Notes under the pieces: model-generated
Database searches by the model: none
Seen by the model: the letters and a program-made list of their open reading frames with translations, nothing else
Told to the model about the DNA's origin: nothing
In this document: piece after piece, positions 1 to 39,001 of the stretch
How the letters are laid out: each line of letters begins with the position of its first letter
Numbering within the stretch: the stretch's first letter is position 1
Assembly: GCF_000799075.1 (NCBI RefSeq)
Contig: NZ_JTLI01000067.1
Coordinates: forward strand, 1 to 39,001
Direction of reading: 5' to 3'
DNA length: 39,001 bases
Source: Cetobacterium sp. ZOR0034
Lineage (GTDB): Bacteria > Fusobacteriota > Fusobacteriia > Fusobacteriales > Fusobacteriaceae
Translations under genes and position numbers: made by a program

Positions 1-51
1 TTGTTAATGTCCTTTTCCATAATTCTTGTCGGCGGTGTTTCCCGCTGACAA
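1..51 (-). promoter_or_regulatory. 5' leader with GC-rich hairpin, possibly an S6:S18-type ribosomal protein leader
   Basis: On the minus strand a promoter at 57-85 fires into a short leader whose hairpin spans 51 to 26. The outer stem is TTGTC/GACAA and the inner stem is GCGG/CCGC, and the 3' side contains ACACC followed by CCG. An AAAAGGA ribosome-site-like motif follows, so the start codon is probably just off the left edge. ACACC plus CCG is the motif known for rpsF leaders bound by the S6:S18 complex. That assignment is an inference because the gene is not in the window. Confidence 0.35.
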
Positions 52-56
52 AAATT

Positions 57-85
57 ATAGTACCATAAATTTTAAAATAGGTCAA
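57..85 (-). promoter_or_regulatory. sigma-70 type promoter for the gene left of the window
   Basis: On the minus strand, -35 TTGACC (85-80) and -10 TACTAT (62-57) are separated by 17 bases. Transcription would start near base 50, at the foot of the leader hairpin. It lies in the 94-base gap after the DUF3109-like gene. Confidence 0.65.
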
Positions 86-94
86 CAACTTTTT

Positions 95-949
95 TTATTT
101 TTTTAAAATTTGTTTTTCTTTTATACTTAACTCCTCAGCATATACAAGGTTTTCTTCCACTAATTTTTTTAAAACATCTAAGTAAAATTTTTCACCTAAA
201 CTGTATTTTAAAGTTTCACCATATGCCATTATCAGAGGAACATATTCCTCTTCTAAAAATCCTTCAGGATTTTTTCTTCTAAATGAAGAGCTCATTGACA
301 ACTCTTTGTTTATGCATGGCGTATCATAGTAATCTTCTATTGTAAATCCAGTTGTGAAATCATCAGGTACTGTTATATACAATACGGACTTATCCTCTTC
401 TGAAATTATATCTATAGGCCACAAACTACAAACCAAAGGTTTTTTTTCTACAATCTCTTTTGCTCCTAAATTATTTTCTAAACATATAGAATGTAAAGAG
501 CATAATACCGATTCATTTGAAGGTTTAAAAGAGCACGTACATAATGACACTTCATTTTCAACTAACTCATCAGGAACAAGACAATCATCTTTTTTTATGC
601 TTTCTATTATCTCTTCAATTTTAAAATCATTTTCTAATAAAATATCAATATTTTTAGTTTTCTCATTATATTTTTGAATGTTGTCTAAAATAAATTCTCT
701 CGTTGTATTCTCATAGATAGTTGGATTATCTGCACAACATGGATCTTGACATTTAAAACAATCAAAATTGGCCAAATTCGAAAAAGAACTGTAATCAACA
801 AAGGCTTGGTAACGCTCCCCTCTTACCACAACATCTGTTTTCAGCACATCTACTCTTTTAAAATGTTCTCTTAACATCTCCTCTCTTTCTTCACTAACCT
901 TATAAACCTGCTCACCTTTTGGATGATTTAAAAATAAAAAATAGTTCAT
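95..949 (-). CDS. cysteine-rich DUF3109/YkgJ-like putative metal-binding protein
   Basis: A 284-residue soluble protein of unknown biochemical role. A CxxCxxxCC cluster (C64, C67, C71, C72) is followed by further cysteines and a histidine (C123, C137, C139, C150, H153, C156, C174, C212). The segment CSLHSIC then KKPLVCSLWPIDI resembles the pattern of DUF3109 and YkgJ-type zinc- or iron-chelating proteins. No signal peptide or membrane segment is visible. An AAGGAG site precedes the ATG at 949. It appears monocistronic, with CorA divergent on its upstream side. Family assignment is by motif only; metal identity and function are unknown. Confidence 0.6.
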   Translation of the reverse strand: MNYFLFLNHPKGEQVYKVSEEREEMLREHFKRVDVLKTDVVVRGERYQAFVDYSSFSNLANFDCFKCQDPCCADNPTIYENTTREFILDNIQKYNEKTKNIDILLENDFKIEEIIESIKKDDCLVPDELVENEVSLCTCSFKPSNESVLCSLHSICLENNLGAKEIVEKKPLVCSLWPIDIISEEDKSVLYITVPDDFTTGFTIEDYYDTPCINKELSMSSSFRRKNPEGFLEEEYVPLIMAYGETLKYSLGEKFYLDVLKKLVEENLVYAEELSIKEKQILKK

Positions 950-1050
950 AACATCTCCTTAAAATTATTAAATATATTAATTTTATTCTAACATAAATTC
1001 CGTTTTTTTTACAATTTTTATAATTATTCAAATTAACTTCTAATTATGTG

Positions 1051-1079
1051 TTGTTTTTATCTTTTACTTATAGTAATAT
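1051..1079 (+). promoter_or_regulatory. promoter of corA-mscS
   Basis: TTGTTT (1051-1056) and TAATAT (1074-1079) with a 17-base spacer, upstream of the CorA ribosome site. A perfect AT palindrome at 1083-1105 (TACTATAAT, 5-base gap, ATTATAGTA) lies just downstream and could be an operator or a 5'-UTR hairpin. Confidence 0.5.
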
Positions 1080-1125
1080 ATCTACTATAATATATTATTA
1101 TAGTATAGGTACAGGAGGCATCACT

Positions 1126-2175
1126 TTGAACAAAAAAATAGGACTACAACCCGGAACTCTTTTGTATACTGGCGATCGTCATATTACAACTGAGATTCCC
1201 ATAACTCATTATACTTACAACCACGAATCTTTTAAAAAAAATACTTTTATTTTTAAAGATAATCTTTTAGTTGAGCTTCACCCATCTCATGTTAACTGGC
1301 TAAATATTGGTGGTATCCACAATACTGATCTTATTAAAAAAATTGGAGAAGCGTTCAATGTTGATTCTTTAATTTTAGAAGATTTACTTAATAGTTCTCA
1401 AAGACCAAAATTAGAAATTAGAGATGAATATATCTTTATCACTCTAAAAATGATTTCTCCAGCTAACGACAAACACAAATATGAGTATGAGCAAGTTTCA
1501 TTTATATTATTCTCAAACTTGCTAATTACTTTCCAAGAAAATCCATTTGATGTTTTTGACAACATTAGAGGAAGAATAGAAAAAGGAAGCGGAAGATTAA
1601 GAAACAAAAAAGAAGGATATTTAACTTACTCTTTAATTGATAGAATAGTAGATAACTATTTTTTAATCATCGAAGATTTAGAAGAGAGAATTGACGACTT
1701 AGAAAGTAAGGTTACTACCGATCCTAAGAAAAAAGATTTTGACGATATTTTAGAATTAAAAAAAGAACTTCTAAAGTTCAGAAGAGCTTTAGCCCCACTA
1801 AAAGAGGTTTCAGCAAAATTTAAGGATTCTGACATTCAAGAATATCTAGGTGAGGATACAGATATCTATTTAAGAGACTTACAAGATCATATCGTTATAG
1901 CAAACGAATCTAACGATGCTCTTTTTAATCGTGGAAATGAACTTTTACAACTTTATCATTCTACAATCAGTACTGGAATGAATGAAATTATGAAAGTTTT
2001 AACTATGATTTCAACAATATTCATCCCTCTTGGATTCTTGGCAGGACTTTACGGAATGAACTTCGAATACATCCCTGAATTAGGATGGAAATATGGTTAC
2101 TTCACACTTTTAAGTATTATGGGTCTTATAATTTTAGGAACCGCTGTTTTCTTCAAAAAGAAAAAATGGTGGTAA
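1126..2175 (+). CDS. corA: CorA-family magnesium/cobalt transporter
   Basis: Inner-membrane divalent-cation channel of the CorA family, which moves Mg2+ (also Co2+ or Ni2+) into the cell as a homopentamer. The long soluble N-terminal domain contains a charged coiled region (about 190-260). Two C-terminal membrane helices follow. The first ends in the diagnostic GMN signature at about 310-312 (YGMNFEYIPE), and the tail is basic (KKKKWW). I chose the TTG start at 1126 because AGGAGG lies seven bases upstream (1113-1118). An ATG further upstream at 1048 would overlap the promoter. This gives 349 residues, usual for the family. The mscS gene follows 41 bases later on the same strand, so they are probably co-transcribed. 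Confidence 0.9.
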   Translation: MNKKIGLQPGTLLYTGDRHITTEIPITHYTYNHESFKKNTFIFKDNLLVELHPSHVNWLNIGGIHNTDLIKKIGEAFNVDSLILEDLLNSSQRPKLEIRDEYIFITLKMISPANDKHKYEYEQVSFILFSNLLITFQENPFDVFDNIRGRIEKGSGRLRNKKEGYLTYSLIDRIVDNYFLIIEDLEERIDDLESKVTTDPKKKDFDDILELKKELLKFRRALAPLKEVSAKFKDSDIQEYLGEDTDIYLRDLQDHIVIANESNDALFNRGNELLQLYHSTISTGMNEIMKVLTMISTIFIPLGFLAGLYGMNFEYIPELGWKYGYFTLLSIMGLIILGTAVFFKKKKWW

Positions 2176-2216
2176 AAAATTAATTTATAACATTTATTTT
2201 AAGGAGGTTTTTCCAA

Positions 2217-3041
2217 ATGGAACAAACATTAGCAACTTTTATTAATGAATTTACAGCTGCAATAGCTAAGTCAGCTCCTATTTTCATTAAAAAAGTAATC
2301 TTTCTAGCCATCTTATGGACTACTTACAAACCAGTTAAAGGCTTCTTAATGAAGGCCTTCAACAAATTTTTAGCTCTAAAAAAATTAGATGAACTTCTTA
2401 TTCATTTTTTAGAGTCATTCTTAAATATCATAATAATTATTTTCTACGGGTTAAATGTTATTCAAATTCTAGGTATTGAAATGACATCAATTATTGCTCT
2501 TCTTGGATCTATCGGTATCGGTATCGGACTTGCTCTTAAAGGAAGTTTATCTGATCTTGCTGGTGGAATGCAAATACTTGCCTCTAGATACTTTACTAAA
2601 GGAGACTATATTGTAACTTGTGGCGTTGAAGGTATCGTTCAAAGAATCACTTTCCTTTATACTGTTTTACATACTGTGGACAATAAATTTGTTGTTGTTC
2701 CTAACGGTAAACTTTCAGGAGAGGTTATTATAAATGCTGGAGCTAACAATGAAAGAAGAGTAGATTCTGTATTCTCTGTTTCTTATGACACATCAATCGA
2801 TAAAGTAAAAGAGATTCTTACTCAAATAGCTAAAGAACATAAACTGATACTTCAAGAAAAAGATATCTTTGTTAGACTAAGCAAGCATAACTCTAGTTCT
2901 CTTGATTTTACAATGAGAGTTTGGGCTAAAAAAGAGCACTATTGGGATGTATTTTTCGATTTACAAGAACTTGTTAAAAAGAAATTCGATCAAGAAGGAA
3001 TCGAGATTCCATATAACAAACTTGACGTTTACCAAAAATAG
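2217..3041 (+). CDS. mscS: small-conductance mechanosensitive channel, MscS family
   Basis: A 274-residue inner-membrane channel that releases solutes on hypo-osmotic shock. Membrane helices lie at about 18-40 and 60-85. They are followed by the glycine/alanine-rich pore helix (about 93-125, LLGSIGIGIGLALKGSLSDLAGG), the beta domain with FTKGDYI, and the C-terminal alpha/beta domain. The length is close to E. coli MscS (286). AAGGAGG stands before the ATG. It is the second gene of the corA transcript and ends at a strong terminator. Confidence 0.92.
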   Translation: MEQTLATFINEFTAAIAKSAPIFIKKVIFLAILWTTYKPVKGFLMKAFNKFLALKKLDELLIHFLESFLNIIIIIFYGLNVIQILGIEMTSIIALLGSIGIGIGLALKGSLSDLAGGMQILASRYFTKGDYIVTCGVEGIVQRITFLYTVLHTVDNKFVVVPNGKLSGEVIINAGANNERRVDSVFSVSYDTSIDKVKEILTQIAKEHKLILQEKDIFVRLSKHNSSSLDFTMRVWAKKEHYWDVFFDLQELVKKKFDQEGIEIPYNKLDVYQK

Positions 3042-3043
3042 AA

Positions 3044-3070
3044 AAAAGAGGCTAAAATCTAGCCTCTTTT
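3044..3070. terminator. bidirectional terminator between mscS and aspA
   Basis: Stem AAAAGAGGCTA/TAGCCTCTTTT with a 5-base loop. Runs of A and T on the two sides allow it to end both the plus-strand mscS transcript and the minus-strand aspA transcript. Confidence 0.85.
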
Positions 3071-3081
3071 CTTATATATTT

Positions 3082-4500
3082 TTATCTATTTTTTAATAAA
3101 CTTTTTCCTGGAATTCCTGGTTTTGTCATTTCAAACGGATTTAAAATTATATCTAATTCCTCTTTTGTTAATAACTTTCTTTCTAATATTAGGTCTACCA
3201 CAGAAATACCTGTTTTTATAGATGTTTTAGCTATATCAGCTGCATTTTTATATCCTATATGTGGATTTAATGCTGTTATCGTTCCAACACTCATATCAAC
3301 TAATTGTTGACATCTTTCTTTATTTGCAGTTATTCCAACTAAGCAGTTATCAATTAGAGTATTCACTCCATTTTTTAATATCTCAATTGATTGGAATAAA
3401 TTAAAGAACAATACTGGTTCAAATACATTCAATTCCAATTGTCCAGCTTCTGCTGCTTTAGTTACTGTTTGATCATTTCCAAAGATTTGGAAACAAACTT
3501 GATTCATAACCTCTGGTATAACTGGATTTACTTTTCCTGGCATAATTGACGAACCTGGTTGCTGTTGTGGTAAGTTTATCTCTGCTAAACCAGTCTTTGG
3601 ACCAGAAGCCATAAGTCTTAAGTCGTTGCACATCTTAGACAAGTTCACTGCTGTAACTTTCAGTGCTGAAGATAACCATACAAAACTATCTAAATTTCTT
3701 GTTCCATCAACTAAATCATCTGCTTGAACAAAATCAACATTTGTTACATCTGACAATATTCTAACTACATCTTCAACATATTTTGTATCCGCATTTATTC
3801 CAGTTCCTACAGCTGTTGCTCCCATATTAACTGTTTTTAAATCTTCTAACGCAATTTTTATTCTTTTTATATCTCTTACAACTGGCTGTGCATAAGCTTT
3901 AAACTCTTGCCCTAATCTTATTGGCACTGCATCTTGCAAATGTGTTCTTCCCATCTTTATAACATTGTCAAATTCAGTACTTTTCAATAACAATGTTGAA
4001 TTTAATCTCTCTAGGCTTTTCAATAACTCTTCTGACATCATTTGTAAAGCTAACTTACCTGCTGTTGGAATTACATCATTTGTTGATTGGCCATAATTTA
4101 CATGATCATTAGGATGAACTTTATCATATTTTCCTAATTCACCACCTAATATTTCACCAGCTCTATTTGCGATAACTTCATTTATATTCATATTCATAGA
4201 TGTTCCTGCTCCACCTTGAATAACATCAGTTATAAATTGATCCATGAACTTCCCTGATATAATCTCTTCTGATGCTTTAACTATAGCAGTAACAACATCT
4301 TCCTCTAAAACTCCTGCTTCTAAATTCGCAATTGCAGAAGCTTTTTTTACATATGCTAAAGCTTTTATAAAATCATTTCCTAGTCTATACCCCGTAATAT
4401 GGAAATTATTTTTTCCTCTCAATGATTGAACCCCATAATAAGCATCTACTGGAACTTGTAACGTTCCTATCGAATCACTCTCTAATCTAAATTTTTCCAA
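3082..4500 (-). CDS. aspA: aspartate ammonia-lyase (aspartase)
   Basis: Converts L-aspartate to fumarate and ammonia in the cytoplasm, feeding amino-acid fermentation and fumarate metabolism. It is a 472-residue member of the fumarase/aspartase superfamily. Visible motifs are GQSTND (137-142), GRTHLQD (184-190) and the signature catalytic loop GSSIMPGKVNP (316-326, with the catalytic serine). The N-terminus (VPVDAYYGVQSLRG) fits aspartase better than fumarase, though class II fumarase is the main alternative. The gene has its own promoter and lies 183 bases downstream of a GntR regulator that may control it. Confidence 0.9.
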   Translation of the reverse strand: MEKFRLESDSIGTLQVPVDAYYGVQSLRGKNNFHITGYRLGNDFIKALAYVKKASAIANLEAGVLEEDVVTAIVKASEEIISGKFMDQFITDVIQGGAGTSMNMNINEVIANRAGEILGGELGKYDKVHPNDHVNYGQSTNDVIPTAGKLALQMMSEELLKSLERLNSTLLLKSTEFDNVIKMGRTHLQDAVPIRLGQEFKAYAQPVVRDIKRIKIALEDLKTVNMGATAVGTGINADTKYVEDVVRILSDVTNVDFVQADDLVDGTRNLDSFVWLSSALKVTAVNLSKMCNDLRLMASGPKTGLAEINLPQQQPGSSIMPGKVNPVIPEVMNQVCFQIFGNDQTVTKAAEAGQLELNVFEPVLFFNLFQSIEILKNGVNTLIDNCLVGITANKERCQQLVDMSVGTITALNPHIGYKNAADIAKTSIKTGISVVDLILERKLLTKEELDIILNPFEMTKPGIPGKSLLKNR

Positions 4501-4624
4501 AATCTTTCACCTTCCCTTTATTTTCCCCAGAACTTCAAAACTTTAAAATAAAATTTTCATTTTTATTCTTTTTGAAAATAAACATTTCGTTCTTTATCCG
4601 TTCATTTGTGCTTTCTTGTTTTAA

Positions 4625-4652
4625 AGTATACTGTTTTTTTTGTAAAAGTCAA
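4625..4652 (-). promoter_or_regulatory. promoter of aspA
   Basis: On the minus strand, TTGACT (4652-4647), a 16-base spacer and TATACT (4630-4625). It leaves a leader of about 120 bases before aspA, in which I see no strong hairpin. Confidence 0.7.
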
Positions 4653-4683
4653 GTGTTTTTTGTGAACTATTTTTAGATTAATT

Positions 4684-5394
4684 TTATTTCAATAGAATAA
4701 ACGTATCTTCTTTCGTAACCTCTTCTTTAGCTTCGAAATATTCTGGATTTTCAGCCTCAAGTTTTTTTAGTTTTAATAGCGTTCTTCCTAAATGGTGCTC
4801 TAACATCCCTCTCAACTTATCTATATCCCTTTTTTCTAATGCAGCTAAAATCTCTTCATGCTCCTCTACAACCGAAATATCACTTGTTTTATTTTTAGCG
4901 TTTAAAACTCTTACCCTTTGGTAATGTCCTGTCCCATTTGATGCTAGCTCCCATAATCCTGGTATCTCTGCTTTCTCAAATATCATTTTATGAAAATCAT
5001 TATCCATCTTATGAAACTCTAAATAATTACGATTCCCTTCACAATATACTCTTTGCATTTTTATATTTGTTCTTAAATCCTCCACAAATTCATCATCTAA
5101 ATTTTCAACCACTCTTTCAAATGCTGCTGTTTCTAAGGCTACTCTTAAAACTTTTGCTTCTAACACTTTTTGAGCACTAATCTTCGTTACAAAAGTACCT
5201 TTCTGTGGAATACTTTCTATAAGTTGATCATGCTTTAATAATATTAAAGCCTCTCTTATAGGTGTTCTGCTCATTCCTAGCTTTTCCCCTATTACTTTCT
5301 CGCTCAATTCACTTCCAGGTTTTAAATTCAATTCAAATATATTTCTTTTTAAAATTTTATATGCATAAGCTGAGTTGCTATTTTCTCTTGACAT
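4684..5394 (-). CDS. GntR-family (FadR/FCD subfamily) transcriptional regulator
   Basis: A 236-residue DNA-binding regulator. The N-terminal winged helix (about 8-72) includes the GntR signature around LGMSRTPIREAL. The C-terminal FCD ligand domain (about 80-215) carries the usual metal-site residues in MDNDFHKMIF (D131/D133, H135), EEHEEI (H179) and LEHHLGR (H200/H201). Such regulators bind organic or amino acids. It sits directly upstream of aspA in the same orientation, so control of aspartate catabolism is a reasonable inference. The ligand is not known from sequence. AGGAGG precedes the ATG. Confidence 0.88.
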   Translation of the reverse strand: MSRENSNSAYAYKILKRNIFELNLKPGSELSEKVIGEKLGMSRTPIREALILLKHDQLIESIPQKGTFVTKISAQKVLEAKVLRVALETAAFERVVENLDDEFVEDLRTNIKMQRVYCEGNRNYLEFHKMDNDFHKMIFEKAEIPGLWELASNGTGHYQRVRVLNAKNKTSDISVVEEHEEILAALEKRDIDKLRGMLEHHLGRTLLKLKKLEAENPEYFEAKEEVTKEDTFILLK

Positions 5395-5449
5395 ACAATT
5401 CCTCCTTGTTTATTTTTTCACATATTTTCGCGCAAGATAATATATCTTT

Positions 5450-5478
5450 ATAATAAAATATACTAGTCATTTTGTCAA
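5450..5478 (-). promoter_or_regulatory. promoter of the GntR regulator
   Basis: On the minus strand, TTGACA (5478-5473), a 17-base spacer and TATTAT (5455-5450). Confidence 0.7.
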
Positions 5479-5496
5479 ACTCAATATTTTACCATA

Positions 5497-5527
5497 AAAA
5501 AACAGAGTGATATACACTCTGTTTTAA
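5497..5527 (-). terminator. terminator after cdd
   Basis: Stem AAAACAGAGTG/CACTCTGTTTT followed by further T residues on the minus strand. It separates the nucleoside cluster from the GntR gene. Confidence 0.8.
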
Positions 5528-5541
5528 AAATCTATTTTTGA

Positions 5542-5946
5542 TTATAATTCAAATCCATAAGGTAACAACTCTTCCATAGTCATTATCTTATAATCTCTTT
5601 TTAAGTTTCCAAGTATAATTATTGTATCATCATTCGCAAACTCTTTTATAACCTGTCTACATGCACCACAAGGACTCACTGGACCTGTTGTATCTGCCAC
5701 AACAGCAATCAACTTTATTTTTCTCATCCCTTTACTCGCTGCAGCAAAGATAGCACTTCTTTCAGCACAATTAGAAAGTCCATAAGATCCATTTTCTATA
5801 TTAGCTCCCGATGTCTCTTCTCCGTTTTCATCTACTAGTATTGCACCTACTTTAAAATTTGAATATGGGGCATAAGCTTTTTCTCTTGCAAGAATAGCTT
5901 TATCTACATACTCTAAAATTATTTTTTCATCAAGTGTTTTCATCAT
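5542..5946 (-). CDS. cdd: cytidine deaminase
   Basis: Deaminates cytidine and deoxycytidine to uridine and deoxyuridine, with catalytic zinc. The zinc and catalytic motifs are both present: CAERSA (Cys-Ala-Glu form, typical of the small tetrameric enzymes) and PCGACRQ. I chose the ATG at 5946, giving 134 residues, because GCGGAG stands at the right distance and overlaps the deoD stop. An ATG 15 bases upstream lies inside deoD. It is the last gene of the bmp-deoB-deoD-cdd cluster and is translationally coupled to deoD. Confidence 0.93.
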   Translation of the reverse strand: MMKTLDEKIILEYVDKAILAREKAYAPYSNFKVGAILVDENGEETSGANIENGSYGLSNCAERSAIFAAASKGMRKIKLIAVVADTTGPVSPCGACRQVIKEFANDDTIIILGNLKRDYKIMTMEELLPYGFEL

Positions 5947-5950
5947 ATTA

Positions 5951-6658
5951 TTACTCCGCAATACTTTCTAGTGCTATTTCTATCATATCTTTTAAAGTCG
6001 TTTGTCTTTCTTGAGATGTTGTTTCCTCTCCTGTCACTAATGAATCAGAGATTGTTAAAATTGTTAACGCTTTAGCATTATATTTTGCAGCTATTGTATA
6101 AAGAGCTGCTGTTTCCATCTCAACGCATAAAACACCAAATTCTGCCCATTTTTTGTAAGATTCAAAATTATCACCATAGAACTCATCTGCCGTTAAAACA
6201 TTCCCTCCTTTAACAGAGATTCCCTTTTTTGCAGCTGCATTTGCTGCATTCATAAATAATCCAAAATCTGCAGTTGGGGCATAGTCTGCTCCACCAAATC
6301 TAAGTCTATTCATTCCTGAAGTTGTTGATGATGCCATCGCTAATATTACGTCTCTTATCTTTACATCCTCTCTATAAGATCCTGCAGTTCCAACTCTAAT
6401 AAGATTTTTAACTCCATATTCTCTAATCAATTCATTTACATATATAGAAATAGATGGAACACCCATTCCTGTCCCTTGCACTGAAACTCTTTTCCCTTTA
6501 TAAGTTCCTGTATATCCATACATTCCTCTTACTTCGTTATAACAAAAAACATCTTCTAAAAAAGTTTCTGCTATCCATTTTGCTCTTAACGGATCTCCTG
6601 GTAACAATACCGTTTCTGCTATTTCTCCTTGCTTTGCTCCTATATGTACACTCATCAT
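5951..6658 (-). CDS. deoD: purine nucleoside phosphorylase, DeoD type
   Basis: Phosphorolysis of purine (deoxy)nucleosides to free base and (deoxy)ribose-1-phosphate. The 235-residue length fits the hexameric bacterial PNP. Family marks are the N-terminal [22 protein letters not shown], the phosphate and ribose site segments ([16 protein letters not shown]), and the late SDS segment in [10 protein letters not shown] that supplies the catalytic aspartate. Its product ribose-1-phosphate is the substrate of DeoB, encoded just upstream. Confidence 0.95.
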
Positions 6659-6679
6659 ATCCTCCTATTTTTTACTTTT

Positions 6680-7861
6680 TTATTTTGTTATTTTTTGAGC
6701 AAAACTTCCTGCTAAGTCAGTTCTACCTAATAAAAGTTCCTCTATCGTTGCGGCTATCGTCGAGAATCCTTCCAATATTTCCAAATCTACACCCTGTTTC
6801 ATATTTTTACCATATACTAAAACAGGAATATACTCTCTCGTGTGATCACTTCCCTTATACGTCGGATCACATCCATGGTCTGCCGTCAGTATTAAAAGCT
6901 CGTTCTCTTTTAAATTTTCTATAATTTCAGGAAGGTAGTTATCAAATTCTTCTAAGGCCAATTTATACCCCTTAGGGTCTCTTCTATGTCCAAATTTCAT
7001 ATCAAAATCAACAAGGTTTGTAAAAATAATTCCTTTAGTATCCTTTTTAAGTTCATCTATCGTTTTTAAAATACCATCTACATTATCTTTGTTTGTACCT
7101 CTGCTTCTTGTTAAACCAACACCAGCAAATATATCACTAGTCTTTCCTATTCCAATTACATCTAGTTCTGAATTTTTTATTCTATCTAACATACTCTCTT
7201 TTGGAGGTTCAACCGAGTAGTCATGTCTATTTGATGTTCTCGAAAATTCTCCAGCTTTTTTTCCTACAAAAGGTCTTGCTATTACTCTAGCTACCGGAGA
7301 CATCTCACTACAAATTTCTAAAGCTTTTTTACAAGCATCATAAAGTTCATCTAAAGATACTAACTCTTCATTAGCTGCTATTTGAAACACTGGATCTGCT
7401 GATGTATAAACAATCCAAGCTCCTGTTGCTAGTTGCTCTTCACCATAAACATCTAAAACATCTGTTCCAGAGTATGGAAGATTACACAGAACTTTTCTTC
7501 CAGTAGCTTTTTCAAAAGCTTCAATTGTTTCTTTTGGGAATCCGTTTGCATATGTCGGAAAAGCTTTCTCTTGAACTATTCCTGCTATTTCCCAGTGCCC
7601 TGTCGTTGTATCTTTTCCTTTTGATAGTTCAGAAGCCTTTCCAAAAGCACCTGTAGGTTTTTCAACAGAATCTACTCCTAGAATTTCAGCAATATTACCT
7701 AATCCCATTTTTTCCATATTCGGTAGATTTAATCCACCTGTTGTAAGAGCTATATTAGCTAAAGTATTCGTTCCTTCATCTCCAAACTCTTTAGCATCTG
7801 GTAATGCACCTATTCCTGCACTATCTAACACTATTAGAGTAACTCTATCTAGTTTTTCCAT
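6680..7861 (-). CDS. deoB: phosphopentomutase
   Basis: Interconverts (deoxy)ribose-1-phosphate and -5-phosphate, linking nucleoside breakdown to central metabolism. It belongs to the alkaline-phosphatase-like metalloenzyme superfamily. Metal-site segments are visible at the N-terminus (VLDSAGIGALPDA), at DTTTGHWE around the phosphorylated threonine, and at the C-terminus (TADHGCDPT, SDHTREYIP). I set the start at the ATG at 7861 (393 residues) with AAAGGAG upstream. A longer reading from 7903 would run through the terminator hairpin. The deoD gene follows after 21 bases. Confidence 0.94.
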   Translation of the reverse strand: MEKLDRVTLIVLDSAGIGALPDAKEFGDEGTNTLANIALTTGGLNLPNMEKMGLGNIAEILGVDSVEKPTGAFGKASELSKGKDTTTGHWEIAGIVQEKAFPTYANGFPKETIEAFEKATGRKVLCNLPYSGTDVLDVYGEEQLATGAWIVYTSADPVFQIAANEELVSLDELYDACKKALEICSEMSPVARVIARPFVGKKAGEFSRTSNRHDYSVEPPKESMLDRIKNSELDVIGIGKTSDIFAGVGLTRSRGTNKDNVDGILKTIDELKKDTKGIIFTNLVDFDMKFGHRRDPKGYKLALEEFDNYLPEIIENLKENELLILTADHGCDPTYKGSDHTREYIPVLVYGKNMKQGVDLEILEGFSTIAATIEELLLGRTDLAGSFAQKITK

Positions 7862-7893
7862 TTCATTCACTCCTTTTCTATAAGGTAACAAAA

Positions 7894-7914
7894 GGCTGAT
7901 CAAATTGATCAGCC
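7894..7914 (-). terminator. hairpin between the BMP gene and deoB
   Basis: Perfect stem GGCTGATCA/TGATCAGCC with a 3-base loop, followed on the minus strand by TTTTG. The weak T-tract suggests partial termination. That would leave the binding-protein message in excess over the enzymes downstream, as is common for solute-binding proteins. Confidence 0.65.
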
Positions 7915-7922
7915 CCCTTTTA

Positions 7923-8888
7923 TTATTTATCGCTAACTTTGATTTCTCCAGCCATCAATTTAGCTTTAATTTCTTCAAACTTTTGAAGTTTTTCAGCACC
8001 GATTATCTCTTTTGTAAACTCGAATTCAGTTACTCCAACTCCATTTTCTTTCGCTCCATAAACAGATAATCCTGATACGAACTCTCCATTTGTTAAAGCT
8101 TTAACTGTATCGTAAACTCCAACATCAACATTTTTTAACATAGATGTTAAAACTGTTCCTGGTTCTACTCCATCTTGGTTTGAGTCAACACCGATAGCGA
8201 AAACTCCCTTTTCTTTTGCTGCTGCGATAACTCCCATTCCTGTTCCACCAGCTGCATGGTATATTACATCTGCACCTTGGTTAATTTCAGAAATAGCATT
8301 TTCCTTTCCTCTAACTGGGTCATTGAAAGGATTTGGTCCTGTTGTATAAACTGAGAAGAATTTAACTCCTGGTTTTACATACTCTGCACCTTGCTTAAAT
8401 CCTACTTCGAATTTTTTGATTAAAGGATTTTCCATTCCACCAACAAATCCAACTGCATTATTTTTTGTCATTAATCCAGCAATAACTCCAACTAAGAAAG
8501 ATCCCTCTTCCTCTTTGAAAACTAACGATTTAACATTTGGTAAATCTACTACATCATCAATCATTAAGAACTTTACATCTTGATAATCTGCTGCTACAGT
8601 TCTAGCTGATTCTGTCATTTGGAATCCAGTAGCTATTATTAAATCATATCCAGCCTCTGCATACTCTCTTAAGAACTCTTCATCTTCTGCAGGTGAAGCT
8701 GGTTCTACATATTTAAATTCAATTCCTAAATCTTTTTGTGCTTGCTCTAACCCTCTGTAAGCCGCATCGTTAAACGACTTGTCTCCTAATCCTCCAGTAG
8801 AAAGAACGATTCCCACTCTAAGTGGCTTTGCTGCAAATAATCCGATTGCTAACATCATAGACATAACAAAAGTAACTATTTTTCTCAT
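7923..8888 (-). CDS. BMP-family (PnrA-like) nucleoside-binding periplasmic protein
   Basis: Solute-binding protein of the BMP/PnrA family, which delivers purine nucleosides to an ABC importer. The 321 residues begin with a signal peptide (about 1-20, hydrophobic core FVMSMMLAIGLFAA). There is no lipobox cysteine, so it should be free in the periplasm, fitting a diderm cell. Family marks are the N-terminal GLGDKSFND and the segments IIATGFQM, EGSFLVGVIAG, GGTGMGVIAAA and GVDSNQD. No ABC ATPase or permease is in the window. The nucleoside role is supported by the adjacent deoB-deoD-cdd genes. Confidence 0.88.
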   Translation of the reverse strand: MRKIVTFVMSMMLAIGLFAAKPLRVGIVLSTGGLGDKSFNDAAYRGLEQAQKDLGIEFKYVEPASPAEDEEFLREYAEAGYDLIIATGFQMTESARTVAADYQDVKFLMIDDVVDLPNVKSLVFKEEEGSFLVGVIAGLMTKNNAVGFVGGMENPLIKKFEVGFKQGAEYVKPGVKFFSVYTTGPNPFNDPVRGKENAISEINQGADVIYHAAGGTGMGVIAAAKEKGVFAIGVDSNQDGVEPGTVLTSMLKNVDVGVYDTVKALTNGEFVSGLSVYGAKENGVGVTEFEFTKEIIGAEKLQKFEEIKAKLMAGEIKVSDK

Positions 8889-8921
8889 TAATACCCTCCT
8901 AAATAACTTTATACTAGCTAG

Positions 8922-8949
8922 ATTTTAACATATTCTTAACCTATTTCAA
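8922..8949 (-). promoter_or_regulatory. promoter of the nucleoside cluster
   Basis: On the minus strand, TTGAAA (8949-8944), a 16-base spacer and TAAAAT (8927-8922), followed by AGGAGGG before the BMP gene. Confidence 0.6.
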
Positions 8950-8964
8950 AGAAAAATTTACTAT

Positions 8965-9252
8965 TTATTTCATCATTTTTCCTAAAGTATATATTAATTC
9001 ATCGATTACTTTGTTCTCATCGTTATTTTTTATACCGGATACAACACATTTTCTTAGGTGATCTTCTAAAATAAGCTTAGCTATTCCATCTAAAGCAGCC
9101 TTAGCTGAAGATATTTGATTAAGAACATCATCACAATAATTATCTTCTTCAATCATTCTTTTTATACCTCTTATCTGCCCCTCTATTCTATTAGCTCTAG
9201 CTATCATTTTTTTCTTGTCACCACACAATTTATTTGGACACTCTTCTGACAT
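8965..9252 (-). CDS. csoR: CsoR/RcnR-family metal-sensing transcriptional repressor
   Basis: A small all-helical DUF156 repressor (95 residues) that releases DNA when it binds metal. The family core IARANRIEGQIRGIKRMI is followed by a C-H-C ligand set (C40, H65, C69), matching the Cu(I) sensors of the CsoR subgroup rather than the formaldehyde or nickel sensors. I set the start at the ATG at 9252 with AGGAGGAG upstream. A longer reading from 9303 would translate the operator palindrome. No copper exporter or chaperone is adjacent, so its targets other than itself lie elsewhere. Metal identity is inferred from the ligand pattern. Confidence 0.85.
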   Translation of the reverse strand: MSEECPNKLCGDKKKMIARANRIEGQIRGIKRMIEEDNYCDDVLNQISSAKAALDGIAKLILEDHLRKCVVSGIKNNDENKVIDELIYTLGKMMK

Positions 9253-9267
9253 CAAACTCCTCCTATA

Positions 9268-9302
9268 TATGCCTTTTATAGGGTATCCCCCTATAAAAGG
9301 CA
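9268..9302 (-). promoter_or_regulatory. palindromic operator of the CsoR-like gene
   Basis: Perfect 15-base arms (ATGCCTTTTATAGGG and its complement) flank a 5-base centre. The G-tract/C-tract core within AT flanks is the known style of CsoR/RcnR operators. It lies between a likely -10 (GATAAT) and the ribosome site, so bound repressor would block its own transcription. Confidence 0.7.
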
Positions 9303-9320
9303 TATTATCATATAAATAAA

Positions 9321-9352
9321 AAAAAATCTACTTTTTTCAAGTAGATTTTTTT
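9321..9352. terminator. terminator after disA
   Basis: Stem AATCTACTT/AAGTAGATT flanked by long A and T runs. It ends the long minus-strand radA-disA transcript and insulates the CsoR-like gene. Confidence 0.85.
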
Positions 9353-10412
9353 ATTTTTCAAGTTCAACAGTTACTTTCAATCTTTTTAATCCTGTTTGAA
9401 TTGCTTTTATTTTAAACTTACTAATCCCTTTAATTTCTAACAGTTCTTCTATCGAAGCCTCTTGTACTTTAGATAAATTTCCATAATTATTAACTATTTT
9501 CTCTATATCTCTCTTAGTTAATTTAGTTATTTTATCTAGAATTCTATATCCCTTTGGCGTTACTCTGTTTCCTAAAGCAGAATAAGTTTTTCCATAATCT
9601 AATACTGCTGATAACTTTTCAAGTTCTTTCAATTCATCATCTGTTAGCTTAGAAAGTCTATCTGTTATCTCCTCTAGATCAAACGGTGCATTAGAATAGT
9701 TCCAATAATCTCTAAGGAAATCCTCTTTCTCACTTTCTATATCTTGAATTAAATCATTAAGATGTAATTTTACAAGTCTTCCATCTACACCTAACTCTGT
9801 CATATAGTTATTCATCTCTTGGAAAATTCTTGTTACCTTTTCAAATCTTTGAAGAACAACTGTAACCTCATAAAGCGTTACTAAATCATCTAATTCAAGA
9901 ATAGTTAAATTCCCTAACGCTTTATCTAATACAAAACGATAACGCTCTAAAGTATTTAATCCTTGTGATGCTTCTCCCATAAGATCTGTTGTGCTTCTAA
10001 GTCTGTGTTTCATCTCACCTTTATAAATTGTTACAACTTTTTTTCTTTCTGACACTGCTATGACTAACTTATCTGTTTGCTTTGCAACTCTTTGAGCTGT
10101 TCTGTGTCTTGTTCCACTTTCATTAGTTGAAAATCTCATACTCGGTTGTAAATGAACATTAGCCGAGTGTATCTTTGTGATATCAGAGTCTAAAATTATA
10201 GCTCCATCCATTTTACATAATTCAAACAATTTTTCAGGTGTATATTCACAATTTATTTCAAACCCACCATCCATTATTTTTTGAACCTCTGGATCTAAGC
10301 CAACAACTATAAGCGCTCCCATTTCACCATCTAAAACATTATAGATCCCCTCTCTTAACTTTGTCCCTGGAGCCAACAGAGAAAGAATCTCTAAGAATTC
10401 TGGGTTATTCAT
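9351..10412 (-). CDS. disA: DNA integrity scanning protein DisA, diadenylate cyclase
   Basis: Makes c-di-AMP from two ATP. DisA proteins are octamers that scan DNA and lower synthesis at branched structures. The N-terminal DAC domain carries the catalytic DGA (69-71) and RHR (102-104) motifs. A helical spine follows, and the C-terminus (about 290-350) is a helix-hairpin-helix domain (VQEASIEELLEIKGISK). Its 353 residues match B. subtilis DisA. It overlaps the radA stop by eight bases, the conserved radA-disA arrangement that indicates coupled DNA-repair roles. Confidence 0.96.
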   Translation of the reverse strand: MNNPEFLEILSLLAPGTKLREGIYNVLDGEMGALIVVGLDPEVQKIMDGGFEINCEYTPEKLFELCKMDGAIILDSDITKIHSANVHLQPSMRFSTNESGTRHRTAQRVAKQTDKLVIAVSERKKVVTIYKGEMKHRLRSTTDLMGEASQGLNTLERYRFVLDKALGNLTILELDDLVTLYEVTVVLQRFEKVTRIFQEMNNYMTELGVDGRLVKLHLNDLIQDIESEKEDFLRDYWNYSNAPFDLEEITDRLSKLTDDELKELEKLSAVLDYGKTYSALGNRVTPKGYRILDKITKLTKRDIEKIVNNYGNLSKVQEASIEELLEIKGISKFKIKAIQTGLKRLKVTVELEK

Positions 10413-11790
10413 CTTTACTCATCCTCTCTAAAAATTCTTCTAAATTTTTTAAATATATTATTTTTAATTTATAACTATTTTTTTCAATCTCTTTTCTATT
10501 AGCTTCAGGCACATATACACCTTTGAATCCTAACTTCTCTAACTCTCTTAGTCTTCTATCTATGAAAAATGCTTTTCTAATCTCTCCTCTTAATCCCAAT
10601 TCACCGATAGCTGCTATTTTCTGGCTTATAGCTACATTTCTATATAAAGAAACTATTGATATTAAAGCACCTAAGTCTGCTGCTGGATCATTTATTGAAA
10701 GTCCACCTGGAATATTGATAAAAAGATCCTTCATTCCTAAATTCATTCCCATTCTTTTTTCTGCGATTGCCGTCAAAATTTGCATTCTATTTCTGTCAAA
10801 CCCTTGAACAATTCTTTTAGGAATTCCTATTGTACAATCTGTCAACAAAGTCTGAATCTCTAATAAAAATACTTTCGTTCCTTCTAATACAGGAACTACC
10901 ATACTACCTATATTTTTCTCATCTCTTTCACTCAGGAAAAACTCTGATGAATTTTTTACTTCATGTATACCTGTGTCCTCCATACTAAAAACAGCTAATT
11001 CATTTGTAGATCCAAATCTATTCTTCAAACTTCTCAAAATTCTATAGAATAATCCCTCTTCTCCTTCAAAATGAAACACCGCATCAACCATATGCTCCAA
11101 TAGTTTTGGTCCTGCAACTTTTCCATCTTTCGTTATATGACCCACTATAAAAAATGACACTTCATTTTTCTTAGCAAGCTCTATTATTTTCAAAGTACAT
11201 TCCCTTATTTGAGTTGGAGTTCCTGGAATAGAATCCACCTCTGAATTATACAGTGTTTGTATAGAATCAACAATAACTATTTTTGGTTTTTTTGTAATAA
11301 CATACTCATATATACTCTGAATATCAGTTTCTGACATCAAATATAAATTTTCAGAATAAATACCTAATCTCTCTCCTCTTGATTTTATCTGAGCAGGTGA
11401 TTCCTCTCCAGATACATACAGAACATCTCCATACTCTGTATACTCCTTAGCTGTTTGAAGTAATAATGTTGATTTTCCAATTCCTGGATTTCCAGTTATC
11501 AAAACAACCTCTCCTTTAACAAGACCTCCACCCAATATTCTATCAAATTCAGATATCTTAGTTTTATATCTAAAGTTTTTTTCTATTTGAACATTAGCAA
11601 AGGAAACTACTTTGTCTTGAAGATTTTGAAGTGAGCTAGCTGAAGATTTTATACTTTTAGCTGCAATTGGAGATACCTCTATCTCCTCATCAAATGTGCC
11701 CCATTCTCCACAACCTTCACACTTACCCATCCACTTTATAGTTTTATATCCACATTCACTACAAACGTAAAAACTTTTTGCCTTTGCCAT
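10405..11790 (-). CDS. radA: DNA repair protein RadA/Sms
   Basis: A RecA-like ATPase that extends branches during recombination. In order it shows a four-cysteine zinc finger (C10, C13, C24, C27), Walker A GNPGIGKST (99-107), the RadA-specific KNRFG motif (255-259), and a C-terminal Lon-protease-like domain (IPGGLSINDPAADLGALIS). Its 461 residues are typical. It lies eight bases downstream of coaD and overlaps disA. Confidence 0.96.
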   Translation of the reverse strand: MAKAKSFYVCSECGYKTIKWMGKCEGCGEWGTFDEEIEVSPIAAKSIKSSASSLQNLQDKVVSFANVQIEKNFRYKTKISEFDRILGGGLVKGEVVLITGNPGIGKSTLLLQTAKEYTEYGDVLYVSGEESPAQIKSRGERLGIYSENLYLMSETDIQSIYEYVITKKPKIVIVDSIQTLYNSEVDSIPGTPTQIRECTLKIIELAKKNEVSFFIVGHITKDGKVAGPKLLEHMVDAVFHFEGEEGLFYRILRSLKNRFGSTNELAVFSMEDTGIHEVKNSSEFFLSERDEKNIGSMVVPVLEGTKVFLLEIQTLLTDCTIGIPKRIVQGFDRNRMQILTAIAEKRMGMNLGMKDLFINIPGGLSINDPAADLGALISIVSLYRNVAISQKIAAIGELGLRGEIRKAFFIDRRLRELEKLGFKGVYVPEANRKEIEKNSYKLKIIYLKNLEEFLERMSKDE

Positions 11791-11797
11791 AACCGAA

Positions 11798-12280
11798 CTA
11801 CTCCTTAACCCTTTTTTTTATCCTCTCAATTACATTTTCATCTAAATAATTATCTAGTTTCCCATCATACAAAGCCAACTCTCTAACTATAGATGAACTT
11901 ACATATAGATATTCCTTAGATGATGGAATAAAAATTGTCTCTATCTCTCCTTCAGATATATCATAGTTCCCATAGGCAAGTGATAACTCATATTCATAAT
12001 CAGTTACAGCTCTAAGGCCTCTAATTATATAATTACATCCTATCTCTTTCATATAATTTGCTAAAAGGCCACTATGATCTACTACTTCTATATTCTCAAT
12101 ATCTTTCAATACCTCTTGAACCATCTCTTTACGCTCTTCTAAAGTAAACATAGTTTTTTTAGAACTGTTATTCAATACTGCTACAATTAATTTATCACAC
12201 ATTTTACTTGCTCTTTTTATTATCTCAGAATGCCCTTTTGTAATAGGATCAAATGTTCCTGAATATAAAGCCAACTTCAT
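11798..12280 (-). CDS. coaD: phosphopantetheine adenylyltransferase
   Basis: Fourth step of coenzyme A synthesis, joining 4'-phosphopantetheine and ATP to dephospho-CoA. The 160-residue nucleotidyltransferase has the N-terminal GTFDPITKGH (catalytic H17), the RGLRAVTDYEYE substrate segment, and SSSIVRE in place of the usual ISSTxVR. CoA supplies the 4'-phosphopantetheine arm of acyl carrier protein, encoded in the same gene block. It is nine bases from rng upstream. Confidence 0.95.
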   Translation of the reverse strand: MKLALYSGTFDPITKGHSEIIKRASKMCDKLIVAVLNNSSKKTMFTLEERKEMVQEVLKDIENIEVVDHSGLLANYMKEIGCNYIIRGLRAVTDYEYELSLAYGNYDISEGEIETIFIPSSKEYLYVSSSIVRELALYDGKLDNYLDENVIERIKKRVKE

Positions 12281-12288
12281 CTTTACAC

Positions 12289-13755
12289 CTAACTTTCCAA
12301 TATTATCTCATAATCTTTTAAAGAATCTCTATTCTTAGTACTTATCTCTATACTTTTTCCTGATTTTTGTAAAAGAGCTTTTATAAAATCTAGATATATA
12401 CTCTCTATCTTCTCTTTCACTGTTTCTTTTGTTATAATTTTAACTTTTTTTATATCTTTCTCGTCTACAATCTCTTTAAGCTCTTTTATTATATTTTCTA
12501 CAATAGCTCTACTACCCTTTATCTTTCCTGTTCCTTTACACATAGGACATTCATCTTGGAAATAATAAGATAATGGTTTACCCAATCTTTTTCTTGTCAT
12601 TTCAACTAATCCTAAATCTGTGAAATGAATAATATTTGTTTTAACTCTATCTTTGGCTAAATTTTCCTCCAACACTTTTAAAACTTTTACCTTATCCTCT
12701 TCTACTTTCATATCTATGAAATCTATTATTATAATTCCACTTAAATTTCTTATACGAAGCTGTCTTGCAATCTCCTCTGCAGCCTCTATATTTGTTTTAA
12801 CAACAGTTTCTTCTAAATTCATGCTTCCAATATTTTTACCTGTATTCACGTCTACACTTACCAAAGCTTCTGTTTTCTCTATAACTATAGAACCTCCACA
12901 CTCTAGCATTGTCGTAACTTCAAGAGATTTCTCTATCTCTTTTTGAATACCATATTTATAGAAAATCTCCTCTTTTTCAGTATAGAGTTTAATCTTCATC
13001 TTCGGAATGCCTTCACTAAAAGCTCTCACATAATCGATAATCTCCCAGTATACATCCTCATTATCTACAATTATCTCATCTATGTCATTACCTATTATAT
13101 CTCTTAAAACTTTACTAACTATTCCATTATCTTTATATAAAAGTTCACCTGGTTTTGCTTCTTTTATTTTAATCTCTATTTCTTCCCATTTCTTTATCAG
13201 ATATTGCAACTCTTTTTCAAAATGGTATATACTTTTTCCTTCAGCGGCCGTTCTTATTATAACACCCATTCCTTCAGGAACTATCTCAGAAAAAAGCTTC
13301 TCTAAACGTTCTCTTTCAATCTCATCCTTTATCTTTTTCGAAATAGCGATATGATTGTTATTTGGCATTAAAACCAAAAATTTACCAGGAATCGTATAGT
13401 GAGTTGTTACTCTCGCTCCTTTACTTCCTCTAGGATCACTTAAAACTTGGACTACAACTTCATCCCCTACATTTAAAAGTTCTTCTATAGGTTTTATACT
13501 ATTTACTATCCCAGTTAAATACTTCTCTTCAAAATCTCTCAAATCCTTAACATATAAAAATCCATTTTTCTCTAATCCAACATTAACAAAAGCTGACTCC
13601 ATTCCAGGAAGAACATTTGCCACTTTCCCTTTATAGATATTTCCATTTAAAGTTCCTTCGCCCTCTCTTTCGATATGAACTTCCATAACTTTTCCATTTT
13701 CTAAAACTGCTGCTCTTGTTTTAAATCTATTGGTATTTATTACTACCTGGTTCAT
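12289..13755 (-). CDS. rng: ribonuclease G (RNase E/G family)
   Basis: An endoribonuclease for 16S rRNA 5'-end maturation and mRNA decay. At 488 residues it is the short RNase G form, without the degradosome scaffold of RNase E. An S1-like RNA-binding domain lies near the N-terminus (about 36-110). The catalytic core includes VDVNTGKN and IIIDFID, whose aspartates bind magnesium. CPMCKGTGK is the zinc-link that joins dimers. The start overlaps the upstream radical SAM gene by 29 bases, with GGGGAGAG upstream of the ATG. Confidence 0.93.
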   Translation of the reverse strand: MNQVVINTNRFKTRAAVLENGKVMEVHIEREGEGTLNGNIYKGKVANVLPGMESAFVNVGLEKNGFLYVKDLRDFEEKYLTGIVNSIKPIEELLNVGDEVVVQVLSDPRGSKGARVTTHYTIPGKFLVLMPNNNHIAISKKIKDEIERERLEKLFSEIVPEGMGVIIRTAAEGKSIYHFEKELQYLIKKWEEIEIKIKEAKPGELLYKDNGIVSKVLRDIIGNDIDEIIVDNEDVYWEIIDYVRAFSEGIPKMKIKLYTEKEEIFYKYGIQKEIEKSLEVTTMLECGGSIVIEKTEALVSVDVNTGKNIGSMNLEETVVKTNIEAAEEIARQLRIRNLSGIIIIDFIDMKVEEDKVKVLKVLEENLAKDRVKTNIIHFTDLGLVEMTRKRLGKPLSYYFQDECPMCKGTGKIKGSRAIVENIIKELKEIVDEKDIKKVKIITKETVKEKIESIYLDFIKALLQKSGKSIEISTKNRDSLKDYEIILES

Positions 13756-14776
13756 CTATCTCTCCCCTAAGAACCTGTTTCCACGGGTAAATCACTTCAT
13801 TTACTTTAATTGTATCTACCTCTAATGTATTGTTTATTTTAATCTTAAAATCTTTTCCTAACTTCTCTTTATTGACCTTATTTATACCAACAATTCTGGA
13901 AACATTCCTTTCATTAGTTTCTACATCCAATTTTTTTTCTATTTCTAATATACTTTTTAGAAAATCATAATATATCTCTCCAACTACAAGCTCTCTAAAA
14001 GCTGGATGGAAAGGTCCCCCTAAAACATTTTCGTCGTCATTTAAATCATCCGTCGGTTGCAATCCAACTCTTACTATATTAATATCATTATAATCTAATA
14101 ATGAATATATTTTTTTACATCTTTTTACTGCCTCACCTAGTGTTAATGGTGTGTAGGTACCTGCTTTAAACATATCAGCCATCTCAGTTTCTTTTATAAC
14201 TAGAGTCGGATATATTCTAGCTATATCTGGTTCTAATCCTACTGTTTTTACAGCACTTATATAGTCACTCTCATCTGTCGATCCTGGTAATCCCAACATC
14301 AACTGGATTCCTAATTCAATTTCTGCATCTTTTATCAATTTTGAAGCTGTATAAACTTTTTCCATCGGATAAAACCTATGTGTTTGTTTCAATACATTTT
14401 CGTCTAAAGATTGAACTCCTAACTCTACAGTCGTAACTCCATATTTTTTCAGCATCTTAACTATCTCTTCATCTATATAATCTGGTCTAGTAGAAAGTCT
14501 AATTCCATCAACTAATCCATTTTTTATATATTCATAAACTACAGATAGATATTCTTCTTGTAATTTTATAGAAATTCCTGTAAAAGTTCCACCAAAAAAA
14601 GCCACCTCTTTCTTGGATTTTTTTGGAAGAGTTTTTAAGTATGTTTCAATTATATTTTTTATATCATCTGTAGTTACATCTGTTTCTCTACCATTAATCT
14701 TTTTCTGATTACAAAAAACACAATCATTTGGGCACCCAAAATGACTTATAAAGATTGGAATATTATAGTGTTTCAT
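13727..14776 (-). CDS. Elp3-like radical SAM protein of unknown function
   Basis: A 349-residue radical SAM protein. The 4Fe-4S cysteines are C15, C19 and C22 (CPNDCVFC), followed by FFGGTFTG. Segments RLSTRPDYID, VELGVQSLDENVL and GIQLMLGLPG are strongly Elp3-like. However, the acetyltransferase domain of true Elp3 is missing, so it cannot be assumed to modify wobble uridine. It overlaps rnc by 14 bases and rng by 29 bases, so it is co-translated between two ribonucleases. An RNA-related role is only an inference. Confidence 0.8.
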   Translation of the reverse strand: MKHYNIPIFISHFGCPNDCVFCNQKKINGRETDVTTDDIKNIIETYLKTLPKKSKKEVAFFGGTFTGISIKLQEEYLSVVYEYIKNGLVDGIRLSTRPDYIDEEIVKMLKKYGVTTVELGVQSLDENVLKQTHRFYPMEKVYTASKLIKDAEIELGIQLMLGLPGSTDESDYISAVKTVGLEPDIARIYPTLVIKETEMADMFKAGTYTPLTLGEAVKRCKKIYSLLDYNDINIVRVGLQPTDDLNDDENVLGGPFHPAFRELVVGEIYYDFLKSILEIEKKLDVETNERNVSRIVGINKVNKEKLGKDFKIKINNTLEVDTIKVNEVIYPWKQVLRGEIDEPGSNKYQ

Positions 14777-15473
14777 AAAGTTTTACTCCTAACTTTTTGC
14801 AGATATCTTTTGCTGCAGATTGCTCGGCACTTTTTTTATTTTTCCCTTTTCCATATCCTTTTAAATCATCTTTTATAATTGCAACAACCTCAAAAACTTT
14901 TAAGTGGTCTGGTCCTGCTTCACTTACAACTTGATATGTTGGTATTATTTTATATTCTTTTTGACTATACTCTTGTAAAATTGTTTTAAAATCTAAAATA
15001 TCCTCATTTTCATTTACATGCTCAATTGGATGTCTTAAATATTTCATAGCTATATCTTTTGTTGTTACAAAATCAGAATCTAAATATATCGCTCCTAATA
15101 TTGCCTCAAATACATCTCCTAATATAGAGTTTCTTTCTCTTCCACCAGTTAACTCTTCACCTTTACTTAACATTAAGTATTGTCCAAAATCTAATGTTTT
15201 AGATATTTTTGCTAATACAGGTTCACTAACTACCATAGCTTTCAGTTTTGCTAAATCTCCCTCTAGTGCATTTGGATACGTCTTGTATAAATGCTCTGTA
15301 ACGATAAGATCTAGAACTGCATCACCTAGCAGCTCTAGTCTTTCATTGTTTAATTTTCTATATTTAGCGTGTTCATTTCCGAAAGATCTATGGATAAGTG
15401 CATTTTTTAATAGGTCTTTATTTTTAAAGTTGTATCCTATTTTATCTTCTAATTCTAGATATGATTTTTTCAC
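14763..15473 (-). CDS. rnc: ribonuclease III
   Basis: A double-strand-specific endoribonuclease for rRNA and mRNA processing. The nuclease domain carries the signature NERLELLGDAVLDL (43-56, catalytic E47 and D51), and a second acidic site in LGDVFEAILGAIY. A double-stranded RNA-binding domain fills about 160-232 (KTILQEYSQ through KKSAEQSAAKDICKKL). The GTG start at 15473 has GGGAGAG upstream. Placement after fabF is the classical acpP-fabF-rnc order. Confidence 0.96.
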   Translation of the reverse strand: MKKSYLELEDKIGYNFKNKDLLKNALIHRSFGNEHAKYRKLNNERLELLGDAVLDLIVTEHLYKTYPNALEGDLAKLKAMVVSEPVLAKISKTLDFGQYLMLSKGEELTGGRERNSILGDVFEAILGAIYLDSDFVTTKDIAMKYLRHPIEHVNENEDILDFKTILQEYSQKEYKIIPTYQVVSEAGPDHLKVFEVVAIIKDDLKGYGKGKNKKSAEQSAAKDICKKLGVKLYETL

Positions 15474-15494
15474 TTATCTCTCTCCCTTTATTTA

Positions 15495-16733
15495 CTATTT
15501 ATATTTTCTCATTGCTATTACAGCATTATGTCCACCAAATCCTAATGAACTTGACATTCCAACTTCGATATCTCTTTTTATCATTTCGTTTGGAGTGTAA
15601 TTCAAATCTAAAGCCGGATCTGGATTATCTTGATTTATTGTTGGAGGTACTACTCCTTCAGCAATCGATAACGCTAAGATAACTCCTTCAATTCCTCCTG
15701 CTGCTCCTAAACCATGCCCTGTAGCTCCTTTTGTTGAAGATATGTTCATAGTGTAAGCCGCATCACCGAATGCATCTTTTATCGCCGCTGTTTCATTTCT
15801 ATCGTTTGCTGGTGTTGATGTTCCATGTGCATTGATATATCCAACCTCTTCAGGTTTAATATCTCCTTGTTCCATAGCCATTACAAAAGCTCTTACAGCT
15901 CCTTCTCCACCTTCTGCTGGTGAAGTTATATGGTAAGCATCACAAGTTTCTCCGTATCCTACAACTTCAGCATAGATTTTTGCTCCTCTAGCTTTTGCTG
16001 ATTCTAACTCTTCTAAAATAAGAATTCCTGCTCCCTCTCCCATTACAAATCCATCTCTATCAGCTGTAAATGGTCTTGAAGCTCTTTGTGGATCGTCATT
16101 TCTTGTAGATAAAGCTTTCATATTTGCAAATGCATTTATAGCAAACTTTGTTATACAAGCTTCTGTTCCACCTGTTATCATAGCATCTGTTTTACCAGAT
16201 CTAATCATCTCAAATGAATCTCCTATTGAATGAGTTCCTGCTGCACACGCTGTTACTACAGCTTTATTTGGACCCTTAGCTCCAAAGTATATTCCTACGT
16301 TTCCTGAAGCCATGTTATTAATCATAGCTGGAATTGTAAACGGAGATATTCTTCTAGTTCCTTTTTCTAGCATTGTTCCATATTGCTCCTCAAAAACTTC
16401 GATTCCTCCGATTCCAGACGATACAATTGTTCCAACTTTAGTTGCGTTATTTTCATCTATAACAAGTCCTGAGTCTTCTAATGCCATTTTTGTAGCGGCA
16501 ATAGCAAACTGAGTATTTCTTGCTAATTTTTTTACCTCTTTCTTTTCGATTCCAAATTCTGTTGGATCAAAATCAGTAACCTCTCCTGCTATCTTAACGG
16601 CACTCTCTGTTGTATCGAAAGATTTAATCTCATTTATTCCACATTTACCAGCTTTTATAGCATCCCAAGATTTTTCCGTTCCAGTTCCTAGTGAAGTTAT
16701 TAAACCAACTCCTGTTACAACTACTCTTCTCAT
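15495..16733 (-). CDS. fabF: beta-ketoacyl-ACP synthase II
   Basis: Elongates acyl-ACP with malonyl-ACP in type II fatty acid synthesis. It is a 412-residue thiolase-fold enzyme with catalytic C163 (VTACAAGTH) and the two histidine motifs NAHGTSTP and GATGHGLGAAG. I chose the ATG at 16733, eight bases after AGAGGTGG. An in-frame GTG four codons upstream lies inside that ribosome site. It is the last fatty-acid gene before rnc. Confidence 0.95.
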   Translation of the reverse strand: MRRVVVTGVGLITSLGTGTEKSWDAIKAGKCGINEIKSFDTTESAVKIAGEVTDFDPTEFGIEKKEVKKLARNTQFAIAATKMALEDSGLVIDENNATKVGTIVSSGIGGIEVFEEQYGTMLEKGTRRISPFTIPAMINNMASGNVGIYFGAKGPNKAVVTACAAGTHSIGDSFEMIRSGKTDAMITGGTEACITKFAINAFANMKALSTRNDDPQRASRPFTADRDGFVMGEGAGILILEELESAKARGAKIYAEVVGYGETCDAYHITSPAEGGEGAVRAFVMAMEQGDIKPEEVGYINAHGTSTPANDRNETAAIKDAFGDAAYTMNISSTKGATGHGLGAAGGIEGVILALSIAEGVVPPTINQDNPDPALDLNYTPNEMIKRDIEVGMSSSLGFGGHNAVIAMRKYK

Positions 16734-16775
16734 TATCCTATCCACCTCTTTGTTATTTTTCCAAAAAATATAACT

Positions 16776-16799
16776 AAAGGGGTACTTTCATACCCCTTT
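16776..16799 (-). terminator. attenuator-like hairpin between acpP and fabF
   Basis: Perfect stem AAAGGGGTA/TACCCCTTT with a 6-base loop, followed on the minus strand by AGTTATATTTTTT. The interrupted T-tract suggests partial termination or mRNA protection, which would let acpP be expressed above fabF. Confidence 0.6.
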
Positions 16800-16808
16800 A
16801 AATTTATC

Positions 16809-17033
16809 TTACTTATTTGCCTCAATGTAGTTTACAACATCTTGTACAGTTTTTATTTTTTCTGCATCTGTATCAGGAATTTCTACGTCGAACTCCTCTT
16901 CGAAAGCCATTATTAATTCAACTGTATCTAATGAATCCGCTCCTAAATCCTCAACGAAGTTCGCTTCTAAAGTTACTTGATCTGCGTCTACTCCTAATTG
17001 CTCTACAACTATTTCTCTTATTTTATCTAACAT
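16809..17033 (-). CDS. acpP: acyl carrier protein
   Basis: Carries growing acyl chains on a phosphopantetheine arm attached to S34 in the GADSLD motif. It is a 74-residue acidic four-helix protein, the standard size. It has its own promoter and a strong AGGAGG site, fitting the high dose needed. It lies between fabD and fabF. Confidence 0.97.
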
Positions 17034-17070
17034 ATGTTTTCCTCCTGATTTTTTTATTATTTATATTAAT

Positions 17071-17099
17071 ATATTAGCAAATTTAATATATTTTTTCAA
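17071..17099 (-). promoter_or_regulatory. internal promoter of acpP
   Basis: On the minus strand, TTGAAA (17099-17094), a 17-base spacer and TAATAT (17076-17071). Confidence 0.6.
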
Positions 17100-17117
17100 G
17101 TTTTATAATCTTTTAGA

Positions 17118-18023
17118 TTACACTAAATCTGAAAGCTTTTCGATATTGATCACTTCGATCTCTTTATCGATTTTTTTGATTAAACCATTCAATACTTTTC
17201 CTGGTCCAATCTCATATATCTTTGTTACACCTGCTGCTTTTAATGTTGTAATTGTGTCTACCCATTTTACAGGTCCAAAGCTTTGTCTATACAGTTCATC
17301 TTTTAAGTCTTCAACCGAAGTTATCTCTTTAGCTGTTGTATTAGCGATTAAAACTACTTCTGAATTCTTAAATTCGAATCCTTCTAACGCTTCTTTTAAA
17401 ATCTCTCCTGCCGGCTTCATTAGACTTGAATGGAATGGTCCTGAAACAGCTAACTCCATAGCTCTTCTTGCTCCTGCTTCCTTTAATACTATACAAGCAC
17501 TTCCTATAGCTTCCTTTTCTCCAGCTATTACAGTTTGTTTCGGTTCATTGAAGTTTACTGCCTCAACAACCCCAGCTACACCCTTTAAAGTCTCAACTAT
17601 TACATCTGAATCAAGTCCTAATATCGCTGCCATAGTTCCAGCTACCTCAGCTGACACTTTACTCATAGCCGCTCCTCTTAAAGATGTTAACTTTACTGCA
17701 TCCTCCATTGATAAAAATCCAGCTGACCCAACAGCTGCATACTCTCCTACAGAGTGTCCTGCTACGAAATTTGGTACAATACCTTTCTCTCTTAGTAGTT
17801 TCTCTAAAACTAAGCTCATTGCAACGATAGCTGGTTGAGTATTTTTAGTATCTTTTAACTCCTCTTCACTACCTTCAAACATCACTTTTTTTAAATCAAA
17901 ATCTAAGCTAGAAAATATTTTATCAAACTCACTTTTAGCTAAATCGTTATTCTCATAAAGTTCTTTTCCCATTCCAACATATTGCGTTCCTTGTCCTGGA
18001 AAAACAAAAGCTATTTTACTCAT
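17118..18023 (-). CDS. fabD: malonyl-CoA:ACP transacylase
   Basis: Transfers malonyl from CoA to ACP. The 301-residue protein begins IAFVFPGQGTQYVGMG and has the nucleophile motif GHSVG (89-93, S91). The catalytic histidine is in SGPFHSSLM and a late glutamine-rich segment is IYEIGPGKVL. I set the start at 18023 with GGAG five bases upstream. An upstream in-frame start at 18050 has no ribosome site. Confidence 0.95.
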   Translation of the reverse strand: MSKIAFVFPGQGTQYVGMGKELYENNDLAKSEFDKIFSSLDFDLKKVMFEGSEEELKDTKNTQPAIVAMSLVLEKLLREKGIVPNFVAGHSVGEYAAVGSAGFLSMEDAVKLTSLRGAAMSKVSAEVAGTMAAILGLDSDVIVETLKGVAGVVEAVNFNEPKQTVIAGEKEAIGSACIVLKEAGARRAMELAVSGPFHSSLMKPAGEILKEALEGFEFKNSEVVLIANTTAKEITSVEDLKDELYRQSFGPVKWVDTITTLKAAGVTKIYEIGPGKVLNGLIKKIDKEIEVINIEKLSDLV

Positions 18024-18060
18024 ATTAACTCCTTTTTTTATAAATAACACATGTTTTTTT

Positions 18061-18089
18061 AATATACCATATTCTTTTTCTTATGTCAA
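18061..18089 (-). promoter_or_regulatory. internal promoter of fabD
   Basis: On the minus strand, consensus TTGACA (18089-18084), a 17-base spacer and TATATT (18066-18061). I see no recognisable fatty-acid regulator site here. Confidence 0.7.
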
Positions 18090-18097
18090 TTTTAAAT

Positions 18098-19090
18098 TTA
18101 GTAAGACCATTTTAATATCATAGAAGCGTACGTTAACCCCGCTCCAAATCCAGTTAAAGCTATTGTATCTCCCTTTTTTACAAGACCTTTTTCCAATGCT
18201 TCTCCTAACGCTAACCCGATTGATGCAGATGATGTATTTCCATATTTATTTAAGTTTAAATAGAACTTTTCCATTGGAATCTCTAATCTTTTTGATGCTG
18301 CTTCTATTATTCTACTATTAGCTTGATGTGGGAATACCATGTCTAAATCGCTTGGAGTTAATCCCGCTGCTTCTAAAGCTTCTAAAGTTGCCTTTGGTAA
18401 AGCTTTAACCGCAAATTTAAATACATCTTGCCCTTTCATTTGTAAGAAGTTTGATCTCTCTTCTAAAACTTCTTGACTTAAAGGTTTTCTAGTTCCTCCT
18501 GCTGGAGTTCTTAATGCACCTTTCACATCCGCTTCTGCTCCTAAGAATTGTGATATCATTCCATATCCATCTTCTACTTCTGCTACAACTGCTGCTGCTG
18601 CTCCATCACCAAATAATACACAAGTATTTCGATCTTGCATATCTACACACTTCGAAAGAACTTCTGCACCTATAACTAAAACTTTTTTATTCATTCCTGA
18701 TACAACTAATGCTTTTGCCATAGTTAAAGCATATACAAATCCACTACAAGCCGCATTTATATCTACTGCCGCAGCATTTACAGCACCTATTAACTCTTGA
18801 ACAACACAAGCCGTACTTTGAATTGGATAATCAGGCGTAGTTGTTGCTAAAATTATCATATCTATATCTTCTACAGGAACTCCTGCTTTTTCTAAAGCTA
18901 CTTTTGCTGCCTCAGCTCCTAAATCAGATGTAGCTTGAGTTTCACTAGCAAATCTTCTTTCTTCTATACCAGTTCTAGTTCTAATCCACTCATCTGTTGT
19001 ATCTATAATTTTTTCAAAATCAAAATTTGTCATTACATTCTCTGGAACATAAGTTCCTAATCCTATTATACCTACATTTTTAAGCTTCAT
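18098..19090 (-). CDS. fabH: beta-ketoacyl-ACP synthase III
   Basis: Starts fatty acid synthesis by condensing acetyl-CoA with malonyl-ACP. Its 330 residues carry the catalytic triad: C115 (INAACSGFVYA), the histidine in FPHQANSRI, and the asparagine in NKYGNTSSAS. It overlaps plsX by 11 bases, so the two are translationally coupled. Confidence 0.96.
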   Translation of the reverse strand: MKLKNVGIIGLGTYVPENVMTNFDFEKIIDTTDEWIRTRTGIEERRFASETQATSDLGAEAAKVALEKAGVPVEDIDMIILATTTPDYPIQSTACVVQELIGAVNAAAVDINAACSGFVYALTMAKALVVSGMNKKVLVIGAEVLSKCVDMQDRNTCVLFGDGAAAAVVAEVEDGYGMISQFLGAEADVKGALRTPAGGTRKPLSQEVLEERSNFLQMKGQDVFKFAVKALPKATLEALEAAGLTPSDLDMVFPHQANSRIIEAASKRLEIPMEKFYLNLNKYGNTSSASIGLALGEALEKGLVKKGDTIALTGFGAGLTYASMILKWSY

Positions 19091-20096
19091 TGTTTCCTCC
19101 TTCGCTTTGTTTCATAACCTCTGTTAATCTATCTATAAATTTGTCTTCTGCAAACTTATTGGCAACCTTTAAAGCATTTTTAATCCCTTTCGCCGACGAA
19201 TTTCCGTGAGCCTTTATCGATATTCCATTTATACCTAAAAATAGTGCTCCACCATATTCTGAAGAATCTAATTTGGTTTTCAATTTTTTTAAAATAGGCA
19301 TCAATAAAAGTGCTCCTATTTTTCCTAAAAGACTTTTTCCTATCTCCTCTTTCAAAATAGAAAATATAAATTTGGCCGTTCCTTCAGCTGTTTTTAGTAC
19401 CATATTTCCTGTGAATCCATCCGCGACAATGACATCTACTTCTCCATCCATCATCTCTCTACTCTCTATATTCCCAGCAAAATTAATATCGTTATTATTT
19501 TTCAACAAATTGAAGGCTTCTCTGGTGATTTCATTTCCCTTTCCCTCTTCTGTTCCAATATTTAATAATCCAACTTTTGGATTGCTTACTCCAAACATCT
19601 CTTCATAATAAAGAGAACCCATTGTTGCGAACTGATTTACAAACTCCGGTCTACAATCAGCATTAGCTCCAACATCCATTAAAACTATATCTCTTTTTTT
19701 ACTAGGGAATATCGTCGTAATAGCTGGTCTTAAAACACCTTTTATCCTTCTCAACTTCAATTGACTTGCACTTATTAGTGCACCTGTATTTCCTGCTGAT
19801 ACCGATGCTTGAGCCTCTCCTGATTTAACTAGCTCTAACATTCTATTCATAGAGGCATCTTTTTTTGTTCGAACTGCCGTCATAGGATCATCTGTCATCT
19901 CTATAACTTCTCTCGCATCAAAAATCTCTACTCTGTTTTTATCGTATGTATATTTCTTTAACTCTTCTTCTATTTTTTCTTTCTGTCCAACTAAAATCAC
20001 AGTCAAATTTTGTAATTCCTCTAAAGCTTGAACTGCTCCCTTAACTGTTTCAAGAGGTGCAAAATCTCCACCCATGGCATCTAAAGCGATTCTCAT
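19080..20096 (-). CDS. plsX: phosphate acyltransferase PlsX
   Basis: Converts acyl-ACP to acyl-phosphate, the first step of PlsX-PlsY phosphatidic acid synthesis. Its 338 residues begin RIALDAMGGDFAPLETVKGA, the family signature, and include LMDVGANADCRPE and VADGFTGNMVLKT. An extended -10 (TGCTATAAT, minus strand, 20140-20132) stands in the 101-base gap after rpmF, so some transcription may start here. Confidence 0.95.
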   Translation of the reverse strand: MRIALDAMGGDFAPLETVKGAVQALEELQNLTVILVGQKEKIEEELKKYTYDKNRVEIFDAREVIEMTDDPMTAVRTKKDASMNRMLELVKSGEAQASVSAGNTGALISASQLKLRRIKGVLRPAITTIFPSKKRDIVLMDVGANADCRPEFVNQFATMGSLYYEEMFGVSNPKVGLLNIGTEEGKGNEITREAFNLLKNNNDINFAGNIESREMMDGEVDVIVADGFTGNMVLKTAEGTAKFIFSILKEEIGKSLLGKIGALLLMPILKKLKTKLDSSEYGGALFLGINGISIKAHGNSSAKGIKNALKVANKFAEDKFIDRLTEVMKQSEGGNNEA

Positions 20097-20160
20097 AATT
20101 TCTCCTCAATATATATATATAATTATTAACTATTATAGCATATTTTAAGAAATAAAAAAA

Positions 20161-20181
20161 AGCAAGATTTAACTATCCCGC
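20161..20181 (-). terminator. terminator after rpmF
   Basis: Stem AGCGGGAT/ATCTTGCT with two G-T pairs, flanked by long A and T runs. It partly separates yceD-rpmF from plsX-fabH. Confidence 0.65.
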
Positions 20182-20197
20182 TTTTTTTTATAAGATA

Positions 20198-20380
20198 TTA
20201 CTCTACTTCTGTAGCTAATACTTGCTTTCCGTTGTAATCTCCACATGCAAGACAAATTCTGTGTGGTCTTCTTGGTGATCCACATTTGTCACAAGTTGCT
20301 AAAGTAGAACCTGTTAATGCGTGGTGAGATCTTCTCATGTTTTTCTTAGCTTTTGAAGTTTTCTTCTTAGGTACTGCCAT
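20198..20380 (-). CDS. rpmF: 50S ribosomal protein L32, zinc-binding form
   Basis: A 60-residue large-subunit protein. The N-terminus [16 protein letters not shown] is typical, and two CxxC pairs (CDKCG and CLACG) give the zinc-binding form. It is coupled with yceD upstream, the usual yceD-rpmF order. Confidence 0.97.
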
Positions 20381-20416
20381 CTTAGTTTCCCTCCTAATAC
20401 AATCATATTTAAAAAT

Positions 20417-20899
20417 TTAAAATTTTATGTCTAATAATTGCTGCCACCTAGGGTCAACGTCATCTTTCGAGTATTTTTCTACTTCAGAAGTATCTGAACA
20501 CTCTGGAAGACATGCCTCATATTGTGACAAATCAAGTATTATATATTCTCTTACCAGATCAGAGATATTTATCTCGCTATTTAAAGCTTCTTCAAAGTGT
20601 TTATCACCAAACTCTTCCTCTGGCTTCAGGCTTGAAGTATACTTAGAATACTCTTTTGGATCTAGATATTCTGCTCTAAAATCTCCTTGGATTAAAGGCT
20701 CTATCTCCGTAAGACATCTAACACATTCTAACCTTAGTACTGTTCTATAAGATCCTTCAACTACATAACCATTATCGTCTTTAAAAGCTCTTCCTCTAAT
20801 AGTTACACCTTCTGGAGTATCTATAGAATCTATAGTTTTTTCAACATAATCAAAGGTAACCTCTGATTCATTAATAATTTCACTAAGCTTTATTATCAA
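20417..20899 (-). CDS. yceD: YceD/DUF177-family protein
   Basis: A 160-residue conserved protein found upstream of rpmF in many bacteria and linked to 23S rRNA and ribosome maturation. The family core is visible at LRLECVRCLTEIEPLIQGDFRAEY, with a CxxC pair, and at the acidic stretch INISDLVREYIILDL followed by CLPEC. The start is a TTG at 20899 with AAGGAGG six bases upstream. Its promoter is at 20932-20960. Confidence 0.88.
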   Translation of the reverse strand: MIIKLSEIINESEVTFDYVEKTIDSIDTPEGVTIRGRAFKDDNGYVVEGSYRTVLRLECVRCLTEIEPLIQGDFRAEYLDPKEYSKYTSSLKPEEEFGDKHFEEALNSEINISDLVREYIILDLSQYEACLPECSDTSEVEKYSKDDVDPRWQQLLDIKF

Positions 20900-20931
20900 T
20901 GTTATCCTCCTTATAATTACAATACCTTAAT

Positions 20932-20960
20932 ATTTTACTAGTTTTTTTAGAGGTTGTCAA
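20932..20960 (-). promoter_or_regulatory. promoter of the yceD-rpmF-fab block, embedded in a palindrome
   Basis: On the minus strand, TTGACA (20960-20955), a 17-base spacer and TAAAAT (20937-20932). The -35 lies inside one arm of an 11-base inverted repeat (about 20950-20979; AGGTTGTTAAG, gap, CTTGACAACCT). That could be an operator or the end of ychF transcription. Confidence 0.65.
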
Positions 20961-20989
20961 GTAATTTTTCTTAACAACCTTTTATAATT

Positions 20990-22084
20990 TTATACGTTAA
21001 ATAAAAACTCCATTAAGTCTCCATCTTTAACGATGTACTCTTTCCCTTCTAGTCTAAGAACTCCTGCTTCTTGAGCTCCTTTCCATCCAGAATACTTTAT
21101 GAAATCTTCATATCCTACAACTTTCGCTCTAATAAATCCTCTTTCGAAATCTGTATGAATCTCTCCAGCTGCCTTTGGTGCTGTATCTCCGATTCTTATA
21201 GTCCAAGCTCTTACTTCTTTAACTCCAGCCGTGAAATAAGTTTGTAGTCCTAATAACTTAAATCCAGCTCTTATCAATCTGTTTAATCCTGGTTCTTCTA
21301 CTCCTAAAGCTTCTAAGAACTCTTTCTTGTCCTCGTCTTCCATCTCTTGTAACTCAGATTCAACTCTTGCAGATACTACTACTACTTCCGCTCCTAAGTT
21401 AGCTGCATAATCTTTTACTCTTTCAACATATTCATTTCCTGTTGCTAAGTCGTCTTCTGAAACATTAGCTGCGAACATCATTGGTTTCTGAGTTAAAAGT
21501 TGGTAAGTTCTTATTAACTCTTGCTCTTCTGGTGTTAAAATTAAAGTTTTTAACATTTTATATTCATCTAAGTGTGCTTTACACTTTTCTAAAACTGGCA
21601 TTAAAACCATAGCTTCTTTATTTTTAGATTTAAATAACTTTGATTGTTTCTCGATAGCTTTTTCGATAGTTTCCATATCAGCTAAGATTAACTCTCCATT
21701 TATTATTTCGATATCTCTTATTGGATCTACACTTCCACTTACGTGAATGATATTTTCATCTTCAAAACATCTAACAACTTGACATATTGCAGCTGTAGTT
21801 CTGATATTTGATAAGAATTTGTTTCCTAACCCTTCACCTTTTGCTGCTCCTTCAACTAAACCAGCTATATCTACGAATTCAACTGTTGCATTTTGAACTC
21901 TTTGAGGATTAATTATTTTTGATAACTCATCTAATCTTGAATCTGGAACTGTTACCATTCCAACATTTGGTTCTATTGTACAAAACGGGTAGTTTGCCGC
22001 TTCCGCTGCTCCAGCTTTTGTTATTGCATTAAACAGAGTTGACTTTCCAACATTTGGAAGTCCTACTATTCCTATACCTATCAT
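20990..22084 (-). CDS. ychF: redox-regulated ATPase YchF (Obg family)
   Basis: A 364-residue P-loop NTPase that prefers ATP and associates with ribosomes and stress responses. Walker A is GLPNVGKST (8-16). The switch region [20 protein letters not shown] is followed by a coiled segment and a C-terminal TGS domain ending in [16 protein letters not shown] preference comes from the degenerate NxxE-type specificity motif known for the family (here AANVSEDDL). It is monocistronic with its own promoter. Confidence 0.95.
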
Positions 22085-22120
22085 CTTAGAGATTCCTCCT
22101 GAAATTTTATTTTACTTTAG

Positions 22121-22149
22121 ATTTTACCACATCTCTAACCTTTTGTAAA
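22121..22149 (-). promoter_or_regulatory. promoter of ychF
   Basis: On the minus strand, TTTACA (22149-22144), a 17-base spacer and TAAAAT (22126-22121). Confidence 0.6.
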
Positions 22150-22150
22150 T

Positions 22151-22186
22151 AAAAAAACCCTCACTTTATATGGTGAGAGTTTTTAT
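22151..22186. terminator. terminator after the lysine-riboswitch transporter
   Basis: Stem ACTCTCAC/GTGAGGGT with flanking A and T runs, just after the transporter stop codon. Confidence 0.85.
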
Positions 22187-22189
22187 TTT

Positions 22190-23674
22190 CTATGCCTCTT
22201 CAGCTACACAGCTAGTTTGTGTAGATTTTTTCAATCTTACTTTTGGTTCACTTGGTAATCCAAATCTTGGTATCAATCTATCTAATCCTGTCAATGTTGC
22301 AATTAGTATTGTTGAAACTGCTATTAAAGCTAAGAAGTTATATTTAATAATATCCATAGCTGTAAAGTTGTATAGTGGATAAACTGCTTGAGCAATTCCT
22401 AAGTAGAATCCTATATAAACATGCCAAGGTATTAATTGAGATCCAAATACTCCTAATGCATCACTAAATGTTGCATTTCTAAGTCTTAATGTTTCTATAT
22501 CCTCTTCTGAACCTTCTACATTTTTCTCAACAATCTCTCTAATGATTGGTCCCATAGTTACTATTTGTGCCATCTCATCAGCTAATCCTGCATTTCCTAA
22601 GATTGATAATAATCCATTACAGAACATTAATTGTCTTACATTTCTTGATACTTTTACTACTATATTAGATAGTGGTCTAAATGCATCCATCAATTTCATT
22701 ATTCCACCGAAAGCTGCAACCCACATCATCATTACAATTACCCAAGAACCCGCTCCTTCAAATCCAGAGTAAAGTAAATCTAAAAATGCTCCAGTATTTT
22801 CAACTGTTCCAGCTATTAATCCCAATCCGTAAGCTGAGAATATTCCAATAAACAAACAAAGTAGTGTTGTTAATCCTTTGAAAGCTGCTATTAAAACAAG
22901 CACTAAAGGTATTATCATATATGTTGGAACACCATCTTTAACTTGATTTAAAAGTGTAACTGCTGACTCTCTCTTTTCAGCTAGAACTGTCCAAACCTCT
23001 TCTGGTATCTGACCAATCGCTGTTGCTGCATCCCCAGTTGTTGTTGGTAATCCCATCGAAACTCCAGCAATATAGAATGCTACTATTCCTAGAAGTAAAA
23101 CTAATCCTGACCAATATCCTTGATGTCTAATTCTTTTTATAACTTCAACTTTTTGAATTCCAGAACTAACTATAGTTGTATCAGATATAAGTCCTATATT
23201 ATCTCCGAAACATGCCCCTCCTGCTATCGCTCCAACTGTTAAAGCTATATTTCCACCAACAATATGGTTAAGCCATAAAAATATCGGTGCACACGCTGCA
23301 AATGTTCCCCAGCTTGTTCCTGTTGCTATAGATAATACTGATGTAACAACTATTCCTACAACTGCTACAGTTCTTCCTGTAAGTCCAACATTCAATGCTA
23401 AGTTTATAATTGAAGCCCCTACTCCAGTTGACATAAATACTTCAGCCATTGCATAAGCTACCATCAATATAAAGAATGCTACTTGCATCTCTTTTGCATT
23501 ATTTATTACTGCCTCTATTATATCATTCACTTTTTTCTTCTCTACAAATCCTGCTACAAGTGCTGCATAAACTGTTGCTATAGGTGCTGCTATAAGAGCG
23601 TCATATCCCATAAACATAAGTGCTGCCAATACTGCTACTGGACTTAATTTCAATAGTTCAATTATTGTGTTCAT
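22190..23674 (-). CDS. NhaC-family transporter, probable lysine transporter
   Basis: A 494-residue inner-membrane secondary transporter of the Na+/H+ antiporter NhaC superfamily with about a dozen hydrophobic helices. Family segments include ATGTSWGTFAACAPIF (about 137-152) and GGACFGDNIGLISDTTIVSS (about 171-190). On protein alone it would be called a Na+/H+ antiporter. A full lysine riboswitch and terminator immediately upstream make lysine uptake far more likely. NhaC-like proteins under LYS elements are known as predicted lysine transporters, sometimes named LysW. AGGAGG-like TTGGAGG precedes the ATG. Confidence 0.85.
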   Translation of the reverse strand: MNTIIELLKLSPVAVLAALMFMGYDALIAAPIATVYAALVAGFVEKKKVNDIIEAVINNAKEMQVAFFILMVAYAMAEVFMSTGVGASIINLALNVGLTGRTVAVVGIVVTSVLSIATGTSWGTFAACAPIFLWLNHIVGGNIALTVGAIAGGACFGDNIGLISDTTIVSSGIQKVEVIKRIRHQGYWSGLVLLLGIVAFYIAGVSMGLPTTTGDAATAIGQIPEEVWTVLAEKRESAVTLLNQVKDGVPTYMIIPLVLVLIAAFKGLTTLLCLFIGIFSAYGLGLIAGTVENTGAFLDLLYSGFEGAGSWVIVMMMWVAAFGGIMKLMDAFRPLSNIVVKVSRNVRQLMFCNGLLSILGNAGLADEMAQIVTMGPIIREIVEKNVEGSEEDIETLRLRNATFSDALGVFGSQLIPWHVYIGFYLGIAQAVYPLYNFTAMDIIKYNFLALIAVSTILIATLTGLDRLIPRFGLPSEPKVRLKKSTQTSCVAEEA

Positions 23675-23719
23675 CCTAAAACCTCCAAGTTATTTTTTTA
23701 GTTCCTCTGAAATTTTAGG

Positions 23720-23751
23720 TAAAAAAAACTACCGTATAAAAAATACGGTAG
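23720..23751 (-). terminator. riboswitch-controlled terminator
   Basis: Perfect stem CTACCGTAT/ATACGGTAG followed by eight T residues on the minus strand, between the lysine aptamer and the transporter. CTACC of its 5' arm can pair with GGTAG in the aptamer P1 5' strand. That gives a plausible anti-terminator when lysine is scarce. Confidence 0.85.
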
Positions 23752-23772
23752 CTAATCTGCAAAATATATCAC

Positions 23773-23949
23773 AAATTTTTGGATAGCACAACACTGATTT
23801 CTCAGTGACAGTAGTATAGATATTCTCTATACTCCCAACAAAGACTTTTGACATAATCTCCATTTCGGCAAATTTCCCTTTCTTTTAACATCAACACCTG
23901 TCCGGCTCATTTAAAATACTCATGTTATTTGCAACCTCTACCTAAAATA
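23773..23949 (-). promoter_or_regulatory. lysine riboswitch (L box)
   Basis: On the minus strand the conserved LYS-element blocks appear in order: AGAGGTTGC, GAGCCGGACAGG, AAGGGAAATTTGCCGAAATGG, GGGAGTATA, ACTGTCACTGAG with its complement-rich hairpin, and GCTATCC closing P1 against GGTAG. The 329-base gap between the transporter and gpmI is filled by this element, its promoter and its terminator. By family knowledge lysine binding favours the terminator, so the transporter is made when lysine is low. Confidence 0.95.
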
Positions 23950-23974
23950 TTAAATTGTTCGAAACTTTTAAATT

Positions 23975-24003
23975 ATAGTATCATTATTTGTTTGCGATGT
24001 CAA
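23975..24003 (-). promoter_or_regulatory. promoter of the lysine riboswitch transcript
   Basis: On the minus strand, TTGACA (24003-23998), a 17-base spacer and TACTAT (23980-23975). The -35 abuts the gpmI stop codon region. Confidence 0.75.
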
Positions 24004-25524
24004 TTATTTTTTTATTAAAGAAACACCGTTCATTTCAGCAGGTTTCTCAATATTTAAGATTTCTAACATCGTAGGTGCTACGTCAGCTAGTTTACCGTGG
24101 TTTAACTCACCTTTAAAGTGATTCGAAACGTAGATAAATGGTACTTCATAAGTTGTGTGAGCTGTAAATGGTTGATGAGTTGTTGGATCTTCCATCTTCT
24201 CAGCATTTCCATGGTCAGCTGTAATTAACACAGTTCCATCTAACTCAAGAACTTTATTTACGATAGCTCCTACTCCCTTGTCTACAGCTTGAATAGCTTT
24301 TACAGCTGCATCAAATACACCTGTATGTCCAACCATATCTGGGTTAGCAAAGTTCATTATAATAACATCAAACTTATCAGAGTTTAAAGCCTCTAAAACT
24401 TTAGATGTTAATTCTGGAGCTGACATCTCTGGTTGTAAATCATACGTAGCAACTTTTGGAGAAGCTACAAGTATTCTTTCTTCACCATTGAACTCAGTTT
24501 CTTTTCCTCCATTAAAGAAGAATGTAACATGAGCATACTTTTCTGTCTCAGCTGTTCTTAATTGAGCTAATTTATTAGCAGAAATAACTTCTCCTAACGT
24601 ATTAACGATATCTTTATCTTCATAGATAACTTCAGCATCTATAGTACTTGCATATTGTCTCATGCAGTAGAATTTAGGCTCTAAAGCTTCTCTTTCAAAT
24701 CCTACAAACTCTTTATCAACAAAAGCTCTAGTTATTTGTCTAGCTCTATCTGGTCTATAGTTAAAGTTAACAATTACATCGCCTTTTTTTACTATTCCAT
24801 CTGCTGATAATAAAGCTGGCGCTATAAACTCATCTGTAATATTTGCAGCATAAGACTCTTCAATAACTTCTATAGCTGTTTTATTTGTTACAGGTAACTT
24901 TCCTACGATTGCATCATAAGCTTTTTCTGTTCTATCCCAGTTTGTATCTCTATCCATAGATAAGTATCTTCCAGAGATTGAAGCTATTGTTCCTACACCT
25001 AACTCTTCAGTTTTAGCAACTAAAGCTTTCATGAACTCTAATCCAGATGTTGGAGCTGTATCTCTTCCATCCATGAACGCATGAATATAAACTTTAGTTA
25101 ATCCAGTTTTTTTAGCCATTTCTAATAAACCGAATAAATGATTGATGTGAGAGTGAACTCCTCCATCAGATAAAAGTCCCATGAAGTGGATGCTCTTATC
25201 ATTTTCTTTAGCATAGTTGAACGCTTCTACAACTTTAGCTTTATCGTAAAACTCACCATCTCTGATCTCTTTTGAAATCTCTACAAGTGGTTGATAGATT
25301 ACTCTTCCAGCACCTAAATTTAAGTGCCCTACTTCTGAGTTCCCCATTTGTCCTTCTGGTAATCCTACAGCTTCTCCTGAAGCTTTTATTAATGTATGTG
25401 GATAACTATTAAATAGTCTTTCGAAATTTTCTGGTTTTGCTGTTGCGATAGCATTTTTCTCTTCAGAGTGTGGATTGTATCCCCATCCATCAAGAACCAT
25501 TAACATTAAAGGTTTTTTAGCCAT
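24004..25524 (-). CDS. gpmI: 2,3-bisphosphoglycerate-independent phosphoglycerate mutase
   Basis: Interconverts 3- and 2-phosphoglycerate in glycolysis using two metal ions. It is a 506-residue alkaline-phosphatase superfamily enzyme with N-terminal MVLDGWG, the phosphoserine S63 in GQMGNSEVGH, and C-terminal metal motifs NFANPDMVGHTG and ITADHGNAE. It follows tpiA by 23 bases in a glycolytic pair. Confidence 0.97.
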   Translation of the reverse strand: MAKKPLMLMVLDGWGYNPHSEEKNAIATAKPENFERLFNSYPHTLIKASGEAVGLPEGQMGNSEVGHLNLGAGRVIYQPLVEISKEIRDGEFYDKAKVVEAFNYAKENDKSIHFMGLLSDGGVHSHINHLFGLLEMAKKTGLTKVYIHAFMDGRDTAPTSGLEFMKALVAKTEELGVGTIASISGRYLSMDRDTNWDRTEKAYDAIVGKLPVTNKTAIEVIEESYAANITDEFIAPALLSADGIVKKGDVIVNFNYRPDRARQITRAFVDKEFVGFEREALEPKFYCMRQYASTIDAEVIYEDKDIVNTLGEVISANKLAQLRTAETEKYAHVTFFFNGGKETEFNGEERILVASPKVATYDLQPEMSAPELTSKVLEALNSDKFDVIIMNFANPDMVGHTGVFDAAVKAIQAVDKGVGAIVNKVLELDGTVLITADHGNAEKMEDPTTHQPFTAHTTYEVPFIYVSNHFKGELNHGKLADVAPTMLEILNIEKPAEMNGVSLIKK

Positions 25525-25547
25525 TTTTAAGCCTCCTATTTTTTTGA

Positions 25548-26306
25548 TTATCTTGCTCCTGCTTTTATAACTTGAATAAATGTTGGTGCATCTAAAGAAG
25601 CTCCTCCAACAAGTCCTCCATCTATATTCTCCATAGCTAATAATTCAGCTGCGTTCTTAGCATTCATTGACCCTCCGTATTGGATTGTAATTTCTGCTGC
25701 TGCCTCAGCACCAAACATAGCTACTAAAACATCTCTAATCTCTTTATGAGTTTCTTCAGCCATCTCTGGAGTAGCTGTTTTTCCTGTTCCGATAGCCCAT
25801 ACTGGCTCGTAAGCAACTACAACTTTAACTGCCTCTTCAGCTGTTAAACCTGCCATTCCTTCTCTTACTTGCTTTTCGTTTACTTCAGCAGTTTTTCCTG
25901 ATTCTCTTTCTTCTAATTTTTCTCCGATACAAAGAATTGGAATTAAATCGTGAGCTAAAGCTGCTTTTACTTTTTCGTTAATGAAAGCATTAGATTCGTG
26001 GAAGTATTCTCTTCTTTCTGAATGTCCTAAGATTACATACTTTACCCCAATCTCTTTTAACATAACTGGAGAGATTTCTCCTGTATATGCTCCTGAATCT
26101 TTTGTATGCATGTTTTGTGCAGCTATTGCAACATTTGATCCTTCAACTGTCTTCACTGCTGATTCTAAAGCTGTGAATGGAGCACCTATTACGATTTCTA
26201 CTCCCTCTACACCATTTGTTAACTCTTTTAACTCAGTTAATGTAGCTTTTGTTTCCGCTACAGTTTTATTCATTTTCCAGTTTCCTGCAATTATAGTTTT
26301 TCTCAT
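25548..26306 (-). CDS. tpiA: triosephosphate isomerase
   Basis: Interconverts dihydroxyacetone phosphate and glyceraldehyde-3-phosphate. The 252-residue TIM barrel has K11 in NWKMNK, the catalytic histidine in ILGHSERR, the catalytic glutamate in AYEPVWAIGTGK, and the phosphate-gripping GGSMNAKN and GLVGGASL. GGAGGGAG precedes the ATG. The 114-base gap upstream holds a weak -10 (TATTAT) and an imperfect palindrome around ACATGGTGCGTGT, possibly regulatory. Confidence 0.97.
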   Translation of the reverse strand: MRKTIIAGNWKMNKTVAETKATLTELKELTNGVEGVEIVIGAPFTALESAVKTVEGSNVAIAAQNMHTKDSGAYTGEISPVMLKEIGVKYVILGHSERREYFHESNAFINEKVKAALAHDLIPILCIGEKLEERESGKTAEVNEKQVREGMAGLTAEEAVKVVVAYEPVWAIGTGKTATPEMAEETHKEIRDVLVAMFGAEAAAEITIQYGGSMNAKNAAELLAMENIDGGLVGGASLDAPTFIQVIKAGAR

Positions 26307-26420
26307 AATTTTCTCCCTCCAAATTTTTTATTAATTTTAAGTTTATAATAACATAATTTCTATCTTTTTAACACGCACCATGTTGTCTATATTTTCATCC
26401 TAAATTGAGTATTTTTTTCT

Positions 26421-27011
26421 CTAATTTAGCAATTTCTTTCTACGTTCTTCTTTCAAAACCTCTTTTAAATAATCTTTATGATTCAGTAATAGGTCATCTA
26501 CTAACGGTGAAACAGCTCCTTCTAGAACTTCTAAAACCTCACCAAACTCTTCTTTTTTAAACGCCTCAAATACTTCTTCGGCATACTTTTTAAAATCATC
26601 TGCATACTCATCGTAATCAGTATATAATAAATCTATCGCCGTTGCCTCTTTTAATGATAAAACTATACCTAAAACCCATTCAACAAAACTTACCATTTCA
26701 ATAACTTTTGATAAATCTTGTTCATCTTCTGATATATCATCTAAATTATCAAAAAACTTATTGCTATATGACTCTAACAAATATAGTGACTCTATCAAAA
26801 TTTCTCTATGCGAACGTGTTGTCAATTCCAACACTCTTACTTTTTTATTCAACGGTAATGCTCTGCCATCGACCATCTCACCATCTAATTTTAACTCTAC
26901 AATCACTTCTCCATGTTTTATAACATTGGCCTCTAACTTCTCTAAAACATTCAACAACCTTGTTGTTCTTATCCCTAAACTTACCTTTTCACCATTTATA
27001 AAAATCTCCAT
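26421..27011 (-). CDS. conserved hypothetical protein
   Basis: I do not recognise this family. It is a 196-residue acidic cytoplasmic protein with no signal peptide, cysteine cluster or membrane segment. The first 65 residues look like a small beta domain (EIFINGEKVSL, VIVELKLDGE, KKVRVLELT). The rest is helical and charged with a basic tail (KEERRKKLLN). I chose the ATG at 27011 with GGATGG six bases upstream; a GTG two codons earlier is also possible. It is the last gene of the rluD-rnhB-yraN-comF operon, 21 bases after comF. Confidence 0.7.
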   Translation of the reverse strand: MEIFINGEKVSLGIRTTRLLNVLEKLEANVIKHGEVIVELKLDGEMVDGRALPLNKKVRVLELTTRSHREILIESLYLLESYSNKFFDNLDDISEDEQDLSKVIEMVSFVEWVLGIVLSLKEATAIDLLYTDYDEYADDFKKYAEEVFEAFKKEEFGEVLEVLEGAVSPLVDDLLLNHKDYLKEVLKEERRKKLLN

Positions 27012-27031
27012 TTTCACCCATCCTTAATTAA

Positions 27032-27655
27032 TTATTTAAAGTATTCCCTAACTGCTGCTAAAGTAAAAAAAATAACTTTCTTTACTTTGTGTCGCTCTTT
27101 TAATTCTCGTTCTAACTCTTTTAAAGTAGCTCCTGTAGTAACAATATCATCGACAATTAAAATTGTTTTTTCGAAATAATCCCCCTCAATTTTAAAGGCT
27201 TTTTTAACATTTTCTTCTCTTTTAAGATTACCTTTAATCTTATACATATACTTAGTATTTTTTATTCTTTCTATTTTAACAAAATCAATCTCTGAAGATT
27301 TTAGCAATTCATCTACCTGATTGTATCCTCTTTCTAAAAATCTTTTTTTATTTATCGGGATGGATATTATCATATCTATTTTTTCTTTTTCTAGTATATT
27401 TTCTACTGCCTCTTTTACAAATACACTTAAATCTTTTGCTATATCTTTCCTATTTTTAAATTTGAAATCAAAAATCATCTTTTTTACATCTGTATAGTAA
27501 TACAAATAGTAAAGATTTCCCATTTGTTTTAAACTACTCATCTCTCTTAATTTGATAGAGCACTTAAAACAAAGATAGCTTTCACTCTTTAAGTTTTTAC
27601 CACATATAGTACACCTATTGTCAAAAATCAATTTTCTAAGGAGTTGCTTTAGCAT
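27032..27655 (-). CDS. comF: ComF-family phosphoribosyltransferase-like protein
   Basis: A 207-residue protein of the ComF/GntX family, linked to DNA uptake in competent bacteria. The N-terminal zinc finger has CTICGK and CFKC. The C-terminal phosphoribosyltransferase-like domain has SIPINKKRFLERGYNQ and the PRPP-loop motif ILIVDDIVTTGAT. I chose the ATG at 27655 with AAAAGG upstream. This start lies inside the preceding Zn-ribbon gene (20-base overlap). Confidence 0.88.
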   Translation of the reverse strand: MLKQLLRKLIFDNRCTICGKNLKSESYLCFKCSIKLREMSSLKQMGNLYYLYYYTDVKKMIFDFKFKNRKDIAKDLSVFVKEAVENILEKEKIDMIISIPINKKRFLERGYNQVDELLKSSEIDFVKIERIKNTKYMYKIKGNLKREENVKKAFKIEGDYFEKTILIVDDIVTTGATLKELERELKERHKVKKVIFFTLAAVREYFK

Positions 27656-27857
27656 ATTTTTTTGCCTTTTTATTTTTTGCGAACTCTTTATCAACTATCT
27701 TCGCTGAATAAAACTCTGTGTAACCACACTCCACACATGTTTTTATATAATAAGTTCCTATCTCTATTTTTAACCCTGGACTTTTTTCTGGTATCACAGC
27801 TGTTTTAACTATATATTTATCACTACCACATTTTAGACATCTATATTCCAAGTTCAT
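27636..27857 (-). CDS. small zinc-ribbon protein (DUF2082-like)
   Basis: A 73-residue protein with two CxxC pairs, CLKCGS near the N-terminus and CVECGY about 30 residues later, and a lysine-rich tail. This is the layout of the DUF2082 predicted nucleic-acid-binding Zn-ribbon proteins. Its function is unknown. The start overlaps yraN by 17 bases and its end overlaps comF. No good ribosome site is visible, so it probably depends on coupling to yraN. A GTG one codon upstream is an alternative start. Confidence 0.7.
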   Translation of the reverse strand: MNLEYRCLKCGSDKYIVKTAVIPEKSPGLKIEIGTYYIKTCVECGYTEFYSAKIVDKEFAKNKKAKKYAKATP

Positions 27858-28200
27858 CACCCCAAAAAATATTCTTGAGCCATTCTACATCATCTTTGAA
27901 AAAAATTATAGCATCAAATCGTATCTTTTCACTATCTAATCTATTTTTTCTTATAAACTCCTTTGCTGTAAGGTATATTTTCTTTATCTTTTTTTTATCT
28001 ATCGCCTCTTGTGGCATACCAAATAAATTATTTTTTCTATATTTCACTTCAAAAAAAACAAGAGTCGTTCCATCGTATCCGACAATATCTATCTCACCAA
28101 AAAAGCCTTCATAATTCATCTCTAAAATTTTAATGTCTAGATCCTCTAAATACTCTTTAGCTCTAATTTCATACTCTCTTCCCTTGCTTCTTTTATTCAT
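27841..28200 (-). CDS. yraN: YraN/UPF0102-family nuclease-like protein
   Basis: A 119-residue protein with the predicted restriction-endonuclease-like fold of UPF0102. The PD-(D/E)xK-type residues are visible in GEIDIVGYDGTTLVFFEVKYR, and family marks are KGREYEIRAKEYL and RFDAIIFF. Its role is not established, although the usual neighbourhood is rnhB, as here. It begins three bases after the rnhB stop. Confidence 0.9.
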   Translation of the reverse strand: MNKRSKGREYEIRAKEYLEDLDIKILEMNYEGFFGEIDIVGYDGTTLVFFEVKYRKNNLFGMPQEAIDKKKIKKIYLTAKEFIRKNRLDSEKIRFDAIIFFKDDVEWLKNIFWGDELGI

Positions 28201-28202
28201 AA

Positions 28203-28814
28203 CTACTCTCCTAAAATTTTCTTTAAGAAACTTTTTCTATGAACTCCCTCTATAGGTCCTTTATCTAATATTACACCTCTATGTACAACAGTACCATAAC
28301 CTTTATGTTTTTGGAATTGATACTCAGGATATTTCTCAGCTATATCAATCATCATTCTATCTCTTGTAACTTTAGCTATTATAGACGCTGCTGCTATCGA
28401 TAGACTTTTAGAATCCCCTTTTATAACGGGATCTTGCTCTCCTAAATACTCTCTTATTTTGTGATTTCCATCAACTAAAACTTTATCAAAATCTACTTCT
28501 TTATTTAAATTAGATATTGCTCTTCTCATAGCTAAAAACGTTGCATTTAAAATATTCAATTCATCTATCTCGGCAACATCAGCTACACCAACTCCAATTT
28601 CAAAGTTTTCCATAACTACATCAAATAGTTGATCTCTCATTTTTTCTGTCAATTTTTTTGAATCATTTATTTTTTCTAATCTTTCATCGTATTTTTTTAA
28701 TTTTGCTGCTGCTGCAACAACAGGTCCCGCAAGTGGTCCTCTTCCAGCTTCATCAACACCTATAATATTACCATTTTCAAGATCAAAAAAGTACATCATA
28801 TTTTTGTTTTCCAT
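28203..28814 (-). CDS. rnhB: ribonuclease HII
   Basis: Cuts RNA in RNA-DNA hybrids and single misincorporated ribonucleotides. Catalytic acidic residues are visible in GVDEAGRGPLAGPVVAAA (D21, E22) and VLVDGNHKI, with a later aspartate in KVTRDRMM. I set the start at the ATG at 28814 (203 residues), six bases after TGGAG. Earlier in-frame ATGs at 28850 and 28826 have weaker sites. Confidence 0.93.
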   Translation of the reverse strand: MENKNMMYFFDLENGNIIGVDEAGRGPLAGPVVAAAAKLKKYDERLEKINDSKKLTEKMRDQLFDVVMENFEIGVGVADVAEIDELNILNATFLAMRRAISNLNKEVDFDKVLVDGNHKIREYLGEQDPVIKGDSKSLSIAAASIIAKVTRDRMMIDIAEKYPEYQFQKHKGYGTVVHRGVILDKGPIEGVHRKSFLKKILGE

Positions 28815-28865
28815 ATTTTTCTCCATTACCCTACTTTCTACCTGAATCATATATTTTTTCCTTTA

Positions 28866-29816
28866 TTATTTATACATTCTCACTATCTTTGTTAAATCTA
28901 ACTTTAATCTCTTTGCTACATTTTTAAAGTCATCTTTCAACGGACCTAAAATTACAGTTTCTATCCCTGTTATTGGATGCAAAAATTTCAAATAATAAGA
29001 GTGTAACATTTGACGTTTTGCTAATTCTGATGAATTACCATAAGTTTCATCTCCTAAAATTGGGTGATTTAAACTTTTCATATGAACTCTTATTTGATGA
29101 GTTCTACCAGTTTCAATTCCAACTTCAACTAAAGAAAAACCATCTACGCTATCTATAACTTCATAATTAGTTATTGCTATTTTACCGTTTTCTGATACAA
29201 CCGCCATCTTTTTTCTATCTCTTGAATCTCTACCTATAAGCGTTTCTATTCTTCCGCTTTGATTTTTAAAATTACCTTTACAAATACATACATATCTTTT
29301 TTCAATAGTTTTATCCTTGAACATATCCGTCAACTTTACATGAGCTACATCATTTTTAGCTATAACTATCAATCCACTTGTATCTTTATCTAATCTATGA
29401 ACTATACCTGGTCTTATCACTCCATTTATCGTTGACAAATCTTTAATATGATAAAGAACCGCATTCACCAAAGTTCCAGTATAAAAACCTTGTGCTGGAT
29501 GTACTATAACTCCAGGATCTTTATTTATAACAACCATATCTTTATCTTCATAAACTATGTCTATCGGTAAATCTTCAGGTAAAACTTCTAGAATTTCATC
29601 CTCAGGAATTCTCACTACTATAGTTTCCTTTCCTTTTAATTTATTCCCACTTTTCGTTTTGTTTTTATTATCTATACTAATATTATCGTTATCTATTAAC
29701 TTTTGAATATAACTTCTTGTTGCCTCTTCAAGAACTTCACTTAAAAAGGCATCCAATCTTTTTCCTTTATCTTTTTCTTCAACTTTTATTTCTATAATTT
29801 CTTTATAGTTATTCAT
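28866..29816 (-). CDS. rluD: RluD-family 23S rRNA pseudouridine synthase
   Basis: Converts uridines in 23S rRNA to pseudouridine. The 316 residues comprise an N-terminal S4 domain (RLDAFLSEVLEEATRSYIQKLI) and the catalytic domain with GIVHRLDKDTSG, the catalytic aspartate in HRLD, and ETGRTHQIRVH. RluD versus RluC or YlyB cannot be settled from sequence alone. The ATG at 29816 has GGGAAGTGG upstream. It is the first gene of a six-gene operon. Confidence 0.92.
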   Translation of the reverse strand: MNNYKEIIEIKVEEKDKGKRLDAFLSEVLEEATRSYIQKLIDNDNISIDNKNKTKSGNKLKGKETIVVRIPEDEILEVLPEDLPIDIVYEDKDMVVINKDPGVIVHPAQGFYTGTLVNAVLYHIKDLSTINGVIRPGIVHRLDKDTSGLIVIAKNDVAHVKLTDMFKDKTIEKRYVCICKGNFKNQSGRIETLIGRDSRDRKKMAVVSENGKIAITNYEVIDSVDGFSLVEVGIETGRTHQIRVHMKSLNHPILGDETYGNSSELAKRQMLHSYYLKFLHPITGIETVILGPLKDDFKNVAKRLKLDLTKIVRMYK

Positions 29817-29853
29817 TATCCACTTCCCATTTTCCTTATACTTTCTAATCAAA

Positions 29854-29882
29854 ATTATATCACAACTTATTTTCTATTACAA
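29854..29882 (-). promoter_or_regulatory. promoter of the rluD operon
   Basis: On the minus strand, TTGTAA (29882-29877), a 17-base spacer and TATAAT (29859-29854), the latter in an extended TGATATAAT context. Confidence 0.7.
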
Positions 29883-30002
29883 AAATATTAAAAGAAAAAA
29901 AAGAATTCACAAATTTTAGTTGTATATATGTTACAGAACGGTTAAAAACTTTGTTCTATTTTAAAATTTAAGCACAATTAATTAAACGAGGAGGTTTATT
30001 TT

Positions 30003-30761
30003 ATGAAAAAGTTAGCACTTTTAGCATGTTCTTTATTTGTTTTAACATCAGTTGCTCAAGCAAAAGAGGTTGTTAGACCAGTTACTAGTTCGAAAGAAGT
30101 AGTTAGAGAGCCAGTTACTAGCTCAAAAGAGGTTGTTAATGAACCTGTAATTCTTGAAGAAGTTGTTGTTCCTGTTGCTGCTAATCCTTGGGGATATATC
30201 AATTTAAGAGGTGGATGGGATTTCTGGAGTGAATACGATGGATTAAGTATTGATTCTATTCCACTTCTTAGTAAAAAAACTGAAGATTTTGGTGGAGAAA
30301 TCGCTTTAGAAGCTTATAAATCTTGGGAATACTTCGATTTGGGACTTGGAGTTGCTTATCAAGACCATACAAATAGAAAAACTTTAACTGATGAATTTGG
30401 AGATTCTCTTTCTGGAGCTGAATATAAATCGGTTCCTATATACCTTACTGGTAAATACAGAATTAATTACTGGGATTGGGCAGTTACTCCTTATTTAAAA
30501 GCTAATGTAGGTTACTCATTTAACTTCGATTCTGACTCAATTAAAGAGAATTTTGAGGGTGAACATTACTCTTACGGAACTAGTGTAGACGACGGTTTAT
30601 ATTGGGCTGCAGGTATTGGATGGGAATATCAAGCATTCAACGTAGATATTCTTTATGGAGAAAACCAAGCTAAATCAAAAGTTAATGGAGAAAATATAAA
30701 ATTTGACAACGATTATAAAAGAGTTACTTTATCAGTTGGATATAGATTTAACATCTGGTAA
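30003..30761 (+). CDS. outer-membrane beta-barrel protein with N-terminal repeats
   Basis: A 252-residue secreted protein. A signal peptide (1-20, ending VAQA) is followed by three imperfect 10-11 residue repeats (KEVVRPVTSS, KEVVREPVTSS, KEVVNEPV). The rest is alternating polar and aromatic strands (GYINLRGGWDFW, YFDLGLGVAYQ, YLKANVGYSFNF, YWAAGIGWEYQ). The terminal segment TLSVGYRFNIW ends in an aromatic residue, as expected for insertion by the BAM machinery. It resembles the small barrels common in Fusobacteriota; the ligand is unknown. GAGGAGG precedes the ATG. It is monocistronic and convergent with the encapsulin operon. Confidence 0.82.
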   Translation: MKKLALLACSLFVLTSVAQAKEVVRPVTSSKEVVREPVTSSKEVVNEPVILEEVVVPVAANPWGYINLRGGWDFWSEYDGLSIDSIPLLSKKTEDFGGEIALEAYKSWEYFDLGLGVAYQDHTNRKTLTDEFGDSLSGAEYKSVPIYLTGKYRINYWDWAVTPYLKANVGYSFNFDSDSIKENFEGEHYSYGTSVDDGLYWAAGIGWEYQAFNVDILYGENQAKSKVNGENIKFDNDYKRVTLSVGYRFNIW

Positions 30762-30802
30762 AAAGCATTTTTCAAATAACTCCTAATTTATTAAATAGTT
30801 AA

Positions 30803-30836
30803 AGGTAGAATCTGAATATTTGATTCTACCTTTTTT
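30803..30836 (+). terminator. terminator of the outer-membrane protein gene
   Basis: Stem GGTAGAATC/GATTCTACC with a 9-base loop followed by six T residues. Confidence 0.85.
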
Positions 30837-30853
30837 CATATTCTAAAAAAAAT

Positions 30854-30880
30854 AAAGAGGTGATTGAACATCACCTCTTT
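30854..30880 (-). terminator. terminator of the encapsulin operon
   Basis: Perfect stem AAAGAGGTGAT/ATCACCTCTTT with a 5-base loop and a T-rich tail on the minus strand, just after the encapsulin stop. Confidence 0.85.
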
Positions 30881-30888
30881 CATTAATT

Positions 30889-31674
30889 TTACTTATAACC
30901 AACAACTTTTGTATCGTCAATAATTCTAAATGTAAATGTTTCTGTTACAAATAGTTCAACCTCTTTATTACAATGCCCTTGATAACCTAAAGAGAAGTCT
31001 TCAGCTAAAACTAACTCAATATTTTCATCATCATAAGGAAGTAAAAGAGCACCAGTTATATTATTAGAAACAATCACTGGCATTCCAAGTATTTTTTCTA
31101 ATCTTTTTACTAATGGATTATTCAAATTTACCATATTTAAATATATATATTTTTCAAGTCCCACAACTAATGCATAAGGTCCTTTTGCAAATCCTGTATT
31201 TCTTAATTTCGAAACACCATACATTAAATTTTTTATAGTTTCCTCTTCTGTCTTTCCAAATTCAATCAATTTAGATTCATCTTTTAAGAGTCCAACTATA
31301 CACGCTTCATCTAATCCAAAATAAATCGCTTCCTCTTCAAATTTTGCAGCTTTTTTCAAAGCCTCATCTAAATTTGTATAATCTATATCTTTTGCACCTC
31401 TATCAAGGTTATCTAATTCCCATCTATTCAATGTGAAAGTTATTCTATTTTCAACAAACGGTTGGATTTTATATACTCCATAAGCTAAATCATCCTTTTT
31501 ATGAATAGCTAATCTTCCTGTGTTAAGACCTCCATTTCCTACACCTACCGGTCCTGTAACTTTCACAAATCTTCTAGCTGAAAGTTGAGTAGTTAAAACC
31601 TCTCTTGCTCTATCTTCTATATCTTTCCATACATTTGCACTTATTGGTGCTAACTCTTTTTTTAAGAAATCCAT
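30889..31674 (-). CDS. encapsulin shell protein (family 1)
   Basis: HK97-fold protein that self-assembles into a protein nanocompartment. At 261 residues it matches the smaller (T=1 class) family 1 shells. Family marks are the N-terminal FLKKELAPISANVWKDIEDRA and the segment ARRFVKVTGPVG. Later segments include VNLNNPLVKRLEKILGMPVI and DFSLGYQG, with TETFTFRIID near the end. The cargo gene lies 12 bases upstream, in the usual cargo-then-shell order. A GGGGG-type ribosome site precedes the ATG. Linocin/bacteriocin names for this family refer to the same protein type. Iron storage is inferred from the cargo. Confidence 0.95.
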   Translation of the reverse strand: MDFLKKELAPISANVWKDIEDRAREVLTTQLSARRFVKVTGPVGVGNGGLNTGRLAIHKKDDLAYGVYKIQPFVENRITFTLNRWELDNLDRGAKDIDYTNLDEALKKAAKFEEEAIYFGLDEACIVGLLKDESKLIEFGKTEEETIKNLMYGVSKLRNTGFAKGPYALVVGLEKYIYLNMVNLNNPLVKRLEKILGMPVIVSNNITGALLLPYDDENIELVLAEDFSLGYQGHCNKEVELFVTETFTFRIIDDTKVVGYK

Positions 31675-31686
31675 CTCTTTACCCCC

Positions 31687-32046
31687 TTATTTTTTTAATG
31701 ATCCTATATTTAACGATCTTGTATTATTCATCTCTTTTACCTCTTCTTTTATAGGAGCTCCATCTCTTCCCATAAGTTGAGCTTCTATTCCCACTATTTT
31801 ACCCTGTCTAAATATATAATCCTCTAACTCTTTTCCAAATTCAAATTCATTTCTTCTCATCCATTCAATCACCATAACAGCATGTTCCATCTCTTCATTT
31901 CTATTATGAATCAAAATCTCTTTTAATTCTGGATCTTCGGCCATTTCAGCTCTTTGATTATAGTCATCTACCGCTTGTAATTCCTCTTTTAAACTTTGAA
32001 TTGCAAAGTCTAAATCTGTCGCTTTTTTACTAATTCCACTCAGCAT
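31687..32046 (-). CDS. encapsulated ferritin (EncFtn) cargo protein
   Basis: A 119-residue ferritin-like protein that oxidises iron inside the encapsulin shell. Metal ligands of the EncFtn fold are visible: the glutamates in LKEELQAVDDYNQRAE and the ExxH in RNEEMEHAVMVIEWMRR. The two helices are shorter than a full ferritin bundle, as EncFtn builds its site at a dimer interface. The C-terminus RSLNIGSLKK is a typical encapsulin targeting peptide. I chose the ATG at 32046 with GGAGGTG upstream; an ATG five codons earlier overlaps that site. Confidence 0.93.
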   Translation of the reverse strand: MLSGISKKATDLDFAIQSLKEELQAVDDYNQRAEMAEDPELKEILIHNRNEEMEHAVMVIEWMRRNEFEFGKELEDYIFRQGKIVGIEAQLMGRDGAPIKEEVKEMNNTRSLNIGSLKK

Positions 32047-32142
32047 AAAACACCTCCACATTTTAAAACAATCTCTAATTTGTTTATTATGCCATTTCTT
32101 CTTATTTCCTTTTTTAATAAAAAATAAATTTAATTTTGATGC

Positions 32143-32175
32143 TTCAAATAGTAATTCAAATAAGGAAAATTTGAA
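32143..32175. promoter_or_regulatory. TTCAAAT repeats between the encapsulin operon and the sigma factor gene
   Basis: Two direct copies of TTCAAAT (32143-32149, 32155-32161) are followed by the inverted copy ATTTGAA (32169-32175). They lie in the region shared by two divergent transcripts. This may be an operator, but it is AT-rich and does not match a Fur box I recognise. A TATAAT-like -10 for the plus strand lies near 32204-32210. Confidence 0.35.
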
Positions 32176-32297
32176 ATATAGATTACTTTCATTTTTTTTG
32201 ATATTATAATATCGTACTATTGTTTTATATTTTTGAAAAATACGGTATTTTTATTTTAATTTTTTATTTTAATTTTAAAGAATTGGGGGAGAAAGCC

Positions 32298-32887
32298 ATG
32301 ATTGAAAAAAAAGATATTATTTTAGCCCAAAGTGGTGATGAAGAATCAATCGAAAAAATTCTAAAAGAGTATCATGGAACAATTTATAAAAATAATCTTT
32401 CTTTCTTTTTAAAAGGAGGAGATAGTGATGATTTAATGCAAGAGGGATTTATTGGACTCATGAAAGCAATTAAATCTTATGATGAAAGTCGAAATGCTTG
32501 TTTTAGCACTTTCGCAAACCTTTGCATCAGAAGACAGATGATTACAGCTGTAAAAAATCACAACTCTGACAAATATAAAAATTTAAATCAAGCTATGCAA
32601 GGCGAAGGATATTCAACTCATGAAGAAAATGTTCACTACACCTCACCATCTTTAGGTTTCTACTCTCCAGAGGATATATTTTTAGGTAAGGAACTTGTTA
32701 ATCTTCTTACAACTTTCCTTAATGACAATCTAAGCTTTTTAGAAAAAAAGTTTTCACATATCTTTGCAAAGAATACACATATATTGAAATTGCTGATTTT
32801 TTAAATGAGCCACCTAAAAAAATAGATAATACTATTCAAAGAATTAAAAAGAAAATTATCTCATATCTACAAAATTATTCAAAATAA
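32298..32887 (+). CDS. SigH-like sigma-70 family sigma factor, -1 frameshift before region 4
   Basis: RNA polymerase sigma factor resembling clostridial SigH. Region 2 is clear (DSDDLMQEGFIGLMKAIKSYD, then FSTFANLCIRRQMITAVK). The start is the ATG at 32298 after GGGGGAG. The open frame runs to 32804, but region 4 (FTYLCKEYTYIEIADFL, then DNTIQRIKKKI) is in the -1 frame and ends at 32887. The switch point is A-AAA-AAG (32744-32750), a classical slippery heptamer in the correct phase. Eight instead of seven A residues would restore LEKKVF directly. So it may be a pseudogene, a sequencing error, phase-variable, or programmed. Fusobacteria do not sporulate, so its regulon is unknown. Confidence 0.75.
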
Positions 32888-32905
32888 TAATATATATTTC
32901 AAACA

Positions 32906-32937
32906 AAAAGGAGAACTCACAATTAAGTTCTCCTTTT
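32906..32937. terminator. bidirectional terminator between sigma factor and proS
   Basis: Perfect stem AAAAGGAGAACT/AGTTCTCCTTTT with an 8-base loop. It serves the convergent sigma factor and proS transcripts. Confidence 0.85.
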
Positions 32938-32943
32938 ATACTA

Positions 32944-34653
32944 TTAATACTTTTTCATTAACTCTTTTACTTTCGAAACAACCTCATCTTTAGATATTTC
33001 TAAAGTTTCATTTGTTCTTCTTATCTTTAACTCAACAATTCCTTCCGCAGCTTTTTTACCAGCAACTACTTTAAACGGATATCCTATTAAATCTCCATCT
33101 TTAAATTTGAATCCGATTCTTTCGTCTCTGTCATCTAAAGCTACATCTATATTAGCATCTCCAAATGCATTATAAATCTCTTCAGCTAGAGCTACTTGAT
33201 CCTCAGCTTTCATATTTGCAGGAATTACTTCAACTACAAATGGAGCTATTGATGATGGCCAAATAATTCCATTCTCATCGTTATTTTGCTCGATTGATGA
33301 TGCTAAAGTTCTTGAAACTCCAATTCCATAACATCCCATCTCAATAACTTGACTCTTTCCATTTACATCTAAGAATGTTGCATTTAGAGCTTTAGAGTAC
33401 TTATCTCCTAATTTAAAGATATGTCCACTTTCTATTCCTCTTGCACTTGCTAGCTCTCCTTCACACTTAGGACATTTCTCTCCTACAGTTACTGTTCTTA
33501 CATCTGCAACTATTGAAGCTGTGTAATCTCTTCCGTAGTTTGCATTTATAAAGTGTGTATCTATTTTATTTCCACCAGCTGTATGGTTAGAAATACCAAT
33601 TATACTCTTGTCAGCTATCAACTTAATTTTTGTTTCATCAATTCCTACTGGTCCTATGAATCCTTTAATTAATCCTAATTCCTCTATTTCAGTATCATTT
33701 AATAATGCAACATCGATTGTATCAATTATATTCTTTAACTTAACTTCGTTTACTTCGAAGTCTCCTCTTATAAGAACCATGTAAACTTCATCTGTTACAA
33801 CATCTTTATACATCATAGCTTTTACTGTTTGTGCTGTAGGTATATTTAAAAACTCAGCAATCTCTGTTATTTTCGATACATTTGGTGTATCCATTAGCTC
33901 TAACTCTTTTGCTTCTACTTTTGGCACATCAGTTATTATACTCGTTGCAGTTTCAACGTTTGCAGCATACTCACATGATGTACAGTAAATGATTTCATCC
34001 TCTCCAGATTCTGCTAATACATGGAACTCTTGTGATCCACTTCCACCGATAGCTCCTGAATCAGCTTCAACCGCTCTGAATTTAAGTCCACATCTTTCGA
34101 AAACTCTTGTATAAGCTGCTTTCATATTTTCGAATTCTTCATCTAAAGACTCTTTTGTTGCATGGAATGAGTATGCATCTTTCATCATAAACTCTCTTCC
34201 TCTCATAAGTCCAAATCTAGGTCTTCTTTCATCTCTAAATTTAGTTTGAATTTGGTATAAGTTTAATGGTAAGGCCTTATATGATGATATATCATTTCTA
34301 ATTATATCTGTTATTACCTCTTCATGTGTTGGTCCTAATGCGAACTCTCTTGAATGTCTGTCTTGAATTCTCATCATTTCAGCACCCATTACATCCCATC
34401 TTCCACTCTCTTTCCAAAGTTCTGCTGGTTGTAAAACTGGCATGAATATCTCTTGAGCTCCAGCTCTATTCATCTCTTCTCTTACGATGTTTTCAACTTT
34501 CTTTAAAGCTTTTAAACCTAAAGGAAGGTATGTGTAAACTCCACTCGCTAATCTTTTGATCATACCTGATCTAAGTAATAGTTTATGACTGATTACCTCT
34601 GCCTCTTTAGGAGTTTCCTTTAGAGTCTTTACATAATATCTACTTAATCTCAT
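32944..34653 (-). CDS. proS: prolyl-tRNA synthetase, bacterial type
   Basis: Charges tRNA-Pro. The 569 residues are class II with motif 2 in TKFRDERRPRFGLMRGREFMMKD (segment about 160-180) and motif 3 near the C-terminal GCYGIGVSRTLASSIEQ. An editing (INS) domain sits between them (about 225-400), as in bacterial-type enzymes. The anticodon-binding domain ends the protein. GGAGG precedes the ATG. Confidence 0.97.
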   Translation of the reverse strand: MRLSRYYVKTLKETPKEAEVISHKLLLRSGMIKRLASGVYTYLPLGLKALKKVENIVREEMNRAGAQEIFMPVLQPAELWKESGRWDVMGAEMMRIQDRHSREFALGPTHEEVITDIIRNDISSYKALPLNLYQIQTKFRDERRPRFGLMRGREFMMKDAYSFHATKESLDEEFENMKAAYTRVFERCGLKFRAVEADSGAIGGSGSQEFHVLAESGEDEIIYCTSCEYAANVETATSIITDVPKVEAKELELMDTPNVSKITEIAEFLNIPTAQTVKAMMYKDVVTDEVYMVLIRGDFEVNEVKLKNIIDTIDVALLNDTEIEELGLIKGFIGPVGIDETKIKLIADKSIIGISNHTAGGNKIDTHFINANYGRDYTASIVADVRTVTVGEKCPKCEGELASARGIESGHIFKLGDKYSKALNATFLDVNGKSQVIEMGCYGIGVSRTLASSIEQNNDENGIIWPSSIAPFVVEVIPANMKAEDQVALAEEIYNAFGDANIDVALDDRDERIGFKFKDGDLIGYPFKVVAGKKAAEGIVELKIRRTNETLEISKDEVVSKVKELMKKY

Positions 34654-34687
34654 ATTTCCTCCACTCTTTTAATTAATTTTACCTCAT

Positions 34688-34717
34688 ATTTTATCATAAC
34701 ATCTTTTACGAGGTCAA
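34688..34717 (-). promoter_or_regulatory. promoter of proS
   Basis: On the minus strand, TTGACC (34717-34712), an 18-base spacer and TAAAAT (34693-34688). The -35 overlaps the last codons of recG. Confidence 0.55.
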
Positions 34718-36760
34718 ACTTTTGTTAAACTTTTCATCAATATCCTCTTCTAAAACTTTATGATTTATCTTTCCTTCATTTTTTATTAGATATTCGGTAC
34801 ATATATCCTTAACCAATTTTATAGTTTTTACATCATGAACTATATCTATAAATTTCAAGTCACTTAATCCGCTTTGTTTCACACCGAAAATCTCTCCCGC
34901 TTTTCTGAGTCGCAGATCCTCTTCAGCTATTTTGAATCCATCCTCTGTATTTTCTAAAACTTTTAATCTAGCTGCTGAGTTGTCATTCTCAGTATTTGAT
35001 AGTAAGAAGCAGTAAGATTGATGCTCTCCTCTTCCAACTCTTCCTCTCAACTGATGTAGAGTAGCTAATCCAAATCTCTCTGAATTTGTTATAACCATTA
35101 TACTTGAGTTAGGCACATTTACTCCAACCTCTATTACTAAAGTTGAAACAAGTATATCTAAATTATGATTTTTAAATTGATGCATCACTTCATCTTTTTC
35201 TTTATTTTTCATTCTTCCATGTAAAATTCCTACTTTATATCCTGGGAGGTTTTTTGATACTTCTGCATATAACTCTTCTGTTGATTTTGCCGATAGTTTA
35301 TCGCTCTCATCGATTAATGAAGCTACAAAATACGCTTGCCTTCCCTCTTTTAATTTTTTATCTATAAAATAATACATCTTTTCTTCATCAACATCTTCAC
35401 TTATCCACTTAGTCTTTATAGGCTTTCTTCCTGGTGGAAGTTCATCTATCACAGATACATCTAAATCACCATATATACTTAAAGCTAAAGATCTTGGAAT
35501 TGGAGTTGCACTCATAACTATTAGATTTGCCAAAATCCCTTTATCTCTCAATCTTTTTCTCTGTAAAACTCCAAATCTGTGTTGTTCATCTATCACTACT
35601 AGACCAAGTTTATTGAATTGAACGCTATCCTCTATTATAGCATGTGTTCCTATGACAATATTCGTTTCTCCAGTTTCTATTCTTTTTAATAACTCATCTT
35701 TTTTCTTTCCCTTTATGCTACCTGTCAAAAGATCTACTTTTACATCCAAACTTTCTAAAGTTTCATAAATAGATAAATAGTGCTGAGTTGCTAATATCTC
35801 TGTTGGAGCCATCAACACTCCTTGATATCCATTTTCTACCATATATAATAGTAGTAAAACTGCAACTATAGTCTTTCCGCTTCCTACGTCACCTTGAATT
35901 AGATAGTTTATAATCTTACCTGCATTTAATCCTTTATAAATCTCTGTTATAACTCTTTTTTGAGCAGTTGTTAATTTAAATGATAAACCTGAAAGATACT
36001 TTGAAACCAGCTCTTTTTTTCCTTCTATTTTATAGATTCCACTATTTGTCAAATCAACTTCAAAACGCTTTTGTAAAATACCCATCTCCAAAACTAAAAG
36101 TTCCTCTACTGCAAATCTCCTTTTAGCTTCCTCTAAGTTTCTTGAATTAGTTGGATAATGTATCTCATTTAAAGCTTTTGTTCTTGGCATCAAATTATAT
36201 TTTTTTAAAACCTCTTCTGGAATATTCTCTTCAAATATATTAACATACTCTTTTAAGGCTTCCTTTAATATTTTTCTTAGATTATTTTGAGTAAACTCTT
36301 TTATAGAGCTATATATTGGAAGGATCTCCCCGTTGTTTTCTTGTCCTTTATATAGTTTAAATTCTGGATTCGTCATCTGAAAAGTATATCCTCTTTTTAC
36401 ATTTCCAATAAAAATATACTCCTCACCTATTTTTAAACTGTTTCTCAAATATGGTCTCTGAAACCAAACTACTTCAAGAACTCCAGTTCCATCATTTATA
36501 GTGGCTTTTATCATCTTCATTCCAGTTCTTGTGGGTGGAGCTGATATATTCATTATACTTCCTTTTAATACAACATATTCATCACCTTTTAACTCTCCAA
36601 TTCTCTTTAAGTTTGTTCTATCATCATATGCTCTTGGAAAATAATAGATAAGATCATACAAACTTTCAATATTCAATTTTTTTAATTTCAGATATGTCGC
36701 TTTTGATACTCCTTTTAAATTAAAAAGTTCTATCTCTCTATAAATGTTTTTATAAATCAT
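34706..36760 (-). CDS. recG: ATP-dependent DNA helicase RecG
   Basis: Reverses stalled replication forks and migrates branched DNA. The 684 residues comprise an N-terminal wedge/OB domain (about 50-150), Walker A GDVGSGKT, the DEQH box in VVIDEQHRFG, helicase motif III MSATPIPRSLAL, and the C-terminal motif QLRGRVGRG. I chose the ATG at 36760 after GGTGGTG; the in-frame start at 36790 lacks a ribosome site. An extended -10 (TGTTATAAT) stands at about 36787-36779. Confidence 0.96.
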   Translation of the reverse strand: MIYKNIYREIELFNLKGVSKATYLKLKKLNIESLYDLIYYFPRAYDDRTNLKRIGELKGDEYVVLKGSIMNISAPPTRTGMKMIKATINDGTGVLEVVWFQRPYLRNSLKIGEEYIFIGNVKRGYTFQMTNPEFKLYKGQENNGEILPIYSSIKEFTQNNLRKILKEALKEYVNIFEENIPEEVLKKYNLMPRTKALNEIHYPTNSRNLEEAKRRFAVEELLVLEMGILQKRFEVDLTNSGIYKIEGKKELVSKYLSGLSFKLTTAQKRVITEIYKGLNAGKIINYLIQGDVGSGKTIVAVLLLLYMVENGYQGVLMAPTEILATQHYLSIYETLESLDVKVDLLTGSIKGKKKDELLKRIETGETNIVIGTHAIIEDSVQFNKLGLVVIDEQHRFGVLQRKRLRDKGILANLIVMSATPIPRSLALSIYGDLDVSVIDELPPGRKPIKTKWISEDVDEEKMYYFIDKKLKEGRQAYFVASLIDESDKLSAKSTEELYAEVSKNLPGYKVGILHGRMKNKEKDEVMHQFKNHNLDILVSTLVIEVGVNVPNSSIMVITNSERFGLATLHQLRGRVGRGEHQSYCFLLSNTENDNSAARLKVLENTEDGFKIAEEDLRLRKAGEIFGVKQSGLSDLKFIDIVHDVKTIKLVKDICTEYLIKNEGKINHKVLEEDIDEKFNKSLTS

Positions 36761-36898
36761 AATCACCACCTTTTTTTTATTATAACACAAAGAAATACAG
36801 TTTTGTACTCTTTATAATACCTGCTATCCATCCCATACAAACCTTTAAAAATCAAGTGTTCGTGAAAATTTTATTTTCATTTTTTTTGAAAAAATTAT

Positions 36899-36927
36899 TT
36901 GACTTTTTTTATTTTTTAATATATTAT
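36899..36927 (+). promoter_or_regulatory. promoter of the c-di-GMP riboswitch transcript
   Basis: TTGACT (36899-36904), a 17-base spacer and TATTAT (36922-36927), starting transcription just before the aptamer. Between this and the recG start (36761-36898) I see only recG promoter elements. Confidence 0.7.
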
Positions 36928-36940
36928 ACTTGTATAAATT

Positions 36941-37008
36941 AAATAGGCAAAGTAAGGGAAACCTTATGACGCAAAGCTATAGGGTCTTTAAAATGACAGC
37001 CAGTTGCA
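36941..37008 (+). promoter_or_regulatory. cyclic di-GMP-I (GEMM) riboswitch
   Basis: Conserved blocks occur in order: GGCAAAG, a TAAGG/CCTTA stem capped by the GNRA tetraloop GAAA (36953-36966), TGACGCAAAGC, AGGGTC, then ATGACAGCCAGTTGC. This matches the GEMM-I aptamer, including the tetraloop that docks on the neighbouring helix. The 3' conserved segment AGCCAGTTGCA is also the 5' arm of the following terminator, so ligand binding and termination exclude each other. That predicts an ON switch for c-di-GMP (inference). Confidence 0.9.
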
Positions 37009-37050
37009 CTTATCTGAAAAGATAATGTTGCAATTGGCTTTTTTATTTTT
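36998..37050 (+). terminator. riboswitch expression-platform terminator
   Basis: AGCCAGTTGCA (36998-37008) pairs with TGCAATTGGCT (37029-37039), with an inner TTATC/GATAA stem and a T-rich tail. Its 5' arm is shared with the aptamer. Confidence 0.85.
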
Positions 37051-37086
37051 TATCACTTTATATAACTAATCGGGAGGGAACACACA

Positions 37087-37551
37087 ATGAAAAAAATATT
37101 AACTTTATTATCTTTAACTTTATCTATGACGGCTTTTGCTAATTCTGTTGTTCAATCAGACACTATGAATATCAATGCGAAAATTGTTAAACCACTAACT
37201 GTTAGCCATGACGGGCATATCCAATTTGGTAATCTTGTTCAAAACAGCGGACATAGCGAAAAAGTAAGTAGAAACTTCTTCATTAACGGAACACCTGGAC
37301 AAAAAATTGAATTTAAGATTAATGATCAAAAATTAGACTCATTTTCAAACAGTCATTTAACTAGAGTTGGAGGAAGTGAAACATTAGATTTTTATACTAG
37401 CAATAGAAAAGTAACTAACGGAGATATCTCAAATCCTACTTTAGATAACAATGGAAACTTAACGTTCTCTTTTGATTCTGTAGTTAATGTTACAAACTTA
37501 CCTGTTGGAGAATACACTGGTTCTTTAAAGGTTGCAGTTAAATATAATTAA
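37087..37551 (+). CDS. small secreted DUF4402-like surface protein under c-di-GMP control
   Basis: A 154-residue protein with a signal peptide (1-18, ending TAFA) and a single all-beta domain. The segments MNINAKIVKPLTVSHDGHI then IQFGNLV, RNFFINGTPGQKIEFKI, and the end LPVGEYTGSLKVAVKYN follow the pattern of DUF4402 and fimbrial-subunit-like domains. No cysteine, lipobox or sorting motif is visible. GGGAGGG precedes the ATG. No usher, chaperone or export gene is adjacent. A c-di-GMP-I riboswitch upstream suggests a role in attachment or biofilm. The family call is by pattern, not search. Confidence 0.7.
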   Translation: MKKILTLLSLTLSMTAFANSVVQSDTMNINAKIVKPLTVSHDGHIQFGNLVQNSGHSEKVSRNFFINGTPGQKIEFKINDQKLDSFSNSHLTRVGGSETLDFYTSNRKVTNGDISNPTLDNNGNLTFSFDSVVNVTNLPVGEYTGSLKVAVKYN

Positions 37552-37560
37552 TATAAAGAA

Positions 37561-37595
37561 AAACTGAGGAATTGATGTCCTCAGTTTTTTTTATT
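37561..37595. terminator. bidirectional terminator between the surface protein gene and yebC
   Basis: Stem AAACTGAGGA/TCCTCAGTTT with a 7-base loop and T-runs in both directions. Confidence 0.85.
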
Positions 37596-37596
37596 T

Positions 37597-38343
37597 CTAT
37601 AATTGTTCTAATAATTCATCAGATATATCAAAGTTTGAGTAAACATCATTTACGTCATCTAAGTCATCTAAAGCTTCATATAAAGCCATAACTTTCTTAG
37701 CTGTATCTAAATCAGTTATTTGAACTTTATTGTCAGGAATCATTGACACTTCAGCTTCAGTTACATTATAACCAGCTTTTTTTAACTCTTCAGCTACAGT
37801 ATTACAATCCGCAGGCTCTGTTAAAACAGTGAACTCTCCGTCCTCCTCTTTAACATCTTCAGCACCAGCTTCTAAAGCAGCCATCATAAGCTCATCAGCA
37901 TCTAATCCCTCTCCAGTAATGATTATTTCCCCTTTTTTAGCGAACATCCAAGCAACAGCACCATCTGTTCCAAGGTTTCCATTTCTTCTAGAGAAAGCAG
38001 CTCTTACTTCTGAAGCCGATCTATTTTTATTATCTGTTACAACTTCTACTATGAAAGCAGTTCCTTCTGGACCGTATCCTTCATATCTAATCTCCATGTA
38101 ATCTACACCTTCAAGCTCTCCAGTTCCTTTTTTGATAGCTCTTTCTAGGTTATCTTTTGGCATATTAGCAGCCTTTGCTTTATCTATCGCAAGTCTTAAT
38201 CTAGGGTTGAAGTTAGGATCTCCTCCAGCTTCTTTAGCTGCGATTGTTAACTCTTTTCCTAATTTTGTAAATATCTTTCCTCTTTTAATGTCTTGAGCAC
38301 CTTTTCTATGCTTTATGTTAGACCATTTACTATGTCCTGCCAC
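37597..38343 (-). CDS. yebC: YebC/PmpR-family (TACO1-like) protein
   Basis: A 248-residue three-domain protein. Family members act as translation factors that relieve ribosome stalling or as transcriptional regulators. The N-terminal signature AGHSKWSNIKHRKGAQD, the segment DKAKAANMPKDNLERAIKKG and YEGYGPEGTAFIVE are diagnostic. The start is a GTG at 38343 with GGAGG seven bases upstream. An extended -10 (TGATAAAAT) lies in the short gap after the glycosyltransferase remnant. Confidence 0.94.
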   Translation of the reverse strand: MAGHSKWSNIKHRKGAQDIKRGKIFTKLGKELTIAAKEAGGDPNFNPRLRLAIDKAKAANMPKDNLERAIKKGTGELEGVDYMEIRYEGYGPEGTAFIVEVVTDNKNRSASEVRAAFSRRNGNLGTDGAVAWMFAKKGEIIITGEGLDADELMMAALEAGAEDVKEEDGEFTVLTEPADCNTVAEELKKAGYNVTEAEVSMIPDNKVQITDLDTAKKVMALYEALDDLDDVNDVYSNFDISDELLEQL

Positions 38344-38395
38344 AAAAATTCCTCCTCATTTTTTAAAAATATCTATTTAAATTTTATCACAACCC

Positions 38396-38925
38396 CTAGT
38401 TTTTTTCAATATATTTGGGCACTAGGAGTATTTTTCTCTCAACCTCTTCTAATACTTTCTCAGGCGTTATCAAACTATATTTCTCCTCATAAGATAACTT
38501 TTCATAACCATCTCCTGTCAAAATATCTTTAGGCTCCAATCCCTCGTGTCTTGGATTGTCTCTTGATAACCACTCCATTTTATTAGAGTTTGGACTAAAT
38601 ATTGCAAAACTGGGTATATCTATAGCTTGTGCTAAATGTCTAGGTCCACCCTCGTTTCCAACAAACAAGTCACAGTTAGAAAATAGTGTGAACAACTCAC
38701 TTTTAGGTATAGACATTATATCTATAACGATATCATAATCCTCTCTAGCCACACTCCAAACTTTTTTTAAATATTTAAACGGATTCTTCTGCTTAGCTTT
38801 AGATATTGATATTACTTTATTCAAATAGTTCTGGTGTTCAAATAGAGGTGCCACATAATCGTATAAAACATAATCTATCTTTGCATCTGGATAAGTCTCT
38901 TTCAAACTTTTACATATTACAGAGG
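38396..38925 (-). pseudogene. glycosyltransferase family 9 (heptosyltransferase-like) remnant
   Basis: Remnant of a lipopolysaccharide heptosyltransferase-type enzyme. The N-terminal domain part (KETYPDAKIDYVLYDYVAP through DYDIVIDIMSIPKSEL) jumps at FTLFS to the late C-terminal domain (NCDLFVGNEGGPRHLAQAI, then FAIFSPN). Compared with the usual 330-350 residues, about 130-150 central residues are missing. Reading upstream, the frame continues as SVICKSLKETYPD, but its first 20 or so codons are replaced by an IS200/IS605-type end at 38926. I do not expect a functional enzyme. Confidence 0.75.
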
Positions 38926-39001
38926 GTGAACTACCCCGCCCTAAAGAGGACGGGGCTTCGTGGGAAGTATCTTAGTAATTTAAGATATCTTAATCACGCT
39001 C
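38926..39001 (-). mobile_element. right end of an IS200/IS605-family element (partial)
   Basis: On the minus strand, CCCCGTCC, AGGACGG-type complement and GGGCGGGGTAGTTCAC form the imperfect hairpin at 38934-38955 (CCCCG/CGGGG, one mismatch, CCT/AGG, 4-base loop). It is followed by the terminal TAGTTCAC ending at 38926. This layout is characteristic of IS200/IS605 right ends downstream of tnpB. The body of the element would extend beyond 39001. Whether it encodes TnpA, TnpB or neither cannot be seen. Confidence 0.7.

Follow-up and report, generated by a model that had tools for sequence, protein, structure and literature searches.

In Geobacter metallireducens, the pilus gene pilM is controlled by a GEMM-I transcriptional ON switch in which the aptamer and the terminator are mutually exclusive folds (PMC9262584). 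That switch senses cGAMP and its target is of the type IV pilus type. A c-di-GMP-I aptamer described as lacking P1 is found in the Cd1 switch of Clostridioides difficile, an OFF switch that lies before flagellar genes and works with an antiterminator (PMC9262584, PMC6366702). ON control of surface adhesion by c-di-GMP through read-through is known from the C. difficile pilA1 switch, which is of class c-di-GMP-II and serves type IV pili, and from Bacillus thuringiensis Bc2, a class I ON switch whose target, cap, is a Gram-positive collagen-adhesion protein (PMC6366702).

We analyzed a stretch of 39,001 nucleotides (the window) in which a leader of the GEMM-I type precedes the gene for a small secreted protein. 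The host is a Cetobacterium and thus a member of the Fusobacteriota, as the original prediction, made from the bare sequence, had proposed. The leader resembles that of pilM in its mutually exclusive aptamer and terminator, but the G at the G20 position points to c-di-GMP as the ligand and the target is DUF4402-like and chaperone-usher-pilin-like. P1, described as absent from Cd1, may be missing here too, but where Cd1 has an antiterminator, this leader has its aptamer in competition with the terminator. At the protein level the likeness is to chaperone-usher pili, namely Csu of the archaic and CFA/I of the alternative type: the low-confidence structural model of the window protein matches CsuA/B, CfaE and CfaB, and a chaperone profile matches CsuC. 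Unlike in those systems, sequence identity is very low, no Pfam usher is matched, the putative pilin gene is unlinked from the assembly genes and control would be exerted by RNA.

The reading we favor, with a rough probability of 0.68, is that the window gene stands behind an ON riboswitch and encodes an unlinked pilin subunit. The pilus regulon to which it would belong is of a divergent, chaperone-usher-like kind, induced by c-di-GMP and subject to feedback by phosphodiesterases. The nascent leader would fold the c-di-GMP-I aptamer. If c-di-GMP is bound before approximately nucleotide 100, the 3′ strand of P3 and C92 would be locked, the terminator blocked and the gene read; without ligand, the terminator would capture the 3′ strand of P3 and transcription would stop. 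Chaperone/usher-like operons would be opened in parallel with the pilin gene. The protein would most likely be a surface-fiber subunit. Its export would fall to divergent chaperones of the PapD-like kind and to usher-like outer-membrane proteins, both encoded in unlinked, switch-led operons, and co-induced HD-GYP and EAL proteins, if active, would lower c-di-GMP again as negative feedback. We found no description of this regulon in the literature searched, most subscription journals being outside the scope of that search. The value of the finding lies in the proposed regulon and in the pilin hypothesis. It would provide a testable signal-to-pilus circuit, in a fish-gut genus of a phylum where c-di-GMP control has hardly been described, and a function hypothesis both for the DUF4402-like family, as the pilin of a c-di-GMP-induced fiber, and for a divergent usher-like family. 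The features of the locus are as follows:

36899–36927, + strand: sigma-70-like promoter, TTGACT-17-TATTAT; the same form lies before other DUF4402 leaders of the genus
36936–37011, + strand: c-di-GMP-I (GEMM-I) aptamer, Rfam RF01051, 61.1 bits, E = 1e-9
36952–36967, + strand: P2 hairpin with GAAA tetraloop, from the Rfam match and folding, with compensatory changes among orthologues
36998–37044, + strand: intrinsic terminator, 5′ arm 36998–37008, 3′ arm 37029–37039, U tract 37039–37044
37072–37078, + strand: ribosome-binding site GGGAGGG, from the sequence
37087–37551, + strand: gene for a secreted protein of 154 aa, DUF4402-like and probably pilin-like, with residues 1–18 as signal peptide
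37556–37592, + strand: terminator-like hairpin after the gene, common to the convergent gene

The predicted c-di-GMP-I element was confirmed by cmscan, where the RF01051 match covers the full model (1–87) and scores well above the gathering score of 35 bits. The riboswitch is a further example of an already known class. Strong promoters of the form TTGAC-17-TATnAT recur before Cetobacterium DUF4402 leaders, and promoter scores of at least 9/12 were obtained for 71% of all 58 copies in the genus versus 11% of shuffles.

The window protein is secreted, judging from a signal peptide that ends in AFA, and its HMM score for DUF4402 (PF14352), 19.0 bits, lies below the cut-off of 25.2. We therefore keep the wording "DUF4402-like", which was apt from the start, and do not assign the protein to the family. 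Among its aligned homologues, 21/22 match DUF4402 at E = 0.01 or better, and a paralogue in the same genome, on C29, scores above the cut-off (28.8 bits). An AlphaFold2 model (five sequences) is all beta with a mean pLDDT of 57.6. In Foldseek, this low-confidence model matches the PapG pilin domain and Caf1 best; the best VIA matches are CsuA/B (Z 7.5, rmsd 3.1 over 107 residues), CfaE, CfaB and CsuE, all with Z < 8, and a glycoside-hydrolase family 123 domain is matched as well. These matches favor a pilin fold but fall short of proving it. Subunits of chaperone-usher pili have an incomplete Ig fold with a donor strand at the N-terminus, and the motif TMNINAKIVKPLTV near the N-terminus of the window protein is donor-strand-like. 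When solved structures were searched with the pilin profile, no significant match was obtained.

The hairpin at 37556–37592 closes the transcription unit after one gene, and the convergent neighbor is, as we read its sequence, a YebC-type protein. We take the neighbors of the locus to be proS, recG and yebC from their sequences; the same genes flank it in a Cetobacterium relative. The orthologous place in several other Cetobacterium genomes holds two or three tandem pilin-like genes rather than one. The earlier description of a single target without an adjacent export system is thus correct locally, but not for the genome, which has seven switches and unlinked chaperone/usher-like operons behind the same kind of switch.

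An isolated gene with its own terminator would also suit a different product behind the same ON switch, namely a secreted beta protein, free or attached to the surface, that neither polymerizes nor uses the chaperone/usher-like systems, and the unmatched pilin profile and the low confidence of the model are in keeping with this. We nevertheless consider such a protein unlikely, because members of the same family lie inside chaperone/usher-like operons (C9 in the host, and the relatives G020 and G031), variable copies stand in tandem at the orthologous place and pilins are the best fold matches. The protein may have the role of "biofilm factor" first suggested for it.

The targets of the seven c-di-GMP-I copies in the host genome are:

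C67 (window) and C29: DUF4402-like proteins behind the switch
C9: HD-GYP protein with SBP_bac_3 sensor domain, solute-binding-like protein, 278-aa DUF4402-like protein, 869-aa usher-like protein, MORN protein, PapD-type chaperone
C49:55326: chaperone, pilin-like protein, second chaperone, 884-aa usher-like protein, three more secreted proteins, ORF of at least 4983 aa
C49:59011: HTH_11 regulator
C16: MarR-type regulator
C113: EAL protein with a weak GGDEF match

Genus-wide, the targets are likewise DUF4402-like proteins, PapD-like chaperone/usher-like operons, HD-GYP and EAL proteins, and regulators. The chaperone of the C9 operon matches PapD_N with 27.1 bits (cut-off 23), and 10/17 relatives match this model as well; against solved structures the chaperone profile had one match only, CsuC (E = 0.013). 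No match to the usher model PF00577 was found in the host genome. A family of 850–884 aa stands in the usher's place in the operons but has no match to any usher model, its resemblance to SdrD_B or CarboxypepD_reg being confined to the C-terminal domains, and we therefore call the system only chaperone-usher-like. A giant adhesin is probably encoded by the long ORF (4983 aa or more) at the distal end of the C49 operon that a riboswitch leads (L130, 1–14950). Two further chaperone/usher-like clusters of the host, on C49 (L172, 2172–6995) and C18 (L173, 5478–14639), have no c-di-GMP-I copy; in the former, a thioredoxin-like gene adjoins the usher-like gene.

We then compared the positions of DUF4402 genes and riboswitches after a profile search of 12 Cetobacterium genomes, which yielded 34 genes at E = 1.3e-10 or better. 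Thirty of these follow a copy, either immediately, as tandem genes, or 3.6–4.5 kb downstream in the HD-GYP operon, whose gene order was checked for C9. The remaining four have no complete upstream sequence: L145 has one half of an aptamer next to a stretch of N, and L159, L160 and L168 are at contig ends. All well-matching DUF4402 genes of the genus with assembled upstream sequence therefore sit behind such a switch. Among weaker matches, from E = 7e-10 upward, there are genes away from switches, for example C49:64655 in the host and G006:C1:1390023, so the association is limited to the close family and does not extend to every DUF4402-like gene.

The host genome has 15 GGDEF matches, 12 of which keep the G/S-G-D/E-E-F motif, and 6 EAL matches. 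Our receptor search was for PilZ, and no PilZ domain was found in the genome, which together with the number of GGDEF matches points to riboswitches as major receptors of c-di-GMP in this organism. In G009, two neighboring copies (L069; 1012958 and 1015100 on C1) lie before a GGDEF protein with a sensor domain and before an EAL protein, respectively, so that in this pair the predicted functions of c-di-GMP synthesis and breakdown are both behind a switch.

The overlap of aptamer and terminator was confirmed as first proposed. AGCCAGUUGCA at 36998–37008 pairs with UGCAAUUGGCU at 37029–37039 and a U tract follows. The same 11 bases that form the 5′ arm of the terminator are, in the aptamer, two bulged P3 bases, the 3′ strand at the base of P3 and the 91–92 bases. 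The terminator hairpin (51 nt) has a ΔG of −21.9 kcal/mol (z −5.5), and none of 200 dinucleotide shuffles folds as well. Enforcing the aptamer costs 1.1 kcal/mol at transcript lengths of 76–94 nt, 1.6 at 97 nt, 3.7 at 100 nt, 8.4 at 103 nt and ~ 16 kcal/mol at 106 nt or more. Given this steep rise from about 100 nt, the decision must fall in a short interval during transcription. Since the two folds claim one set of bases and are mutually exclusive, a transcriptional ON switch is the best reading of the leader, and bound ligand should block termination; the precedent of pilM, where mutually exclusive folds also make an ON switch (PMC9262584), supports the direction originally predicted. C. difficile has seven functional switches of class I, all of them OFF (PMC6366702), and an antiterminator that we did not recognize could in principle let c-di-GMP promote termination here too. 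We consider this highly unlikely, since aptamer and terminator have bases in common here and in 53/58 copies of the genus, whereas in the OFF switch Cd1 the two can coexist (PMC9262584).

How far the terminator reaches into the aptamer varies with the target. Across 11 Cetobacterium genomes we counted the 58 c-di-GMP-I copies mentioned above, and in those 53 a terminator arm pairs with the 91–92 bases. The terminator takes 8 or more aptamer-side bases in 15/16 leaders with a DUF4402-like first gene, 5–6 before HD-GYP genes, 2–6 before chaperone operons and 0–5 (mostly 2–3) before MarR genes. Because the leaders form orthologous groups with few independent cases, this relation of depth to target is only a lead. 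It allows a tentative extension of the favored reading, to which we would give less than even odds: ON switches would coordinate unlinked pilins, export operons, a giant adhesin and phosphodiesterases in an RNA-led pilus lifestyle, and terminator depth (8–10 nt for pilins, 5–6 for HD-GYP and mostly 2–3 for MarR regulators) would set the order in which targets respond. Several ON switches in one genome, presumably for one signal and graded in how far the terminator overlaps the aptamer, lend themselves to a test of overlap depth against response threshold. Four orthologous copies before a small secreted protein (G002:C2:1713, G006:C2:46580, G007:C75:7445 and G008:C125:20700) have no clear overlapping terminator and may act on translation instead.

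The ligand-site bases are all present in the window copy. These are G36946 and C37007, which we take, from an alignment to Vc2, to be the equivalents of G20 and C92, the GCAAA after P2 and the GAAA (GNRA) tetraloop. In the Vc2 structure the ligand is contacted by C92. The ligand is very probably c-di-GMP, as far as these bases can tell. An A at the G20 position is linked to cGAMP preference in Geobacter. Of 98 copies in the family, seven have A (G031:C11:243524, G035:C2:410241, G035:C3:7971, G005:C4:213232, G034:C20:32245, G009:C3:123236 and G008:C10:222) and four have C (C49:55326 in the host, G004:C191, G036:C35 and G002:C2:13825) at this position, which distinguishes c-di-GMP from cGAMP aptamers; together with the Geobacter precedent, some family members may therefore sense another ligand. 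That the window aptamer itself binds another cyclic dinucleotide such as cGAMP is an idea to which we attach very little weight, because this copy and 52/58 copies of the genus have G, and the genome is rich in GGDEF.

The P1 closing helix is needed in Vc2 and is not part of the Rfam model. We found no support for it in the window, where pairing of the flanking strands does not exceed that of mismatched partners; the transcript probably starts approximately 11 nt before G20. The aptamer pairs are 100% standard in nine aligned orthologous leaders, with 10 cells changed on both sides, a result reached by 0/500 shuffles, and the core aptamer bases are invariant. A decayed, non-functional element, as some natural class I copies elsewhere are (PMC6366702) and as the unsupported P1 might suggest, is the least probable explanation of all in view of these invariant bases and compensatory helix changes, the intact promoter and terminator, and the description of Cd1 as likewise without P1 (PMC9262584). 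The lower terminator stem is 99% paired in the same alignment and mostly invariant; its covariation is weak because the aptamer holds the 5′ arm constant. The base shared at column 71 is C instead of U in G005, and its partners in the aptamer and in the terminator have both changed to match. Strict three-way covariation of aptamer, switch base and terminator at this position was rejected, as some copies have A opposite C.

P3 is compact in the window copy (36984–36997), with an 8-nt loop, UUUAAAAU, in place of the usual distal P3 stem. This form occurs in 53/58 Cetobacterium copies with a strongly conserved loop sequence, and compact and long forms are both found in other genera of the family. 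At least one c-di-GMP-I copy is present in 37/98 Fusobacteriota genomes, all of which belong to the same family as the window; family f4, with 35 genomes, has none. No c-di-GMP-II switch was found in the host genome. Class II gave sub-threshold matches only, in three relatives, and since two of these have ten copies each, they are probably a repeated sequence, for example an rRNA operon. The window also contains a lysine riboswitch at 23776–23948 on the − strand (110.9 bits).
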